Positions 1 to 64,000 of a stretch of 64,000 nucleotides of DNA are shown here, one piece after another. The notes below the pieces were generated by a model. That model had not been told where the DNA came from, did no database searches, and saw nothing but the letters and a program-made list of their open reading frames with translations. Origin of the DNA: Burkholderiales bacterium GJ-E10 (GTDB lineage Bacteria; Pseudomonadota; Gammaproteobacteria; Burkholderiales; Burkholderiaceae_F); NCBI GenBank assembly GCA_000828975.1, contig AP014683.1, positions 2,003,700-2,067,699 on the forward strand. Reading direction: 5' to 3'. Numbering within the stretch: the stretch's first letter is position 1; every line of letters begins with the position of its first letter. Both the position numbers and the translations under genes were made by a program.

Positions 1-540
1 CCGGATCAATAGCCAGGCGTTCGTTGCCGGCTGGTAGGCTGCGGCCGAAAACAGCAAGCTGACGTTGACGTTGATACCTTCTGCGATCCGCGTTTCTGCA
101 GCGGCAATGCCGACCAGCGTGGCGGGCACCTTGATCATCGCATTCGGCTGCTCGAGCGCCGCCCACAGACGGCGCGCTTCCTGCATGGTGCCTTCAGTGT
201 CATGCGCCAGATAGGGTGAAACCTCCAGGCTGGCGTAGCCATCGCGGCCCCGGGTGGTTTCGTACACAGGGTAGAGCTCGGTTGCCGCACGGCGGATGTC
301 TTCCCGCGCCAGGTGCTCGTAGACCGTAGCGGCCGGCACATCGCTCGATTGCACGATATTGGCGGCGTAGTAGCCATTTTGGCTGATGCTTTTCTCAAAT
401 ATTGCCGGGTTCGAGGTGACGTCCATGATGCCGTCATCTTGGATTGGGCGGCGCAGTTCCAGACCGTCAAGCAGCTCGCGTCCGATGTAATCGAGCCAGA
501 CGGACTGGCCATGTCCATGCAGCTTACGCAGGGGATTCAT
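1..540 (-). CDS. tal: Transaldolase, 5' part (runs off left edge)
   Basis: Transaldolase of the non-oxidative pentose phosphate pathway moves a dihydroxyacetone unit between sugar phosphates in the cytoplasm. Only the first 180 codons are in the window, reading leftwards from an ATG at 540-538. Recognisable family stretches are MDVTSNPAIFEKSI (residues ~46-59), LEVSPYLAHDTEGTM, the Schiff-base lysine context MIKVPAT and GINVNVSLLFS. These fit the longer bacterial type (tal, or the N-terminal half of a tal-pgi fusion). No stop is visible, so fusion status cannot be judged. Other pentose-phosphate genes (zwf, glk) lie further right on the opposite strand. Confidence 0.9.
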   Translation of the reverse strand, partial: MNPLRKLHGHGQSVWLDYIGRELLDGLELRRPIQDDGIMDVTSNPAIFEKSISQNGYYAANIVQSSDVPAATVYEHLAREDIRRAATELYPVYETTRGRDGYASLEVSPYLAHDTEGTMQEARRLWAALEQPNAMIKVPATLVGIAAAETRIAEGINVNVSLLFSAAAYQPATNAWLLIR

Positions 541-604
541 TATTGCGATGCTCCCATCGGGAATGATGGAGGTTGGTCGTGGCAACAGGACAAACCTAAC
601 AGGA

Positions 605-748
605 TTTGACAAACCGGAAAACAAAGTCTCGCTCGGGTTCGCCGAGGGCCTCAACAACAAGATCTGCGTCTTCCAGCGGCGGGCGTATGGCCTGCGCAAC
701 GAGGAGTATCTCCGCCTCAAAGTGCTGACTTCCACGCTCCCGGCCCTC
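605..748 (+). pseudogene. ISL3-type transposase C-terminal remnant
   Basis: About 48 codons resemble the C-terminal end of ISL3/IS204-family transposases, with the stretch SLGFAEGLNNKI followed by QRRAYGLRNEEYLRLKVLT. No DDE catalytic core, upstream part or terminal repeat is visible, so this is a scar rather than an element. It sits between the start of tal and the end of the ferritin-like gene. It marks a past insertion beside a region with several other truncated genes. Confidence 0.7.
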
Positions 749-785
749 TGGGTTGAGAAGACCCTAAAAAAGCGCGGAGGCGGCC

Positions 786-1634
786 TTACGCCGCAGCGGG
801 TTGCGATCTCGGTAGCACGCGCAAAAGAAAGTTGGCGATGGTCGGGGCGAGCATGGGGCGCAACAGCCGCGCATCATAGCGGCCGAAGCGGGCCTCGTTC
901 TCCTCGCGACAGCGCTCCAGCAGCGACCGCAAATCGATGTCCGTGCTGATTTCCTTGTGCCCGGTAAGGGTGAAGTTCTCCCCCTGCTGTTCGCCCAGAC
1001 CGCGCGCCGTCTTGATCCGGCTCCAGGCCTGCAACAGGATGACCCACACCGTCTGCAACCTCAGCCAGGGCCGCTTCCACCATGGCAACCGGGCGCGATA
1101 CCAGGCCAGCCAGTTGACGAAGAAAATGATGTGGCGCGCCTCTTCCTGCATGACCGGTTCGAAGACGGCGACCAGATCGCGGGGAAAAAATCCCGAATCG
1201 CGCGCCAAGGCGAACAGGCCGAACGCGAAGTAGGAATCCAGGCACTCGCCATAGCCCGTATACAGGAACTCCCAATAGGGATCCCGAATCGTCGGAGGCG
1301 GCGGTAACGCCGGCAACTCGATGCCGTAATGGCGAACCAGATTTTCCAGCAAGACGGCATGGCGCTGCTCTTCCTCGCCGTTCATGGCGATGGCGTCTCG
1401 CACCACCGGATCCGACTCCGCCATCGCGGCGGCGCGCACCCGGTCCGCCGTCGCACTTTCCGTCGATACGGCCTCCCCCCAGAACGGCAGGCGCACGAGA
1501 CGCTGCCGGGCGTCGTCGTCGAGAGGGGGCCACGCGATTTTGCTCGCGTCGTAGTCGACGTGTGTCTCGAAAAAGAATTTGCAAAACAGATCCCGATGTT
1601 TCGTCGAACCGATGCGCCAGGTAGCTGCCGTCAC
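786..1634 (-). CDS. Ferritin-like diiron-fold protein
   Basis: A 282-residue protein that looks like a ferritin-like four-helix carboxylate protein. Two EExxH-type metal motifs are visible, [11 protein letters not shown] and [12 protein letters not shown], with further acidic positions in [11 protein letters not shown] between them. This is the arrangement expected for a dinuclear metal site. The reading frame is open further upstream to 1769. The GTG at 1634-1632 is preferred because AAAGGAG stands five bases before it and the upstream part has no family look. The substrate is unknown; oxidase, hydroxylase or metal storage roles are all possible. The upstream neighbours on this strand are debris and a bufferin locus. 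Confidence 0.7.
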
Positions 1635-1765
1635 GAGTTCTCCTTTCCAACGATGCCCTTTTCCTTCCTTGGCCGGGGCGCCCCGCAAGCACGGGTTGCC
1701 GTAACTCCCCTCACCCCGCGCCTCCCAACTCCGGACGGCTTTCGGCGCCGGTGTCGGGCGACACC

Positions 1766-1927
1766 TCATGCTCGTCCCTCCAGCACGCCCTCCCTCACAC
1801 GGGCGCGAAACGCATCCCGCTTCGCAATCGCGTCCTCCGCTGCATCCAGAATGAAGCGCTCAGCGGCGCGTTCGAACGGAACCCGTCCGGAAAACTCCCG
1901 CCAACGGCAGATTTGCACCGCCGCCAT
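1766..1927 (-). pseudogene. Possible 6-phosphogluconolactonase N-terminal fragment
   Basis: A 53-codon open frame whose first half resembles the N-terminus of 6-phosphogluconolactonase: [20 protein letters not shown], then [12 protein letters not shown]. In the family this is followed by a glycine-rich substrate loop, but here the similarity stops and the frame closes shortly after. A few codons upstream another frame ends with [15 protein letters not shown] and a stop at 1939-1937, which may be the tail of a second lost gene. The identification rests on a short stretch and is weak. It would fit the nearby tal/zwf/glk genes. Confidence 0.35.
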
Positions 1928-2222
1928 TCCGGCGCTTCACTTCTTCGGCGCCTCGGCGTCGAAGCCCACCATCAGCCACAGTACCCTCGCATCCCCACAG
2001 CCGCGTCCGCCGCAAACTCGGGGTGGCGGGCGTCGGCCCGCCACCCAGGTAGTTCTCGGAGTGGACCTCGAACCATGCGACATCCGGCCGGGCGTCGAGC
2101 ACGTCCCGATGATGCGGGAAACGCAGCCCGATCCCCGCCCGCGCCGGGATGGATGTTGCCCCGTTCCGCCCGCAGGACGCGGCGGGGGGGATGGTGCTCG
2201 CTTGGTCCACTACCGCTCCCAT
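1860..2222 (-). pseudogene. Truncated BufB-like (DUF692/MNIO) maturase N-terminus
   Basis: MNIO/DUF692 enzymes are multinuclear iron oxidative enzymes that modify cysteines in ribosomally made peptides such as bufferins. The first ~60 residues fit the family N-terminus: [20 protein letters not shown], then [14 protein letters not shown] complete enzyme is near 280 residues. After about 2040 the similarity ends abruptly and the frame runs through unrelated debris to a stop at 1862-1860. The iron-binding core is therefore missing. The gene starts ten bases after the bufA stop, in bufferin-operon order. An active maturase would have to be encoded elsewhere. Confidence 0.75.
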
Positions 2223-2231
2223 CGTGCGGGA

Positions 2232-2564
2232 TTACGACGCGTGCAGTTTTCCGCCGGCGATCTTGCCGCAATCGCCCGCCGGCAGGAGCACGAAGGATGC
2301 CGGATCGCGCGGGATCGTGGCCTGACCGGCGCAGGAATGCGCCCCTTCGGCGCAGTCGTTGCGGCCTACGGCGTTGATTCCGTAGCACTTTTGCAGGTGC
2401 TCCTTCTTGGCGCGCATCATGTTCTTCTGGACGACGGGTGGCATCTTGCTCATGTCCATCATGCCGCCCCCCATCATCTGGGCGGAAGCGGGCATCAGTT
2501 GCAGGCCCATGGCCAGGCCAAGGGCGGCGGACAGCGCGGAGGCCGCGCTAACGGTACGAGACAT
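2232..2564 (-). CDS. Bufferin precursor (BufA-like, DUF2282)
   Basis: A 110-residue secreted precursor of the bufferin type, a copper-buffering peptide of the periplasm. A signal peptide (~1-28, ending at ASAQ) is followed by a methionine-rich stretch (MMGGGMMDM). The core then holds four cysteines in the family contexts LQKCYG, RNDCAEGAHSCAG and PAGDCGK. AGGAG lies seven bases upstream of the ATG. In known systems the cysteines are modified by an MNIO enzyme, but the adjacent bufB here is truncated. The 242 bases between this gene and doxX hold no recognisable gene. Confidence 0.8.
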   Translation of the reverse strand: MSRTVSAASALSAALGLAMGLQLMPASAQMMGGGMMDMSKMPPVVQKNMMRAKKEHLQKCYGINAVGRNDCAEGAHSCAGQATIPRDPASFVLLPAGDCGKIAGGKLHAS

Positions 2565-2806
2565 AGGTTTCTCCTCGGGTTTCGGAAGCCGTCCGATATC
2601 GGACTGGTTTGTCGGGCAGCGTGCCGTTTTCTTACAGGGTGACCCCCGAACTTCGCGGGCATGCCTTCGCCAACCGCTCCGGAACGAAGAGGTGGGCGTG
2701 TCCTGCCCCCAAGAGGACGAGTTGCTTCACGGTACCCAAGACCGAAGGGGCTTTACGAGGGAGGAGTGTGGGCGGGCGGGAAGGATGTTGCGGCCCATGA
2801 TGTTCC

Positions 2807-3274
2807 TCATTTCAAGAAGCGCCGGGCGAGCAGATGATCGATCGACACCATGCCGGGGCCTCGGCTGATCAGGAAGACCAGCATCGCCGCCCACTGGATG
2901 TGCGTGGGCCACGCTTGCGGATAGACGAAGATCTCGATGAACGTCGTCATCCCCAGCATCACCAGCGCGGCGCCGCGGGTAAAGAGGCCGAGCACCAGCA
3001 GCACCGGCGTGGACAGTTCGATGCCGAGGGCCATGTGCGCGGCGAAATCGGGCGAGAGGATCGGAACCTTGTACTCGTCGGTGAACAGTTCGATCGTCGT
3101 GTCCCAGTTGGCGAGTTTGGTCTGCGCCGAATTCCAGAATACGGTGGCCATCGCGGCGCGGGGCAGGAGCGCGAGCGCGCTATAGGGAATGCACTCCAGC
3201 ATCGCGATGCCCCGCCGGAGCAGGGCGATCGGTCCGGCGGGGCGCGATGTCGAAATTGCGCAGGAATGGTTCAT
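2807..3274 (-). CDS. DoxX family membrane protein (BufD-like)
   Basis: A 155-residue integral membrane protein with the DoxX-type arrangement of about four helices: an N-terminal helix around ALALLPRAAMATVFW, helices around TPVLLVLGLFTRGAALVMLG and AAMLVFLISRGPGMVSIDHLL. The ATG at 3274 is chosen because GGGAG precedes it by seven bases; the longer open frame upstream has no membrane or family character. DoxX proteins are frequent fourth members of bufferin operons, which suits its position just upstream of bufA. DoxX proteins also occur elsewhere, so the link to copper is inferred from neighbourhood. Confidence 0.75.
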   Translation of the reverse strand: MNHSCAISTSRPAGPIALLRRGIAMLECIPYSALALLPRAAMATVFWNSAQTKLANWDTTIELFTDEYKVPILSPDFAAHMALGIELSTPVLLVLGLFTRGAALVMLGMTTFIEIFVYPQAWPTHIQWAAMLVFLISRGPGMVSIDHLLARRFLK

Positions 3275-3454
3275 GTCGTGTCTCCCGGTGATTGCGGATT
3301 CGAAGCGAGTCCATGCGTTGGCTGGCCATATGTCGCGGGAGACACCGCAATTCTTACGCCGATTTGGCAGATGTAAGAAGCGGCGTGATTCGACCGACTG
3401 AACGTCCAATCGGCGCAAAGGCAACGGAAATTCCGGAATCATGGGGAGGCGAAC

Positions 3455-6130
3455 GTGAAAATCAGCCTGTTTCGTTACGGTTCGACCCCGTCCGCGGAAC
3501 ATGCGCGCCTGGTCTCCGACATCGGCAAGGAGCGTGGGTGGCGACGCTGGGGTCCCTATTTAAGCGAACGACAATGGGGAACCGTGCGCGAGGACTACAG
3601 CGCGGACGGCGAGGCGTGGCGGTACCTCACCCACGATCACGCGCGCAGCCGGGCCTACCGCTGGGGCGAGGACGGAATCGCCGGCGTGTGCGACCGCGAC
3701 CAGCGGTTGTGTCTGGCTTTTGCCTTCTGGAACGGGCGCGATCCGTTCCTCAAGGAACGCCTCTTCGGTCTGAGCAACGAGGAGGGGAATCACGGCGAGG
3801 ACGTCAAGGAGTGCTACTACTACCTCGATTCGACGCCGACCCACTCCTACATGCGGATGCTCTACAAGTACCCGCAGCGGGAATTTCCCTACGCACGATT
3901 GGTGGAGGAAAACCGCCGCCGCGGCCGCAAGGACCCGGAGTTCGAGCTCGCCGATACCGGCATCTTCGATGGCGACCGATACTTCGACGTGTTCGTGGAG
4001 TACGCCAAGGCGGACAAGGACGATCTGCTCGCAAGCGTGACCGTGCACAACCGCGGCCCGAACGAGGCCGAACTGGTGGTGTTGCCGCAACTGTGGTTCC
4101 GCAACACCTGGTCCTGGAAGCCGGGGGTGGATCGACCCAATCTATCCCGCGGCGAGGACGGCGGCATCGTCGTGCAGCATCCGAAGCTGCCGGCGCATCG
4201 CTTCTACTGCGACGGCGACCCGAACGTATTGTTTTGCGACAACGACACCAACCCGGCGCGGATCCACGGTGCACCGGCGCAAGGGTACTTCAAGGACGCA
4301 TTCCACGACCATGTGGTCGCCGGCCGGCCGGAGGCGGTCAATCCGGCCAATACCGGCACGAAGGCGGCGGCCCTGTACCGATTGCAGATCCCCGCGGGCG
4401 GTTCCGTGCGCATCCGGTTGCGTCTGGCTCCGGATGCGATGGTGAATCCGTTCAAGGATTTCGAATCGGTTCTGTCGCTACGGCGGGCGGAGGCGGACCG
4501 GTTCTACGACCTTGTGCTGGCCGGCGCACCGAACGACGACGCCAGGCTCGTCCTGCGGCAGGCGTACGCCGGGCTGCTCTGGAGCAAACAGTTCTATTAC
4601 TACGACGTCGGCGAGTGGCTGGACGGCGATCCGATGCAGCCGCCACCCCCGGTCTCGCGCCGGCATGGCCGGAACTTCGAGTGGCGGCATCTCAACAACG
4701 CCGACCTCATCCTGATGCCGGACAAATGGGAATACCCATGGTACGCGTCCTGGGATCTGGCCTTCCACGCCGTGGCGCTGGCGCGCATCGACCCGGAGTT
4801 CGCGAAGCGACAACTTGTCCTGCTCGGTCGCGTCTGGTACATGCATCCCAACGGTCAGATCCCGGCATACGAATGGAATTTCAGCGATGTCAATCCACCC
4901 GTACAGGCATGGGCGGCATGGCGGGTGTTTGAAATCGATCGCGCTGCGAACGGCGGCCGCGGCGATCTGCAGTTTCTCGAGCGGGTCTTCCACAAGCTGG
5001 TACTCAATTTCACGTGGTGGGTCAACCGCAAGGACGCGGACGGGCGCAACATCTTCCAGGGAGGGTTCCTGGGGCTGGACAACATCGGCGTATTCAATCG
5101 CAGCGCCCCGTTGCCGACCGGCGGACATGTCAGCCAGTCGGACGGTACCGCGTGGATGGCGATGTACAGCCTGCACCTGATGCGCATCGCGCTCACCCTG
5201 GCGGAGCATAACCCGGTGTATCAAGACCTCGCCACGAAATTTTTCGAGCACTTCCTGCACATCGCCGAGGCAATGTCCAACATGGGCGAGGAGGGAATCG
5301 GCCTGTGGGACGAGGAGGATCAGTTCTATTACGACGTGCTCAATCCAAGCGAAGGGGGACCGATTCCCCTCAAAGTGCGTTCGATGGTCGGGTTGATTCC
5401 CCTTTTTGCAGTCGAAATCCTTGATCCGAAGGCCCTGGAGCCGCTTTCCGACTTTCATGAACGGATGGGTTGGCTGATGAAGTACCTGCCGCGCCTGGCC
5501 GCGCAGATTTCCTGCTGCGACGTTCCAGGTGTACGGGGCCGCGGGCTGCTGTCCCTGTTGCGGCCGGAGCGGCTGCGTCCGGTGCTGCGCCGGATGCTGG
5601 ACGAGACAGAGTTTCTCTCCGATCACGGCGTGCGTGCGCTTTCCCGGGCGCACCGGGATCAGCCATATCGGTTTTCCTGCTGCGGACAAGTGATGTCGGT
5701 GGATTACGTCCCCGGGGAGTCGGAAACGCCGTTGTTCGGCGGCAACTCGAATTGGCGCGGACCGGTATGGATGCCTCTCAACTTTCTCATCATCGAGTCC
5801 CTGCGCCGGTATCACCGCTACTTCGGCGAAAGCTTCCGTATCGAATGCCCGACCGGATCGGGCGTCGAAATGAATTTGGCCGAAGTTGCGGATGAACTCT
5901 GCCGACGCCTCGGGCGGCTTTTTCTGCGCGGTCCGGACGGACGGCGCGTGGTGTTCGGCGAGTCCGAAAAAAACCAGCGTGACCCCCATTTCTGTGACTA
6001 CGTGCTGTTCCACGAGTATTTCCACGGCGATACCGGACAGGGTCTCGGCGCATCGCACCAAACCGGTTGGAGCAGCCTGATCGCGGAATTGCTGCTGCCT
6101 TCCATCCACGAAAACGGGGCAAGTGGATGA
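3455..6130 (+). CDS. GH63/MGH1-like glucosidase
   Basis: An 891-residue soluble protein resembling bacterial members of the GH63 / mannosylglycerate-hydrolase-like (alpha/alpha)6 barrel family. Conserved-looking stretches include WGPYLSERQWGTVREDYS at the N-terminus, KWEYPWYASWDLAFHAVAL and GQIPAYEWNFSDVNPPVQAW in the barrel, and GGNSNWRGPVWMPLNFL near the C-terminus. The start is GTG at 3455, with GGGAGG about six bases upstream. The family removes glucose or mannose units from oligosaccharides. The exact substrate is not evident. The transaldolase, zwf and glk genes nearby suggest use of the released sugar in the pentose phosphate route. Confidence 0.8.
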   Translation: MKISLFRYGSTPSAEHARLVSDIGKERGWRRWGPYLSERQWGTVREDYSADGEAWRYLTHDHARSRAYRWGEDGIAGVCDRDQRLCLAFAFWNGRDPFLKERLFGLSNEEGNHGEDVKECYYYLDSTPTHSYMRMLYKYPQREFPYARLVEENRRRGRKDPEFELADTGIFDGDRYFDVFVEYAKADKDDLLASVTVHNRGPNEAELVVLPQLWFRNTWSWKPGVDRPNLSRGEDGGIVVQHPKLPAHRFYCDGDPNVLFCDNDTNPARIHGAPAQGYFKDAFHDHVVAGRPEAVNPANTGTKAAALYRLQIPAGGSVRIRLRLAPDAMVNPFKDFESVLSLRRAEADRFYDLVLAGAPNDDARLVLRQAYAGLLWSKQFYYYDVGEWLDGDPMQPPPPVSRRHGRNFEWRHLNNADLILMPDKWEYPWYASWDLAFHAVALARIDPEFAKRQLVLLGRVWYMHPNGQIPAYEWNFSDVNPPVQAWAAWRVFEIDRAANGGRGDLQFLERVFHKLVLNFTWWVNRKDADGRNIFQGGFLGLDNIGVFNRSAPLPTGGHVSQSDGTAWMAMYSLHLMRIALTLAEHNPVYQDLATKFFEHFLHIAEAMSNMGEEGIGLWDEEDQFYYDVLNPSEGGPIPLKVRSMVGLIPLFAVEILDPKALEPLSDFHERMGWLMKYLPRLAAQISCCDVPGVRGRGLLSLLRPERLRPVLRRMLDETEFLSDHGVRALSRAHRDQPYRFSCCGQVMSVDYVPGESETPLFGGNSNWRGPVWMPLNFLIIESLRRYHRYFGESFRIECPTGSGVEMNLAEVADELCRRLGRLFLRGPDGRRVVFGESEKNQRDPHFCDYVLFHEYFHGDTGQGLGASHQTGWSSLIAELLLPSIHENGASG

Positions 6131-6195
6131 ATGGAATATCGGATCTGCTACGGAAAGATATCGGTCGGGCAGCTTCCCAACAGGGAGATTTCCAA

Positions 6196-6921
6196 ATGTC
6201 GAGTTTCAGACGGCGTCGCTCGCAATCCAAAGAACCGAGGCGCGGCTGGACTTTGTGCCTCGTTGCAGGTTTTGGGTGGCTCGCTTTCGCAGCGCCTGCA
6301 ATGGCGGGGGCGTGGGTGTATGGCGATTCCGCGGCGAGGCACAACTCGGTGTTCGTGTTCGGTGGGCGAATGTCGACCGGGGACTGGGCAAGCACCTCGA
6401 TTTTCAATCGGAACTATTCGGATACCCAACGGTATGACAACTCGATTGCCGGGGCGGCCTACGATCGCGACGTATATGACTGGGGCCGAGGGTGGCTGCT
6501 GCGCGGGGAGGTCGGTGTTGCGGACCGATTCGGGCACTATAAGGTTTGCTGCGGCACCGGCGGACCGCAAGCGACGCAGATTTCGCATTCCGAACTGAAT
6601 AGCTATGAATTCTGGTTCGGACCGCAAATCCGAAGAGAGGGAATCGCGCTCGGGACTTCCGTGCGGATGTCGGTTTCGGTCACCGGCGGATTCAGCTACG
6701 TGACGAGTTCGATCGGACGCGAGCAGCAGCGCGAGATCGCCTACGACGGGCAAGCGCACCTGCTGTTTTATGGGGCTTACGAGTTCGGCTTTTCCTTGAC
6801 GAGTCATCCAAACGTCGAGCTGGTCTACCGCTTGACGCACCGTTCGGGCTTGAACGGCACCTTGGGAAATATGCGGGAAGGGTACAACGCGAACGTGTTG
6901 GGGATGCGATACCGTTTCTGA
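6196..6921 (+). CDS. Outer-membrane beta-barrel protein, PagL/acyloxyacyl hydrolase-like
   Basis: A 241-residue exported protein with a signal peptide (hydrophobic stretch LCLVAGFGWLAFAAPAMA) and alternating beta-barrel sequence ending in a typical C-terminal aromatic residue (GMRYRF). Near the C-terminus LTHRSGLNG provides a His-x-Ser pair, followed 13 residues after the His by a Glu in NMREG. PagL lipid A deacylases use a His-x-Ser ... Glu arrangement of nearly this spacing. A lipid A 3-O-deacylase-like role is thus possible but unproven. A plain structural barrel is the alternative. ATG at 6196 has AGGGAG upstream. Confidence 0.55.
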   Translation: MSSFRRRRSQSKEPRRGWTLCLVAGFGWLAFAAPAMAGAWVYGDSAARHNSVFVFGGRMSTGDWASTSIFNRNYSDTQRYDNSIAGAAYDRDVYDWGRGWLLRGEVGVADRFGHYKVCCGTGGPQATQISHSELNSYEFWFGPQIRREGIALGTSVRMSVSVTGGFSYVTSSIGREQQREIAYDGQAHLLFYGAYEFGFSLTSHPNVELVYRLTHRSGLNGTLGNMREGYNANVLGMRYRF

Positions 6922-7162
6922 GTCCAGCCATGAAACGGACGGTCTCCTCCCGAGACGATTTTCTCGATGGGGAAGACCGGGGCCTGCTGCCGTGGCTGCC
7001 CGTTTCTGGTTGCGTTCTCTCCCTGGAGGCAAGAAGGAGAAATACTGTTTCGCAGTGGGGCCGAGAAAGGAAGGCTTCAAGAATCCATCCTGTAATAAGC
7101 AGAGCCGACTTCGCGACCAATCCCCACGCGCCGATTCGAATGCGCATATCGGGAGAAAAAAG

Positions 7163-7759
7163 ATGAGTTTGCTGAGATTCGCGAAAGCGCCGGATTCCCT
7201 GGTTCTGCCCAAAGCCGCTGATTGGACGATCCCGTTCCTGACTTCGGAGAGTCCGGCGCTGGAAGCGATGACGGATTTCCGCTGCGCCCCCGCGATTTCC
7301 GTACCGGAAAACACGCAAATCGACGATGCGCTGAACCGGATGATCCACTCCGGAGTCCGCCTGCTGTTCGTGGTGGATTCCTCGTTCAAGCTGCTCGGAG
7401 CCGTGTCCTCCCATGATATCCAGGGGGAGCGGCCGATGCTCTACCTGCAGTCCCAGGACTGCAACCGAGAACATTGCAGCCGGGCGGACGTGACCGTACG
7501 CCACGTCATGGAGCCGCTGACGGCGTGGCATACCCTGACCATCTCTGCTCTGGAGCACGCTACCGTGGGCGACCTGGTGTCCCGGTTCCGTGATCAATCA
7601 CGCCGACACATCATCGTGATCGAAACGCCGGGGAACGCGACGTCATTCGTGCGCGGCGTGATTTCGGCGAGTTTTCTGGAGCGCGCTTTGGGTTCGCCGG
7701 TCGAGACGAGTCATGCCGCGCAAAATTTCGCGGAAATGGGCCTGGTTCTTGCGCGATGA
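7163..7759 (+). CDS. Tandem CBS-domain protein
   Basis: A 198-residue cytoplasmic protein built from a pair of CBS domains, modules that usually bind adenine nucleotides and regulate partners. The first domain spans roughly residues 35-105 (APAISVPENTQIDDALNRM, then LLFVVDSSFKLLGAVSSHDI) and the second about 110-180 (VRHVMEPLTAWHTL, then HIIVIETPGNA). A cysteine pair sits in the linker (QDCNREHCSR). ATG at 7163 follows GGGAGA. No catalytic domain is attached. The target is unknown and the genes either side do not identify it. Confidence 0.75.
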   Translation: MSLLRFAKAPDSLVLPKAADWTIPFLTSESPALEAMTDFRCAPAISVPENTQIDDALNRMIHSGVRLLFVVDSSFKLLGAVSSHDIQGERPMLYLQSQDCNREHCSRADVTVRHVMEPLTAWHTLTISALEHATVGDLVSRFRDQSRRHIIVIETPGNATSFVRGVISASFLERALGSPVETSHAAQNFAEMGLVLAR

Positions 7760-7818
7760 TCAAATCCTACGCATTTTCGCGAGATCCGAAGCGTTTCCAC
7801 TTTTTAAGGGAGTAGATC

Positions 7819-8652
7819 TTGGTTCGTCGTCGATGGCGGTTTGTCGTCCTCGGAGCGCTCGCGCTGCTTTCGGTTGGATGGGGCGGGCCTAGCCGTGCCG
7901 CAGGATCCCCGCCGGCAATGTGCCCGCAAGTTGTCGGGACGGAGCGTGTTGCGCCGATTTCGTCTTCTGTCGCTGCCACCATTCGAACCCGTGTGGAACA
8001 GAAGATTGGAGGCGCGGTACGTTCGGTGTGCCGTATGCCGTTCGGGCTTTATGAGGTTGTGGACGACATGGACGTCGTCTACGTTGACGCGCGAGTCCGC
8101 TACCTGATCGTGGGCCGCGCATTTGCGCTGCATGGCTCAGGAGCGGAGGATTTGACGACTTCCCGCCAGGAGGCGTTCCGTCGTGTGGATGTCAAGGCGC
8201 TGCCGTTTGCGATGGCCGTCAAAACGGTTCGCGGCGATGGTTCACGTCTTCTTGTGGAGTTTGAAGATCCCAATTGCCCGTACTGCAGACGTTTCGAGCG
8301 AGAGATTGTCGGCTTGAACAACGTCACGATTTATACGTTCCTATATCCGGTTCTCTCGCGCAACCGGACGAATCCGGACGACTCCTATCCCCAGGCCAGA
8401 TCGGTGTGGTGTTCGGCCAACCGTTCGCATTCTTGGGACGAGGTCATGCTGAAGGGGGAACGTCTTCCGCCGGCCCCCGCCTCATGTGATGCGCCGCTTG
8501 ATCAAAATCTGGCGCTCGGCCGGAAGCTCAAGATCACCGGCACTCCCACTTTGATATTTGCGGACGGGCGGCGGATTCCAGGCGTAATTTCTCTTGCGTC
8601 CGTCGAACATCTGTTGAACGTGGCGGAGAAAGAAAAGCTACCGAAGCGGTAA
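7819..8652 (+). CDS. dsbC: DsbC-like periplasmic disulfide isomerase
   Basis: A 277-residue exported thiol:disulfide isomerase. A signal peptide (~1-28, ending SRAAG) is followed by a DsbC dimerisation-like N-terminal domain (GLYEVVDDMDVVYVD ... YLIVGR). The thioredoxin-fold domain has the active site NCPYCRRFE and the cis-proline loop GTPTLIF. The start is TTG at 7819, which has AAGGGAG at the right distance; no ATG fits. It would reshuffle wrong disulfides in periplasmic proteins. The copper genes elsewhere in the window make a link to metal stress conceivable, but nothing in the local context ties it to them. Confidence 0.85.
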   Translation: MVRRRWRFVVLGALALLSVGWGGPSRAAGSPPAMCPQVVGTERVAPISSSVAATIRTRVEQKIGGAVRSVCRMPFGLYEVVDDMDVVYVDARVRYLIVGRAFALHGSGAEDLTTSRQEAFRRVDVKALPFAMAVKTVRGDGSRLLVEFEDPNCPYCRRFEREIVGLNNVTIYTFLYPVLSRNRTNPDDSYPQARSVWCSANRSHSWDEVMLKGERLPPAPASCDAPLDQNLALGRKLKITGTPTLIFADGRRIPGVISLASVEHLLNVAEKEKLPKR

Positions 8653-8673
8653 CCATAGAAACTGCGGCGACGG

Positions 8674-10233
8674 ATGATGGACACCATGGATTCTCGAAAT
8701 CGACACGTACGGGAAGTCACCGCTGCCCCGGGGGCATCGCTCCCTGCCGCGGATCCCTGTGTGATCGTGATTTTCGGCGCAAGCGGGGACCTTACCCGTC
8801 GGAAGCTTATCCCAGCGCTGTTTCATTTGGCGTGCGAGGGATGCCTGGCGCCGTCGTTCCGGATTCTCGGCGTCGGGCTCCCCGAGATGAACGACGAATC
8901 CTTCCGCGCGCATCTAAGGGAAGCTGTATTCCAGTCATCGGAAGCGGCGCATTGTACCGAGTCGGAGTGGATTTCCTTCTCGCAGCACATCTCGTTTCTA
9001 GGGGGCGACTTCGGATCGCCCGAAACAATGGGGCGCCTTGCGAACGCGCTGCATGCCCTGCCGGTGGAAAATCGCCTTTTCTATCTCGCCACCGCGCCAA
9101 GCGCCGTTCCGGGGATCGCGCAGGGCCTCGCCGACGTTGGCTTAAATCGGCAGGTTCGAAGCTGGTCGCGCGTCGTCGTGGAGAAGCCGTTTGGCCGCGA
9201 TCTGGGCTCGGCGCGGAGACTCAACGCGACCTTGGCACAGCACTTCGAGGAAGAGCAGATCTACCGGATCGACCACTATCTCGGAAAAGAAACCGTGCAG
9301 AACATCCTGTTCTTCCGGTTCGGCAATGCGTTGTTCGAACCCGTGTGGAACCGCAATCATGTTGAATATGTGGAAATCACTGCGGCGGAAACCTTGGGAG
9401 TGGGACACCGATCGGCGTATTACCAGGAAGCCGGGGCGTTGCGGGACATGATTGCCAATCACATGCTCCAACTGCTTGCGCTGACCGCGATGGAAGCGCC
9501 GGCATCGTTCGATGCCGACGCGGTGCGCGGGCGGAAAATCGACGTGTGGAAGAGCATACGGCCCATGAATCCGGACGAAGTCCGGGAACGGGCGGTGCGC
9601 GCCCAATATCAGGCGGGCGCAATCGACGGAGCGCCGGTGCCGGGATGGCTGAAGGAGCCGGGGGTACCCCACGTCACGCATGCAGAAACCTACGTGGCGC
9701 TCGAGCTGCAAATCGACAATTGGCGGTGGGCGGGTGTTCCGTTTTACCTTAGGACCGGAAAGCGGCTCGCGCGGCAGATTACGGAGATTGCGGTGCATTT
9801 CCGGCATCCGCCCCTCAGCCTTTTTGCCGGGGCAGGCCAACAACGTCCCAACGTCATCTCGCTTCGCATCCAACCAGATGAGGGAATCAGCCTTGCGTTC
9901 GGTGCGAAACCACCGGGTCCCGAACGCAAGGCGGTGTCGGTATCCATGGATTTCTGCTACAAGTCCGCATTCGGCGCCAATCCGCCTTCCGCATACGCGG
10001 TGCTGCTCCTTGATGCGATGCGTGGCGACGCGAGCTTGTTCACTCGTCGCGATGGTGTGGAGGCGCAGTGGCGCATCGTCACGCCCATCGAGGAGGCGTG
10101 GGCGTCGGTGAATGAAACCCTGCCGGGATACGCCGCCGGCAGCGAGGGGCCGATCGAAGCCGATGCGCTCCTTGCGCGCAACGGCCATTCGTGGCGACCC
10201 CTCGCCGGGAACCTCGGAGCCTGCCATGACTGA
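8674..10233 (+). CDS. zwf: Glucose-6-phosphate 1-dehydrogenase
   Basis: A 519-residue enzyme oxidising glucose 6-phosphate to 6-phosphogluconolactone with NAD(P)+. The nucleotide-binding loop [13 protein letters not shown] is at residues ~31-43. The catalytic-site motif [13 protein letters not shown] and the [11 protein letters not shown] stretch are intact, and the C-terminal substrate domain is full length. Two further in-frame ATG codons occur within the first five codons, so the exact start may be 8674, 8677 or 8686. Its last eight bases overlap glk, so the two form a transcription and translation unit directing glucose into the pentose phosphate or Entner-Doudoroff route. Confidence 0.95.
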
Positions 10234-11221
10234 ACCGTACGTTCTCGCGGGCGACATCGGCGGTACCAAGAGCGCCTTGGCGTTTTTTCAAGGGTGTGCG
10301 GACGCGCCCAGGATGGTCGCGGAGCGTATCTATCTCAACCGCGAGTTCGCGAACCTCACCGATGTCATACGGCGGTTCACCGCGGATACCGGTTTGTCCG
10401 CGTCGAACGCGTGCCTCGGCGTTGCCGGAACCAAGGTTCAAGGTACGATCCGATTTCCCAATCTGGATTGGCGTATCCACGAAGAAGAAATGCGGGGCCG
10501 GCTTGGGTTGACTGCCCTTCGGTTTCTCAATGACCTGGAGGCGAACGCCATCGGCGTCTCGGTACTGGCGCCAGAACAGTTCTTCCCCTTGAATTGGGGA
10601 AGCGCAAGCGCTCAGGGCGCACGGGCGATGATCTCTGCAGGTACGGGCTTGGGAATGGCGATGATTCTTCCCGGACACGATGGTGGCCGCGTCCTGGCTT
10701 CGGAGGGAGGGCACGCCGACTTCGCGCCTCGCAACGAAGCGGAAATCGCCTTGCTGCGTTTCCTCGCAAGACGCCATGACCGGGTCAGCGTGGAACGGGT
10801 TGTTTCCGGTCCGGGTTTGGTAAACATCTATGAATTTCTCGTCCAAACCGGAACGCAGGAACTCGGACCGATTGCCCACCGGATTTCGCATGCTGCTGAC
10901 AAGGCTGCCGCCATCGCCGATGCGGCGCTGCGCGATGAATCCGCAATTTGCATCCGCGCTGTGGAATTGTTTCTTTCTGCGTATGGCGCAGCAGCAGGAA
11001 ATCTGGCACTCACTGCACTCGCGACGGGCGGCGTTTACCTTGGAGGCGGCATCGCTCCGAAATTGGTGGCGAGTTTGCCGACCAGCGGGTTTCTGCAATC
11101 GTTTGCCGCCAAAGGCCGGTATTCCGACTTGCTGGCCGACATTCCCGTAAATGTGGTGCTGGAACCCAAAACGGCACTGCTCGGGGCGGCCAAGGTGGCA
11201 CTCGAGATGCGCGTCGCGTGA
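10226..11221 (+). CDS. glk: Glucokinase
   Basis: A 331-residue ATP-dependent glucokinase of the ROK-less bacterial type. The phosphate loop [15 protein letters not shown] opens the protein. [11 protein letters not shown] and [12 protein letters not shown] are family segments, and [14 protein letters not shown] is the usual glucose-binding block. The start codon lies inside the end of zwf (eight-base overlap), indicating translational coupling. It makes the glucose 6-phosphate that Zwf oxidises. The upstream GH63-like glucosidase is a plausible source of free glucose. The gene ends against a convergent broken dehalogenase gene. Confidence 0.92.
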
Positions 11222-11229
11222 GTCATTCC

Positions 11230-11915
11230 CTACCCGTCCGAAAGGAATGGGGGTAGTTGTAGGATTTCGCCCAGGGCGAAGATGGTGTGTTCCGGCGCTT
11301 CCGGGAGGAATTCCGGCGCTTGTCCGCTGCGATTACACCAAACCGCCCGCATGCCGTACGCAGATGCCGACCAGGCATCCCAACCGTTGGACGACTGAAA
11401 GCTGATTTGTCGCGCGGAAACCCGCAACGCACGCTCGGCGAGGCCATATACGGCTGGATGCGGTTTGTACACCTGCACCGCGTCCGCGGACAGGACGGCA
11501 TCGAACATCCCATCCAATCCGTTGCAGCGAACCGCCGAATACAGCCACTCGGCCGTTCCGTTGGAAAGAATCGCCGTACGCACGTCGCGGCGCGAAGCGC
11601 TTCGATCGTCGAGCGAACCTCCGGATAGGCGCACGGCGTCCGGTACGCCTGCAGCAGTTGCTCGCGTAGTCCCGGATCCTCACGTCGCAGGCAAGCAAGG
11701 GCGTGGTCCAGCGCATCGGCAGTCACATGCGCGAAATCGACGAAACGGCCCTGCAAGCTGCGCAACCACATGTACTGCAATTGTTTCTCGCGCCAGATCG
11801 TCGCCAGGCGAAGCGCGTCAGTTCCCAGGGATTCCGAGCATTTCCGGACCGGTGAGCTTACGTCGAACAGGGTTCCATAGGCATCGAACACGTATGCGCG
11901 GATACCCAACTTCAT
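11230..11915 (-). pseudogene. Frameshifted HAD-family (S)-2-haloacid dehalogenase-like gene
   Basis: The first frame starts at ATG 11915 (GGAGG upstream) with the HAD motif I YVFDAYGTLFDV and continues to EVRSTIEALRAA. The following sequence continues the family only in another frame: VRTAILSNGTAEWL (motif II), then AVQVYKPHPAVYGLAERAL (motif III lysine), QSSNGWDAWSASAYGMRAVW (motif IV) and the C-terminus. A single missing base near 11590-11600 explains the switch. Haloacid dehalogenases hydrolyse 2-haloalkanoates, though many relatives act on other substrates. As read, the product would lose its catalytic second half. A sequencing error could give the same picture. Confidence 0.8.
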
Positions 11916-12088
11916 TCGGATTCCTCCAGGAATGGAGCGGGAAAGCCACCATGGCGCCCGTTGGCGCAAGTGTACGACTTCCCCCAGGATCGTCGTAACA
12001 AAACGTCGGCTCCGCCGACGAATGGCCTGTCGCGACAATCGGACGCTGCACTCCGTGTTGTACCGACCAATCCAATGAATGGATACCC

Positions 12089-12922
12089 ATGAAGAAATGG
12101 TTTATCGCCGTGTGGGCGTACACACTTCTGACGGCCTTTTCGAATGCCGCGCATGCCGAAGTATTCGACCCCTCGATTTGGGACGGGTTGCTCAAGCGCC
12201 ATGTCGTCGTTCTGGGCGGCGGCGAGGCTAGCCGTGTCGACTATGCCGGGATGGCTGCGGACCGGTCCAAACTGCAAACCTTCCTGCGGGAGACCTCCTC
12301 CATATCCCAGGCGAAATTCGATACCTGGTCGCGGAACGCGCAGCTTGCTTTCCTGATCAACGTATACAACGCGTGGACGGTCGAACTGATTCTTACGAAA
12401 TACCCCGACCTGAAGTCGATCAAGGATCTCGGCGGATGGCTCCAGACACCTTGGCAGAAGACGTTCATTCCCCTGCTCGGAGAAACCCGATCGCTGGACG
12501 ACATCGAGCATGGGTTGATTCGCGGTTCCGGCCGATATGACGACCCCCGGGTACATTTCGCGGTCAACTGTGCCAGCGTCGGCTGTCCAGCCCTGCGCGC
12601 CGAGGCATACACCCCGGGACGGCTCGACACACAGCTCGACGACCAGACCCGCAAGTTCCTGTCGGATCGGAGCCGCAATCGAATTGACGGCGATGCCATC
12701 GAGGTATCACCGATCTTCAAGTGGTACCGCGAGGACTTCGAGAAAGGCTGGCACGGGTGGAACAGCCTGTCCGAGTTTCTCGAACAGTACGGATCGTCGC
12801 TTGGCATGACGCCTGCGCAGGAAAATGCGCTCCGGTATGGGGATATGTCGATCGGGTTTATGGACTACGACTGGTCGCTGAATGATACGCACGGCGTCTT
12901 TGGTGCGATATGGAATCCGTAG
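12089..12922 (+). CDS. DUF547 domain protein, exported
   Basis: A 277-residue protein with a signal peptide (MKKWFIAVWAYTLLTAFSNA, cleavage near AHA) and a DUF547 domain. The family hallmarks are NVYNAWTVELIL, the central HGLIRGSG and VHFAVNCASVGCPALRAEAY with its conserved cysteines, then SPIFKWYREDF. DUF547 has no established biochemical function. The Cys/His-rich core has been compared with enzyme folds, but nothing here settles that. It stands alone between a broken dehalogenase gene on the other strand and an AhpD-like gene. Confidence 0.8.
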   Translation: MKKWFIAVWAYTLLTAFSNAAHAEVFDPSIWDGLLKRHVVVLGGGEASRVDYAGMAADRSKLQTFLRETSSISQAKFDTWSRNAQLAFLINVYNAWTVELILTKYPDLKSIKDLGGWLQTPWQKTFIPLLGETRSLDDIEHGLIRGSGRYDDPRVHFAVNCASVGCPALRAEAYTPGRLDTQLDDQTRKFLSDRSRNRIDGDAIEVSPIFKWYREDFEKGWHGWNSLSEFLEQYGSSLGMTPAQENALRYGDMSIGFMDYDWSLNDTHGVFGAIWNP

Positions 12923-13257
12923 TCGCCGGGTATGCGCGCAAATGCTGATCAAGGTCTTGCGCGCAGCCGTCCTGTCCCGGTCGTCGCGGTACGGCCGTTT
13001 CGGAAACAAGGAAGCGGCTTTGCACATTGCGGTCGAGCGCAACGTCGACCGGCAGATCCCGGAAATCGAAAATGGCGTTCCGCAGCCGCTCCCTGCGGCG
13101 GGCCCTGGAGCATTTCTACGGGATCGCCCAGAAAATCCCTTTTTCGGTTATGGAATATCCGATCCATACCATGTTTTCGACCCGCGAACCCGGTTCGCGC
13201 GTTCAATCCGGCGTCTTTTTTGAAATCAAGCGGACGCCTTTCTCTGGAGGAAAAGCG
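12923..13257. other. 335-base stretch without recognisable gene
   Basis: Several short open frames cross this stretch, including one in frame with the AhpD-like gene from 13027, but none has family character or a convincing ribosome binding site. A GGAGG at 13246-13250 belongs to the downstream gene. I see no terminator or repeat of note. It may hold the promoter of the downstream gene or decayed coding sequence. Confidence 0.4.
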
Positions 13258-13827
13258 ATGACGATGATCGCCAAACTGGATCTTGCTCCCCTCACGGTAG
13301 GCACGGCCAGAGGGGCCGCACGGTCCATGCTGGAGACGGCTCGGAGCCGTCTTGGGTTCGTGCCCAACATGTACGCAAACATGGCCCATTCCCCAGGGCT
13401 GCTTGCTACGTATCTGGCCGGGTACGAGACATTCCGCTCCGACAGCGGATTTACCCCGACCGAGCAGGAGGTGGTGTTCTTGACCATCAGCCGTTTCCAC
13501 GGATGCACGTACTGCGTTGCCGCCCATAGCATGATCGCGGACAAGATGTCCGGGGTGCCCGCCGACGTCCTGACAGCGATTCGTGGAGGGGGGGAGATTC
13601 CGGACGCCAAGCTTCGCGCCTTGTCGGAGTTCACTCGGATCCTCGTGGAAAGCCGCGGCGCGCCGTCCCCCGCGCAGCTTTCCTCGTTCAGGGCGGCGGG
13701 ATACGGCGAGCGGCAGGTTCTGGAGATCGTGCTCGCAATCGCGGTGAAAGTCCTCAGCAACTACACCAACCATCTGTTCCATACCGAAACCGATCCGGCA
13801 TTTGCGGCGTATGCATGGCCAGCATAA
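13258..13827 (+). CDS. AhpD/carboxymuconolactone decarboxylase-like peroxidase
   Basis: A 189-residue protein of the AhpD-like superfamily. The redox motif FHGCTYCVAAHSMIAD carries the CxxC pair and the downstream histidine typical of alkylhydroperoxidase-like members; carboxymuconolactone decarboxylases lack this pair. The preceding LGFVPNMYANMAHSPGLLATY is the usual uncharacterised peroxidase-related segment. ATG at 13258 has GGAGG eight bases upstream. The likely role is thiol-dependent peroxide reduction in the cytoplasm. The electron donor is unknown. An ORF extending upstream in frame is not supported by similarity. Confidence 0.8.
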   Translation: MTMIAKLDLAPLTVGTARGAARSMLETARSRLGFVPNMYANMAHSPGLLATYLAGYETFRSDSGFTPTEQEVVFLTISRFHGCTYCVAAHSMIADKMSGVPADVLTAIRGGGEIPDAKLRALSEFTRILVESRGAPSPAQLSSFRAAGYGERQVLEIVLAIAVKVLSNYTNHLFHTETDPAFAAYAWPA

Positions 13828-13976
13828 TCCATTGGCTGCAGGGGGCCGGGTGGCATTCGCGCGATTCGACCCCCATCTCGTTCTTCCTGGGGCCCATGCA
13901 GGATCGTTCCGTAACAACTGCAGGTGCCCGTGCGACCAACGTTCGAGACTTCCCGTAGCTATTTGCGAAACGCCGC

Positions 13977-14777
13977 ATGAATCGACTGTTGATCACATTC
14001 GGAACACGCCTTGCCACCTACCTGAGTGCGCCGCGGCACGTTCACGGCACCGGGGCGGCGCCTCCGATCGAACAATTGCAGCAGACGCTGCAACCCGGCG
14101 ACGTCCTGCTGATCGAAGGGAACTCCCGCATTTCCACGGCGGTCAAGTATCTGACCCAGTCGACATGGTCGCATGCGGCTTTGTATGTCGGATCAGCACC
14201 CTTCGGTGGAAATCCTGCCGGACCGTGTTTTGTGGAAGCAGATCTTGTCGACGGCGTGCGCAGCGTCGGGTTCGAAGAGTTCGCCGGGCTTCCGGTCCGG
14301 GTGTGCCGTCCGGTGGGCCTCACGGAAACCGAGCGCAGTCAGGTTGCAGAATATGCGATCGCACGAATCGGGCACCGGTACGATCTTCGCAATGTCGTTG
14401 ATCTCGTGCGGTATCTCTTCCCGACACCGCCGGTCCCGCTGCAATTCCGGCGGCGGATTCTCGCGTTGGGCAGCGGGGATCCGACGCGCGCGATTTGCTC
14501 CACCCTCATCGCGCAGGCATTTCAATCGATCCGCTATCCGGTATTGCCGATCGTATCCTTGCGTCCCTCCATCTCGCCCGATTGCCCGGGGTGCGTGGAG
14601 GAGATTCTCCGCGTTCGGCACCACAGCCTGTTTACCCCGCGGGATTTCGATGTCTCTCCGTATTTCGAGATCGTGAAACCGGGGCTCTCGGAGAACTTCG
14701 ACTTCCGGGTTTTACGGTGGGAGGACGGCACGGCACCGAGTACAAGCGTCGAGTTAATGGATGCCGTTCAAACATGA
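13977..14777 (+). CDS. YiiX/YebB-like permuted NlpC/P60 cysteine hydrolase
   Basis: A 266-residue protein resembling permuted papain-fold (YiiX-like) hydrolases. LQPGDVLLIEG, then STWSHAALYVG supplies the histidine, CFVEADL an acidic residue, and ARAICSTLIAQAFQSI the nucleophilic cysteine, in the permuted order. Such enzymes act on peptidoglycan peptides or on lipid or amide bonds; the substrate is not evident. It overlaps mlaA by four bases (ATGA), so it is co-translated with an outer-membrane lipid-asymmetry factor. This suggests an envelope role. Confidence 0.7.
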   Translation: MNRLLITFGTRLATYLSAPRHVHGTGAAPPIEQLQQTLQPGDVLLIEGNSRISTAVKYLTQSTWSHAALYVGSAPFGGNPAGPCFVEADLVDGVRSVGFEEFAGLPVRVCRPVGLTETERSQVAEYAIARIGHRYDLRNVVDLVRYLFPTPPVPLQFRRRILALGSGDPTRAICSTLIAQAFQSIRYPVLPIVSLRPSISPDCPGCVEEILRVRHHSLFTPRDFDVSPYFEIVKPGLSENFDFRVLRWEDGTAPSTSVELMDAVQT

Positions 14778-15565
14778 CACGACGTCTCCTGCCTGGAACG
14801 GCACGCCGTATGGCAATCGCCGCCACATCGCTTGGCGCCGTGCTGGCGGTTGGGGGTTGCGCCACCGTCCCGCAAGACGCGGGCAAGAATCCCGCGGATC
14901 CGTACGAGCGATTCAACCGGCAGGTGTATGCATTCAATGACGTCTTTGATCGTTATGTCGGGAAGCCAGTTGCCAAAGGGTACACCGACGTGACTCCAAA
15001 GCCGGTGCGGACCTGCGTCGGAAACATCTTTTCCAACTTTGGCGAGATCGCCACGTTCGTCGACACCTCGCTCGAAGGCCGTCCGCACGACGCCGCCGTC
15101 TCGTTCGGTCGTCTGGTGCTGAACACGACCTTCGGCCTGGGCGGCTGTCTCGACCTGGGGCCACGGTTCGGTTTGTATCGCAACAAGCAGGATTTCGGCC
15201 TGACGATGGGCAACTGGGGAGTTCCGGCCGGTCCGTACATCGTACTGCCGCTCCTGGGACCGTCGACGGTGCGCGATACGGTCGGCATGGCGCCGGACCT
15301 CCTGCTGAGCCCGGTCAGCTACGTGTCACCGATGCGGGACGAGTACGCGCTCGGCGTCGCCTACTACGTCGATCGCCGCGCTGAATTGCTGGATGCGACG
15401 AACCTGCTGGAGCAGATCGCCCTGGATCCGTACGCGTTCACGCGCGACGGCTATCTGCAGATGCGGACCAATCTTGTCTACCATGGCAACCCGCCGCGCC
15501 CGAAGGACGACGAGGAGCCCGAAGATCCTGGTTCGGGCGGCCCGCAGGAATTGCAAAGCCACTGA
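14774..15565 (+). CDS. mlaA: MlaA outer-membrane lipoprotein (VacJ)
   Basis: MlaA sits in the outer membrane and removes mislocalised phospholipids from the outer leaflet, handing them to periplasmic MlaC. The 263-residue product has a lipoprotein signal ending LAVGGCATV, then the family block DPYERFNRQVYAFNDVFDRY, GNIFSNFGEIATFVDTSLEG and GNWGVPAGPYIVLPLLGPST. The ATG overlaps the stop of the preceding hydrolase gene. Fifteen bases downstream begins a strongly shortened MlaC, so the local pathway looks incomplete. MlaDEF is not in the window. Confidence 0.92.
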   Translation: MTRRLLPGTARRMAIAATSLGAVLAVGGCATVPQDAGKNPADPYERFNRQVYAFNDVFDRYVGKPVAKGYTDVTPKPVRTCVGNIFSNFGEIATFVDTSLEGRPHDAAVSFGRLVLNTTFGLGGCLDLGPRFGLYRNKQDFGLTMGNWGVPAGPYIVLPLLGPSTVRDTVGMAPDLLLSPVSYVSPMRDEYALGVAYYVDRRAELLDATNLLEQIALDPYAFTRDGYLQMRTNLVYHGNPPRPKDDEEPEDPGSGGPQELQSH

Positions 15566-15579
15566 ATGAGGGAGTCGGT

Positions 15580-15918
15580 ATGTCCTGGCGCCGTTTGATG
15601 CACGCCGCGGCGGTGAGCGCCGCGCTGGCCGTGGGCTTGGAGGTCGCGGATGTCGCGTGCGCGGCCCCCGAGTCGTTTGTCGTGGATCCCCCCACGCAGA
15701 TCATCTCGTCGACGTCCGCCAATCCTATTGATCTCGCCTACCTCCCCGGGAAGAGCGGCCGCGGCTGGCAGATCTACGATCTCAACATCATGGGGATCTG
15801 GCTGGTGCAGACCCACGAGAACGAGTTCAACGAGGTCATTGATCGGCGAGGGATCGACGGCCTGATCCGTATGCTGACCGAAAAGAACCGGCAACTGGCG
15901 GTGGGAAAGTCGTCCTGA
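15580..15918 (+). pseudogene. Internally deleted MlaC-like protein
   Basis: MlaC carries phospholipid between the two membranes and is normally ~200 residues. This frame gives 112: a signal peptide (MSWRRLMHAAAVSAALAVGL, cleavage near CAA), a short linker, then directly the C-terminal family segment GWQIYDLNIMGIWLVQTHEN followed by IDRRGIDGLIRMLTEKN. The roughly 100 residues that build most of the lipid pocket are missing, while frame and both ends are kept. An in-frame internal deletion is the simplest reading. The product might be exported but is unlikely to bind lipid. Confidence 0.7.
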
Positions 15919-15919
15919 C

Positions 15920-17323
15920 ATGCCGAGCATCGACGCGGAGGCCGTCAACAAGGTCCGTATTTCTCCTTCTGCCTTTGCGGTAGCCGTTATCGTGAGTGGC
16001 ACTGTTTTCTGCGGAGTCGCGAGCGCCGACACGATGATCGTCGGCTACCCGGAAAATACGAGTTCGACGACCGGCGTGACCAACATGGAATTGCGTCCGC
16101 GATATGCCATCGTGCAGCAGGAAGGCAAGGAGGAGGCGAAGGCGGGAACGGTGCGCGCGATGGTAGGCTACACGACGCCGCAGACGGACGACATTGGCGT
16201 CACGCTGGAACTGATCGGCGTGGGCGCGTTGAATTCCGCCGGCTACAACGTACCGGTCGAACCGCTACCATCCGGCAGCAACCCCGCGCACGCTACCATC
16301 CTCGATCCGGAGGCATTCAACGCCAACCAGGCGTACGTCTCCTATGACGGCATTTGGGGCACCCGCATCCTCGCCGGGCGACAGCTCATCGAACTTGACG
16401 ACCAGCGCTTCGTCGGAAACGTCGGATTTCGGCAGAACATGCAGACCTATGACGGCGTAAGCGTGGTCAACCGTGGCCTGCCGGACTTCAAGGTGATGGG
16501 CACCTACCTCTTCGGAGCCAAGAGTGTGCTCAATAACGAAGTGCGCATGAAGACTTTCCTTGCCGAGGCGAGCTGGACGCGGTATGGGGCGGTGCGCGTC
16601 AATGTGTTCGGCTATTGGTACGGCAATCGCGAAAACGCCTACGGAGCCGCGACGACGGGCAACGCCGCGATCATCCCCGGCGCGGCGCTGTGCGGGGCCG
16701 GCGCCAACAGCGCCAACAGCCTGGTCGATCCCCAGGCGTGCAACAGCGCGACGTATGGTGCCCGCGTGCACGGGAGCTTTCCGCTGACTGGCATTTGGCG
16801 GGGGAGCTATGCGGCGGAATATGCGCATCAAAGCGCGTGGGACGGCGGGTATGGCGCTCTTGGTAGCGGTTTCGATCACCTGAGCGTCACGGTACGCCGG
16901 GCCGATGTCTACGTTTCCGCGGATTCCATGCGGATGGGCGCCAATGCCAGCGGAACGTACGGCTTCCAGACGCCGATGGCGACAAAACACAACTTCATGG
17001 GCTGGGCTGAGATGTTCCTGACCACGCCCAAGGAGGGCCTGCGCAGCAATTACGTCACGCTCGGCGACAAGCGCCTGTGGGGGTTCGACATGTCGGTGCG
17101 CTACTACCGGTTCACCACCGATTACCAAGGCATGGGCCTCGGACATGAATGGGACTGGTCGATCGGCCACGCGCTGACTCGCAATACCCGTTTTGTGTTC
17201 CAAGTGGCGAAGTTCTCCGTTGACGCCGCCGGCGCTTCTTCGTACGCCGATCTACAGGCCGGCACGCCGGGCGGCCTGGAGAACACCACAGCAGCGTGGG
17301 GCATGTTGACCGCGGCATTTTGA
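15920..17323 (+). CDS. Outer-membrane porin-like protein 1
   Basis: A 467-residue exported beta-barrel protein. The signal peptide ends near GVASA, then MIVGYPENTSSTTGVTNMEL begins the mature part. Alternating hydrophobic strands run to a C-terminal phenylalanine (LTAAF). The central part (LAGRQLIELDDQRFVGNVGF, MKTFLAEASWTRYG) resembles alginate-export/porin barrels. A close paralogue lies at 36390-37775, with the same length, the same cysteine-bearing loop (AALCGAGANSANS) and the same ending. It starts right after the mlaC remnant. The solute is unknown. Confidence 0.7.
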   Translation: MPSIDAEAVNKVRISPSAFAVAVIVSGTVFCGVASADTMIVGYPENTSSTTGVTNMELRPRYAIVQQEGKEEAKAGTVRAMVGYTTPQTDDIGVTLELIGVGALNSAGYNVPVEPLPSGSNPAHATILDPEAFNANQAYVSYDGIWGTRILAGRQLIELDDQRFVGNVGFRQNMQTYDGVSVVNRGLPDFKVMGTYLFGAKSVLNNEVRMKTFLAEASWTRYGAVRVNVFGYWYGNRENAYGAATTGNAAIIPGAALCGAGANSANSLVDPQACNSATYGARVHGSFPLTGIWRGSYAAEYAHQSAWDGGYGALGSGFDHLSVTVRRADVYVSADSMRMGANASGTYGFQTPMATKHNFMGWAEMFLTTPKEGLRSNYVTLGDKRLWGFDMSVRYYRFTTDYQGMGLGHEWDWSIGHALTRNTRFVFQVAKFSVDAAGASSYADLQAGTPGGLENTTAAWGMLTAAF

Positions 17324-17493
17324 CTGCTGCGCAATCAAGAGGGCGAGATGGAAATCAGGGTTTCCGTACTTCCCCCGCGATTTTTGTCGGTAGACCGGCG
17401 GACCGGTGCGCGGCTCGAAATGCGATACTTGATATACGGAATCGGACCACAAGTCACTCGGTGATTCCCGGCCGTCCTGGTGATCAGTAGCAG

Positions 17494-17715
17494 TCATTGC
17501 CGATCCTTAGCGACTTCATTTCTGGCTGCGCTATAGCTTGACACACAGTAGGGCACCACATAATTAATCATGACATGTACCCATGATATAGAGCCATCCC
17601 TAAGCATAAATCCATCAAGGTTGAGCAGATTCAAGATGCTACCGACCACCAATGAGACCTTGATGGCCGACTTGACGATCTGAGTTTTGATTAGCGCGCT
17701 CAAAAAGGAATTCAT
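17494..17715 (-). CDS. nrtS: NrtS-like small nitrate/nitrite transport protein
   Basis: A 73-residue membrane protein with two hydrophobic segments: VKSAIKVSLVVGSILNLLN and WVHVMINYVVPYCVSSYSA. The WxxxxxxYxVPYCVSSYSA ending is the recognisable part of the NrtS family, small proteins reported as nitrate/nitrite transporters. It stands alone between porin 1 and IS66 debris, far from the nitrate operon at 42.7-49.6 kb. The ribosome binding site is weak. A role in nitrate uptake is inferred from family only. Confidence 0.7.
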   Translation of the reverse strand: MNSFLSALIKTQIVKSAIKVSLVVGSILNLLNLDGFMLRDGSISWVHVMINYVVPYCVSSYSAARNEVAKDRQ

Positions 17716-17810
17716 GAACTGAATCGTTCCGGGATTTCGGAGACTCCTGCGCTTGGATCAGGACGGGGGGGCTATCCGCGAGAGTCCCCAATGTCCATTG
17801 ACAGCAGCAA

Positions 17811-18285
17811 TCCGGTAAAGTTCGCCGCGAATCAGGCCCCGATCGAACAGGGCATCGCGCAGCATGTTGATCAGCGGCACCACTTCGATGCCGAGGCGCA
17901 CCAACGTATCGGCCAGGGTATTGGCCGACATACCTCCGCCCTAGCGCTTGATGCTCTTGGCCAACCGAAACAGCGCCATGGTGTCGACGTACTTGGCCGT
18001 GACGATCCACACCAGAAATTCCTCAGTGAAAATCAAGCGCAGGATGATCCGGGGCGCCAGCGACGCCACCTTCAACCCATTGTCGCAGCACGGGCAGGCG
18101 TACTTGACCCGCTCGATGCGCAGCACCTTGTACTGGGCCGGGATGATGTGAACGCGCTCGCTCACCTCCACGCCGATCTCGCGCAGATCGGCTCCATCGT
18201 GCGGGCAAAAGCGCTCATTGGCCGGCAGCTCTTCGCGCTGTACGATGCGCTCGAGATTCGGGTTGAGCGCCCGGCGCGGTGCCGC
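17811..18285 (-). pseudogene. IS66 family TnpC fragment
   Basis: A piece of an IS66 transposase. LNPNLERIVQREELP, the zinc-binding part RFCPHDGADL, VHIIPAQYKVLRIERVKYAC, CPCCDNGLKVA and FTEEFLVWIVTAKYVDTMAL are followed by an in-frame stop at 17943-17941. In the same frame comes MSANTLADTLVRLGIEVVPL, ending near 17811. Neither the N-terminus nor the catalytic C-terminus is present. The fragment abuts the truncated HMA gene on its upstream side, so the element, or its remnant, probably caused that truncation. Confidence 0.85.
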
Positions 18286-18289
18286 TTAT

Positions 18290-18464
18290 GGGCCGGCACA
18301 TCCCTTCGCTTTTCCGGATCGGCCTGTCCGTGGACCACAGCGTCGCCAGGTGTCAGGGTGACATCGGCCTTTTCGACGCCCGGCACTTTCTTCAGTGCCT
18401 TCGTGACTGCGCGCACACAGTGTTCACAGGTCATGCCGGTGATCTTCAGCTTGGTTTCAATCAT
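18290..18464 (-). pseudogene. Truncated HMA-domain metallochaperone (CopZ-like)
   Basis: The first ~50 residues of a heavy-metal-associated domain protein: MIETKLKITGMTCEHCVRAV carries the MTCxxC metal-binding motif, followed by KALKKVPGVEKADVTL and the start of the third strand. At about 18295 the domain is cut and the frame runs into IS66 sequence. Such a protein would carry Cu(I) to or from the CopA ATPase encoded just upstream on the same strand. The last beta strand and helix are missing, so it is probably not functional. Confidence 0.7.
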
Positions 18465-18541
18465 GCTTTATCTTCTTGAAAATGCTCATGGTCTCCCTTC
18501 TCCCTCTGGGAGGAGGGGCGGGGGATGCAGGAGACGGGGGA

Positions 18542-18937
18542 TTATTTCCCCACCGCATCGGCCACGCGGTGCAGCTTCTCAGCCACTTCATGGCCGATCT
18601 TCTCCACGGTGGGATCGGCGATCAAGCCCAACACCGATTCAGGATCCATGAACACCACGCTGACGCGGCCGTCGTCCTCCTCGCGCACTACCACGTTGCA
18701 AGGCAGCAGCGCGCCGATGTCCGGCACCGCTTCCAGCGCCTGGTGGGCGTAGTGCGGGTTGCAGGCGCCGAGAATGACGTAGGGCTTGCGTTCCACGCCG
18801 AGCTTGGCCTTGAGCGTGGCGGCCACGTCGATGGTGGTGAGCACGCCGAAACCCTCGGATTTGAGCGCTTCGGTGACGCGCTCAACGGTGGTGGCATAGA
18901 TGTTAGGGCTGGTAACGGAAAACACGATTCGACTCAT
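18542..18937 (-). CDS. DUF302 domain protein
   Basis: A 131-residue cytoplasmic-looking protein of the DUF302 family: TVERVTEALKSEGFGVLTTI, then KPYVILGACNPHYAHQALEA and GALLPCNVVVREEDDGRVSV. The GACNPxxAxxAL and LLPCNVVV blocks are the family hallmark and contain conserved cysteines. ATG at 18937 follows AGAGGAG. The biochemical role is unknown. DUF302 genes often accompany metal or sulfur genes, and here the gene follows copA by 31 bases in the same direction, implying co-transcription. Confidence 0.8.
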   Translation of the reverse strand: MSRIVFSVTSPNIYATTVERVTEALKSEGFGVLTTIDVAATLKAKLGVERKPYVILGACNPHYAHQALEAVPDIGALLPCNVVVREEDDGRVSVVFMDPESVLGLIADPTVEKIGHEVAEKLHRVADAVGK

Positions 18938-18968
18938 GCTAATGACTCCTCTTGGGTTGAATGAACGG

Positions 18969-21437
18969 TCAGGCCGCGGCGGTCTGCCAGGCACGCAGGC
19001 GCTTCAGCCGCAGGCTGTTGCCAAGCACGAAAATCGACGACAGACCCATGGCGACCCCGGCAAGCATGGGGTTGAGATGGATGTCGACGGGCGCGGCCAC
19101 GCCGGCGGCGATCGGAATCAGCAGGATGTTGTAGAAAAAAGCCCAGAACAGGTTGCCGCGGATGTTGCCCAGTGTCTTGCGTGCCGCGTCCAGCGCGGTG
19201 ACCACTTCGCCGAGGTGGCCGCGGGTCAAGGTCACGTCCGCCGAATCGATGGCGATGTCGGTGCCGCTGGCCAGCGCGATGCCCACGTCAGCTTGTGCCA
19301 GCGCCGGGGCGTCGTTGATACCGTCGCCGACAAAGGCCGTGCGCCGTCCGGCTTCTTGCAATCCGCTGACCACCCGGGCCTTGTCCTGCGGCAGCACCTC
19401 GGCGTGAACCTCCTCGATGCCGAGCCTCGCAGCCACCGCCTCGGCGGTGCGGCGCGCGTCGCCCGTGACCATGGCCACGCGCAGGCCGCGTTGGCGCAGG
19501 GCGGCCACCACCGCCAGCGCCTCGGGTTTGATGCGGTCGGCGATGGCGAGCAGGCCCAGCGCTCGGCCGTCGGCGGCTACGAACACCACGGTGCTGCCTT
19601 CGGCTTCGAGCGTCGCCGCACGTTCGCTCAGGGTCCCGAGGTCGATATCCTCGCGCGTCATGAAACGGCGCGCGCCGACCAGGACGCGCCGGCCTTCGAC
19701 GCGCCCTTCGATGCCGTAGCCGACCACGGCCTGAAAGTCGTCCGCGGCGGGCAGCTCGAGCTTGCGTTCCTTGGTCGCGTCGGCGATGGCTCGCGCGAGT
19801 GGATGCTCGGAGGCTGCTTCCAGCGCGGCGGCCAGGCGCAGCGCCGCCTCGGCCTGCGGTCCCTCGACCGCGCCCAGCGAAGGCCGGCCTTCGGTCAGGG
19901 TGCCGGTCTTGTCGAACAGCACCGTGTCGACGTGTGAGAGCGTCTCCAGCGCCTCGCCCTTGCGAAACAGCACGCCCAGCTCGGCCGCGCGCCCGGTGCC
20001 GACCATGATCGCCGCCGGCGTGGCCAAGCCCATGGCGCAGGGGCAAGCCACCACCAGCACCGCCACCGCCGCCACCAGCGCCACGCTGATGTTCGCGCCG
20101 AGCAGCAGCCACACCGTGAAGGCGACGATCGCGATGGCGATCACCGCCGGCGAGAACACCCGCACCACGCGGTCGGCCACACCCTGGATCGGCAGCTTTC
20201 CGGTCTGCGCGCTTTCCACCAGCTTGATGATCTGCGCCAGCACGGTGTCGCGGCCAACCGAGGTGGCCTCGATCACCAGCCGCCCGTCCTGGTCCACGGT
20301 GGCACCGACCACGGCATCGCCCGCCTGCTTGAGCGTCGGCAAGGGCTCGCCGGTTAGCATGGATTCGTCCACGTGGGCGCGGCCTTCGACCACCTTGCCG
20401 TCCACCGGAACGCGCTCGCCCGGACGCACCGCCAGGCGGTCGCCGACGCGAAGCTGCGCCACCGGCACTTCCACTTCAGAACCGTCGGCCCCCAGTCGGC
20501 GCGCGGTCTTGGCTTGCAGGCCCACCAGCTTGCGGATCGCCGCCGAGGTCCGGCCCTTGGCCAGCGTTTCCAGATATTTGCCGAACAGGACTGCGGCGAT
20601 CACCACCGCCGCCGAGTCAAAATACACATGGCGTGCTTCCGCGGGGAACAACCCCGGGGCGACGATCACCAGCGTGCTGTAGGCCCAGGCCGCGCCGGTG
20701 CCGGTGGCGACCAGCGAGTTCATGTCCGGCGAAAGATGCCGATAAGCGATCCAGCCGGGGCGGAAGAAGCGCAGCCCCGGGCCGAACAGCACGATGCTCG
20801 CAAGAAGCCACTGCACCCCGTACCAGAAGTGCGGCACCGGGCTGGCTGCCTGAAGGACGTGATCGAAGGCGGGGATGAAAGCGCTCCCCATGGACAACAC
20901 CAGAATGACTACGGCCAAACCCGCGGCAAGGGCCACATCCCGGCCCATGGCGTGCAAGGCGGCGCGCCGCTGGTCGTTCTCATCCGCTCCGGCTTCGCTC
21001 AGTGAATGCGCCGCGTAGCCGGCCTCGGCTACGGCGGCGGCGAGCGTCTCCGGGTCGGTCATGGCGGGCAGATAACGCACATGGGCGCGCTCGGTGGCGA
21101 GGTTCACCGTCGCCTCCAGCACACCGGGGGTATGTTTGAGTGCGCGCTCGACCCGTCCCACGCAGGAGGCGCAGGTCATGCCTTCCACCGCCAGATCCAG
21201 TTCGCTGACCACCGGCGTGTAGCCGGTCTCGCGGATCGCTTCGGCCACCCGATCTGGATCGAGTTGATCCGGATCGAAACGCAGCTCGGCGCGCTCGGTG
21301 GCCAGGTTCACGTCGGCCTCGACCACACCCGGCAGTTTCTTGAGCGCCCGCTCGACGCGCGCGCTGCACGAAGCGCAGGTCATGCCTTCGACGTCGATTT
21401 GCAACTCTTTGAGCGTCACGGTGGTGTCCATCATCAT
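18969..21437 (-). CDS. copA: Cu(I)-exporting P1B-type ATPase
   Basis: An 822-residue inner-membrane copper pump. Two N-terminal HMA domains each carry MTCASC (near residues 20 and 88). The membrane domain contains the copper site ACPCAMG near 462, then the phosphorylation motif [10 protein letters not shown] near 509, SEHPLARAI in the nucleotide domain and [12 protein letters not shown] near 706. The start lies among three consecutive ATG codons; GGGGGAGG is four bases before the first. A lost MerR-like gene ends in overlap with this start (stop 21436-21434), so the original order was regulator-pump. Transcription probably comes from the MerR-type promoter at 23.3 kb. Confidence 0.93.
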
Positions 21438-21705
21438 TGATCCTCCCCCAAGAGCGCGCCCAGAACCGGGCATTCGGCGGTGGAACCATGGCTGGGGCAT
21501 TGCCCGGTCAACACATCACCAGGCCCGCCTTCATGCGTTGAAGATCCGCAATCTTGCGCTCAATGTCGGTGATCTTCTCCGCGGCCAGTGCCTTGACCGC
21601 GGCCAACGGGATCGGCAGCGCGCAGCAGATCAGCGTGCCGGTCGGGGCGAACAGCGTCAGCCAAGTGACACGGCGTTGCCTTGACTGCGAGGGATCGATG
21701 TTCAT
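21434..21705 (-). pseudogene. Chimeric remnant: membrane-protein N-terminus joined to MerR C-terminus
   Basis: The open frame 21705-21508 begins with AGGAG and MNIDPSQSRQRRVTWLTLFA, then GTLICCALPIPL, like the first helix of a small MerT-like membrane protein. It switches at about residue 34 to AAEKITDIERKIADLQRMKA, the dimerisation helix of MerR-family regulators. One base is missing near 21510. The expected MerR ending continues in the next frame as [20 protein letters not shown], with a stop overlapping the copA start. Two genes were therefore joined by a deletion, and the regulator part was frameshifted. Confidence 0.65.
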
Positions 21706-21719
21706 CGTTCGCTCTCCTA

Positions 21720-22327
21720 CTAGGTCAGCCAGGGGAAAACGGCGAAGTAGCCGTTGAGCAGATACAGGCCGGTGACGATCAGCAGAACGCTGCCGGCTAG
21801 CTCAAAGGCCGGGCGAAAGCGAGCTAGCGGTTTCAATTGCTCGATCCACTCCATCGCGGCCGCCGCGCCGAGCAGTACAACGAGCGCCGGGGTGCAGGAC
21901 GGGCAAATGGCAACCAAGAACGGGATGCCGAGCACAAATGCACCCCAGATGCTGCCAACCCGCTTGACCTTGAACCCGAACGCGGCAACGGCAACCGAAC
22001 CCACCCGGTCCACAGCAAACCCAGAATGATCAGCCAGGGTCCGAGTAGGAGTCCCAACCAGCGCCCCACCAGCGTTTGCACGCCTCGTCCGCCGAGCCCT
22101 GCCACCGCGCCCAGCAGCGCGTGCGCGACGATCAGCCCGGCAACGAAGGCTAGGCCGTAACGGGTGGCTTCTCGTGGCTCGCGAGCACGGATCACATAAG
22201 CGAGCGGCACCGGCAGCGCGGCGATGGCAAGGGGGCTGACGCTGAACAACAGACCAGCCAGCAGACTGATCCCGCTGGCTGCGCCGACTCCTTGGGCGGC
22301 GATCTGTCGCACCGCCTCAAGCTCCAT
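21720..22327 (-). pseudogene. Frameshifted CcdA-like thiol-reductant transporter
   Basis: The first frame from ATG 22327 gives a CcdA/DsbD-type membrane domain: GISLLAGLLFSVSPLAIAAL, then GLAFVAGLIVAHALLGAVAG and GPWLIILGLLWTGWV. The rest of the family continues in another frame as VGSIWGAFVLGIPFLVAICP, then SCTPALVVLLGAAAAM and further helices to 21720. One missing base near 21980 explains the break. CcdA proteins pass electrons across the membrane to periplasmic thiol proteins, matching the thioredoxin-like neighbours. The start overlaps the stop of the upstream thioredoxin-like gene. Confidence 0.75.
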
Positions 22328-22586
22328 GGCTGTGCTCCTCGGGACGGCGGCACAACGTGGCCGTAAGCTGCGCTGGCGATGGCAGTGTGGTGAATAACAA
22401 TTCGCCATCCACGGCGAGTGCGGGCAGTGTCAGGATCCCCATGTCGACCGCGCGGTCGATGGAATCGAGCACGTTGACTTCGCACCACTCCACGCCAGGC
22501 ACAGTAGCTTCGGCTGCGATCTTGAGTTCATCCGTGGCTGCCGCGCACTTGGCGCAGCCGGGCGCATAGAACAGTTCGATCTTCAT
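22317..22586 (-). CDS. Thioredoxin-like protein with CAKC motif
   Basis: An 89-residue protein with a glutaredoxin/thioredoxin-like fold: MKIELFYAPGCAKCAAATDE carries a CxxC redox pair at residues ~10-13, and ILTLPALAVDGELLF holds the cis-proline turn. There is no signal peptide, so it acts in the cytoplasm. It overlaps the merR gene upstream by four bases and the ccdA-like gene downstream by eleven, so all three are translated as a unit. It may exchange electrons with the CcdA-like protein or bind a soft metal. Its partner is not evident. Confidence 0.7.
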   Translation of the reverse strand: MKIELFYAPGCAKCAAATDELKIAAEATVPGVEWCEVNVLDSIDRAVDMGILTLPALAVDGELLFTTLPSPAQLTATLCRRPEEHSHGA

Positions 22587-23005
22587 GGCACGCGCCCTAT
22601 ATTCCAGGCGACCTCTTCCAGCGCTGCCAGAATTGGGCAGTCGTCCAGCGGAAGGCTGCCGCCGCCACATTCGGCCACCAGTCTGTCGAGCGCGGCGGAC
22701 ATCGCCTGCATGGCGCGAATCTTGGCGGCGAGATGGAGCTTCTTCTCGATGGCCAGACTGCGTACATCGTCGCAGCAGGCTTGATCGCTTTGGCGCAGAT
22801 GCAGCAGCTCGCGGATTTCCGCCAGCGTGAAACCGCACGCCTGCGCTTGCTGGATAAAGCGCACTCGGCGTACCGCATCCTCGCTGTACAGGCGATAGCC
22901 GCTGTCGGTCTTGGTCGAGGGGGCGAGCAGCCCCTCGCGCTCGTAGTAGCGCAACGCGTCGGGGCTGATGTCGCGTGCCTTCGCCAGCTTTCCGATGGTC
23001 AGCAT
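22583..23005 (-). CDS. MerR-family metal-responsive regulator
   Basis: A 140-residue regulator of the soft-metal MerR class. The winged helix-turn-helix starts MLTIGKLAKARDISPDALRY and continues YEREGLLAPSTKTDSGYRLY. A long dimerisation helix follows, then a cysteine-containing C-terminus (GGGSLPLDDCPILAALE) and an extra cysteine pair in the helix (SDQACCDD). ATG at 23005 overlaps the preceding stop as TGATG; a GTG one codon upstream is also possible. It probably binds the promoter at 23335-23365 and activates its own operon on sensing Cu(I) or a similar ion. The metal cannot be told from sequence. Confidence 0.85.
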   Translation of the reverse strand: MLTIGKLAKARDISPDALRYYEREGLLAPSTKTDSGYRLYSEDAVRRVRFIQQAQACGFTLAEIRELLHLRQSDQACCDDVRSLAIEKKLHLAAKIRAMQAMSAALDRLVAECGGGSLPLDDCPILAALEEVAWNIGRVP

Positions 23006-23268
23006 CACGGTTGGCCGAGGCCAGCGGCACGCAGGCTCGCTTCGTCCACGCCGCGTCCGGCACAGCAGCCTATGAGCCGGCCGTTGATCGCCACCGCCGG
23101 CACCGACCTCACGTCCAGCGCCCTGGCGCGTTGCGCCACGGCCATGTCTCGCATGTCGAGCACATCAACTTCACACGACGGGCAGGCCACACTCTTTACA
23201 AGGGCTTCAACATCCGCGCAGGCTGGGCAGCCTGCGCTGAATACTTCGATTTTGCGTTTAGCAGTCAT
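23005..23268 (-). CDS. Thioredoxin-like protein with CPAC motif
   Basis: An 87-residue glutaredoxin-like protein, first gene of the operon. IEVFSAGCPACADVEALVKS holds the CxxC pair, SCEVDVLDM and VRSVPAVAINGRLIGCC follow, the last adding a cysteine pair near the C-terminus. It is cytoplasmic (no signal peptide). The four extra cysteines could bind a soft metal. Its stop overlaps the start of merR. It is related in fold but not closely in sequence to the CAKC protein two genes downstream. Confidence 0.7.
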   Translation of the reverse strand: MTAKRKIEVFSAGCPACADVEALVKSVACPSCEVDVLDMRDMAVAQRARALDVRSVPAVAINGRLIGCCAGRGVDEASLRAAGLGQP

Positions 23269-23334
23269 TTCAAGGCTCCGTTACATGTGCTGGCGAGGAC
23301 GGCAACGGAATGCTGCTGTCCTGTCACGATGCCA

Positions 23335-23365
23335 GGATAAACCTTTGAGCCAACTCCAGAGTCAA
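23335..23365 (-). promoter_or_regulatory. MerR-type promoter with 19-bp spacer
   Basis: Reading leftwards, TTGACT (23365-23360) and TTATCC (23340-23335) are separated by 19 bases that contain an imperfect dyad (CTGGAG ... CTCAAAG). The overlong spacer and internal dyad are the hallmark of promoters activated by MerR/CueR/ZntR proteins. It lies 67 bases before the first gene of the thioredoxin-MerR-thioredoxin-CcdA-CopA operon, whose own MerR protein is the obvious ligand. Confidence 0.75.
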
Positions 23366-23483
23366 GGGAATTTTGTAATAATCAACCGCGTATTCGAGTG
23401 TGTCGCGGTCGGGATCGACCTTCACAGCGAGCCTGGGCCTGGGCTTTGCACGCGCCGGCGCGGCGCGCATTTCGTTTCTGCTA

Positions 23484-24644
23484 GTGTAGTGCTTCGTAAT
23501 TTATAGAACGAAATGCGCGCTTGACGGTCTCAATGGACAATGCGTCCATTCGAGGCCGACGATGCGAATTGCAACTGCGATTGTTCTGGGCACTGACGAA
23601 CGAAACGTGCTGACGAAACTCGCGCGATCGAACACGACCAGCGTGCGGCTGGCGCGCCGGGCGCAGATGGTGCTGCTTGCCGCCGACGGCCTGGACAACA
23701 CACAGATCGCCGCGGAAGTTGGTGTGGGTCGCGTGCAGGTGGGTCGCTGGCGCGATCGGTACGCGCAACTGGGTCTGGCGGGGATCGAACGCGATGCGCC
23801 GCGAAGCGGTCGCAAGCCCAGTGTCGATGCGGCCGAAATCGTACGCCTGACCACGCAAACCAAGCCGCAGGCTGCGACCCATTGGAGCACGCGCAAGTTG
23901 GCCGCCGAGGTCGGGGTCAGCGACACGACGATCCTGCGCATCTGGCGCGCCAACGGACTCAAGCCGCACGTGGTCAAGGGATTCAAGGTCTCGCGCGATC
24001 CGAAGTTCGCCGAGAAGCTCGAGGACATCGTCGGCCTGTACATGAGTCCGCCCGAGCACGCGCTGGTGCTTTGTTGCGACGAGAAGAGCCAGGTTCAGGC
24101 GCTCGATCGCACCCAGCCAGGGTTGCCCTTGAAGAAGGGTCGCGCGCAAACCATGACGCACGACTACAAGCGCCACGGGACCACGACCCTGTTCGCGGCC
24201 CTGAACGTTCTGGATGGTTCGGTCATCGGTTGCTGCCAGCCTCGCCACCGTCACGAGGAGTGGATCAAGTTCCTGCGGCGCGTCGACCGCGAAACGCCCA
24301 AGGGCAAGGATCTTCACCTGATCTGCGACAACTACGCCACGCACAAACATCCCAACGTGACCGCCTGGCTCGACAAGCACCCGCGCTTCCACGTTCACTT
24401 CACGCCGACGTCGGCTTCCTGGCTCAACATGGTCGAGCGTTTCTTCCGCGACCTGACCACCGACCGATTGCGCCGCGGCGTGTTCCGCAGCGTCCCCGAA
24501 CTTGTCTCGGCCATCAAAGACTATGTCGCCACTCATAACAACAACCCAAAGCCCTTCATCTGGACCGCCAAGGCCACGGACATCTTGCAGAAAGTCATCC
24601 GCGCAAATCAGCGGTTAAGTTCCAAACAGAATGAAGCACTACAC
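23484..24644 (+). mobile_element. IS630-family element A
   Basis: A complete IS630-type element with 12-bp terminal inverted repeats GTGTAGTGCTTC, flanked by TA on both sides (23482-23483 and 24645-24646), within CTAG-type contexts. It encodes one DDE transposase. The right-hand TA is shared with element B, so the two are directly adjacent with no other DNA between. Both ends look intact. Confidence 0.9.
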
Positions 24645-24647
24645 TAG
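23562..24647 (+). CDS. IS630-family DDE transposase A
   Basis: A 361-residue transposase. The N-terminal helix-turn-helix ([20 protein letters not shown]) is followed by a second one around [20 protein letters not shown]. The DDE catalytic core has [27 protein letters not shown] and [15 protein letters not shown]. The reading frame runs to the very end of the element; its stop codon TAG is formed by the flanking TA duplication plus the next base. It is distinct from transposase B but has an almost identical catalytic half. Confidence 0.93.
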
Positions 24648-25810
24648 TGTAGTGTTTCGGTGTCAATGGAACTTATATGGAAATTGCCACTCCAATGTTC
24701 TACTTCGGTTTTCATTGGGGTGAGCAAGTGCGAGTTGCGCCGACGATCGTGCTGAGCAAGGAAGAGGAAGCGGAGCTGATGAAGCTGGCTCGCTCCAAGG
24801 TGACGAGCGTGCGATTGGCGCAGCGAGCCCGCATCGTATTGTTGGCGGCGCAGGGGATGCAAAACAAGGACATTGCCGAAGAGGTGGGCGTTGGCCGAGT
24901 ACAGGCTGCGCGCTGGCGCGATCGCTTCGCGCAAAGGCGCATGGCTGGCATCGAGCGGGACTTGCCGCGCGGAGCGCCGCCGCGGAAAGTGGACGTGAGT
25001 AAGCTCGTGGCGTTGACGACGCAGACCTTGCCCGATGCGGCGACGCACTGGAGCACCCGCAAGATGGGGGCGGTGTTGGGGGTGAGCGCGAGCACGGTCA
25101 TGCGGCACTGGCAGGCACACGGACTCAAGCCTCATATCGTGCGTGGCTTCAAGGTGTCGCGCGATCCGCAATTCGTCGAGAAACTCGAAGACATCGTCGG
25201 GTTGTACATGTCGCCGCCGGAACACGCGCTGGTTTTGTGCTGCGACGAGAAAAGCCAAGTGCAGGCATTGGATCGCACGCAGCCGGGACTGCCCCTGAAG
25301 AAGGGGCGCGCGGCAACGATGACGCACGACTACAAGCGGCACGGCACGACCACGCTGTTTGCGGCGCTCAACGTCCTCGATGGCCAAGTCATCGGTCAAT
25401 GCCAGCAGCGGCATACGCATACCGAATGGTTGAAGTTCTTGCGCCAGATCGACCGCGAAACGCCCAAGGAGAAAATCCTGCACCTGGTTGCCGATAACTA
25501 CGCGACGCACAAACACCCGGCGGTCCAGCAGTGGTTGGCCAAGCATCCGCGGTTCAACATGCATTTCACCCCGACTTCGGCTTCCTGGTTGAACATGGTC
25601 GAGCGCTTCTTCCGCGACCTGACCACCGAACGGCTGCGCCGCGGCGTGTTTCGCAGCGTCCCCGAACTCGTCTCGGCTATCAAAGACTATGTCGCCACTC
25701 ATAACGACAACCCAAAGCCCTTCATCTGGACCGCCAAAGCCTCGGACATCTTGCAGAAAGTCATCCGCGCCAATCAGCGGTTAAGTTCCAAACAGAACGA
25801 AACACTACAC
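24647..25810 (+). mobile_element. IS630-family element B
   Basis: A second IS630-type element in the same orientation, with 13-bp terminal repeats GTGTAGTGTTTCG, flanked by TA at 24645-24646 (shared with element A) and 25811-25812. The ends differ from element A at one position (GTGTTTC against GTGCTTC). The two are therefore related but different elements, not a recent tandem copy. Confidence 0.9.
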
Positions 25811-25813
25811 TAG
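24677..25813 (+). CDS. IS630-family DDE transposase B
   Basis: A 378-residue transposase with the same layout as A: helix-turn-helix around [20 protein letters not shown], then a DDE core with [27 protein letters not shown] and [15 protein letters not shown]. The first ~17 residues have no counterpart in A, so the true start may lie further in. As in A, the stop TAG is completed by the flanking TA and the following G. Divergence is concentrated in the N-terminal half. Confidence 0.92.
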   Translation: MEIATPMFYFGFHWGEQVRVAPTIVLSKEEEAELMKLARSKVTSVRLAQRARIVLLAAQGMQNKDIAEEVGVGRVQAARWRDRFAQRRMAGIERDLPRGAPPRKVDVSKLVALTTQTLPDAATHWSTRKMGAVLGVSASTVMRHWQAHGLKPHIVRGFKVSRDPQFVEKLEDIVGLYMSPPEHALVLCCDEKSQVQALDRTQPGLPLKKGRAATMTHDYKRHGTTTLFAALNVLDGQVIGQCQQRHTHTEWLKFLRQIDRETPKEKILHLVADNYATHKHPAVQQWLAKHPRFNMHFTPTSASWLNMVERFFRDLTTERLRRGVFRSVPELVSAIKDYVATHNDNPKPFIWTAKASDILQKVIRANQRLSSKQNETLH

Positions 25814-25844
25814 GCGTACCGGCTTTATCGCCGCCAAACGCGCC

Positions 25845-27146
25845 TTATGATCCCGAATGTGACACCACGGCAGGCGCGGGCAACGCAACGTGTTTTTGGA
25901 ATACTACGTAGGAAACGACCCCGCGATAGTGCAGGCGGGCACGATGAGACGTATCCATCAACTCGTAGCGCACGACTGCTTCGACGCTGGCCGGTTGCCG
26001 CGCTCCGGTATCGAAGGCGATGCTGTAATGCTGCGGCACATCCGGCTTGAGGCGGGTATCCCACAGATCGACAATAAACGGCCGCCACAGGACGGTCCGC
26101 TCGACCATGTAGGTCTTCGACCGCAGCACGTGGCCAGCGGCATCAAACAGCCGCAGGTCCACGGTCAGGAGACGGTCCGGAACGCCGGTGGGCACGTCAT
26201 GTTCGGCGCCGGTGTTGGTGAGGGTCAGGACGTAGCGCTGTTTTCCACGCGATGCCGTTTCTGGCGCAAACGTGGCGCGTAAGGCCGCCGCCACCATTTT
26301 GGGATCGTGTCCACCGCGCCACAGGTGCTGCCCCCTGGCGCGCGGCACACCGCCGGCGACCAGCGGCCGCTTGGCGGCGGGCATGTGACATTCGACGCAG
26401 TTGAGTGTCGCCACCTTGCTGGCCGGGATACCGGCACCGTAGCCGTCGTCGGGGAGCGAAGCCGAAATGGCTGGCTGAGGCGAAATGCGGAAGGTGGTCT
26501 CGACAGACTGATGGTGCTGCGCGAGACGGCGACGAGTCTGCGCGATCTCCGCAACCGTGCCGCAAGGCGGCAAGCGATAGAACACGTCCCACCGCCGGTT
26601 GTTCACGACATGGCAGCGGACGCACACTTCGTTGCTGTTGTTCCATCGCCTGGTCGGGTGCGGGGCATCGAGTCCGGCATAAGGTCCATAGATGACCCCC
26701 TGCCGCAGATGGCAGACGGCGCAGGTCACGCCCTCTTGCTTCAGCGCCGGATCGAATTGCGCATTGGGGGCAAGGATCGGGTCCCATTTGTCGCCGTCGT
26801 GAAAACCGAGCACGCGAAACTTCTGCTGGCGGTCGAGCGGGGTGTGGCAGTTCAGGCAGATTTGCTTGCTGCCCTCATTGCGGTAATCCGCCTGGAAATA
26901 GGGATCGGTCCAGGCGTGGGCGTGCATACTCGTCTTCCAGTCGCGATGAATCTCCGTGTGACAGGCACCGCAATTCTCCGCGCTCAGGCTCGCAAACATC
27001 GAGGGGACTTTGGCGGTCGCGAGCGGATACTCGAAGCGCTTGGAGACGGCGAAGATTTCCAGCGGCCGTACCAAACGCCAGCCGAGAAACGCGATCACGA
27101 CCAAGGCGACGGCGGCGATGAGCGTCGTTTTAGGCTTTATCTTCAT
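25845..27146 (-). CDS. Pentaheme c-type cytochrome (cytochrome c554-like)
   Basis: A 433-residue protein anchored by an N-terminal membrane helix (LIAAVALVVIAFLGWRLVRP) and otherwise periplasmic. Five CxxCH heme sites are visible in order: CGACH, CLNCH, CAVCH, CVRCH and CVECH. The layout (NCGACHTEIHRDW first, then AVCHLRQG) resembles the cytochrome c554 group of multiheme electron carriers. The C-terminal third lacks heme sites and looks beta-rich. The redox partners are unknown. The gene ends 32 bases from element B and stands alone. Confidence 0.8.
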   Translation of the reverse strand: MKIKPKTTLIAAVALVVIAFLGWRLVRPLEIFAVSKRFEYPLATAKVPSMFASLSAENCGACHTEIHRDWKTSMHAHAWTDPYFQADYRNEGSKQICLNCHTPLDRQQKFRVLGFHDGDKWDPILAPNAQFDPALKQEGVTCAVCHLRQGVIYGPYAGLDAPHPTRRWNNSNEVCVRCHVVNNRRWDVFYRLPPCGTVAEIAQTRRRLAQHHQSVETTFRISPQPAISASLPDDGYGAGIPASKVATLNCVECHMPAAKRPLVAGGVPRARGQHLWRGGHDPKMVAAALRATFAPETASRGKQRYVLTLTNTGAEHDVPTGVPDRLLTVDLRLFDAAGHVLRSKTYMVERTVLWRPFIVDLWDTRLKPDVPQHYSIAFDTGARQPASVEAVVRYELMDTSHRARLHYRGVVSYVVFQKHVALPAPAVVSHSGS

Positions 27147-27852
27147 GGAACGGCTTCAGCGGATGGGCCTCTTGGCGGCGCGGCGTTCATCATTATGTCC
27201 TCTCGGTCGCGAAACCCTGGCGGTTCCAGATCGCCATGCCGTCTTCGATCAGCATCACTGGCGAAAACCGGCCTCGCGCAAAAGAACGACGGCCTAGCCG
27301 GACCCTGGGCAGCAGGTCGGCCTTATGCGAAGCTTCACATAAGGCCGAGCAGGTGCCGACGACGAGCCGCGTTGAGCGACTGGTCCACTCCGAGACCCGC
27401 CGTTGAGCGGTCGGCGAGACGAGCGGCTGGAATGGTTCGAGCGCACCAGTTCGCCGGCGCTGAAGGCCGCCGCTCAGGTTGCCGCTGATCCCGGCGACCG
27501 CTGCCTGGAGCATTGCGGCCGCCGCCGCAGGGTGCGACGAGCGCCTGCTTTGGCCGACTTGCACGCATAGCCTGTTCGGCAGGTCTCCGACCGAAGCGGC
27601 CCTCAAGTGGCTGGCCCGCCGGAACGACGACCGTCAGCATTTGGCCGGGTGAAGATATACGGGAATATCCGGTTCCGTCATCGCAACGACCCGGGGTCCG
27701 GACGGTAGTAGACCTTGAAGTCTCCGGAACCGCAACCCCTCGCTCTCCCAGCGGTAATATTTCCCGCATGGTCGACCTTCTTCTGTCCGTCCAGGCCAGT
27801 GTCCGGAGCCCGCACGCGGGGCTGCTACACCTGCACCCATAATCATGAGCGG
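27147..27852. other. 706-base stretch without intact gene
   Basis: Overlapping open frames occur on both strands but none has family character. One plus-strand frame ends in a protein-like tail (SPTEAALKWLARRNDDRQHL, stop near 27650), and a neighbouring frame upstream reads DERLEWFERTSSPALKAAAQ. The two could be halves of a decayed gene that I cannot name. The clearest structure is a 30-bp palindrome listed separately. No promoter for the downstream gene was recognised. Confidence 0.4.
27318..27347. repeat. 30-bp near-perfect palindrome
   Basis: The right and left 15-base halves are inverted copies with a single mismatched pair, centred on AAGCTT at 27330-27335, with outer arms GGCCTTATG and CATAAGGCC. 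There is no T run, so it is not a usual terminator. The form suits a binding site for a dimeric protein or a recombinase crossover site. No recombinase gene is adjacent. Confidence 0.6.
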
Positions 27853-27966
27853 ATGTCTGGCGAGCAGGTCGTGTGCGACCGCGATTCCACCTTCCCCCAC
27901 GTCATCGGGATTGCCAGGGACGGATGGGCATTCTGGCAAAGGGAACCGGGCGCGGATGACGAATAA
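27853..27966 (+). CDS. Possible small protein coupled to the SRAP gene
   Basis: A 37-codon frame beginning MSGEQVVCDRDSTFPHVIGI and ending FWQREPGADDE. Its TAA stop shares one base with the ATG of the SRAP gene (TAATG), which favours translational coupling. The same frame is open upstream to 27715, but that part looks random. There is no clear ribosome binding site and no family that I recognise. It could equally be the tail of a decayed longer gene. Confidence 0.35.
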   Translation: MSGEQVVCDRDSTFPHVIGIARDGWAFWQREPGADDE

Positions 27967-28575
27967 TGTGCGGTCGCTACTCGCTCACCGAATCGGCGGA
28001 TGCCCTGAAAATCCGGTTCCGCGTGCCGGTTGTACCCGATTTTTCGCCGAATGCCGATTGGCGTCCCACCAACCTCGCACCGATTGTCCGGCGTTTGCCG
28101 AAAGCGGCGGAGTCCGAGTGCATCCTCGCACGATGGGGGCTCGTCCCCCCTTGGGCCAACGACCAGGGCCAACGACCTGAAATTCGGGGCCCATTGCATA
28201 AACGCGCGAGCGGAAACCGTCGCGACCGCGCCGTCGTTCCCATCGGCGTTCCGGCACCGGCGTGCCCTAATTCCCCTGAATGCCTTCTACGAATGGGCAG
28301 GGAAAGTCGGGCACAAGACAAAGTACCGGATCACGGTCCCGGATGCCGAGATTTTCGCGGTCCCAGGCCTATGGGAGCGATGGGTCGACAGGGAAACTGG
28401 AGAGGTTGCCGACACCTACACCATCATCACGACGCCCGCGAACGACGCCCTAGCGCCAATCCACGATCGCATGCCGGTGATTCTGAACCAAGATGACGAA
28501 GATGCCTGGCTGGACCGCGGCGGAGCAGATCTGCTCGTGCCCTGGGCGGGAGCCACACGCGTTGTGCCGGTTTGA
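27966..28575 (+). pseudogene. Frameshifted SRAP/HMCES (YedK-like) gene
   Basis: SRAP proteins form a covalent link with abasic sites in single-stranded DNA through Cys2. The start MCGRYSLTESADAL and WGLVPPWAND are intact in the first frame. After 28177 the family continues in another frame: CINARAETVA, then ALIPLNAFYEWAGKVG with the active-site Glu, and IHDRMPVIL with the His, to a stop at 28573. The cause is visible: a 13-bp tandem duplication at 28153-28177. Removing 13 bases restores one continuous frame of ~198 codons. The gene is therefore a recent-looking pseudogene, unless the assembly is wrong. Confidence 0.85.
28153..28177 (+). repeat. 13-bp tandem duplication inside the SRAP gene
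   Basis: GGGCCAACGACC occurs twice (28153-28164 and 28166-28177), separated by a single A. The family expects WAND followed by LKFGAHCINARAE, which is what one copy would encode. Thirteen is not a multiple of three, so the duplication shifts the frame. Confidence 0.9.
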
Positions 28576-28632
28576 ATCTGTGAAAAAATCCGCCGGCTTC
28601 CCCCCCAACGGGAGCCAAGACGGGAGAGCAAG

Positions 28633-28850
28633 TTGAGGAAGATCGCAGTGCCATTTGCGGCCGCCGCGTTGCCGTTGGCCGTTTTCGCCCAGGACTTCGG
28701 CGGCGTCGAGCACCAGGGCACCTACGGGGTCGTACACCCGATCGCCGACGCACGGCCGCATGCCGATTTGACGCCCGGCGCCATCGATCCGCGGGTCACC
28801 CAGGACAATATTCACGAAACGACCTGCATACGGGGATACACAAGGACGGT
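28633..28850 (+). pseudogene. 3'-truncated exported protein of unknown function
   Basis: A TTG start at 28633 with GGGAG upstream opens a frame with a signal peptide (MRKIAVPFAAAALPLAVFAQ) and then YGVVHPIADARPHADLTPGA, and IDPRVTQDNIHETTCIRGYT. The DPRVTQxNI...TxCxxGYTRTVR block is found in small exported or phage-associated proteins of unknown function, which normally continue for many more residues. Here the similarity ends at about 28850, where the convergent GNAT gene is also cut. The remaining frame to 28917 is antisense to that gene. Confidence 0.5.
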
Positions 28851-29230
28851 CCGGCTCGCTGTAACAAAGGCGAGAAGTGAAGATGGCCAATTTCGATGCT
28901 TCCCGCCGCGGGAGTGATTCGAAGATAACCCGCGACCCCGAGCGCACGGTCGGTGCTCGCGTCGACGATGGCGAACAGCAGCGGGTCCCCGCCCCCGCAG
29001 CTTGTCTGCATCCAGGCAAGGTAATCCGCAAAATCGGCGAATGGCCCGTAGGGAAGATAGGTCCATCCCCGCCCCTCGGCATCCCGGGAATAGGCATCGA
29101 ATAGATCCGCCGCGTGGCGCTCGGGATCCAACGCTTCCAGACGACAGAGCCGTCCATGGCGCACATGGTGCCCCGGAGTCGGGGGCGGGAGCCAGTCTGG
29201 CACGGGGATTCCCAGCGTTTGCGTTTGCAT
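28796..29230 (-). pseudogene. 3'-truncated GNAT acetyltransferase (RimJ/RimL-like)
   Basis: ATG at 29230, with AAAGGA four bases upstream, begins a GNAT domain: RLEALDPERHAADLFDAYSR, then GWTYLPYGPFADFADYLAWM and AGSIEIGHLHFSPLLQR. The acetyl-CoA-binding segment and last strands should follow, but at about 28855 the sequence becomes antisense to the neighbouring truncated gene and the frame soon stops. The catalytic fold is incomplete. It is the last gene of the phzF-paiB operon. Confidence 0.75.
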
Positions 29231-29238
29231 GATTCCTT

Positions 29239-29949
29239 TCACGACCGGGTGGCGGGTTTCGGAGGGAACGTCGAACCAGGAACGAAGCCTGGGAGACCCG
29301 GTCGATTCGTCTTCATGACGAAGCGCAGCACGCGATCCGCGACCGCATCGGGAAGCGCCGCGCCCAGCCCATGGTCGGCGCCCGGGAAAACTGCAAGCTG
29401 TGCGTCCCGGATGGCCGCCGCCAGATGGTGTCCGACGGACGGAGGGCTGATCGGATCGGCATCGCCCCAGAGCAACAGGGTCGGCACGCCGATCTCCTGC
29501 AATCGCGCGCCAAGGTCGGGCTTGTCTTCCACGATCCATCGGGCGGTCCGCGGAAAAGACCGGAGGAAGTCCTGCCGCCAGTCGGCGGCGCCGAGCGCCG
29601 CGACGTCCAGGCCTCCCGATGTCGCGGTTAGGACCAGGTGTGTGACCCGTTCGGGAAAGCGCAGCGCAAGTTCCAGCGCGACGATTCCGCCCATCGATTG
29701 CGCGACGACGATGGAAGGCAGGGTGCAATCCGCAGCGGCCAGATCGACGAGATCGGGAAAGCTGCCGATCCGGGGGTCCGGATTCTGGTTTCCCAGGCCG
29801 GGCCACGCCAGGAAGCGCTTTTCCCACCCGGCGGGCAACCGCTGCCCAACGCCATGCCAGAACGACGGATCGCCGGTGGCTCCGGGGAGAAACAAAACGC
29901 GATGCGATGATGTCGGGACCTGTCTCACCGGTGCGTTTCCTGCTTGCAC
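29239..29949 (-). CDS. Alpha/beta-hydrolase
   Basis: A 236-residue cytoplasmic alpha/beta-hydrolase. RVLFLPGATGDPSFWHGVG gives the oxyanion region. VVAQSMGGIVALELAL holds the nucleophile elbow GxSxG-like motif (QSMGG). LLLWGDADPISPP contains the acidic residue and FPGADHGLG the catalytic histidine. The GTG start at 29949 lies inside the end of the preceding GNAT gene (25-base overlap). The substrate is unknown. It belongs to a tightly packed operon of small-molecule modifying genes. Confidence 0.8.
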   Translation of the reverse strand: MQAGNAPVRQVPTSSHRVLFLPGATGDPSFWHGVGQRLPAGWEKRFLAWPGLGNQNPDPRIGSFPDLVDLAAADCTLPSIVVAQSMGGIVALELALRFPERVTHLVLTATSGGLDVAALGAADWRQDFLRSFPRTARWIVEDKPDLGARLQEIGVPTLLLWGDADPISPPSVGHHLAAAIRDAQLAVFPGADHGLGAALPDAVADRVLRFVMKTNRPGLPGFVPGSTFPPKPATRS

Positions 29950-30413
29950 TTTCGCCCCCCGGTAACCGAAAATCCTTGGCGCTCATAAAAGGCCAGCGTC
30001 CTTTGAAATTGCGGCAACGGCGGGGTGGTCACCTCCAGGCGCTGCCATCCGCGGGACCGCGCGTAGGCGCTGGCAGCCGCGGCCAACTTGGCGCCGACGC
30101 CCAAGGAGCGTCGTTCCGGGACCACGTAGAACTCCGGAATGATTCCAAAGAAACCGCCGGCGTAGAGTGCGCAGCTTTCGCTCAACGTCACGACACCTAC
30201 GATCCGTCCGCCGGGTTCGCGCGCCACGATCGCCGCGTACCGGCCCAGATCGAGCCACCGACGCAATTGCGGAGCTGATTGCACGGCGTCGAAGGAGAAG
30301 ACCTTCGCTCCGACCGCCTTCATGATTTCCTCGAGGAGGTCCCCGATCAGCGAAACAATCGCCTCCGCATCGGCGGCACCGGCCTCCTCCACCAAGATGG
30401 CTCGTTGCGTCAT
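29925..30413 (-). CDS. GNAT family N-acetyltransferase
   Basis: A 162-residue GNAT protein. ILVEEAGAADAEAIVSLIGD is the first strand and helix. FFGIIPEFYVVPERRSLGVG carries the beta-4 strand and the acetyl-CoA loop (RSLGVGAKL), and TLAFYERQGFSVTG is the usual C-terminal signature. The ATG overlaps the stop of the paiB-like gene by four bases (ATGA). The acceptor is unknown. Pairing with PaiB recalls the paiAB arrangement, in which PaiA is a polyamine acetyltransferase; that link is an inference. Confidence 0.8.
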   Translation of the reverse strand: MTQRAILVEEAGAADAEAIVSLIGDLLEEIMKAVGAKVFSFDAVQSAPQLRRWLDLGRYAAIVAREPGGRIVGVVTLSESCALYAGGFFGIIPEFYVVPERRSLGVGAKLAAAASAYARSRGWQRLEVTTPPLPQFQRTLAFYERQGFSVTGGRKCKQETHR

Positions 30414-31048
30414 GCGCCGAACTCCCGTATCCATTCCGCGAGTTCCAGGTTTCGGTGGGGATCGTCGCCGGATTCCAGGGCGGAAATGACGGCATCACGG
30501 TCCGCCGCGTCGCGGTTCTGGCTGAGCTTGAACTTGCCTTCGATCGTGTCGATCGCGATCTCGATTCCTGCGATCGCCTGTGCCATGCGCGCGAGGAACT
30601 CCGGCGGCGCTTCGTCCGGACTCCATCGCGGGCCGCGGCGTGCCTCGTGTTCGGCCGTGAGTTCGGCGAGAAGGTCGCGCAGTCCTGTCGCATTCTCGTT
30701 CACGGCGGCACGGCCGCGCACCTGGACCACGGCATAGTTCCAGGTCGGAACGACCTTGTGGTGTTGGCGCTTGGATGGATACCATGACGGGCTGACGTAG
30801 CCCTGCGGCCCGTGAAACAACACTAGGCATTCTTCGCCCGCGCGCAGGGCATCGAGTTGCGGGTTGGCGCGGGCCATGTGGGCGCGCAGCGCGCCCTGCG
30901 GTCCGGCGGCCGGATCCAACTGGAACGGCAACGGCGATGCCTGCATACCCCCGCCTCCCGCCGTGATCAGCGTGCCGAGGGGGTATGCGCGTACCAGCGC
31001 CCGCAGGGCGCGGAGATCGTCGATGCGGAATGCTTCGGGAATGTACAT
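30410..31048 (-). CDS. PaiB-like FMN-binding regulator
   Basis: A 212-residue protein of the PaiB family (FMN-binding split barrel annotated as negative transcriptional regulator). Start MYIPEAFRIDDLRALRALVR, then GPQGYVSPSWYPSKRQHHKV, VPTWNYAVVQVRGRA and IEGKFKLSQNRDAADRDAVI, all recognisable family blocks. GGGAG precedes the ATG. Despite the name, a DNA-binding domain is not obvious. In Bacillus, PaiB represses protease and sporulation genes. Here it is co-transcribed with PhzF and a GNAT enzyme. Confidence 0.85.
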   Translation of the reverse strand: MYIPEAFRIDDLRALRALVRAYPLGTLITAGGGGMQASPLPFQLDPAAGPQGALRAHMARANPQLDALRAGEECLVLFHGPQGYVSPSWYPSKRQHHKVVPTWNYAVVQVRGRAAVNENATGLRDLLAELTAEHEARRGPRWSPDEAPPEFLARMAQAIAGIEIAIDTIEGKFKLSQNRDAADRDAVISALESGDDPHRNLELAEWIREFGA

Positions 31049-31061
31049 GGCCGACTCCCGA

Positions 31062-31844
31062 TCAAAGGACGATCCCGCCGCGCAGGTAGTCGACCGCGTT
31101 TCCTTCCAGCAGGACCCGATCGCCGCGCACTTCGCAATGCAAGGACCCGCCACGGCGCGAGAGTTGCCGCGCGAACAGGCGGTTGCGGCCGAGATGCCGG
31201 GCCCAGTACGGCGCCAGTTCGCAATGCGCTGACCCGGTTACCGGGTCTTCGTCGACGCCGACCGAAGGAGCGAAAAACCGGCTGACGAAATCACAATCGT
31301 TGCCGAGCGCAGTAACGACGACCCCGAGCGCATCCAACCGGGCAATTGCGTCGAAGTCCGGAGACAGCGCACGAATCCGTTCCTCGTCGTCAAACACCGC
31401 GATCAGGTCTCTGCCTCGGAGAACGTAGCTGGGCGGGGCGCCGAGCGCCGCGGCGAGTCCGGCCGGCTCTTTGCAGGGCGCGCTGGGGAGGACCGGAAAG
31501 TCCATCTGCAGTCCCCGCGTCGCGCGACGCACGCGCAGGGTGCCGCCACGTGTACGGAACGTCACCTCGGGGCCGGCATGTCCGAGGTGGTGGAACCAGA
31601 CATGCGCGCTGGCGAGCGTCGCATGGCCGCAGAGATCGACTTCCGCGCGCGGCGTGAACCAGCGCAGGTCGGCGCTTTCGTCGGAGCCGGGAACGAAAAA
31701 CGCGGTCTCGGAAAGATTGTTCTCGGCCGCGATCGCCTGCATCACCGCGTCGTCGAGCCAGCGGTCCAGCGGGCAGACGGCGGCGGGATTGCCTTCGAAA
31801 AGGCGTTCCGCGAAGGCGTCGACCTGGTACAGCGGAATATGCAT
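31062..31844 (-). CDS. PhzF family isomerase/epimerase
   Basis: A 260-residue PhzF-fold protein, cytoplasmic. MHIPLYQVDAFAERLFEGNP is followed by AIAAENNLSETAFFVP with the conserved glutamate. FTPRAEVDLCGHATLASAHV and DEDPVTGSAHCELAPYWA are the other two family signatures. PhzF catalyses a double-bond shift in phenazine synthesis, but most relatives have unknown substrates and no phenazine genes are nearby. It is the first gene of a leftward operon and follows a leader with attenuator architecture. Confidence 0.85.
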   Translation of the reverse strand: MHIPLYQVDAFAERLFEGNPAAVCPLDRWLDDAVMQAIAAENNLSETAFFVPGSDESADLRWFTPRAEVDLCGHATLASAHVWFHHLGHAGPEVTFRTRGGTLRVRRATRGLQMDFPVLPSAPCKEPAGLAAALGAPPSYVLRGRDLIAVFDDEERIRALSPDFDAIARLDALGVVVTALGNDCDFVSRFFAPSVGVDEDPVTGSAHCELAPYWARHLGRNRLFARQLSRRGGSLHCEVRGDRVLLEGNAVDYLRGGIVL

Positions 31845-31874
31845 GGGGCCCGGCTTTCAGGAAGCCCCCGGCGG

Positions 31875-31985
31875 AAAAAACAAACCCGCCTCGGGGGCGG
31901 GTTTGTCGGCCTGCTTGCGCGCGAACTATCCCGCCACCCTTCGGGTGGTGCAGATCATTCGGGCAATGCGCAGCTTCGGACTCAT
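31875..31985 (-). promoter_or_regulatory. Putative transcription attenuator with 19-codon leader ORF
   Basis: Reading leftwards towards phzF, a short ORF (31985-31926, MSPKLRIARMICTTRRVAG) contains hairpin arms 1 (CCACCC, 31948-31943) and 2 (GGGTGGCGGG, 31939-31930). Arms 3 (31905-31892) and 4 (GGCGGGTTTG, 31890-31881) form a strong stem followed by six T (31880-31875). Arm 2 can also pair with arm 3 through GGCGGG/CCCGCC. This is the 1:2, 2:3, 3:4 logic of ribosome-mediated attenuation. The likely sensing codons (two ACC, rare CGA and AGG) do not single out one amino acid. Confidence 0.6.
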
Positions 31986-32065
31986 GCGCCTCAATGTACC
32001 AACCCGAGATCCGGTTGGTCAAGAGAAAGTCGTTTGAACCCAAAACCCCAGCACATCGAGACCAT

Positions 32066-32677
32066 TTACCAAGTGCTCGGATCCCTGAGGTCGATATCTC
32101 GCTTGATGATCTGGCCGTACCTTGGAGGCCGTACAGGCGCTGCCTTCGCCTCCGGGGGTTCGCCGTGCCTTTCGCCACCGGCGACAGGGACACCACCATC
32201 CTCCACCATTCCAACGGGTCGCTGCACTACAGCCGCTCCTGATGCGGCGCCCGCCTTCGGTTTCGGCCAAGTACTCTCGTCTCTTAGGTCGATATTTGGC
32301 TTGACGATCGGGGCAGTGCTGTATTTCGTAATCCGCGATGGTGGGGGAGCGACATCCGGCGTCGACGCGACACCCGCCACGGATACTGGGGTACTGGCGG
32401 CGGGGGTGGCACCTTCCCCCGCCGTTCCCGCAGATTGCTGCGCGACGCTGCGACTTTGCTGCGTCTTCGGTGCATTCTTTTGCAAAAATCGCATCACCGT
32501 TGTTGCGGATACCTGCACCTTGTTTAGCGCGAGAAATTCGCGGATCTGCGAAACCGTATAGCCATCGTGCGCAAGGTTGCGTATTGCCTGCGCGAACGGT
32601 GCGATTTTCGATCTCCGCCCTCCGGGTTCCTGCATTTCTCTGAACTGCCGCTCCGTTACCGTTACCGTGATCTCCAT
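32066..32677 (-). CDS. Unknown protein with helical N-terminus and duplicated C-terminal motif
   Basis: A 203-residue protein not assigned to a family. The N-terminal third looks like a DNA-binding helix-turn-helix of plasmid type (IAPFAQAIRNLAHDGYTVSQ, IREFLALNKVQVSATTVMRF). The middle is a low-complexity Ala/Pro/Val linker. The C-terminus contains the same short motif twice, PNIDLRDESTW and RDIDLRDPSTW, the second being the very end of the protein. ATG at 32677 has GGAG five bases upstream; a start at 32758 would read through the 11-bp repeats. It could be a mobilisation accessory or partition-like protein. Confidence 0.5.
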   Translation of the reverse strand: MEITVTVTERQFREMQEPGGRRSKIAPFAQAIRNLAHDGYTVSQIREFLALNKVQVSATTVMRFLQKNAPKTQQSRSVAQQSAGTAGEGATPAASTPVSVAGVASTPDVAPPPSRITKYSTAPIVKPNIDLRDESTWPKPKAGAASGAAVVQRPVGMVEDGGVPVAGGERHGEPPEAKAAPVRPPRYGQIIKRDIDLRDPSTW

Positions 32678-32680
32678 TTC

Positions 32681-32724
32681 CGCTCCAATCTCGGTGCAAT
32701 TTCGGTGCAATTTCGCTGCATTTA
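32681..32724. repeat. Four tandem 11-bp repeats
   Basis: Two perfect copies of CGGTGCAATTT (32692-32702, 32703-32713) are flanked by degenerate copies at 32681-32691 (CGCTCCAATCT) and 32714-32724 (CGCTGCATTTA). They lie directly before the start codon of the unknown protein and cover its ribosome binding site. The period is close to one helical turn, as in iterons or operator arrays. Autoregulation by the adjacent protein is one possibility. Confidence 0.75.
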
Positions 32725-33190
32725 CCAATCCACTTATGGATTTCTCGTGCGTTTGCATAACCCATTGTATGCATTGACGTTTCCATAGTCACGCCGCCAG
32801 CATTTCACCGAATACAGGAGACGGGTTGTGATACATCGGCTGCGCCTCGGTATCCCAACCCCTGCGGTGATTGGCGGGCTACGCCCTTCTCTCACCTTCT
32901 CCTGCCGGCTGCGCCGGGAGAATGTCGATTCCGGAATTCCGCTACTAATACCGGTCCTGCCGGGGCCACAACGCTTCCGAACAAGCGGCGTACCGCAACG
33001 GGCGGGCCATCTGCGTATTTCGGCGAACGTGACCGGGCGTTTCGGTCATCGTGACCGATTGTCTCGAGCCGACGCGGGCATTCTCAGGACAATCGTCAGT
33101 CCAGGTCGATCCCCGCTCGCGCCGGGGAGCCTTTCTTGGCAGCGCCTGCATATCACGTGCAGGCTGAAAGGAGTTGTGAGGAAATTTGCG
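32725..33190. other. Stretch of ~465 bases without recognisable gene
   Basis: Only short overlapping frames are present. I see no intact gene, terminator or recognisable transposon end. A GGAGTTGTGAGG segment at 33169-33180 is the likely ribosome binding region of the hicB remnant that follows. Confidence 0.4.
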
Positions 33191-33340
33191 ATGGAACGAT
33201 TCGAATACGCGTGAAGTTGGCCGCTGTCGACGAAGGCGGCGTTGTACGTGGCCATGCGGGAAGCAGGCATCAGCAAGGTGCAACTGGCCAGGTAGCTTGG
33301 CGTGGACGAGAAAGAGGTCCGCCGCCTGCTCGAATTGCAA
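33191..33340 (+). pseudogene. Collapsed hicB-like antitoxin
   Basis: ATG at 33191 begins MERFEYA, like the start of HicB antitoxins. It is followed at once by a stop and then, in the same frame, by the C-terminal part WPLSTKAALYVAMREAGISK, VQLAR, a second stop at 33293, and LGVDEKEVRRLLE. This C-terminal block is the DNA-binding part of HicB. The central partial RNase-H-like domain is missing. Both ends are retained in one frame around a deletion, plus nonsense mutations. No hicA toxin gene is recognisable beside it. Confidence 0.65.
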
Positions 33341-33415
33341 ACATTCGGGCATGAAACCTGCTTGTCGAGTCAACCGCGATGTCTTTCCCTACAGAACGAG
33401 TTCCGGGGGTATCCC

Positions 33416-34192
33416 ATGCAAATTCCGTTCCGCCGCGCCACACTGGTCCTGCCCATCCTGATCGTGTGCTGCATACTTCCCGGTCCTTCACGGGGCGAGG
33501 AAGTGCGGATCGCCGTCGCCGCCAACTTCACGGAGCCGGTGCGGCGCATCGCCGCGAAGTTCGAGCGGGAAACCCGAAATACCGTGAAGGCTTCCTTCGG
33601 CGCCACGGGCATGCTCTATGCTCAGATCCGCAACGGCGCGCCGTTCGAAGTGTTGTTGGCCGCGGATGAGGCGACGCCGCGAAAACTGGTGGCGGAAGGA
33701 CTTGGCGTCGCGTCCAGCGAATTCCCGTACGCGATCGGAAAGCTGGTTCTTTGGTCGCCGAAGCCCGGCTTCGTCGACGGACGGGGTGCGGTGCTTCGTT
33801 CGGACCGGTTCGCCCACCTCTCCTACTGCGATCCGAAACTCGCTCCCTATGGCGCCGCCGCGGTCGCGACGATGCGCTCGCTCGGAGTATATGAAGCGCT
33901 GCAAACGAAGCTCGTCGAGGGGCAAGACATCACCCAGGCATACCAGTTCGCCGCCTCGGGAGAGGCGGATCTCGGATTCGTGGCCTTGTCCCAAGTATTC
34001 CGGGACGGGCGCCTTCGCGGCGGTTCGGCCTGGATCGTGCCCGCGGAGCACTACTCGCCGATCCGGCAGGACGCCGTGCTGCTGCGCTCCGCGGCCGATC
34101 ATGCGGCGGCCCTCGCGTTCCTGCGGTTCCTGCGTTCGGACCGTGCGAAGGCGGTGATCAGGAGTTACGGCTACGGCGTGGCGTCCAAGTGA
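33416..34192 (+). CDS. modA: Molybdate-binding periplasmic protein
   Basis: A 258-residue solute-binding protein of the molybdate ABC transporter. The signal peptide (LVLPILIVCCILPGPSRG) is followed by VRIAVAANFTEPVRRIAAKF, the typical first strand with the oxyanion-binding serine/threonine region. FGATGMLYAQIRNGAPFEVL, then LAADEATPRKLVAEG, LAPYGAAAV and FVALSQVF are further ModA blocks. ATG at 33416 is chosen over the longer open frame because the signal peptide starts there. It overlaps modB (GTGA). It would feed molybdate to cofactor synthesis for NasA. Confidence 0.9.
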   Translation: MQIPFRRATLVLPILIVCCILPGPSRGEEVRIAVAANFTEPVRRIAAKFERETRNTVKASFGATGMLYAQIRNGAPFEVLLAADEATPRKLVAEGLGVASSEFPYAIGKLVLWSPKPGFVDGRGAVLRSDRFAHLSYCDPKLAPYGAAAVATMRSLGVYEALQTKLVEGQDITQAYQFAASGEADLGFVALSQVFRDGRLRGGSAWIVPAEHYSPIRQDAVLLRSAADHAAALAFLRFLRSDRAKAVIRSYGYGVASK

Positions 34193-34905
34193 CTCCTGAC
34201 GACTGGGCCGCCCTTGCGCTGTCGCTGCGCCTCGCCGCCGCGACAACGATGATCCTGCTTCTCGCCGGGGTTCCGCTCGCATGGTGGCTCGCGCGAACCC
34301 GGTCCCGGCTGCGCGCGCCGATTGCCGCGTTCGTCGCCCTGCCCCTGGTGCTGCCGCCCACGGTGCTCGGCTTCTACCTGCTCCTCGCGATGGGCCCATC
34401 GGGGCCGATCGGCCGGATAACGCAGGCCTGCGGCCTCGGCCTGCTGCCGTTCACGTTTTCCGGTCTGGTCGCCGCTTCGGTCGTGTACTCGCTGCCATTC
34501 GCCGTGCAACCGCTGGAAAACGCCTTTGCCGGCGTGGATCCCAAGCTGCTGGAAGCGGCGGCGACGCTGCGCTCGGGGCCTTGGGATCGCTTCTTTCGCG
34601 TTGTCCTCCCGCTGGCGCGGCGTGGCGTGATCGCCGCCGCGGTGCTGGGATTCGCCCATACCGTCGGCGAATTCGGCATCGTACTGATGATCGGAGGAAA
34701 CATTCTCGGAGCGACCCGGGTCGCTTCCTTGCAGATCTACAACCACGTCGAAGCGCTGGAGTACTCCCAAGCCAACGGACTCTCCGGCGCGCTGCTGGCG
34801 TTTTCCTTCTGCGCGCTGGTCGCGCTTAGCACGCTGACCGCGCCGGGCAGCCGATGGCCAGCCTCGCGCAGCGGGGTCTCGGGACGCACGGGGCGCTCGT
34901 CGTAG
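34189..34905 (+). CDS. modB: Molybdate ABC transporter permease
   Basis: A 238-residue inner-membrane permease with about five helices (TMILLLAGVPLAWWLA, FVALPLVLPPTVLGFYLLLA, and others). The EAA loop (KLLEAAATLRSGPWDRFFRV) contacts the ATPase. GFAHTVGEFGIVLMIGGNI is the conserved ModB segment. The GTG start overlaps the modA stop. Its last 169 bases are antisense to the 3' end of modC, which lies on the other strand. In most genomes modC follows modB in the same direction, so an inversion or truncation has occurred at this end. Confidence 0.9.
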   Translation: MTPDDWAALALSLRLAAATTMILLLAGVPLAWWLARTRSRLRAPIAAFVALPLVLPPTVLGFYLLLAMGPSGPIGRITQACGLGLLPFTFSGLVAASVVYSLPFAVQPLENAFAGVDPKLLEAAATLRSGPWDRFFRVVLPLARRGVIAAAVLGFAHTVGEFGIVLMIGGNILGATRVASLQIYNHVEALEYSQANGLSGALLAFSFCALVALSTLTAPGSRWPASRSGVSGRTGRSS

Positions 34906-35642
34906 ACGATCCGCCCCTCCTCCAGCGAAAGAACCCGGTCGGCAAGCCGGAAAACCTCGGGCATCGCGTGGCTGACGTAGAGCATCGGGAGCAGGTGCTC
35001 GTCGCGCAACCGCTCCAGGTAGGGAAGCAGTTCGTCTTTGCGTTCGTCATCGAGCGCGGAAAGCGGTTCGTCCAGCAGCAGCAGACGCGGGTTTGCCAGC
35101 AAAGCGCGGCCGATCGCAACGCGCTGCACCTCTCCTCCCGATAGCCGAGCGGGAAAGCGCGCAAGCAGATTCCCGAGGTGGAGGAGCTCGACCACCTCAC
35201 CCCACGCAATGCTCCGGCTCCTTGGTACGTGGCGGCTCATTCCGAATTCGAGGTTTTGCCGCACGTTTTGGTGCGGAAACAGCCGCGCGTCCTGGAACAC
35301 CATGCCGACGGGCCGCTTGTGCGGAGCGACGAACACCCCTGACCCGGAGTCCTGCCACACCGTTTCGCCGACCGTCACCAGTCCGCGGGCATCGGGCTCA
35401 AGGCCCGCAACGGCACGCAGGCAGGTCGTCTTGCCCGAGCCTGACGGCCCGATCAGGGCGGTGATGCCGCGATCAGGAGCATCGAACCGGAACGACAGCG
35501 AGCGTCCCGGAAACTCGATCGAAAGGGAGACCTGCAGCCGCGCGGGCGGCAGGCCGCAATGATCGGCGTGCGCGACACTGGAAAATTTCGCCGATGGAAC
35601 GCCGATGGCGCCGGAGAGTCTCCAACCCTTTTCAATCTGCAT
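34737..35642 (-). CDS. modC: Molybdate ABC transporter ATPase, lacking TOBE domain
   Basis: A 301-residue ABC ATPase. LIGPSGSGKTTCLRAVAGLE is Walker A, FQDARLFPHQNV the Q-loop, RLSGGEVQRVAIGRALL the signature, LLLLDEPLSALDDERK Walker B and YVSHAMPEVFRLADR the switch histidine. ModC proteins are usually ~350 residues with a C-terminal molybdate-binding TOBE (Mop) domain. Here the domain is replaced by a ~45-residue tail that is antisense to modB. GAGG precedes the ATG at 35642. ATPase function looks intact, but molybdate feedback through TOBE would be absent. Confidence 0.88.
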   Translation of the reverse strand: MQIEKGWRLSGAIGVPSAKFSSVAHADHCGLPPARLQVSLSIEFPGRSLSFRFDAPDRGITALIGPSGSGKTTCLRAVAGLEPDARGLVTVGETVWQDSGSGVFVAPHKRPVGMVFQDARLFPHQNVRQNLEFGMSRHVPRSRSIAWGEVVELLHLGNLLARFPARLSGGEVQRVAIGRALLANPRLLLLDEPLSALDDERKDELLPYLERLRDEHLLPMLYVSHAMPEVFRLADRVLSLEEGRIVYDERPVRPETPLREAGHRLPGAVSVLSATSAQKENASSAPESPLAWEYSSASTWL

Positions 35643-36081
35643 GGTTTCCTCGAAAAAAATGCGGCGAGTCGTTGTGCATGCCTGCTTTTCCGTTCTGCAA
35701 GGGACATGCCAACGACGTGGCCGCATGCCGTTCCGCCGCCGCGTCGCTCGAACGTCCCTTCGCAATGTTCGGCACCGCGCAAGGCATCGCGCCGGGGAAG
35801 ATTCGTCCCGTCAGGCCTTCGGCCGGTCGATAATGACCACGCACGATTCCGTACGCCGATAAATTAATCGCACCAAGCAGGTGCAGTTCTCCGGGTTTCT
35901 GCACCAGATCGGCCAGCCTGCACTGAATGCCGACGTGGTTTGCCGGCACGATCGAGACCTCCCGCAAGGTTTTGGGGAGATCCAGAAAACCACTCGGAAT
36001 CGTTCTGATCTCGCGAAGTCCCGGTCCGGATGCATAGCGGCCCGTCCATAGCACGGCGTCAGCAAGATTGCCGCCGGGCAC
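35632..36081 (-). CDS. Doubtful ORF upstream of modC
   Basis: A 149-codon frame with a GTG start and a stop eight bases inside modC. The middle reads like protein (REVSIVPANHVGIQCRLADL, then VQKPGELHLLGAINLSAYGI) but I cannot assign it to a family. The first codons overlap a well-formed sigma-54-type promoter on the other strand, and the last third looks random. It may be a truncated gene whose start lies elsewhere, or spurious. If it is not real, 35643-36058 holds no recognised gene. Confidence 0.3.
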   Translation of the reverse strand: MPGGNLADAVLWTGRYASGPGLREIRTIPSGFLDLPKTLREVSIVPANHVGIQCRLADLVQKPGELHLLGAINLSAYGIVRGHYRPAEGLTGRIFPGAMPCAVPNIAKGRSSDAAAERHAATSLACPLQNGKAGMHNDSPHFFRGNHAD

Positions 36082-36091
36082 GGCAATTGCT
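36076..36091 (+). promoter_or_regulatory. Sigma-54-type promoter of porin 2
   Basis: GGGCACGGCAATTGCT places GG (36077-36078) and GC (36089-36090) exactly ten bases apart, matching the -24/-12 consensus TGGCAC-N5-TTGC closely. Almost the same sequence lies upstream of narK (49740-49755). Transcription would start about 12 bases downstream, just before the hairpins at 36105. Confidence 0.7.
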
Positions 36092-36104
36092 TGTCCTCTC
36101 CGGT

Positions 36105-36171
36105 GGGCGCAACGGCGCGCCCCGTCCTCCGAATTGCCTTCGGGTGGTCCTGCGTCCAGTGCGGCGCGCAG
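36105..36171 (+). promoter_or_regulatory. ANTAR-type leader hairpins and terminator-like stem before porin 2
   Basis: A perfect 6-bp stem with hexaloop AACGGC (36105-36122) is followed after six bases by a second hairpin, CCGAATTGCCTTCGG (36129-36143), whose loop also begins with A and has G at position 4. These are the marks of the two-hairpin RNA bound by ANTAR regulators. A stem with CTGCG/CGCAG arms (36150-36171) followed by TTTCC resembles a terminator, weaker here than in the narK copy. Porin 2 begins ~220 bases downstream. Confidence 0.6.
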
Positions 36172-36389
36172 CGGTTTCCTTCGCTCGGATACGAACCCTC
36201 AGATTTTCCCCGGTGAGTCTTCAGACTTCCCCCGGCTTCGACTCGCGTCACGGCATGCGCTCACACCCCCCGAGTGTCTCGTGCGAGGGGGGGCCGTGCG
36301 TCGATCACCTTCCTGGGGTTCCTCGGTTCATCAACCGGTCATGCGCGATGAGGCAGCACTTGCAACGATTTGAACAAAGGAAGACTTCC

Positions 36390-37775
36390 ATGCGCCGTGT
36401 ATGCCGCACCCATTTCGCCCTTGCCGCGGCATTTGCCGTGACCGGCGCGGGATTTCTCGGTGTTGCAATCGCCGACGATGCCACGATCGTCGGCTACCCC
36501 GCGAATCCGAGCAGCACCACCGGGGTTACGAACATCGAACTGCGACCGCGCTATGAATCCGTCCAGCAGCAAGGCACGGGGGAGGCGAAGGCAGCGACGG
36601 TGCGTGCGTTGGCAGGGTACACCACGCCGCAGGCGGCGGACGGGTTAGGCGCTACCCTGGAACTCATTGGCGTTGGCGCCGCCGACACTGCGGCCTATAA
36701 CGTGCCGGTCGAACCCCTGCCCAAAGGTAGCAACCCTGCGCACGCGACCATTCTCGACCCCGAAGGATTCAACGCCAACCAAGCCTATCTCTCCTATGAC
36801 GGCGTTGCGGACACCCGCGTCCTTGCCGGGCGGCAGCTCATCGAACTCGACGACCAGCGCTTCGTCGGCAACGTCGGGTTTCGGCAGAACATGCAGACCT
36901 TCGACGGACTGAGCGTGGTCAATCGCGGCATTCCGAACGTGGAAGTGACAGGTGCGTACCTATTTGGGGCCAAGGACGTACTCAACGACGAGGTTCATAT
37001 GAAAACATTTCTCGCGGAGGCCACTTGGACCCGGTACGCAGCGGCGCATGTCGACGCGTTCGGCTACTGGTATGGAAATCGGGAAAACGCCCATGGCGGA
37101 ACGACGCCGGGCAACGCCGCGATCATTCCCGGGGCTGCCCTGTGCGGCGCCGGACCAAACAGCGCAAACAGTCTGGTGAATCCCCAAGCGTGCAACAGCG
37201 CCACGTTCGGTGCCCGCATGCATGGCGACCTCCCTCTCGCCGGCGCGTGGTCGGCACGCTACGCAGCGGAGTATGCGCACCAGAACGCTTGGGACGGCGG
37301 CTACGGCGCCATCGGCAACGATTTCGACCATCTGGCCGGGACGCTGCTTCGGGAGGGCGCGTACCTCTCGGTAGACGCGATGCGGATGGGTGCGAACACC
37401 GACGGTACGTACGGTTTCCAGACGCCGATGGCGACCAAACACGCCTTCAACGGCTGGGCGGAAATGTTTCTGACCACGCCCAAGGAAGGTTTGCGAAGCG
37501 ATTACGCGACGATCGGCGACAAGAATATCCTGGGGTTCGATATGTCGATCCGCTACTACCGGTTCACTACCGATTACCAAGGGACGCCTCTCGGGCATGA
37601 GTGGGACTGGTCCATCCGCCGCGCCTTGACCCGCACGGTGAATTTCGTCGTGCAAGTGGCGAAATTTTCCGTTGATGCCGGAGGTGCCGCGTCCTATGCC
37701 GATCTGCAGGCGGGCAAGCCCACCGGGCTGGAAAACACCACGGCGATGTGGGGCATGTTGATGGCGAAGTTTTGA
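36390..37775 (+). CDS. Outer-membrane porin-like protein 2
   Basis: A 461-residue exported barrel protein. The signal peptide (THFALAAAFAVTGAGFLGVA) is followed by ATIVGYPANPSSTTGVTNIE and a barrel ending in LMAKF. It is closely similar along its whole length to porin 1 (15920-17323), including LAGRQLIELDDQRFVGNVGF and the loop AALCGAGPNSANS. ATG at 36390 follows AAAGGAAG; the open frame upstream is leader. Its control region duplicates that of the nitrate operon, so it may admit nitrate or nitrite. That is an inference from regulation, not from the protein. Confidence 0.75.
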   Translation: MRRVCRTHFALAAAFAVTGAGFLGVAIADDATIVGYPANPSSTTGVTNIELRPRYESVQQQGTGEAKAATVRALAGYTTPQAADGLGATLELIGVGAADTAAYNVPVEPLPKGSNPAHATILDPEGFNANQAYLSYDGVADTRVLAGRQLIELDDQRFVGNVGFRQNMQTFDGLSVVNRGIPNVEVTGAYLFGAKDVLNDEVHMKTFLAEATWTRYAAAHVDAFGYWYGNRENAHGGTTPGNAAIIPGAALCGAGPNSANSLVNPQACNSATFGARMHGDLPLAGAWSARYAAEYAHQNAWDGGYGAIGNDFDHLAGTLLREGAYLSVDAMRMGANTDGTYGFQTPMATKHAFNGWAEMFLTTPKEGLRSDYATIGDKNILGFDMSIRYYRFTTDYQGTPLGHEWDWSIRRALTRTVNFVVQVAKFSVDAGGAASYADLQAGKPTGLENTTAMWGMLMAKF

Positions 37776-38061
37776 TCGTCGTGGAAATGAACCGCGAAAC
37801 GAAACGATCGGCACGCCTTTCTACTCGCGCGGAATGCGCGAGCGTACGCCGGTCGATGCACCGTTCGCTCCGGGGCGATGCATCCCATGCGGGTTTGTTG
37901 GCACATCGTTTGCTTGGTTCAATCGTTATCACGGCAATCCCTCCGAGGCGCATAGCCTGCGGTTTCCTTCGGGAGATACGGCTTTGCGTCCGTGATCTTC
38001 GGATCAACAGGGTGGACGGGGAAACGCGTCCGCCTCCCGCGCTTGGAAAGGAGAACGAACC

Positions 38062-39045
38062 ATGCCCCCTCTGGCAGATCGTTATGGTCGCCGGTTTCCG
38101 TATCTGCGATTGTCGATCACAGCCGCGTGCAACTTCCGTTGCACATATTGCCTTCCGCACGGAACCGGCCCGGACCCTCGCGCAGCGGGCCCGCTGTCGC
38201 TCGAGGAGATCACAAGACTGTTGCGCGGCTTCGCACAGCTGGGCATGAACAAACTGCGCATCACCGGCGGAGAGCCGACTGTGCGCCGCGATCTGACGGA
38301 GGTCCTGCGCATCGCGTCGGCCGTGCCCGGTCTGCGTACGCTGGCAATGAGCACCAACGGCACCCTGTTGGCACGCCGTCTCGGTGCATGGATGGATGCG
38401 GGACTGAATTCCATCAACGTCAGCGTGGACAGTCTGAATCGGATGACGTTCGCACGGATCACCGGCCACGACGGCCTCGACCAGATTCTTCGCGGCATCG
38501 ACATGGCGATCGCAGCGGGCGTGCCATCGGTCAAGATCAACACCCTGATGCTCCGCAGCGTAAATGACGCCGAGTTGCCGGCTTGGCTCGAATACCTGCG
38601 TCATCGCACGGTCGTCGTGCGGTTCATCGAACTGATGCAAACCGGCGACAATGTGGCGTTCTTCCGCGACCGCCACACGCGCGCGGACCGGCTCGCCGAG
38701 CTACTGCGGAATGCCGGCTGGCAACCGGTGTCCCGCGCGGCCGATGCCGGTCCGGCGATCGAGTACCGTCATGACGACTATTCCGGCCGCGTCGGCATCA
38801 TCGCACCATACTCGACGGGCTTTTGCGATGGCTGCAACCGCTTGCGTGTCACCGCCGCCGGCGATCTGCGCCTGTGCCTGTTCGGCGAATTCGGGGTGCC
38901 GCTGCGCACGTGGCTGCAGTCCGACGATCAGATCGGTGACCTGGTGCACGTCATCCGCGAGCAGATCGGACGGAAGGAGCAAGGCCATTTTCTGCGCGAG
39001 GGGCGCACCGGCATCACCCCGCATCTCGCATCCACGGGAGGATGA
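38062..39045 (+). CDS. moaA: GTP 3',8-cyclase
   Basis: A 327-residue radical SAM enzyme for the first step of molybdenum cofactor synthesis. SITAACNFRCTYCLPHG carries the CxxxCxxC cluster, ITGGEPTVRRDLTEVL the SAM-binding GGEP. FCDGCNRLRVTAAGDLRLCL supplies the C-terminal FeS cysteines, and the chain ends in the functional GG. AAAGGAG precedes the ATG. It is the first of six tightly packed cofactor genes. The 286 bases between porin 2 and moaA contain no recognised gene and may hold the operon promoter. Confidence 0.95.
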   Translation: MPPLADRYGRRFPYLRLSITAACNFRCTYCLPHGTGPDPRAAGPLSLEEITRLLRGFAQLGMNKLRITGGEPTVRRDLTEVLRIASAVPGLRTLAMSTNGTLLARRLGAWMDAGLNSINVSVDSLNRMTFARITGHDGLDQILRGIDMAIAAGVPSVKINTLMLRSVNDAELPAWLEYLRHRTVVVRFIELMQTGDNVAFFRDRHTRADRLAELLRNAGWQPVSRAADAGPAIEYRHDDYSGRVGIIAPYSTGFCDGCNRLRVTAAGDLRLCLFGEFGVPLRTWLQSDDQIGDLVHVIREQIGRKEQGHFLREGRTGITPHLASTGG

Positions 39046-39048
39046 TCC

Positions 39049-40047
39049 ATGCCTGCGCAAACAACGCACAGCCGCTTTCATATGGCCGACGTGCGCGGCA
39101 AACGAATTACGGCGCGGCGGGCCGTTGCTGTAGGCGAATTGCATGCGGGCACCGCGTTTTTCCCCATTGTCGAGCGGCGCTTGCCCAAAGGCGACGCCAT
39201 GGCGATGGCCGAGGTGGCGGGGTTGCAAGGCGCCAAGAACGCCGCGCAGCTTCTGCCCTTGTGCCATCCGCTCCCGCTGGAATCGATCGAAGTCCGCTGC
39301 GAGCCGGTGCCCAGCCATCGTGCCATCCGCGTCTATTGCGCCGTGGCGGCGTCGGCGCGCACCGGCGTGGAGATGGAAGCCTTGGCGGGAGTTGCCGCTG
39401 CCTTGCTGACGCTATACGACCTCGCCAAACCGGTGGAGCCGGCATTGTCGCTGGGAGAGACCCGCCTGCTGTTCAAGGAGGGCGGCAAGAGCGGCCTCTG
39501 GCTGCATCCGGCGGGGATGACTGAGAACGAACTGGCGGAATACCGGCCGCAAGCGCCGGACCGCTTGGCAAACGTGCCGGCGGCGGTGATCACGCTCAGC
39601 GACCGGGCAAGCCAGGGGATCTACGCGGATGAGTCCGGATCCTTGCTGGTCGAACGCCTGCGCGCCATCGGCGCGCAGGTGGATTCGGCCGAGGTGCTAC
39701 CGGACGATCCGGAACCGCTCGCAGCACGCTTGCGCGAATTGGCCGCGAGCAGCGTTCGCTTGATATTGTGCACGGGGGGCACCGGCCTGGGGCCCCGAGA
39801 CCGCACACCGGAAGCGCTGAAACTCGCTGCGGACCGGTCCGTCGGCGGAATCGGCGAGCTGTTCCGCATCGAGAGCAGCCAACACACGCCCAAGGCGTGG
39901 CTAAGCCGGGCCGAGGCGGTGATCGTCGATCGCACGTTGGTCATCGCCTTGCCAGGCCGTCCCAAAGCCGTCGCAGAGGGGATGGATATCCTCGCGCCGA
40001 TTCTCGCCCACGCCCTCGCCATGCTGGCTGGGGGGGATCACAAGTGA
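39049..40047 (+). CDS. moaCB: MoaC-MoaB fusion protein
   Basis: A 332-residue fusion of two cofactor enzymes. Residues ~5-155 are MoaC (cyclic pyranopterin monophosphate synthase): FHMADVRGKRITARRAVAVG, KNAAQLLPLCHPLPLESIEV and RTGVEMEALAGVAAALLTLY. Residues ~165-330 are a MoaB/Mog domain (AAVITLSDRASQGIYADESG, LCTGGTGLGPRDRTPEALKL, ALPGRPKAVAEGMD), which would adenylylate molybdopterin. It starts four bases after moaA and overlaps moeA by four. Joining an early and a late step in one chain is known in some bacteria. Confidence 0.92.
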   Translation: MPAQTTHSRFHMADVRGKRITARRAVAVGELHAGTAFFPIVERRLPKGDAMAMAEVAGLQGAKNAAQLLPLCHPLPLESIEVRCEPVPSHRAIRVYCAVAASARTGVEMEALAGVAAALLTLYDLAKPVEPALSLGETRLLFKEGGKSGLWLHPAGMTENELAEYRPQAPDRLANVPAAVITLSDRASQGIYADESGSLLVERLRAIGAQVDSAEVLPDDPEPLAARLRELAASSVRLILCTGGTGLGPRDRTPEALKLAADRSVGGIGELFRIESSQHTPKAWLSRAEAVIVDRTLVIALPGRPKAVAEGMDILAPILAHALAMLAGGDHK

Positions 40048-41327
40048 GCCCTGGAAACCCTCTGCAGGACCGCCGCGAGCGGCCCGATCTTGCGCCGGAA
40101 GATGCCTTGCGCATCATCCTCGACGGGTGCAGCCCTCTGCCCACGAGCGACTGTTCGCTCGCCGCAGGCGTCGGCCGGGTACTGGCCGCACCCATCATCA
40201 GCACGGTTGCGCTGCCGCCGTTCGACAATGCCGCCATGGACGGCTTCGCGCTCGGCGGAACAGCAGCCCCGCTCGCGGCGGGAGCCGAAATCCCGCTCGA
40301 AGGCAGGCAAGCGGCCGGTGACGGTCCATCGTGCGCGCAAGGGGGAGCGTGGGAAATCATGACGGGTGCACGTTTGCCCGACGGTCTCGACCGCGTGGTT
40401 CCATTCGAGCGAGCCGAACTGCTGGAAGAACCGCCACGGATACGCTTGCTTGCCGACGTGACTGCCAGACAGAATGTGCGCGGCGCCGGCTCGGACGTGC
40501 GCCCTGGCGAAACGGTGCTCGAAGCGGCCACGGTGCTGGCCCCACGGCATCTCATGCTCCTGGCGGCGCTGGGGTTTGCGCGGATGCCCGTTATCGAGCG
40601 CCCGCGCGTGGCGATCCTATGTACCGGAAAGGAACTGATCGACGATTCTTCGCGGACTCTCGCCACTGGGCAGATCCGCGATGCCAACGGCCCTTTTCTC
40701 GCAGCGTGCATCCCGCTTGCCGGAGCCGAGATGGCGTACGCGCAAACCGTGACGGACGATTCCGAGGCATTTTGCACGGCTTTACAGCGCGCACAGGATG
40801 CGCGAGCGCATGTCGTCGTATCCACCGGCGCGGTGTCGATGGGTCGCTATGACTTCGTGCCCGAAACGCTGGAGCGATTCGGAGCCTGCATTGCGTTCCA
40901 TAAGATCGCGATCCGTCCCGGCAAGCCCCTCCTTTTTGCCCGGCTACCAGAAGGCGCGCTGTTTTTCGGGCTTCCCGGAAACCCGATGGCGGCCGCCGTT
41001 GGTTGGCGTTTCTTCGTAGAGCCGGCATTGCGCGCGATGTTGCGACTACCACTCGAGCGACCTCGGCGCTTGCCGCTGCACGCCGCGTTTCGGAAGGAGG
41101 CTCCATTGCGCTTTCATCTGAAATCGCGCGTCCGGCCCGATGCCGAAGATCGAGTCGCGGTGCACATATTGTCGGGGCAGGAGTCGTATCGCATCCGATC
41201 CATCGCGCAGGCCGACGCCTGGACGGTCATTGCGGCTGAAACGGATTTCTTGCCGGCCGGCGCCATGGTCGACGTTTACGGTATGAGCCATCTCGAAACT
41301 TCCACAGCATGGGGAAACGCGGTATGA
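40044..41327 (+). CDS. moeA: Molybdopterin molybdenumtransferase
   Basis: A 427-residue MoeA that inserts molybdate into adenylylated molybdopterin. LPPFDNAAMDGFALGG is the N-terminal signature and EIMTGARLPDGLDRVVPFER the substrate block. VSTGAVSMGRYDFVPETLER and FFGLPGNPMAAAVGWRFFVE are the MPT-binding motifs. The GTG start overlaps the moaCB stop (GTGA); the longer frame upstream is antisense-like reading of moaCB. The final codons overlap moaD. Molybdate would come from ModABC, encoded a few kb upstream. Confidence 0.93.
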   Translation: MSPGNPLQDRRERPDLAPEDALRIILDGCSPLPTSDCSLAAGVGRVLAAPIISTVALPPFDNAAMDGFALGGTAAPLAAGAEIPLEGRQAAGDGPSCAQGGAWEIMTGARLPDGLDRVVPFERAELLEEPPRIRLLADVTARQNVRGAGSDVRPGETVLEAATVLAPRHLMLLAALGFARMPVIERPRVAILCTGKELIDDSSRTLATGQIRDANGPFLAACIPLAGAEMAYAQTVTDDSEAFCTALQRAQDARAHVVVSTGAVSMGRYDFVPETLERFGACIAFHKIAIRPGKPLLFARLPEGALFFGLPGNPMAAAVGWRFFVEPALRAMLRLPLERPRRLPLHAAFRKEAPLRFHLKSRVRPDAEDRVAVHILSGQESYRIRSIAQADAWTVIAAETDFLPAGAMVDVYGMSHLETSTAWGNAV

Positions 41328-41584
41328 GAATCCGGATCGACCTCTTCGGCGCCCTGCGCGACGTCGACGCCAAGGGATATGTGGAATTGGAAGTGCCGCG
41401 GGGAAGCTCCGTCGGGGCCCTGCGTGAACACTTGCGAGCGCACGTGCGGCAGCACGCTCCTTCAATCGGCGACAATCTGATCCGGGGCAGCGCCTTCGCC
41501 GATGCGCACGAGATCCTGCACGACCACCGGGTCATACCGGAAGACGGCGAGCTTGCGCTGCTGCCGCCGGTGAGTGGTGGTTGA
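41324..41584 (+). CDS. moaD: Molybdopterin synthase sulfur carrier subunit
   Basis: An 86-residue ubiquitin-like sulfur carrier: MRIRIDLFGALRDVDAKGYV, VPRGSSVGALREHLRAHV, ELALLPPVSGG. The C-terminal GG accepts sulfur as a thiocarboxylate. The ATG overlaps the moeA stop (ATGA) and its own stop lies immediately before moaE. It partners with MoaE. Confidence 0.9.
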   Translation: MRIRIDLFGALRDVDAKGYVELEVPRGSSVGALREHLRAHVRQHAPSIGDNLIRGSAFADAHEILHDHRVIPEDGELALLPPVSGG

Positions 41585-41586
41585 TC

Positions 41587-42054
41587 ATGCCCGATTTGCA
41601 CGCGTCTGTCGTCGGAATTGATCGAGCGCAGCTCGACCCCATCGCTGCGATCGAGTTCGTGACGGATCCGCGCTTCGGCGGCATCGCGACGTTTCTCGGC
41701 TGCGTGCGTGCCACCAATCTCGGCCGCGCGGTCACCGGAGTGAGCTACGAGATCTTCGAGCCGCTGGCGCTGCGCATCTTCCGAAAAATCGGCGATCGGG
41801 TACGCGACGAAATCCGCGCGCCGCTCAAGCTGTACATCGCACACGCCAAGGGAAATCTGCGAATCGGCGATCTCGCGGTGTCCATCGCCGCCGGAACGCC
41901 GCACCGCGACGAGGCCTTTCGTGCATGTCGGCTGGCGATCGAAGCGGTCAAACACGAGGCCCCGATCTGGAAGCGGGAACACTACGTCGACGGCCACAGC
42001 GAATGGAGCGAGGGGTGTTCCTTGTGCGGGAACCACGCAGGGAATGTCCGCTAG
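41587..42054 (+). CDS. moaE: Molybdopterin synthase catalytic subunit
   Basis: A 155-residue MoaE. ATFLGCVRATNLGRAVTGVS and YEIFEPLALRIFRKIGDRVR form the first half. LYIAHAKGNLRIGDLAVSIA, HRDEAFRACRLAIEAVKHEA and PIWKREHYVDG hold the catalytic lysines. ATG at 41587 is preferred, though TTG at 41581 is in frame. It dimerises with MoaD to sulfurate the pterin. It lies directly after moaD in the operon. Confidence 0.92.
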   Translation: MPDLHASVVGIDRAQLDPIAAIEFVTDPRFGGIATFLGCVRATNLGRAVTGVSYEIFEPLALRIFRKIGDRVRDEIRAPLKLYIAHAKGNLRIGDLAVSIAAGTPHRDEAFRACRLAIEAVKHEAPIWKREHYVDGHSEWSEGCSLCGNHAGNVR

Positions 42055-42078
42055 TGTCCTGAGTCCGATATTCGTGGC

Positions 42079-42702
42079 ATGGATTGTTTGCTAGTGATGA
42101 TCCACGCGTGCCAAATACCCGTCGTCCTCCCCTGCATCGGCATCGTGCTCGCGGGCGGGCGATCTGCCCGCATGGGCCGAGACAAGGCATTGCTGCCATG
42201 GCAGGGGCGGCCGCTGATCGAACGTCAAATCGCGGTGCTGGGGGAGGCAGGCGCCGATGCAATCCGCGTCAGCGGGAATCGGCCCGGCTACGGCGGCATC
42301 CCAGATGCGATCCCGGGCTCCGGGCCCCTATTCGGCCTTGCGAGCGTTGGCGCGACTTGTCCCGACGCCCACCTGCTGGTAATCCCGGTGGACATGCCGC
42401 TCTTGTCGGCGGCGCTGTTGCAACGTCTGCGCGCGGAAGCGCGGAGCGCGGGATGCATACGGTTCGCGGAGCACGTATTGCCCATGTGTTTGCGCTGGGA
42501 CGCGCGCTGTCGCGCGATATTGGGTGAGCTGACGCGTGCCACGGATTCACATGTGCGGTCCCTGCGGGCGCTGCAACAGCGCACCGGTTTCGAAGAACTG
42601 GGATTGGACGCGGACGAAGCGATGCAACTGATCGACTGTAACAGCGAAGAAATCTGGCGAAAGGCATCGGGTCGTCGAATCCGCGGTGAAAACGACCTTT
42701 GA
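42079..42702 (+). CDS. mobA: Molybdenum cofactor guanylyltransferase
   Basis: A 207-residue nucleotidyltransferase that adds GMP to molybdenum cofactor. IGIVLAGGRSARMGRDKALL is the nucleotide-binding motif, GPLFGLASVGATCPDAHLLV and IPVDMPLLSAALLQRLRAEA follow. The bis-MGD cofactor it yields is what nitrate reductases such as NasA need, and nasA ends convergently four bases away. Two ATG codons near the start make the exact beginning uncertain. Confidence 0.88.
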   Translation: MDCLLVMIHACQIPVVLPCIGIVLAGGRSARMGRDKALLPWQGRPLIERQIAVLGEAGADAIRVSGNRPGYGGIPDAIPGSGPLFGLASVGATCPDAHLLVIPVDMPLLSAALLQRLRAEARSAGCIRFAEHVLPMCLRWDARCRAILGELTRATDSHVRSLRALQQRTGFEELGLDADEAMQLIDCNSEEIWRKASGRRIRGENDL

Positions 42703-42706
42703 AATG

Positions 42707-45475
42707 CTACGCGTCCGCCATGCTCCGCCGCACGAGGCGTTGCAATTCCGGCACGCAGGAGCCGCAGTTCGTCCCGCAACGCAGCGTTCCTTGCAATGAT
42801 GCCAAGCGTTGCGCTGCCGTGCCCTCGGTTTGCGCAAGCGTCTCCCGGATGCTCGATTCGGAAACATCGAAACAGGAGCAAACCTGCCGGCTGCGCAGTG
42901 CGACCACCCCAGGGGCAACCGCTCCCGGTTGGAGCAACTGCGCACCGAGCCCACGCACCGGCGCTTGCTGCAGAAGCCATTCGCGCATCCAAGGCTCGGA
43001 ATCAATCTCGCCGCCCAACAGGAATCCCTGCATCCGATCCTCGCACACGCGCACGGTCCTGGTTCGTCCCCTCCGCGCATCGGCGTAGCGTAACGCATCG
43101 ACCGAGTCAAGGTTCAACACGTTTTCGATCTGCGCCAAGACGCTTGCTGCCGCCGGCTGCAATGCGGCGGCCCGGAACAAGACGCCGGTACGGTCCGTTC
43201 CGAACGGTACGCACACCGCGAACGGGAACTCGCGCATCGATACGCGCAATTGCTGCTGGGCCTGTAACGCCCGCTCTGGCAACCACGCCATTGCAACCAG
43301 GCGCCAGGGAAGATGGGCGCGTTCGATGTCGACGGCGGCATGCTTGAGTTCGGGTTGTTTGCTTTGCGGACAGAACTGGCGCAGCGTGAGCGTGTTCACC
43401 CCTTCAGCGCCACCGAGAAATTCCTCGCCCCAGTGCATCGGCAGAAACGTGTGGGTGCGCGAGATCTGTTCGCTGGCGCGGGCCTGGATCAAGAGTTCGC
43501 CGCGTCGTGATCGGACGCGAACCAGGTCGCCATCGGCGAGGCCAAGGCGCTCCATGTCCCCCGGATGCATCTCGATCGCCGGCTCGGGGGCATGGCCGAA
43601 CAGTTGCGGGATCGTTCCCGTGCGACTCATCCCGTGCCATTGGTCACGCAGCCGCCCCGTGAGCAACGAAAACGGATATCTCGCGTCGCGCGGTTCCGCC
43701 GAGGGCTTGTACCCGACGTCCGCAAATCTCGCCCGACCGTCAGGGGTAGGAAAGATACCGTTGGCATACAGACGAGCACTCCCCGCGATTGCTCCGTCCG
43801 GAAACGGCCACTGCTGCGGCCCATGCGTCTCCAGGAACGAGTAGCTCAGGCCGGTGATGTCCAGGTCCCGGCCACGGGTGCTTTCGCGATGCTCGTTCCA
43901 GATCTCCTCGGGCGTATCGTACCGAAACAAACTCGGTTTGCCGGGGCGCAGCCGCTCTTCCAGCCGATGCGCAAAGTTCACACCTATGCGCCAGTCGGCG
44001 CGCGCCTCGCCCGGAGCGGGCACCGCCGCGCGGACGCGCGAGATGCGCCGCTCGGAGTTTGTGACCGTTCCCTCTTTCTCCCCCCAAGTCGAAGCAGGCA
44101 GCAAGAGGTCCGCATAGTGGGCGGTGGCGGTTGCAGCGAACGCCTCTTGCAACACCACGAATTGGACACGCTCCAGCGCGCGGCGCACGAGCTTTTGTTC
44201 GGGAAGGGATTGCGCCGGGTTGGTGCACGCGATCCACAATGCTTTGATGGTGCCCGCGGCCGCGGCCTCGAACATCTCGACGGCCGTGAGCCCCGTTTGA
44301 GACGGTACGGAGTCGACCCCCCAGAGGCGGGCGATCTCGGTGCGATCGGCAACCTTGCCCAGGTCACGGTGCGCGCTTGCGAGGTTGGCCATCGCTCCGA
44401 CCTCGCGTCCTCCCATCGCGTTTGGTTGCCCGGTCAGCGAAAGCGGACCCGCGCCGGGCTTTCCGATCTGCCCGGTGGCGAGGTGCAGGTTGATCAGCGC
44501 GGCATTTTTCGCGGTCCCGTCGGCGCTCTGGTTCAAACCCTGGCAGTACAAGGAGAGCGTTGGGCCTTGCGCGAACCAGTGCGCCGCGCGCACGAGATCC
44601 GCTTCCGAAATGCCGCACAGTTGCGCGGCATCGCGCGGCGGAAATTCGCGCACGCGTTCCTTGAGCGCGTCGAAGCCGGTCGTGCACCGCGCGATGAACG
44701 CGGAATCGACCAACCCTTCCCATAACAGCACATGGAGCATTCCGTGAAAAAGGACCACATCGGTTCCCGGAGCGATCGGCAGGAAAAGGTCCGCGATTTC
44801 CGCAGTATCCGTGCGCCGCGGATCGACCACGACGATGCGCAGACGCGGGTTGGCGCGTTTGGCATCCTCGATGCGCCGAAAAAGCACCGGATGGGCGAAT
44901 GCGGTGTTCGCACCGACCAGGAACAATGTCGCCGCCATCGCGATGTCGTCGTAACAAGGAGGCGGCGCATCCGCGCCCAGCGTAAGCTTGTAGCCTGCCA
45001 CCGCGCTGCTCATGCATAGACGGGAGTTGCTATCGATGTTGTTGGTCTGCAGCAGTCCCTTGGCGAGCTTGTTGAAGACGTAGTAATCCTCGGTCAGAAA
45101 CTGGCCGGAAACGTAGAAACCGACGGAGTCTGAACCATGCCGCCGTACGGTTTCGGCAAAGCGGTCCGCCGCCAGATCCAATGCCTCGCCCCAACTCAGC
45201 GGCTCTGGTTCCGATCCCCGACTCGCGCGGTGCATCGGTTGCAGCAGGCGCGCCTGCGTCAGGACGGATTCCGTCGCGCTCTTGTGCAGGCTGTTGCCCT
45301 TCGAGCAGAGCCTGCCGAAATTGGCCGGATGCGCGGCGTCACCGTGCACGCCGGTGATGCGTCCGTCCGCCGACTCGATAATGACGCCGCAGCCGACGCC
45401 GCAGTAGCAGCACGTGGAGGGCGTGGTTCGCAACACAGGATCTTGTGCGAACGAGTCGTCAGAGCGGACGCGCAT
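42707..45475 (-). CDS. nasA: Assimilatory nitrate reductase catalytic subunit
   Basis: A 922-residue bis-MGD molybdoenzyme that reduces nitrate to nitrite in the cytoplasm. The N-terminal 4Fe-4S site is TCCYCGVGCGVII with LCSKG. LTGQPNAMGGREVGAMANL, then LLPASTWGEKEGTVTNSERR and LTGRLRDQWHGMSRTG are family blocks. A C-terminal BFD-like 2Fe-2S domain (QVCSCFDVSESSI, LRCGTNCGSCVPEL) would take electrons from a reductase. The start overlaps nirD by 17 bases. Last gene of narK-nirB-nirD-nasA. Confidence 0.95.
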   Translation of the reverse strand: MRVRSDDSFAQDPVLRTTPSTCCYCGVGCGVIIESADGRITGVHGDAAHPANFGRLCSKGNSLHKSATESVLTQARLLQPMHRASRGSEPEPLSWGEALDLAADRFAETVRRHGSDSVGFYVSGQFLTEDYYVFNKLAKGLLQTNNIDSNSRLCMSSAVAGYKLTLGADAPPPCYDDIAMAATLFLVGANTAFAHPVLFRRIEDAKRANPRLRIVVVDPRRTDTAEIADLFLPIAPGTDVVLFHGMLHVLLWEGLVDSAFIARCTTGFDALKERVREFPPRDAAQLCGISEADLVRAAHWFAQGPTLSLYCQGLNQSADGTAKNAALINLHLATGQIGKPGAGPLSLTGQPNAMGGREVGAMANLASAHRDLGKVADRTEIARLWGVDSVPSQTGLTAVEMFEAAAAGTIKALWIACTNPAQSLPEQKLVRRALERVQFVVLQEAFAATATAHYADLLLPASTWGEKEGTVTNSERRISRVRAAVPAPGEARADWRIGVNFAHRLEERLRPGKPSLFRYDTPEEIWNEHRESTRGRDLDITGLSYSFLETHGPQQWPFPDGAIAGSARLYANGIFPTPDGRARFADVGYKPSAEPRDARYPFSLLTGRLRDQWHGMSRTGTIPQLFGHAPEPAIEMHPGDMERLGLADGDLVRVRSRRGELLIQARASEQISRTHTFLPMHWGEEFLGGAEGVNTLTLRQFCPQSKQPELKHAAVDIERAHLPWRLVAMAWLPERALQAQQQLRVSMREFPFAVCVPFGTDRTGVLFRAAALQPAAASVLAQIENVLNLDSVDALRYADARRGRTRTVRVCEDRMQGFLLGGEIDSEPWMREWLLQQAPVRGLGAQLLQPGAVAPGVVALRSRQVCSCFDVSESSIRETLAQTEGTAAQRLASLQGTLRCGTNCGSCVPELQRLVRRSMADA

Positions 45476-45812
45476 CGATCTGTGCGAGGTTCAGATACAC
45501 CACACCGGACTCGATCCGTACGTCGACACGCGCCGCGCAACCTTCGTCCGGTGCGGCGGCGCGGCCATCTTCCAGTCCGATCGTCCAATTGTGCAAAGGA
45601 CATGCGACGCTGCGCGCAAAGACGATTCCTTGCGACAGCGGCCCGCCCTTGTGGGGGCATCGATCGAGGAGCGCGAAGATCGCATCGTCGTCGGTGCGAA
45701 AGACCGCAATCGGCACACGGCCTTCGCGTTCCACGCGCCGGGCGCCAAGTTTCGGGATGTCCTCCAACCGGCAAACCGCCGTCCACCGTTCTCTATCCAT
45801 GCCGGCATTCAT
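45459..45812 (-). CDS. nirD: Nitrite reductase small subunit (Rieske)
   Basis: A 117-residue Rieske-type subunit of NADH-dependent nitrite reductase. WTAVCRLEDIPKLGARRVER opens it. LLDRCPHKGGPLSQGIV and VACPLHNWTIGLEDG carry the C-x-H and C-x2-H cluster ligands. ATG at 45812 overlaps the nirB stop by four bases. It partners with NirB in reducing nitrite to ammonium. Confidence 0.93.
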   Translation of the reverse strand: MNAGMDRERWTAVCRLEDIPKLGARRVEREGRVPIAVFRTDDDAIFALLDRCPHKGGPLSQGIVFARSVACPLHNWTIGLEDGRAAAPDEGCAARVDVRIESGVVYLNLAQIDARPL

Positions 45813-48253
45813 ACGGTCAACCCTTCAAACTGCCGCAAGTCCACTCCCGCGCGCGCCGAGTTGTTCCACGGATCCGGTTCCTCTTCGAGCGCGAACTGCA
45901 AGCGTGTCCACAGCGCGATGCGCCCTTCGGCATCTTCGACGATGCGCTGGCGCACCGCGTCGATGCCGACACGAGCGACAAAGTGCACCGTGCGTTCGAG
46001 ATACCATCCCTCTTCGCGATAAAGCTGCAGGAAAGCGCCCGCGTATTCCAGCACTTCCTCGTGCGTCGCCACTTTGGCCAGGAACTGCGCGACCTCGGTC
46101 TTGATGCCGCCGTTGCCCGCGATATAGATTTCCCATCCCGAGTCGACCCCGATGATGCCCACGTCCTTGATTCCGGCCTCGGCGCAGTTGCGTGGGCACC
46201 CGCTTACTGCAAGCTTGACTTTGTGGGGCGCGTACATGCGCCAGAGCGCCCGCTCCAGTTCCTTGCCCATGCGCGTCGAATCCTGCGTGCCGAAACGGCA
46301 CCACTCCGAACCGACGCAGGTCTTTACGGTGCGCAATGCCTTGGCGTAGGCATGGCCCGAGGGCATGCCGAGGTCCGCCCAAACCTTGGGCAGATCGGCT
46401 TTTTTCACGCCGAGAAGATCGATGCGCTGTCCGCCCGTGACCTTGACGGTGGGAATCCGATACTTGTCGACGACGTCGGCAATCCGGCGCAGCTCTTGCG
46501 CCGAGGTTTCTCCGCCCCAGATGCGCGGCACGACGGAGTAGGTGCCGTCCTTTTGGATATTGGCATGCGCGCGCTCGTTGATGAAGCGGGATTGGGGGTC
46601 GTCGACCGCATCGCGCGGCCAGGTGCTAAGAAGGTAATAGTTGACGGCGGGCCGGCAGCTTGCGCAGCCGGTGGGATTGCGCCATTCCAGCACCTCGAAC
46701 ACCCGCGCTATGCTGAGCAGGCGGCTGCCGTCGGGCAACGGCCTGCGGATCGCGCGGCGCACCTCTTCATGGCTGTAGTCGGTGCAGCCGCACATCGCCT
46801 TTTTCGCCGGCGCGGAGGAGTAGTCGCCCCCCGCCGTAAACATCAGAATCTGCTCCACCAGGCCTGTGCAGGACCCGCAGCTTGCGCTCGCTTTGGTGTG
46901 GCGCCGCACCTCTTCGATCGTGAAGAGGCCTTTTTCCTTGATGGCGCGGCAGATCGTCCCTTTGGTGACGCCGTTGCAGCCGCAGACTTCGTCGCTGTCG
47001 GCCAGTGCCTGGGCGCGGCTTTGTCCTTCGTGTCCGGCGTCGCCCATGCGTCGTTGCCCGAACATCAGGGTTTCTCGAATGTCGGCAATCTTGCGTCCAT
47101 CCCGAACCAGCGAGAAATACCATGCGCCGTCCACGGTGTCGCCGTACAAGCATGCTCCGATGAGCTTGTCATCGCGGATGACGAGTTTCTTGTAGACGCC
47201 TGCATTCGGATCGCTCAGGACGATATCCTCGGTGTCTTTGCCGCCCTGAAAATTCCCCGCAGAAAAAAGATCGATCCCCGTCACCTTCAATTTGGTGGAG
47301 ATCTCACTACCGGTGTAGCGGCCAATGCCGAATCCCGCCAAATGCGTGGCACACACCTTGGCTTGCTCGAAGAGGGGCGCCACCAGACCATAGCTGATGC
47401 CCCGGTGGTTTGCGCACTCGCCCACGGCGTAGATGCGCGGATCGGTCATCGTCTGCATCGTGTCGCCGACGACGATACCGCGCTCGCAATACAGTCCGGT
47501 CTGCTCGGCCAGTTCCGTATTGGCGCGGATTCCGACCGCCATCACGACGAGGTCGGCGGGCAGCTCCGTGCCGTCGGCGAGGCGCACGGCGCACACGCGG
47601 CCGCTTTCTCCCCGCAGTAAGGCCTCGGTCTTGGCCCCGGTGAAGAACTGCAACCCCCGCGATTCGAGGGCCGACTGCAGCATTCGGCCCGCTGTTGTGT
47701 CGAGTTGCCGCTCCATGAGCGTGGGCATGAGGTGCACCACGGCCACCTGCATCCCGCGTTGCACGAGACCGTTGGCGGCTTCGAGGCCCAGCAGGCCGCC
47801 GCCGATCACGACGGCATGCCGATAATGGCGGGCCGCATCGATCATCGCTTCGGTATCGGCGATATCGCGGTAGGAAACGACCCCCGGCAGGTCCGATCCG
47901 GGAACCGGCAGGATCACCGGTTTGGAACCGGTCGCGAAGAGCAGCCGGTCGTAGTGTGTTCGCGTGCCGTCGCCGGCATGAACGAAGCGCCGCGCCCGAT
48001 CCACCGCCACGACCTTCTTGCCAAGATGCAGATCGATGGCGCGCTCTTCGTACCAGGAGCGGGGGTTGAGAATGATCTGGTTGACGGTCTGCTCGCCGGC
48101 AAGTACCGGCGACAAAAGAATGCGGTTGTAATTCGGGTACGGCTCCGCGCCGAAGACCGTAATGTCGTAGGCGTCGGGGGCAATGCGCAACATCTCTTCC
48201 AAAGTGCGCACCCCCGCCATCCCGTTGCCGATCAGAACCAACTTCGATTTCAT
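45809..48253 (-). CDS. nirB: NADH-dependent nitrite reductase large subunit
   Basis: An 814-residue flavoprotein and siroheme enzyme. LVLIGNGMAGVRTLEEMLRI binds FAD and AVVIGGGLLGLEAANGLVQR binds NADH. Two BFD-like 2Fe-2S regions (EVCGCNGVTKGTICRAI, ASCGSCTG and AMCGCTDYS) follow. The siroheme/4Fe-4S domain has TCVGSEWCRFGTQDS and VSGCPRNCAEAGIKDVG. AGGAG lies ahead of the ATG at 48253; the longer frame upstream is read-through of intergenic sequence. Reduces nitrite to ammonium with NirD. Confidence 0.95.
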   Translation of the reverse strand: MKSKLVLIGNGMAGVRTLEEMLRIAPDAYDITVFGAEPYPNYNRILLSPVLAGEQTVNQIILNPRSWYEERAIDLHLGKKVVAVDRARRFVHAGDGTRTHYDRLLFATGSKPVILPVPGSDLPGVVSYRDIADTEAMIDAARHYRHAVVIGGGLLGLEAANGLVQRGMQVAVVHLMPTLMERQLDTTAGRMLQSALESRGLQFFTGAKTEALLRGESGRVCAVRLADGTELPADLVVMAVGIRANTELAEQTGLYCERGIVVGDTMQTMTDPRIYAVGECANHRGISYGLVAPLFEQAKVCATHLAGFGIGRYTGSEISTKLKVTGIDLFSAGNFQGGKDTEDIVLSDPNAGVYKKLVIRDDKLIGACLYGDTVDGAWYFSLVRDGRKIADIRETLMFGQRRMGDAGHEGQSRAQALADSDEVCGCNGVTKGTICRAIKEKGLFTIEEVRRHTKASASCGSCTGLVEQILMFTAGGDYSSAPAKKAMCGCTDYSHEEVRRAIRRPLPDGSRLLSIARVFEVLEWRNPTGCASCRPAVNYYLLSTWPRDAVDDPQSRFINERAHANIQKDGTYSVVPRIWGGETSAQELRRIADVVDKYRIPTVKVTGGQRIDLLGVKKADLPKVWADLGMPSGHAYAKALRTVKTCVGSEWCRFGTQDSTRMGKELERALWRMYAPHKVKLAVSGCPRNCAEAGIKDVGIIGVDSGWEIYIAGNGGIKTEVAQFLAKVATHEEVLEYAGAFLQLYREEGWYLERTVHFVARVGIDAVRQRIVEDAEGRIALWTRLQFALEEEPDPWNNSARAGVDLRQFEGLTV

Positions 48254-48291
48254 GTTTTCCACTCCTGCTGCCCGTCCGATGATCCCCGTTC

Positions 48292-49566
48292 TCAGACCGT
48301 CGTCGTCTCCGCCGCGCCGAACTGTTGGGGCACTGCCGGCGCGGTGGCCGGTACCGTGCCATGCGCCCTCCCGCCCTCGGCGACCCATGTGCGGGTCCAG
48401 CGCGGGTGCATCTTCCGCATAATGAGGAACACGCCCATGGAAAGCATCGCGAAGAACATGAAACCTCCGCCGTAGCTGCCGGAATACTGCTTCGCCAACC
48501 CCATGCTGCTCGGGACGAGCGATCCGCCGAGGGCGCCGACTTCGCCGATCATGGCGCTGGCAACCGCCGTCGTGAGCGGCCAGCGCAAGGGAACCAACTG
48601 GAACAAGGCGCCGTTGCCGGCCCCGAGTGCGGCAAATCCGGTCATCAGAAGGAGCGTCGTACCGAGAATCGAGGAGCCGGCCATGGCGGTCAGCACCATG
48701 CACACGGCGACGACGATCAATACCAATGTGAGCGTATTGACCCCGCCCCAATGATCGGAAATCCATCCGCCGAAGATGCGCAACGCGGAACCCACGAACG
48801 CGGCAAGCATGGCAAGCTGCCCGGCCTGCACCTTGCTCACATGGAATTGGTCGTAGTAATAAGTGGGAAGAAACGACGACAGGCCGATGAATCCGCCGAA
48901 CGTGATGATGTAGATCAAGCTGAATGCCCAGCCGTCTTTTTCAAAGAGACAGGCGAGTTGGGCGCGAACACCGGCGTGCCGATTGACGTCGGGCGGTTCT
49001 TTCGCAAACACGATCATGACGATCGCTGGAACGGCAACCGACGCTGCGGCGATGCCGTACACCGTTTGCCAACCGAACATCTGCGCGAGCGGGGGGGCGA
49101 TCAGCACCGCCACTGCGGTCCCCACGTTGCCTGCGCCGACCAGCCCCATCGCCAACCCTTTGTACTGCGCCGGAAACCATCCGGATCCCAGGGACATCGC
49201 CACGCCGAAGCTCGCACCGGCAACGCCCAGCAGTATGCCCATGGCAAGCAAGTCGCCGAAGCTCTGCACGTGCAGATACCCATAGAGCATCGCGACGGCG
49301 ATGAGCGACATTTCCGCCAGCGTTGCGCGCTTGCGGCCGATGTATTGCGCTAGCACGCCCAGCGGAAAACGCATGAGTGCACCGGCCATGATGGGAACGG
49401 AGAGCATCAACCCCTTTTGCGCAGGGGAGAGCCCAAACGATTCGCCGATGAACGGAGCCAAGGCGCCGTTGAGCACCCAGACGGCGAACGTAAACGTCAA
49501 ATAGAAGAACGACGCAGCGAGCGTAGGCGCATGGCCGGCGCGAAGAAAAGTACGGAAATGGGACAT
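48292..49566 (-). CDS. narK: Nitrate/nitrite MFS transporter
   Basis: A 424-residue NNP-family transporter with 12 predicted helices. FTFAVWVLNGALAPFIGESF, then MLSVPIMAGALMRFPLGVLA carries the arginine in helix 2. Nitrate signature regions are GVAGASFGVAMSLGSGWFPA and GFAALGAGNGALFQLVPLRW. AGGAG precedes the ATG at 49566. First gene of the operon, behind the sigma-54/ANTAR-like control region. Imports nitrate or exchanges nitrate and nitrite. Confidence 0.93.
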   Translation of the reverse strand: MSHFRTFLRAGHAPTLAASFFYLTFTFAVWVLNGALAPFIGESFGLSPAQKGLMLSVPIMAGALMRFPLGVLAQYIGRKRATLAEMSLIAVAMLYGYLHVQSFGDLLAMGILLGVAGASFGVAMSLGSGWFPAQYKGLAMGLVGAGNVGTAVAVLIAPPLAQMFGWQTVYGIAAASVAVPAIVMIVFAKEPPDVNRHAGVRAQLACLFEKDGWAFSLIYIITFGGFIGLSSFLPTYYYDQFHVSKVQAGQLAMLAAFVGSALRIFGGWISDHWGGVNTLTLVLIVVAVCMVLTAMAGSSILGTTLLLMTGFAALGAGNGALFQLVPLRWPLTTAVASAMIGEVGALGGSLVPSSMGLAKQYSGSYGGGFMFFAMLSMGVFLIMRKMHPRWTRTWVAEGGRAHGTVPATAPAVPQQFGAAETTTV

Positions 49567-49646
49567 CGCTTCTCCTGCAACGGGTTGGGGTGGGAATTGC
49601 CGTTTCGAAGACCAACGAGGGAAAACCGGGCTTCGGGAAACCGGAC

Positions 49647-49728
49647 AAAAGAAAGAAACCGCTGCGCGCCACGCTGGACGCAGGACCACCCGAATGCAAT
49701 TCGGAGGAAGGGGCGCGCCGTTGCGCCC
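49647..49728 (-). promoter_or_regulatory. ANTAR-type antiterminator leader of narK
   Basis: Reading leftwards, GGGCGC-AACGGC-GCGCCC (49728-49711) is a perfect stem with hexaloop A1/G4. After six bases comes CCGAATTGCATTCGG (49704-49690), whose loop ATTGCA again has A1/G4. Then follows a CTGCG/CGCAG stem (49683-49662) and a T-rich run (49658-49647), a plausible intrinsic terminator 80 bases before narK. The GGCGCGC in the terminator can pair with GCGCGCC of the first hairpin, so the folds may exclude each other. The divergent ANTAR protein is the natural ligand. Confidence 0.65.
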
Positions 49729-49739
49729 ACCGTAGGACG

Positions 49740-49755
49740 AGCAATTTCCGTGCCT
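49740..49755 (-). promoter_or_regulatory. Sigma-54-type promoter of the narK operon
   Basis: Read leftwards, AGGCACGGAAATTGCT has GG and GC spaced by exactly ten bases and matches the -24/-12 consensus at nearly every position (first T replaced by A). The predicted start of transcription falls just before the first hairpin of the leader. Such promoters need RpoN and an activator such as NtrC, fitting nitrogen control. Confidence 0.7.
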
Positions 49756-49859
49756 GGCAAGGATCTTGCTGAAGCCCTGCCATGTAGCACGCCACCACGC
49801 ATCGCATCCGCCGGACCGGAATCTCGCGTCGGCACCCCGGCGCTGACCGAAGGCACTTT

Positions 49860-51134
49860 ATGACTACCACATTGATCCTGGCTGAGCCGGAAGCGATATG
49901 CATCACACTGGAAACCGACCTAAAAATGATCGGCGTGCACGTGCTTGGTGCGACGACCTGCGCGAATCTGGTGCAGGACGCCGTTCGTTCGAAGCCGGAC
50001 GTCGTCGTGGTTCGGGTTGCCGCGCCCAGACCGGAGCTATTCATCGCATGCTCGGCGCTGGAATCCGTGTATCCCGTGCCAGTCGCGGTCTTCACGGACG
50101 ACGTACGCGTAGAAGCCATTGAACGCGCGCTTGCGAGCGGCGTTCATGCGTGGATCGTGCGCGGATACGGCACGGAGCGTTTGCGCCCGACAATGCAACT
50201 CGCGCGCGCACGATTCCAAAAAGATTGCGAACAGCGCCGGGCGTTTCGAGAAATGGCGGTACGCCTGGAAGAACGAAAACTGGTCGACCGCGCAAAGGGA
50301 ATTCTGATGAGGAGCAGCGGCATGGCGGAGGAAGAGGCGTTCCGCACGCTGCGCGATACCGCGATGCAAGGAAAACAGCGTCTCGGCGAGGTAGCGCAAC
50401 GCCTCATCGATGCCGCGCGCAGCGCCGAGGCGATCAACCGCGCGGGCCAGCTACGAATGCTCTCGCAACGGATAGTAAAGCTTCATTTGCTTGCGTTGGC
50501 GAACGTCGACCCGGCGAGCGCACGAGCTCTGCAACGTGCATCGATCGACCGTGTTGCGCAAAACCTGGCGACTCTTGGGCAATGGATCTCGGGCGCGACT
50601 TTCGGAGATCTGCTGGAAGCAGTCGAGGTTTCTTGGCGCGAGTTGGAAACCGCGTTGGACCCCGGCGCGCCTTGCGACGTGCAGTCGCTCGACGCAGCCG
50701 CCGAGGGTCTACTGGAAGCCGCCGAGCGTTTGACCACCGCACTGGAAGCTGCGAGCCCGGTGCAACGCATGCACGTCGTGAATCTTGCGGGACGCCAACG
50801 CATGCTGGCGCAACGCGTTGCCAAATTCGCCCTGTTGCGGGGAATCGCGTGCGATGCAGCGTCCCGAATCCGGATCGAACCGGCGCAAGAAGCCGCAGAA
50901 ACGGCATTTCGCGAAGCCATCGCCGCGCTACGCCGTTCAGCGTTCTCCGCCGAGACGGAACGAGCCGCGCTGGATCGGGCCACGGAGGTCTGGGACGCGC
51001 TTTGCCGAAATGCCGCAAACCCGGAACGCGCACTTGCGCCAATAGAACTCGCGCAGACCAGCGAGGAATTGCTCGAACTGTTCGATTCATTGACGGAACG
51101 ATATGAACATAGCCTAAAGGTGTTGGTGGCCTAA
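49860..51134 (+). CDS. Receiver-ANTAR regulator fused to PilJ-type nitrate sensor-like region
   Basis: A 424-residue cytoplasmic protein. Residues ~1-125 form a NasT-like degenerate receiver (TLILAEPEAICITLETDLKM). Residues ~125-185 are an ANTAR RNA-binding domain (LVDRAKGILMRSSGMAEEEA, FRTLRDTAMQGKQRLGEVAQ). The rest holds two copies of a PilJ/NarX-like helical motif (INRAGQLRMLSQRIVKL, VNLAGRQRMLAQRVAKF), the arginine-bearing P-box type that binds nitrate in sensors. It therefore looks like a one-protein nitrate-responsive antiterminator, divergent from narK-nirBD-nasA with its candidate RNA target in between. Confidence 0.85.
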   Translation: MTTTLILAEPEAICITLETDLKMIGVHVLGATTCANLVQDAVRSKPDVVVVRVAAPRPELFIACSALESVYPVPVAVFTDDVRVEAIERALASGVHAWIVRGYGTERLRPTMQLARARFQKDCEQRRAFREMAVRLEERKLVDRAKGILMRSSGMAEEEAFRTLRDTAMQGKQRLGEVAQRLIDAARSAEAINRAGQLRMLSQRIVKLHLLALANVDPASARALQRASIDRVAQNLATLGQWISGATFGDLLEAVEVSWRELETALDPGAPCDVQSLDAAAEGLLEAAERLTTALEAASPVQRMHVVNLAGRQRMLAQRVAKFALLRGIACDAASRIRIEPAQEAAETAFREAIAALRRSAFSAETERAALDRATEVWDALCRNAANPERALAPIELAQTSEELLELFDSLTERYEHSLKVLVA

Positions 51135-51857
51135 GTACTACTGTGTCAAAAGATAAGGCGTTTCGTTTGTACCTTCCCCGCGAATGGGCCGACGACGAAC
51201 AAACGCCGCTCGATTCAAAACGTCTTCCATACCCACCGAATACCATCCGGGCGGGGCTGGTGCCAATGCCGCGCCACGTGCCCTCGCCGATCTCGACCTG
51301 CCGCTTCCGCTTGGCGCGCGCCATGGAACGAACCCTGATCCAGTGCCCGTGTTGCGGAAGTAGCCGGTTCCCTAATAAACGCTTAATGACCCAGTAGTAC
51401 TCAGTCGTTGATCCTAAAGGCCTTGCACGTCGCACCAGCGATTTTTACCGTCAAATTTACCGTCAATCTGTGAGGCATCAGCATTGGCGCGATTTTGCGG
51501 GCGATTTCCAAAAAAGGCACCTTTCGAGATCTATCGCCCACCAACATCTCTTTCGCAGCATCGAAATGTCGCTGGCCCTAGTGCTTGCCGAGACAAAAAT
51601 GGCATGGCCGCAGCGGTAGATCACGAAAAGGGCGATTACCCCGAACCTCCAATGTTCGCCGAGATCCCCTCAATCGAGAACCATTTTCAAAATAAGGTGG
51701 AAACACATCTTTTTATGATGCATTAACGGGCACCCGCGTAGCGCATAGTCTCCGGAGCCTCGTACGATGGCGAACGAGCCGTGACCCCGCGCGCTGGTTC
51801 TCCGCACGGCCTCTTTCCCGGCAGGAGTCCGGCGCACCGCACGAACCGATACGAACG
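51135..51857. other. 723-base stretch without intact gene
   Basis: The part from ~51370 to 51720 has lower GC content than its surroundings and only short frames. A plus-strand frame ending at 51397 has a zinc-ribbon-like end (RTLIQCPCCGSSRF) that may be a transposase scrap. The opposite strand offers MARAKRKRQVEIGEGTWRGI with no family I can name. No tRNA or terminator was recognised. The composition suggests acquired, decayed DNA. Confidence 0.4.
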
Positions 51858-53792
51858 ATGCAAGAGAACTGGCGCCGCCGCACGGCATTTTCCCGGACGA
51901 CCGCGTGGTCCGCCTACGCGGCGGTGGTGCTCGTTTCGACCTTTATGATGCTGCAGTTGCTCAGCCGCAATTTCGCGCAGCTTTCGCAGTCGCAGTTCAT
52001 CGCGGGGCTCGTCGGCCTGTATCTGTTCCTGATCGTCGTTCTCGGGACGCTGCTGTCCTTGACGCTGCAGCGCCGGGACGACGAGGAAGCGCTGCGCATC
52101 GCCGCCATCGCGTTCGAGTCGCAGGAGCCGATGTTGGTCACGGATGCGTCGGGCAACATTCTGCGGGTGAACCAAGCCTTCACCCGGACGACCGGCTACG
52201 CCGCGGACGAGGTGGTCGGCAAGAATCCCCGCCTGCTGCAGTCCGGCCAGCATGACCCGGGGTTCTACGCGAAGATGTGGGAGCGCATCCACGATAGCGG
52301 CCACTGGCAGGGCGAAGTCTGGGACCGGCACAAGAACGGGTCCGTCTATCCGAAATGGCTGGTGATTTCCAGCGTCCGGGGGCGCACCGGCCAGGCCACG
52401 CACTACGTCGGCAGCTTCTCCGACCTTTCGGAACGCAAGGAAGCGGCAGCGGCGATCTCGCGACTTGCGTATTTCGACTCGCTCACCGGCCTGCCCAACC
52501 GGCGCATGCTGACGGACCGCCTGCGCCACGCCCTGGTGGCGGCCACCCGCAACCGCCAGTACGGCGCGATCCTGTTCCTCGATCTGGACAACTTCAAGAC
52601 GGTCAACGACACGGTGGGCCACGACGAGGGCGACCGGCTGCTGCAGGAGGCGGGCCGGCGCCTGCGCGGCGCGATTCGCGAGGAGGACATGGTTGCGCGC
52701 TTCGGCGGCGACGAGTTCGTGATCGTGCTCGAAAACCTCGGCCCGTCGCGCGAACAGGCGGCCGTCACCGTAAAAACGGTCGCCGACAAGCTGCTCGCGG
52801 AGTTGGCTGCGCCCTATACCTTGCTGGGCCGGGAGTTTCCGTCCTCGGCGAGCATCGGCGCCACGCTTTGGCGCGAACACTTCACAGGGCACATGCATGA
52901 CCTGCTCAAGCGGGCCGACATGGCGATGTACGAAGCGAAGAAATCAGGTCGGAACACCGTGCGGTTCTTCGACCCCGTCATGCAGGCCGCGATCGAGCAC
53001 CGCTCCCGTTCGGAAGCGCGCCTGCGTAGCGCGCTTGCCCAAGATCAGTTCCACCTGCACTTCCAGCCCCAGGTGGGCGACGACGGGACGGTGCGCGGTG
53101 CCGAGGCGCTGTTGCGCTGGAACGATCCGGAACGCGGCTGGATTTCGCCGGATGAATTCATCCCGATTGCGGAGGAAACGGGGTTGATCATCCCGATCGG
53201 CCGCTGGGTCCTTCAGGCGGCGTGCGCGCAACTGCGCCAATGGAGCGATTCGCACCGGTCGGATCTGCGCGTCGCGGTGAACATCAGCGCCAAGCAGTTC
53301 GACGCGAGCTCGTTTGTCGACGAAGTGCGCGAAATCGTGCAAGCGAGCGGGGCGGATCCGCGCCTGCTGGAGCTGGAGCTCACCGAAACCATGCTGTTGA
53401 AAAACGTCGATGCGGCGATCGCCAAGATGGCGGCGCTGCGCAAGCTCGGCATCACGTTCGCACTCGACGATTTCGGCACCGGGTATTCCTCGCTTGCCTA
53501 TCTCCAACAATTGCCGCTGGATGTGCTCAAGATCGACCGAACCTTCGTCCGCGGACTAGGAGAAAACGCCCGGAGCGAGGCGATCGTTCGCACCATCATC
53601 CAGATGGCGCACAACCTGAACCTGCGCGTGCTTGCGGAAGGGGTCGAAACCGAGGAGCAGCGACGTATGCTGGCCGACCGCGGCTGCAATCTCTACCAGG
53701 GATACCTGTTTGGAAAACCGCTGCCGGCACCTCAATTTGAACGGGACATCATTCTTCGGCACAGAGGCCCACGCTTTCCCGTGCCGAAATAG
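51858..53792 (+). CDS. PAS-GGDEF-EAL cyclic-di-GMP turnover protein
   Basis: A 644-residue membrane-anchored protein. Two N-terminal helices (YAAVVLVSTFMMLQLLS; FIAGLVGLYLFLIVVLGTLL) are followed by a PAS domain (~75-190: PMLVTDASGNILRVNQAFTR). A GGDEF domain has the intact active site ARFGGDEFVIV near residue 280. An EAL domain has RGAEALLRW near 413, LELELTETMLL, and FALDDFGTGYSSL. Both catalytic signatures look intact, so it could make or degrade c-di-GMP. The PAS signal is unknown. It stands alone. Confidence 0.9.
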   Translation: MQENWRRRTAFSRTTAWSAYAAVVLVSTFMMLQLLSRNFAQLSQSQFIAGLVGLYLFLIVVLGTLLSLTLQRRDDEEALRIAAIAFESQEPMLVTDASGNILRVNQAFTRTTGYAADEVVGKNPRLLQSGQHDPGFYAKMWERIHDSGHWQGEVWDRHKNGSVYPKWLVISSVRGRTGQATHYVGSFSDLSERKEAAAAISRLAYFDSLTGLPNRRMLTDRLRHALVAATRNRQYGAILFLDLDNFKTVNDTVGHDEGDRLLQEAGRRLRGAIREEDMVARFGGDEFVIVLENLGPSREQAAVTVKTVADKLLAELAAPYTLLGREFPSSASIGATLWREHFTGHMHDLLKRADMAMYEAKKSGRNTVRFFDPVMQAAIEHRSRSEARLRSALAQDQFHLHFQPQVGDDGTVRGAEALLRWNDPERGWISPDEFIPIAEETGLIIPIGRWVLQAACAQLRQWSDSHRSDLRVAVNISAKQFDASSFVDEVREIVQASGADPRLLELELTETMLLKNVDAAIAKMAALRKLGITFALDDFGTGYSSLAYLQQLPLDVLKIDRTFVRGLGENARSEAIVRTIIQMAHNLNLRVLAEGVETEEQRRMLADRGCNLYQGYLFGKPLPAPQFERDIILRHRGPRFPVPK

Positions 53793-53891
53793 CCGAGCCT
53801 GCCAGTACCCCACGGGTCCGCGCGTGCAAACTTGGGTTCCAGCGCGCGTTGGCTCAGGATCAGGGTCGGGTATCCCCCATGCCCCCAAGTA

Positions 53892-53918
53892 GTTCGCAGA
53901 TCTCAGGATTCCGCGAAC
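53892..53918. other. Candidate oriT: inverted repeat with nic-like sequence
   Basis: GTTCGC (53892-53897) and GCGAAC (53913-53918) form a 6-bp inverted repeat. Between them, on the minus strand, AATCCTG (53910-53904) resembles the ATCCTG core of MOB-P/IncP nic sites. It lies just upstream of the MobC-like and relaxase genes, where oriT usually sits. The exact nick is unproven. Confidence 0.45.
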
Positions 53919-53934
53919 TTCCCCAGGCATTCGA

Positions 53935-54297
53935 ATGCGATCCCCGCCGAACGTTGCCAAGCCCCTGGCTTCCTGGATTCATGTCCGGATGACCGTGGCG
54001 GAACACGCCGCCATCAAATCCCAAGCCGAAGGAGCTGGCCGCACGACTTCGGATTTCGTGCGTCGGCGTATCACCGGACAGCCAGTGCACGCCCGGGTCG
54101 ACGTCGAGTCGATTGCGGCCCTGCTGCGCGAGCTGCGCCGCACCGGCGGACTGTTCAAGGCGGCATACCTTGCCGGGGTTCCCGGAACGCTGACCGCGGC
54201 CGCACTGCTGGACGTGCAGCGGGCAATCGCCGCCATCGAGGCGGCAGCCCCCGCCCTTCTGGAGCGGACGTACCGCGCGAAGCGCCCGGGCCGATGA
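53935..54297 (+). CDS. MobC/TraJ-like ribbon-helix-helix protein
   Basis: A 120-residue protein resembling relaxosome accessory proteins. WIHVRMTVAEHAAIKSQAEG, then AGRTTSDFVRRRITGQPV form the ribbon-helix-helix part. The rest is helical (LLRELRRTGGLFKAAYLAGV) like MobC. It probably binds oriT and helps the relaxase. Its stop overlaps the relaxase start (ATGA), a usual arrangement. Confidence 0.7.
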   Translation: MRSPPNVAKPLASWIHVRMTVAEHAAIKSQAEGAGRTTSDFVRRRITGQPVHARVDVESIAALLRELRRTGGLFKAAYLAGVPGTLTAAALLDVQRAIAAIEAAAPALLERTYRAKRPGR

Positions 54298-56165
54298 TCA
54301 TCAAAAAGATCCCGAACCGGAAGAAATCGGCGGGCAAGGCCGAACGGATCACCCGCCTCGTCGACTACGTCCGCAACCCCGAAATCCACGACGATGTCGA
54401 CGGCGCCCATTCCCGGACCCGGGAGAAATGCACCTACGCCGGGGTCCGGAACCTCGAATCGGAAGATCCCGACGGCCAGATCCTGGAAATGATCGGGCTG
54501 GCCACAGCCAGCGTCCGGAGCAAGGACCCGATCGCCCATTACGTGTTCTCGTGGGAGGCCGGGATCGTTCCCACTCCGGCACAGGTGGACGAGGCGGTGG
54601 ACATCTTTCTGCGGGAGCTTGGCCTGGAAGGGCATCAGGCGGTGTTCGGGTTGCACCAGGACACCGACAACGCGCACATCCACCTGGCGGTCAACCGCAT
54701 CCATCCGCAAACCGAGCTCGCCAAGGACATCCGATTCGAGATCGACCTTCGCCACCGGGCAATCGCCCGGATCGAGCGGGCGCAGGGCTGGAAGCCCGAG
54801 GCCCATGCCCTCTACGCCTGGACGGCGGATGGCAGCCTCGTCCGGCGGGACGGCCGCGATTACGTGGCGGCAAGTGACACGCTGCGCGCTCGCCACAAGA
54901 AGCAGCAGGCCGAGCAGCGCACGCGACAGCGCCGGGAACTCGACGCGTTACGCGCCCCCACGGGTGCCGCATTGAACGCCGCGCGCAAGGAGCTTGCCAC
55001 GCAGCACCGCCTCGAACGCGATGCGCTTGCCGTCCGGCAGCGCCGGGAAATGGATGCCTACAAGGCATCCAAAGCGCCCGTACCGGAACGCGCGCCAGCG
55101 CCATCCCGCCAGGTTCACGAAACCGAACGTGCCACCGGCACCCCGTCCGCGGAGCGGATCGCGATCGACCACGCCGGCCCGATCATTCGGGCGGCCACAT
55201 CCTGGCAGGACCTTCACGAAAAGCTTGCCGCCGCCGGCATGCGATTCGAGCGCAAGGGCTCGGGCGCGATCCTGCGGATCGGCCAGACGGCCGTGAAAGC
55301 CACCGTCGCAGACCGCGCAGCCTCCATCTCTAAGCTCGAAGCCCGGTTTGGCGCATCCTTCGAGGATGCGGACCCCGCGCTCGAAATCAACGCGCCGCCG
55401 GCGCCGGCGCCGCTGCGCCTTGCAACGAAATCGCTTTGGGACGAATACCAGGCCGAGGTCCAGGCTCGCCGCGACGCCTGGGCCACCGTAAAGAACGCGG
55501 CCAAAGGCCGCCGGGACGCAGTCCACGCAGAATACAAGGCGGCAGTCGCCGCCATCGCCACCCAGGACTGGACGGGGCGCGGGTCCGAACGAAACCAGCG
55601 GCGAGCGCAGCTCGCCTCCGCCCGCGCGGCGGAACTCGCGCGCATCCGCGCCGACCAGCAGGACGCGATCGCCAGGCTCCGGAAGGAGCACCCGACATAC
55701 CGGCGCTTCGCCGACTGGAAGGCCGATCGCCTGCAGCCCAACCGGCACGAACCAAACCGCGACCGGATCCAGGCGCAGCCCGGAGCCGATCGCCAAACCG
55801 CTCGTCGCTTCGACATCCGCGCATTCAACGCCGTCGCCGACGACGGCCGGGTGTACTACTTCCGGGCGCCGACGGGCGCCGCCGGCTTGCCGGCCACCGC
55901 CGCCGTGTTCGTCGACACCGGCCGGCGAATCGACGTGATCGATTCGTACGGCCCGGGAAGCCTTACCGCCGCGCTGCAGCTCGCGGCGCAGAAGTTCCGC
56001 GGCCAGGTCGACCTGCAGGGCTCCCGGGAATTCCGGGAGGCCGCCGCGCGGGAGGCCGTGCGTCTGGGCCTCACCGTGCTCAACGAGGACCTGCAGCACA
56101 TCGTCATCGACGAGCAGCGCGCGCTCGCCGGCCGCGCCGACCCCGGCGGACCGGATATCCGATAG
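54294..56165 (+). CDS. MOB-P type relaxase
   Basis: A 623-residue relaxase that nicks at oriT and pilots the strand in conjugation. MIIKKIPNRKKSAGKAERIT starts it. The histidine triad motif GLHQDTDNAHIHLAVNRIHP lies at residues ~115-135. A long charged coiled-coil middle (RARHKKQQAEQRTRQRRELD) and a C-terminal LPD7-like domain (FDIRAFNAVADDGRVYYFRA) follow. The open frame reaches upstream to 53832, but the overlap with the MobC-like stop supports 54294. Confidence 0.85.
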   Translation: MIIKKIPNRKKSAGKAERITRLVDYVRNPEIHDDVDGAHSRTREKCTYAGVRNLESEDPDGQILEMIGLATASVRSKDPIAHYVFSWEAGIVPTPAQVDEAVDIFLRELGLEGHQAVFGLHQDTDNAHIHLAVNRIHPQTELAKDIRFEIDLRHRAIARIERAQGWKPEAHALYAWTADGSLVRRDGRDYVAASDTLRARHKKQQAEQRTRQRRELDALRAPTGAALNAARKELATQHRLERDALAVRQRREMDAYKASKAPVPERAPAPSRQVHETERATGTPSAERIAIDHAGPIIRAATSWQDLHEKLAAAGMRFERKGSGAILRIGQTAVKATVADRAASISKLEARFGASFEDADPALEINAPPAPAPLRLATKSLWDEYQAEVQARRDAWATVKNAAKGRRDAVHAEYKAAVAAIATQDWTGRGSERNQRRAQLASARAAELARIRADQQDAIARLRKEHPTYRRFADWKADRLQPNRHEPNRDRIQAQPGADRQTARRFDIRAFNAVADDGRVYYFRAPTGAAGLPATAAVFVDTGRRIDVIDSYGPGSLTAALQLAAQKFRGQVDLQGSREFREAAAREAVRLGLTVLNEDLQHIVIDEQRALAGRADPGGPDIR

Positions 56166-56188
56166 CTACCCGACACCAGGGAACCAGC

Positions 56189-57136
56189 ATGTTGAACCCC
56201 GAGGTACGCAATCGCCAGATCGAAGCCCTGCGCCGTGCGCTGGGCTTCGACATCCTCCAGGCGCTCGAGGACCCCGCGATCATCGAAATCATGGCCAATC
56301 CCGATTCGTCGCTCTGGGTCGACGAATTGGGGGTCGGCATGCGCCGGATCGGGGCGATCGACCCGGTCCGCGCCATGTCGATCGTCTCCACGGTGGCGGC
56401 GATGCTCGACACCGTCGTGACGCCGGCATCCCCGATCCTGGAATGTGAACTGCCGCTCGACGGCTCGCGCTTCGAGGCGCTGATCCCACCCGTGGTTGCG
56501 CACCCTGCCTTTGCGCTGCGCAAGCGCGCGGCCCTCATCTTCACGCTCTCCGACTACGTCGATCGGTCGATCATGACCTCCGCGCAACGTGCGATCATCG
56601 ACGAGGCGATCGCCAACCGGGAAAACATCCTGATTTCCGGCGGAACCGGAACGGGGAAAACCACGCTTGCCAATGCCGTGCTCGATGCGGTGGCGAGGAT
56701 CTCCCCGGATCACCGGATCGTCGTGATCGAGGACACCCGCGAGCTGCAGGTCGGCGCACAAAACGTCGCCTTCCTGCGGACATCCGACAACGTCGACATG
56801 ACCCGGCTTCTGCGAGCCACCTTGCGGCTTCGGCCGGACCGCATCGTGGTAGGCGAGGTGCGCGACGGCAGCGCTCTTGCCCTGCTCAAGGCCTGGAACA
56901 CCGGCCACCCGGGCGGCGTCGGCACGGTCCACGCCAACGACGCCCGCGCCGCGCTCGTACGCATCGGGCAGCTCATCCAGGAGGCGGGCGTTCCGCCAAC
57001 GCCGGAACTGATCGCGGAAACGGTGAACATCGTCGTTTCCATCAAGCGCACGCCGACCGGCCGGATCGTTGATGAGATCATCCGGGTCGCCTCCTACACG
57101 GCCGGCACCGGGTTTGTCATCGAACACATCGAATAG
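56189..57136 (+). CDS. trbB: TrbB-like conjugative transfer ATPase
   Basis: A 315-residue VirB11-type secretion ATPase. LISGGTGTGKTTLANAVLDA is Walker A near residue 150. IVVIEDTRELQVGAQNVAFL and LRATLRLRPDRIVVGEVRDG hold the Asp and His boxes, and HPGGVGTVHANDARAALVRI the C-terminal signature. It would power a mating-pair type IV secretion system. However, no other trb genes follow, so only this component of the apparatus is present in the window. Confidence 0.92.
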   Translation: MLNPEVRNRQIEALRRALGFDILQALEDPAIIEIMANPDSSLWVDELGVGMRRIGAIDPVRAMSIVSTVAAMLDTVVTPASPILECELPLDGSRFEALIPPVVAHPAFALRKRAALIFTLSDYVDRSIMTSAQRAIIDEAIANRENILISGGTGTGKTTLANAVLDAVARISPDHRIVVIEDTRELQVGAQNVAFLRTSDNVDMTRLLRATLRLRPDRIVVGEVRDGSALALLKAWNTGHPGGVGTVHANDARAALVRIGQLIQEAGVPPTPELIAETVNIVVSIKRTPTGRIVDEIIRVASYTAGTGFVIEHIE

Positions 57137-57158
57137 CCCGATCCCTGGAGACCTCACC

Positions 57159-57386
57159 ATGTCAACCACGTTCACGTTCGCGGAAATCGATTGGGCGATG
57201 CGCCGCTGCCTCGCCGCCAATCCGACGACGCCACCGGCGTACGTCATGTGCCATGACTCCAACGTGCTCTCGGACATCTACGCGACGATGCTTTGGCGGC
57301 CCGCGCAATCCATCGATGTCGCCGAACTCGGCGCCGAGAAGACCGCGATCGTTCAGCGCTGGCTTGCCGTTCCCATCCCCGAATAG
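57159..57386 (+). CDS. Small protein of the transfer module, function unknown
   Basis: A 75-residue soluble protein, MSTTFTFAEIDWAMRRCLAA, with a C-terminal part rich in Ala and charged residues (LSDIYATMLWRPAQSID). GGAG precedes the ATG and it follows trbB by 22 bases. I recognise no family. Position between trbB and a small membrane protein suggests a transfer-related accessory. Confidence 0.5.
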   Translation: MSTTFTFAEIDWAMRRCLAANPTTPPAYVMCHDSNVLSDIYATMLWRPAQSIDVAELGAEKTAIVQRWLAVPIPE

Positions 57387-57393
57387 GTCTGCG

Positions 57394-57633
57394 ATGAATC
57401 CTCTGGAATGGACCGGTAGCGTCGTCGGGCTCCTCGGCTCGGCCCTGCTCGCTACGCATACGCGCGTCTCTCGGTATGGCTGGTTCGCCTATCTGATCGC
57501 GAACATCGCGATGGGGCTCTTCGCGTTCTCCGGACGCCACTACGGGCTTCTCGTACAACAGATGGGATTCACCGTGACGAGCGTTTTCGGGATCTACCGA
57601 GCGTTTCAATCATCCCGCGGCGGTCTGCGCTGA
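57394..57633 (+). CDS. Small PnuC-like membrane protein
   Basis: A 79-residue membrane protein with about three hydrophobic segments: WTGSVVGLLGSALLATH, GWFAYLIANIAMGLFAFSG and GLLVQQMGFTVTSVFGIYRA. The WxGxxxGLxGxxLLA start and QxxFxxxxxxGIYR end recall one repeat of PnuC-type transporters. Similar short proteins occur in conjugative islands. It starts seven bases after the preceding stop. Function unknown. Confidence 0.55.
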   Translation: MNPLEWTGSVVGLLGSALLATHTRVSRYGWFAYLIANIAMGLFAFSGRHYGLLVQQMGFTVTSVFGIYRAFQSSRGGLR

Positions 57634-57884
57634 ACTGGAGCCTTGAAAGACGTCTCCGTGTGCGCGCGTTTCCCTTGCCTTCCTGCTTTCGAGCCGACGA
57701 CTTCCCGACGCATAGCGCGGGGGCGGGTCGAGCAAGGAGGTCCCCTTCGGGTTCGCCTTCGCCCGGTTCCTCCCTGCGCTCGGACTGCGGCCTCGGCCTC
57801 TCCCCTTGCCCTCCCCTCTTCCCCCTCGCTTTCCATGCGCCGCGTCGGCTCCGGAAAGCAGGTTCAACAAGGGAAGGGATCCAC

Positions 57885-58074
57885 CATGCACAGCACTTCG
57901 ACCCAAGGCTCCTATTCAGCGAAACGCAAAAGCGCGTCTCACCAGAAAGCAGGGGTTGAAGCCCTCACCCGCGCATTGCGAAGCGCCCTTGCCCTGATCG
58001 ACGTTCGGATCCTCGATCACATCGTCGTAGGCGGCGTCGGCACGGTGAGCTTCACCGAAGGTGGGTTGATGTAA
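57885..58074 (+). pseudogene. Chimeric ORF ending in a RadC C-terminus
   Basis: ATG at 57885, with GGGAAGGG upstream, starts MHSTSTQGSYSAKRKSAS, the beginning of an unidentified gene. From about residue 19 it reads KAGVEALTRALRSALALIDV, then RILDHIVVGGVGTVSFTEGG, the last part of a RadC/JAB-domain protein. The metal-binding core of RadC is absent. The two halves share one frame, so this is another deletion-made hybrid. The 250 bases before it hold no recognised gene. Confidence 0.6.
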
Positions 58075-58107
58075 GGGCGAATTCGCATCACGAAAGGAAC
58101 CCATCCA

Positions 58108-58905
58108 ATGAACAACGCGATCGTCAAAAGCGTAAGCATCGCCAATATGGTGAACCAGCGCACGGCCGTCCTGGCAAAACTGCGCCAGGCGCTCGACCTG
58201 ATCGGCGAGGCGAGCCGGCTGGCGGCCCACGCGCACATTGGGTTTCCGGTGATCGGAATCGAGACAAACGGGCGCCGGTGCGGGATCCGGATTTCCGGGG
58301 AGTTCGCCAACCGCACCGATGTGGAGGCCCGGGTTCTTCAGGACGTCGACGCCGACGCCTGGGGATACCTGATGCGCGAGTCCGGCCTGCGCAGCCTAAT
58401 GGATTCCACCGCCCGGGAAAAGTGGGACGAACAGATCCACGGTGGGAAGGTTCCGGAACTCACCCAGGAGAACATCGAGGCGACGTTTTCCGCCCTGCAT
58501 GAATCCCGCGCCGATATGTTCGAGCGTGGCGTGATCGAGTGCTTCCGGGGACTATCGTGGGACTACAAGACGAACTCGCCCTGCCGGTTCGGCAAACGGA
58601 TCATCCTGAATTCCCTCTTCAGCTACAGCACGCCGAACCATCGCGCCACCGACAAACTCGATGACCTGATGCGGGTGTTTCACGTCCTGGACCGAAGGCC
58701 GGAGGCGGATTTCCGCAATGGCGCCTACCGCCTCGTATGGGACGCAACGCACGCCGGGAGAACTCAGACCGAGAACGACTACATCGCGCTGCGGTGGTTC
58801 AAGAAGGGATCCGGGCACGTCACGTTCAAGCGGCTCGATCTGGTCGACGCGATGAACCGGATCATCGCCAAGCACTATCCCGGCGCCCTGCCGGCGGCGA
58901 GGTAG
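58108..58905 (+). CDS. DUF4942 domain protein
   Basis: A 265-residue soluble protein of the DUF4942 family, common on conjugative plasmids and islands. RADMFERGVIECFRGLSWDY, then KTNSPCRFGKRIILN in the middle and ENDYIALRWFKKGSGHVTFK, RLDLVDAMNRIIAKHYPGAL at the C-terminus are the recognisable blocks. The function is unknown. AAAGGA precedes the ATG. It is followed directly by traB. Confidence 0.75.
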   Translation: MNNAIVKSVSIANMVNQRTAVLAKLRQALDLIGEASRLAAHAHIGFPVIGIETNGRRCGIRISGEFANRTDVEARVLQDVDADAWGYLMRESGLRSLMDSTAREKWDEQIHGGKVPELTQENIEATFSALHESRADMFERGVIECFRGLSWDYKTNSPCRFGKRIILNSLFSYSTPNHRATDKLDDLMRVFHVLDRRPEADFRNGAYRLVWDATHAGRTQTENDYIALRWFKKGSGHVTFKRLDLVDAMNRIIAKHYPGALPAAR

Positions 58906-58909
58906 TCCA

Positions 58910-60724
58910 ATGCGCCGGATGCTTGCCGCGTTGTTCATTTCGGCCGGCGCGGGCGGCGCATGGCTCGTCGGCGGGACATCCCTGGTCGGGCCTGCGGCAT
59001 CTGTCGGCCTGCCAATCGCAGCGGCGATCGCCACCGGCTGGAGGTCCAGGTTCGCGGCCGCGGCGACCTACTACCTGATCGGATCCAGTCCGATCGTTGG
59101 CGCCGTCCGAGGATATTGGGGGCCGGAGCACGAGCTGCTCGGGGTCGCAGCATGGATCGCCGCGTCCGCCGCCCTCGCGGCGCCGTGGGCCTGCGCCGGA
59201 TCCGCGATCGGGGTCACATTTGCCATTCTCGCTACCGCCCTTCCCCCTCTCGGGGTCATTGGGTGGCTATCTCCGCTCAACGCGGCGGGCGTCCTGTTCC
59301 CAGGCACGGGAATCGCCGGCATCATCCTCACGGCCGGGCTTCTGGCTGCCGCCGCGACCGTCCTTTCGGGACGCCGGGTTGGCGCTCCCTTTCGGCGCTG
59401 GCTTTACGTCGGCTTAACCGGTACCGGCGCCCTCTCGGTTGGGCTCTCAGCCATCGTCCCGACGAGGCCGCCGCCACCGGGATGGGCCGGTGTCTCCACA
59501 GCCGTGTTCCCGGCTCGTGGCAACGCGATTGCCGCAATCCAGAATAACGACGCCATCGTCCGGTCGATCGCGGCGCAAGCGTCCGGTGTGCGGGTGATCG
59601 TTGCGCCGGAATCGGTCGTGGATGGATGGTTCTCCGGAACACGGCAGCAGCTCGGCGGCGCGGTGCCGCCGCGACAAACCTGGATCCTCGGAGTCGAGGC
59701 CGATTCCCGGGATGCGGTCTACCTCGTGCGATCGGGAAAGGTGCCCGCAACGCCGGCAACGGTCGCGGCCGGCGTGCTACTCGGTGGCGACTGGATCCCA
59801 GGCAAAGACGGCAGCCTGTTGCCGGCTTGGTGGCAGACTGTTTTTACCGTCGACGGACGGCGAGTCTGGGCGGCACTGTGCATCGAGCAGCTCCAGCCGT
59901 GGACCTGGGTCGAGGCCGCGATTCAGCATCCGGATGTGGTCGCGGCGATGACGAATTCGTGGTGGGCAAACCACGGCAACCGGGCTCCGGCAATTCAGGC
60001 GGCAAGTACGCGCGCTTGGGCGCGGCTCATCGACGCGGCGCTTATTGCCGCTACGAACGGCTTCCAGGAATCGATTGCCCAACCGGCAATCAACGCGTGT
60101 CATCATCCGGAACTACCGCCCTCGGCGATGGCCGCGAACGGCTCGGGCCTCCCGGCGTTCAGGGCGGCGGGCCAAAGCAGGTCCTTGGTCCATACCCATA
60201 CAGTGCCAAGCACTTGCGAAGACGGCCCCGGATCACTGATCCTCAGCCATCTGCTATCCAAGCCTGAATTACGCTTTACGACGCGCTGCAGCCTTCGGAT
60301 CCACCGCATCCTTGAAAGCGGTCCCGGCCACGAACTTCGGGAGCTTGCGAGCCGGGATCTTCACCGCGTCACCGGTCGCGGGGTTGCGCCCCTTGCGCGC
60401 GACACGGGAAACCTGTCTGAACGTCCCGAATCCGACAATGCCGACCGTTCCGCCCTTCTTGACCGTGGTCACGATCGAGTCGGTGATAGTCTTGATGATC
60501 CGGGCCGCCTGCGCACGGGAGAGTTCGTGTTCGGCGGCGATTTTGTCAGCGAGTTCGAGACGGTTCATTACGATTCCTCTGCAGGGAAAGGCGGAATTTT
60601 ACTGTCCCTCCCTGCTATGGCTACAGTTGGATGGACCGCGCGCGGATTCCGAGCATGTCTTGCGCTCGCAATACGCCACCATACGACGCAGCGAAACGCT
60701 GGACGGCCGGCCATTCGCGGTTGA
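58910..60724 (+). CDS. traB: TraB-like conjugal transfer protein with read-through tail
   Basis: The first ~385 residues match TraB of Agrobacterium-type plasmids, a membrane protein with an Lnt-like nitrilase domain. N-terminal helices (WIAASAALAAPWACAGSAIG and others) are followed by VRVIVAPESVVDGWFSG, VWAALCIEQLQPWTWVEA and MTNSWWANHGNRAPAIQAAS. Family members end near 60065. Here no stop occurs, and the frame continues for ~220 codons through sequence antisense to the HU gene. The tail is unlikely to be a natural domain; the end of traB was probably lost in a rearrangement. Confidence 0.7.
   Translation: MRRMLAALFISAGAGGAWLVGGTSLVGPAASVGLPIAAAIATGWRSRFAAAATYYLIGSSPIVGAVRGYWGPEHELLGVAAWIAASAALAAPWACAGSAIGVTFAILATALPPLGVIGWLSPLNAAGVLFPGTGIAGIILTAGLLAAAATVLSGRRVGAPFRRWLYVGLTGTGALSVGLSAIVPTRPPPPGWAGVSTAVFPARGNAIAAIQNNDAIVRSIAAQASGVRVIVAPESVVDGWFSGTRQQLGGAVPPRQTWILGVEADSRDAVYLVRSGKVPATPATVAAGVLLGGDWIPGKDGSLLPAWWQTVFTVDGRRVWAALCIEQLQPWTWVEAAIQHPDVVAAMTNSWWANHGNRAPAIQAASTRAWARLIDAALIAATNGFQESIAQPAINACHHPELPPSAMAANGSGLPAFRAAGQSRSLVHTHTVPSTCEDGPGSLILSHLLSKPELRFTTRCSLRIHRILESGPGHELRELASRDLHRVTGRGVAPLARDTGNLSERPESDNADRSALLDRGHDRVGDSLDDPGRLRTGEFVFGGDFVSEFETVHYDSSAGKGGILLSLPAMATVGWTARGFRACLALAIRHHTTQRNAGRPAIRG
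60269..60568 (-). CDS. HU family DNA-binding protein
   Basis: A 99-residue histone-like protein. MNRLELADKIAAEHELSRAQ, then VGIVGFGTFRQVSRVARKGR and NPATGDAVKIPARKLPKFVA carry the DNA-binding arm (RNPxTG). It bends and packages DNA, and the related IHF proteins have the same fold. It lies on the opposite strand entirely within the read-through tail of traB, so this strand holds the real gene. Its own promoter would lie between it and hsdM. Confidence 0.92.
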   Translation of the reverse strand: MNRLELADKIAAEHELSRAQAARIIKTITDSIVTTVKKGGTVGIVGFGTFRQVSRVARKGRNPATGDAVKIPARKLPKFVAGTAFKDAVDPKAAARRKA

Positions 60725-60781
60725 AAATCTCCCCTTCCGAGCCAAGGAAATGCTGGCCCGCCCCGCCCGACAAAAAAACCG

Positions 60782-62357
<1,576 letters not shown>

Positions 62358-62368
<11 letters not shown>

Positions 62369-63647
62369 AATGCGCGCGCTCGGCGAGTTTGTCACTCTCG
62401 TTTCCGGCAACACTCCGTCAAAAGACAATCCGGCTTATTGGGGCGGCGCAACGCCCTGGGTTTCCGCAAAGGACATGGCTGACTTCTGGATTGAGGACGC
62501 AGAAGACCACCTGACCGAGGAGGGCGTAGCCGTCGCCTCCCGGCTGGTGCCGGCAGGAACTGTGCTGTTGTTGGCGCGAGGCATGACCTTGCACAAGCGA
62601 GTGCCGATTTGTCGTTTGGCGAAGGCTTCGACATTCAATCAGGACGTGAAGGCGGTACTTCCCAAGATTGGACTTTCCCGTCGCTTCCTTCCCTATCTGT
62701 TGGTCGGCAATCATGACCGATTACACGAGCGTGTCGATTCCGCGGGTCATGGAACAGGCCGACTGAACACCGATGCGCTTCTCTCGTTTCCCGTATTAGT
62801 CCCTTCTGCGGCAGAGCAAGAGGAAATTGCCGACATTGGCGAGGCCATCGACGGTCGGCTACGTCTCCTCCGCCAAACCAACGCCACCCTCGAATTCATC
62901 GCCCAAGCGCTGTTCAAGAGCTGGTTCATCGACTTCGACCCGGTGCGCGCCAAGGCCGAAGGCCGTGAACCGGAAGGCATGGACGCCGCAACGGCGGCGC
63001 TGTTCCCGAGCGAGTTCGAGGAGTCGAAGTTGGGGCCGATTCCGAAGGGGTGGCAACCGGAAAAGCTGGGTGCCATCTGTACAAACCCAAGGACTCAAGC
63101 CAAACCAAACCAGATTCCGGTTGACACGCCATACATTGGCCTCGAGCACATGCCACGCAAGAGCATCGCACTCGATAGTGCTGGTACGGCAGAGGGACTC
63201 GAAAGCGGTAAGTTCTGGTTTGAGCGAAATGATGTTCTGTTCGGAAAGTTGAGGCCGTACTTCCACAAGGTAGGGCTCGCACCGTACCGCGGGGTCTGCT
63301 CAACTGACATTTTGGTTCTGCGGCCGAAGACGGCGGAATGGCTTGGCTTCTTGGCAATGCATGCTTCTGCTGAGGCGCTTGTCTCCTACGCCGCACAACT
63401 GTCAAACGGGGCGCGAATGCCTCGAACGAGCTGGCACGACGTCAGCGGGTTCGACGTTATTCTTCCCTCGCAAGACTTGGCGGAGGCGTTCAACGCCATG
63501 GTAAGTTCGATGTTCGAGCGAATCTACGTGAACATCGGAGCGGCCCGTGTACTTGCCGATACGAGGGACACTCTCCTCCCCCGCCTCATCTCCGGAAAGC
63601 TCCGTCTGCCTGAAGCGCGAGAACGGATGGGGGCCGCCCTGGCATGA
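62358..63647 (+). CDS. hsdS: Type I restriction-modification specificity subunit
   Basis: A 429-residue HsdS with two target-recognition domains and two helical spacers. TRD1 starts [20 protein letters not shown] and ends at the spacer [20 protein letters not shown]. The joint [20 protein letters not shown] and [16 protein letters not shown] lead into TRD2, ending [11 protein letters not shown]. It determines the sequence recognised by HsdM/HsdR. Its stop overlaps the fic start (ATGA). TRD sequences do not reveal the target by eye. Confidence 0.93.
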
Positions 63648-64000
63648 GCTTCGACCGCAATCGTCCATACAACGATCTGCCATTGTTGCCGCCGCAGGCC
63701 GAACTGGAAACCAAAGCCGTCCTCAAACAGGCCGTGGCGGCCCACCGTGCGCTGGCTGATCTGCGCGGCATGGCCGCGCGCATTCCCAACCAGGGCATCC
63801 TGATCAACGGCATCGTGCTGCAGGAAGCGCGGCTGTCGTCCGAAATCGAAAATATCGTCACTACGCAGGACGAACTGTTTCGCGCGGCTGCCGACGCGGA
63901 CGGAAAGGCCGATGCTGCGACGAAAGAGGTGCTTCGTTACCGCGAAGCGTTGTGGACCGGATTCGAGCAACTGAAGGGCCGGCCGCTGACGACGCGACTC
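63644..64000 (+). CDS. Fic family protein, N-terminal part (runs off right edge)
   Basis: The first 119 codons of a Fic-domain protein. RNRPYNDLPLLPPQAELETK is a typical Fic N-terminal region. RLSSEIENIVTTQDELF contains the inhibitory-helix motif S-x-x-x-E-N, which in class II Fic proteins blocks ATP binding in the same chain. The catalytic HPFxxGNGR loop lies beyond the window. Fic proteins usually AMPylate targets. It overlaps hsdS by four bases, and fic genes inside type I R-M operons are a known accessory. Confidence 0.85.
   Translation, partial: MSFDRNRPYNDLPLLPPQAELETKAVLKQAVAAHRALADLRGMAARIPNQGILINGIVLQEARLSSEIENIVTTQDELFRAAADADGKADAATKEVLRYREALWTGFEQLKGRPLTTRL

Follow-up and report, generated by a model that had tools for sequence, protein, structure and literature searches.

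The nitrate-assimilation genes of Burkholderiales bacterium GJ-E10 are transcribed away from a gene for an ANTAR protein, and the intervening DNA raises the question of which signals open the operon and how an RNA leader might take part. The window, the whole stretch of 64,000 nucleotides analysed here, contains the operon in the order narK-nirB-nirD-nasA, as an earlier note made from the letters alone had stated, and domain and family profile matches bear out this order (Table 1). We propose that the narK leader is a nitrogen- and nitrate-gated 5' leader in which transcription would start from a sigma-54 promoter and the divergently encoded regulator would read two hairpins, P1 and P2, and thereby permit the expression of narK-nirBD-nasA, a reading that we regard as very probable.

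Promoter and hairpins of the narK leader

The site GGCACGGAAATTGC is a near-consensus sigma-54 site found by pattern match, with the GG-N10-GC arrangement and the TGGCAC-N5-TTGC consensus, and the genome contains both rpoN and an NtrC-type activator above cut-off. Sigma-54 pattern matches are few in the 64-kb window (3, vs 0.88 expected by chance) and all three (49754, 36077, and 37900) lie directly 5' of a regulatory RNA. The GG-N10-GC promoter that had been placed before narK is thus borne out both by the pattern match and by the regulator-linked leaders described below. From the position of the promoter, transcription is predicted to start at about 49729 on the minus strand, which is the foot of P1 and not a point downstream of the hairpins. 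The best match to an NtrC box upstream of the promoter in the window has 4 mismatches of 12, and across the loci boxes with 2 mismatches are in slight excess only (7 vs 1.3 expected). The element CGCGA-N6-CCGGTCCGG-ATGC is common to both leader copies of the window, 5' of the sigma-54 site (49756-49860; 35990-36075), and is a possible activator site. A further sigma-54 match, GGCACATCGTTTGC, ends some 15 nt short of a Moco riboswitch (RF01055, 71.3 bits) that precedes moaA, and nitrogen control and cofactor control are possibly combined there on one transcript.

Three hairpins follow GGCACGGAAATTGC between the divergent ANTAR gene and narK. The first, P1, carries AACGGC as a true A1/G4 hexaloop identical to the consensus loop of the Rfam narK RNA, and in this respect the earlier note, which had recognised the same loop, is upheld by the covariance model and the covariation given below. 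A second A1/G4 loop had been placed at ATTGCA, which is where CCGAAUUGCAUUCGG folds with a loop of 3 nt in the narK leader (5 nt in the second copy) and where no loop is conserved in relatives. Having no hexaloop and not being conserved as such, CCGAAUUGCAUUCGG was rejected as the second ANTAR target and is termed the spacer hairpin M; its equivalent in relatives is a variable hairpin with moderate covariation, the support for its helix being moderate and its register ambiguous. The second A1/G4 loop, AGCGUG, is instead found in P2, the very GC stem that had been taken for part of a terminator. Both hexaloops are closed by a C-G pair, P1 strictly conforming to the A1/G4 type and P2 doing so with one C.C mismatch (49677/49668) below the closing pair. 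Energy models favour a slightly smaller apical loop in P2 than the hexaloop and, with the mismatch, this makes the window leader a somewhat degenerate member of its class. The six-base spacing that had been reported between the two ANTAR hairpins holds for P1 to M, while P1 and P2 are 28 nt apart, or 47 nt from loop to loop. The first arm of P1 and the supposed terminator had also been suggested to form a switch, and the complementarity of GCGCGCC with GGCGCGC does exist, but at least 7 such pairs can be formed in 2 of 75 leaders only, and the switch was rejected as a shared feature. The folding energy of the leader is unexceptional against shuffles (z 0.28 and z -0.24), and the support for the structure is therefore comparative.

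Table 1. Positions of the features discussed in the text; unless a genome handle is given, coordinates are those of the window.
Feature	Position	Strand	Description
sigma-54 promoter GGCACGGAAATTGC	49741..49754	-	-24 GG 49754-49753, -12 GC 49742-49741
P1, ANTAR-type hairpin	49711..49728	-	GGGCGC-AACGGC-GCGCCC; loop 49722-49717, A1/G4, C-G closing pair
CUUCCUCC	49703..49710	-	predicted partner of the narK Shine-Dalgarno GGAGAAG, from leader MFE
M, spacer hairpin CCGAAUUGCAUUCGG	49690..49704	-	between P1 and P2
P2, ANTAR-type hairpin	49663..49682	-	UGCGUCC-AGCGUG-GCGCGCA; loop 49675-49670, A1/G4, from R1 alignment to 59 relatives
Weak hairpin CCGGUUUCCCGAAGCCCGG + UUUU	49622..49644	-	sole terminator-like element seen 3' of P2
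narK Shine-Dalgarno AGGAGAAG	49569..49576	-	before ATG 49566
narK-type nitrate/nitrite transporter	48292..49566	-	MFS_1; TIGR00886 E 3.5e-67, below curated cut-off
nirB, nitrite reductase large subunit	45809..48253 (start approximate)	-	TIGR02374 above cut-off
nirD, Rieske-type small subunit	45459..45812	-	Rieske domains
nasA, assimilatory nitrate reductase	42707..45475	-	molybdopterin oxidoreductase domains; NasC/NasA family matches below curated cut-offs
Regulator	49860..51134	+	424 aa: degenerate receiver (about 1-118), ANTAR (132-183), two PilJ (187-424)
Copy 2 sigma-54 promoter GGCACGGCAATTGC	36077..36090	+	pattern match
Copy 2 leader	36105..36170	+	P1 36105-36122 (AACGGC), M 36129-36143, P2 36151-36170 (AGUGCG)
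Gene behind copy 2, outer-membrane porin-like	36390..37775	+	ORF; sequence character only
sigma-54 match GGCACATCGTTTGC	37900..37913	+	before Moco riboswitch
Moco riboswitch	37929..38069	+	RF01055
PilJ-only proteins (examples)	G127:C5:49642-50334; G141:C7:63263-63943; G175:C17:91252-91941
narK RNA (RF03032) loci	L037-L051

The leader class and its regulator

The comparison is based on 80 loci from named genomes that encode the same full-length regulator, mostly from Comamonadaceae and related Burkholderiales together with some alphaproteobacteria. At 76 of these 80 loci a sigma-54-like site lies 5' of the regulator gene and is directed away from it, followed at 20-24 nt from the -12 element by the hexaloop hairpin P1 (with a stem of at least 4; L061, a spurious match inside a gene, was left out), such that the cognate ANTAR gene adjoins the leader RNA. 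A second hexaloop hairpin is present 40-47 nt downstream, loop to loop, in 56 of 77 leaders including that of the window, compared with 7% in shuffles; this strict count for P2 requires an uninterrupted stem of at least 5, which the window itself fails through its one mismatch. With the window left out, all 59 aligned relatives have G at loop position 4 and a purine (A/G) at position 1, in P1 as well as in P2. The two hairpins covary strongly in these orthologous leaders, with changes on both sides of 6 of the 7 pairs of P1 and 7 of the 8 pairs of P2 (59 aligned relatives), and the covariation score of the whole structure, 0.363, is reached by none of 500 shuffles (0.224) and lies far above the slid controls (0.153 at most). 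Without guidance, RNAalifold also predicts P1 and P2.

A covariance model built from the relatives alone (R1, window excluded) places the narK leader (49733-49635, minus strand; 32.9 bits, E 5.3e-5) first in the 3.28-Mb genome and a second leader of the same window (36100-36198, plus strand; 30.8 bits) second genome-wide, the next match scoring 20.3. The possibility that there is no ANTAR leader, and that behind a real sigma-54 site the GC-rich DNA folds into hairpins by chance, would be in keeping with a leader folding energy no better than that of shuffles, but it is contradicted by the covariation, the fixed spacing, the invariant G4, the genome-wide rank, and the second copy, and we consider it highly improbable. 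When R1 was run on 229 sampled genomes of the class, it matched solely the one with a full-length regulator relative, and as the strict filters of this search miss even the window leader, absence in the others is weak evidence. The nearest relative (L052, 53%) has kept the promoter and P1, and P2 is not recognisable there. Full-length relatives were found neither in viral contigs nor, at 80% coverage, on plasmids. A pseudoknot between the M loop and sequence 3' of P2 (GCAC:GUGC) has 22 cells changed on both sides in the class, but it fails the slide control, as a slide of -2 pairs equally well, and is absent from the window; we tentatively suggest that such a pseudoknot may form in part of the class.

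The two copies in the window have identical stems throughout, and their differences fall in the linker and in the loops of M and P2. The P2 loop reads AGCGUG in copy 1 and AGUGCG in copy 2, both of which retain A1 and G4, and the similarity of the copies stops just 3' of P2. The gene behind copy 2 starts about 220 nt downstream and is without a Pfam match. Two other loci (L076 and L077) have one leader at nirB and another at narK, and together with the copy before the porin-like gene these double leaders point to a small regulon.

The regulator has Pfam matches to ANTAR (4e-17) and, in two stretches, to PilJ (3e-18). Its AlphaFold2 model, from an alignment of 41 relatives, has a mean pLDDT of 93.6 and consists of a receiver fold, a long helix with the ANTAR domain, and eight helices in two bundles; the best fold matches are RNA-bound EutV (6ww6, top), Rv1626, and AmiR. 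The receiver is without the conserved acidic pair, aspartate and lysine, and phosphorylation of the protein is therefore unlikely. A profile made from the C-terminal part identifies McpN through its nitrate-binding domain (6gcv, E 2e-10) as well as PilJ, with NarX and NarQ as weak matches; a fold search with this part alone gave weak matches only, PilJ, NarQ, and NasR among them. The PilJ domain of McpN binds nitrate, and an N-box, [IVL][ND]xAGxQRML[ST]Q, has been defined for nitrate-binding PilJ domains (PMC6381276). The two N-boxes of the regulator, INRAGQLRMLSQ and VNLAGRQRMLAQ, each agree with this motif at 11 of 12 positions, the consensus second N-box of the relatives fits it fully, and the N-box arginines are invariant in 41 of 41 relatives. 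No NasS-type partner protein was found above cut-off. Judged by its domains and residues, the regulator appears to unite nitrate sensing and RNA binding in one component, as NasR does with a different set of parts. The ANTAR identity of the divergent gene is confirmed, and its product, which had been put forward as the ligand of the leader, is likely to bind the leader RNA. Elsewhere in the order, several genomes encode a separate protein whose match is limited to the tandem PilJ region (residues about 189-418) and which is perhaps an unfused form of the same sensor; some of these genomes also carry a separate NasT-like gene. A second ANTAR match in the genome (G000:C1:2544907-2545014, minus strand) is marginal, at the cut-off with 27.3 bits and inside a 659-aa open frame.

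Hence we envisage the following sequence of events. Under nitrogen limitation, sigma-54 polymerase together with an enhancer-binding protein such as NtrC would start transcription at about 49729, a step suggested by the promoter and by the presence of rpoN and ntrC in the genome, and the transcript would open with P1. In the pseudo-receiver-ANTAR-PilJ-PilJ protein, the PilJ domains would sense nitrate with no need of phosphorylation, and the ANTAR domain would bind P1 and P2 at their [A/G]NNGNN hexaloops, with M spanning the 28 nt between the two hairpins; the protein family, its invariant residues, and the pairing of regulator gene and leader across loci suggest nitrate sensing and binding. 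Once bound, the regulator would allow narK-nirB-nirD-nasA, as well as the porin-like gene downstream of copy 2, to be expressed; it might do so through antitermination, at a weak or Rho-type terminator that escaped recognition, or by making a sequestered Shine-Dalgarno accessible. The C.C mismatch and the smaller apical loop favoured by energy models in P2, the relative L052 without recognisable P2, the long separation of P1 and P2, the lack of a canonical terminator, and the lack of a clear NtrC site are points against this reading.

Terminator or ribosome-binding site

Antitermination is the mechanism shown for NasR, NasT, and EutV, and the leader could work in the classical way, as at Klebsiella nasF, with an intrinsic terminator between P2 and narK that is blocked by the bound regulator. 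A scan of both strands of the window yielded no terminator that reached the threshold used, and the sole terminator-like element seen 3' of P2 is the weak hairpin CCGGUUUCCCGAAGCCCGG with its UUUU. A slightly longer stretch that includes it folds at -5.2 kcal/mol, which does not surpass the shuffles, and the hairpin is missing from copy 2. A few relatives do have good leader terminators, such as GCCCCGGCCAACUGGGGC-UGUUUUUUU in L117, and the Rfam narK RNA next to nasT has terminators overlapping P2 in 9 of 15 cases, yet in the present class generic terminator-like sites barely exceed shuffles (23 of 78 leaders vs 16 expected) and a terminator overlaps P2 in 3 of 75 leaders, that of the window not among them. 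We therefore assign classical antitermination somewhat less than an even chance. The simple antitermination scheme of the earlier note does not fit these results, as the search for a canonical P2-overlapping terminator came out negative for the window leader and for 72 of 75 leaders; its broader interpretation, a sigma-54 promoter joined to an ANTAR-type leader, is supported, and its second hairpin, terminator, and switch are not. The alphaproteobacterial locus L117 (2800-2930, minus strand) has, besides its strong terminator, a CCUCC/GGAGG pairing at the start, so that both termination and translation may be under control at this locus.

A second kind of output is suggested by the ribosome-binding sites. 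The narK Shine-Dalgarno has a predicted unpaired probability of 0.02, vs 0.19 in shuffled leaders, and in the 31 short leaders in which the start codon comes soon 3' of P2 the corresponding values are 0.14 vs 0.31 (lower in 27 of 31, Wilcoxon 2e-5, with independence overstated because the leaders are related). The 140 other ORFs of the same loci, used as a control, have no such effect (0.35 vs 0.31). The predicted partner is a CUCC segment 3' of P2 in most relatives and, in the window leader, CUUCCUCC, which lies between P1 and M. The unusually sequestered ribosome-binding site of the short leaders suggests that the output may be translational, with the Shine-Dalgarno paired to the CUCC segment in the off-state and freed when the regulator binds the P1-M-P2 fold. 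In addition to the accessibility data, the closeness of the start codon to P2 in many narK-first leaders argues for such gating, as does the translational nitrate control reported in Paracoccus on top of NasT antitermination (PMC5424462). However, accessibility in the window rises to 0.10 only when P1, M, and P2 are forced, many nirB-first leaders are long and fall outside the test, the test overstates independence, and the gene behind copy 2 is about 220 nt away. The predicted pairing hence speaks for a translational component without proving one, and translational gating as the output appears possible, if on the unlikely side. In six other loci (L067, L072, L080, L079, L090, and L096) a short reading frame with a well-formed GGAG-N-ATG start follows the leader ahead of the first real gene and possibly encodes a leader peptide.

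Regulation by an ANTAR protein could be reconciled with the missing intrinsic terminators if termination in the C-rich leader depended on Rho or another factor and were relieved by the regulator. C exceeds G after P2 in both copies of the window, but this excess is not unusual in the class, 8% of the leaders lying above the 95th percentile of the background, and we judge factor-dependent termination to be quite improbable.

Relation to known ANTAR systems

The overall logic of the proposed nitrogen- and nitrate-gated leader is that known from Klebsiella; what is new is the fused regulator, the loops of P1 and P2 lying 40-47 nt apart, and the lack of a P2-overlapping terminator. With nasF and NasR of Klebsiella oxytoca the locus shares an Ntr promoter, a one-component nitrate-sensing ANTAR protein, two A1/G4 hexaloop hairpins, and a nitrate-assimilation operon. 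NasR senses nitrate directly (PMC3369931, PMC7496416, PMC8934654). Its sensor is a NIT domain and its ANTAR domain is C-terminal, whereas the regulator described here has a degenerate receiver, an internal ANTAR domain, and two C-terminal PilJ domains, without a Pfam match to NIT, and only the ANTAR part of the two proteins matches by sequence. Unlike the nasF leader, P1 and P2 here are 28 nt apart with an intervening hairpin, and no terminator was found. McpN shares with the regulator the sequence similarity and the N-box motif, but its PilJ domain is that of a periplasmic chemoreceptor, while two PilJ copies are present here in a predicted cytoplasmic RNA-binding regulator.

ANTAR proteins bind A1/G4 hexaloops with G4 as the key contact, as shown for EutV and NasR (PMC3369931, PMC7496416), and in eut leaders the linker between the hairpins is about 5-12 nt (PMC3369931, PMC8934654). 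EutV no longer antiterminates if the hairpins are moved apart by an extra 20 nt (PMC8934654). The eut leader and the present one share two A1/G4 hexaloops, and RNA-bound EutV ranks first among the fold matches of the regulator; EutV requires phosphorylation and acts on leaders with short linkers, whereas here the receiver is without the phosphorylation residues, the linker of 28 nt contains a hairpin, and the loop-to-loop distance is 47 nt in the window and 40-47 nt in relatives. A mutually exclusive intrinsic terminator overlapping P2 is likewise no feature of the class, with none in the window and 3 in 75 leaders. These differences might be taken to define a distinct class of ANTAR leader, with hairpin-bridged hexaloops about 45 nt apart, a phosphorylation-independent ANTAR-PilJ sensor, and release of the ribosome-binding site in place of terminator prevention, a combined claim that we hold to be rather doubtful as a whole; in some relatives the bridge between the hexaloops is possibly a pseudoknot.

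The NasST systems of Azotobacter, Paracoccus, and Bradyrhizobium also control nas/nir genes through a leader by means of a receiver-ANTAR protein, and the N-terminal 186 residues of the regulator align with proteins of NasT size. NasT, however, is a protein of about 200 aa with NasS as its partner, while the regulator has 424 aa with the sensor fused and no NasS above cut-off. A search of Rfam turned up no ANTAR family, and the sole related match of the window leader was a sub-threshold one to the narK RNA (RF03032; 18.4 bits, below the gathering score of 43.2), which shares the sigma-54 promoter and a hairpin with the identical loop AACGGC. The RF03032 consensus also holds CGAC-AAAGAC-GUCG, an A1/G4 hexaloop left unpaired in the Rfam structure. 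RF03032 matches occur in 15 of 150 genomes of the order, 13 of the 15 at a distance of up to about 3.5 kb from a NasT-like gene, and in 9 of 15 the 3' arm of P2 can pair with a segment before a U run, as in a classical attenuator, compared with 3 of 75 leaders with a P2-overlapping terminator here; the loops are mostly 21-32 nt apart vs 40-47 nt here. The position next to NasT-like genes, the spacing, and the attenuator suggest that the narK RNA is the NasT version of the same leader, and its make-up resembles that of a sigma-54 promoter with a NasT-type ANTAR leader attached. In the literature collection searched, nothing relevant turned up on narK RNA or the narK motif, nor on a combination of ANTAR and PilJ.

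The regulator-RNA pair thus occurs across Burkholderiales and in some alphaproteobacteria, and it would offer a ready explanation of the Rfam narK RNA motif as a sigma-54 promoter with a NasT-type ANTAR leader. As the leader breaks two accepted rules of ANTAR leaders, the short linker and the P2-overlapping terminator, this system can be used to test how ANTAR proteins act once they are bound.
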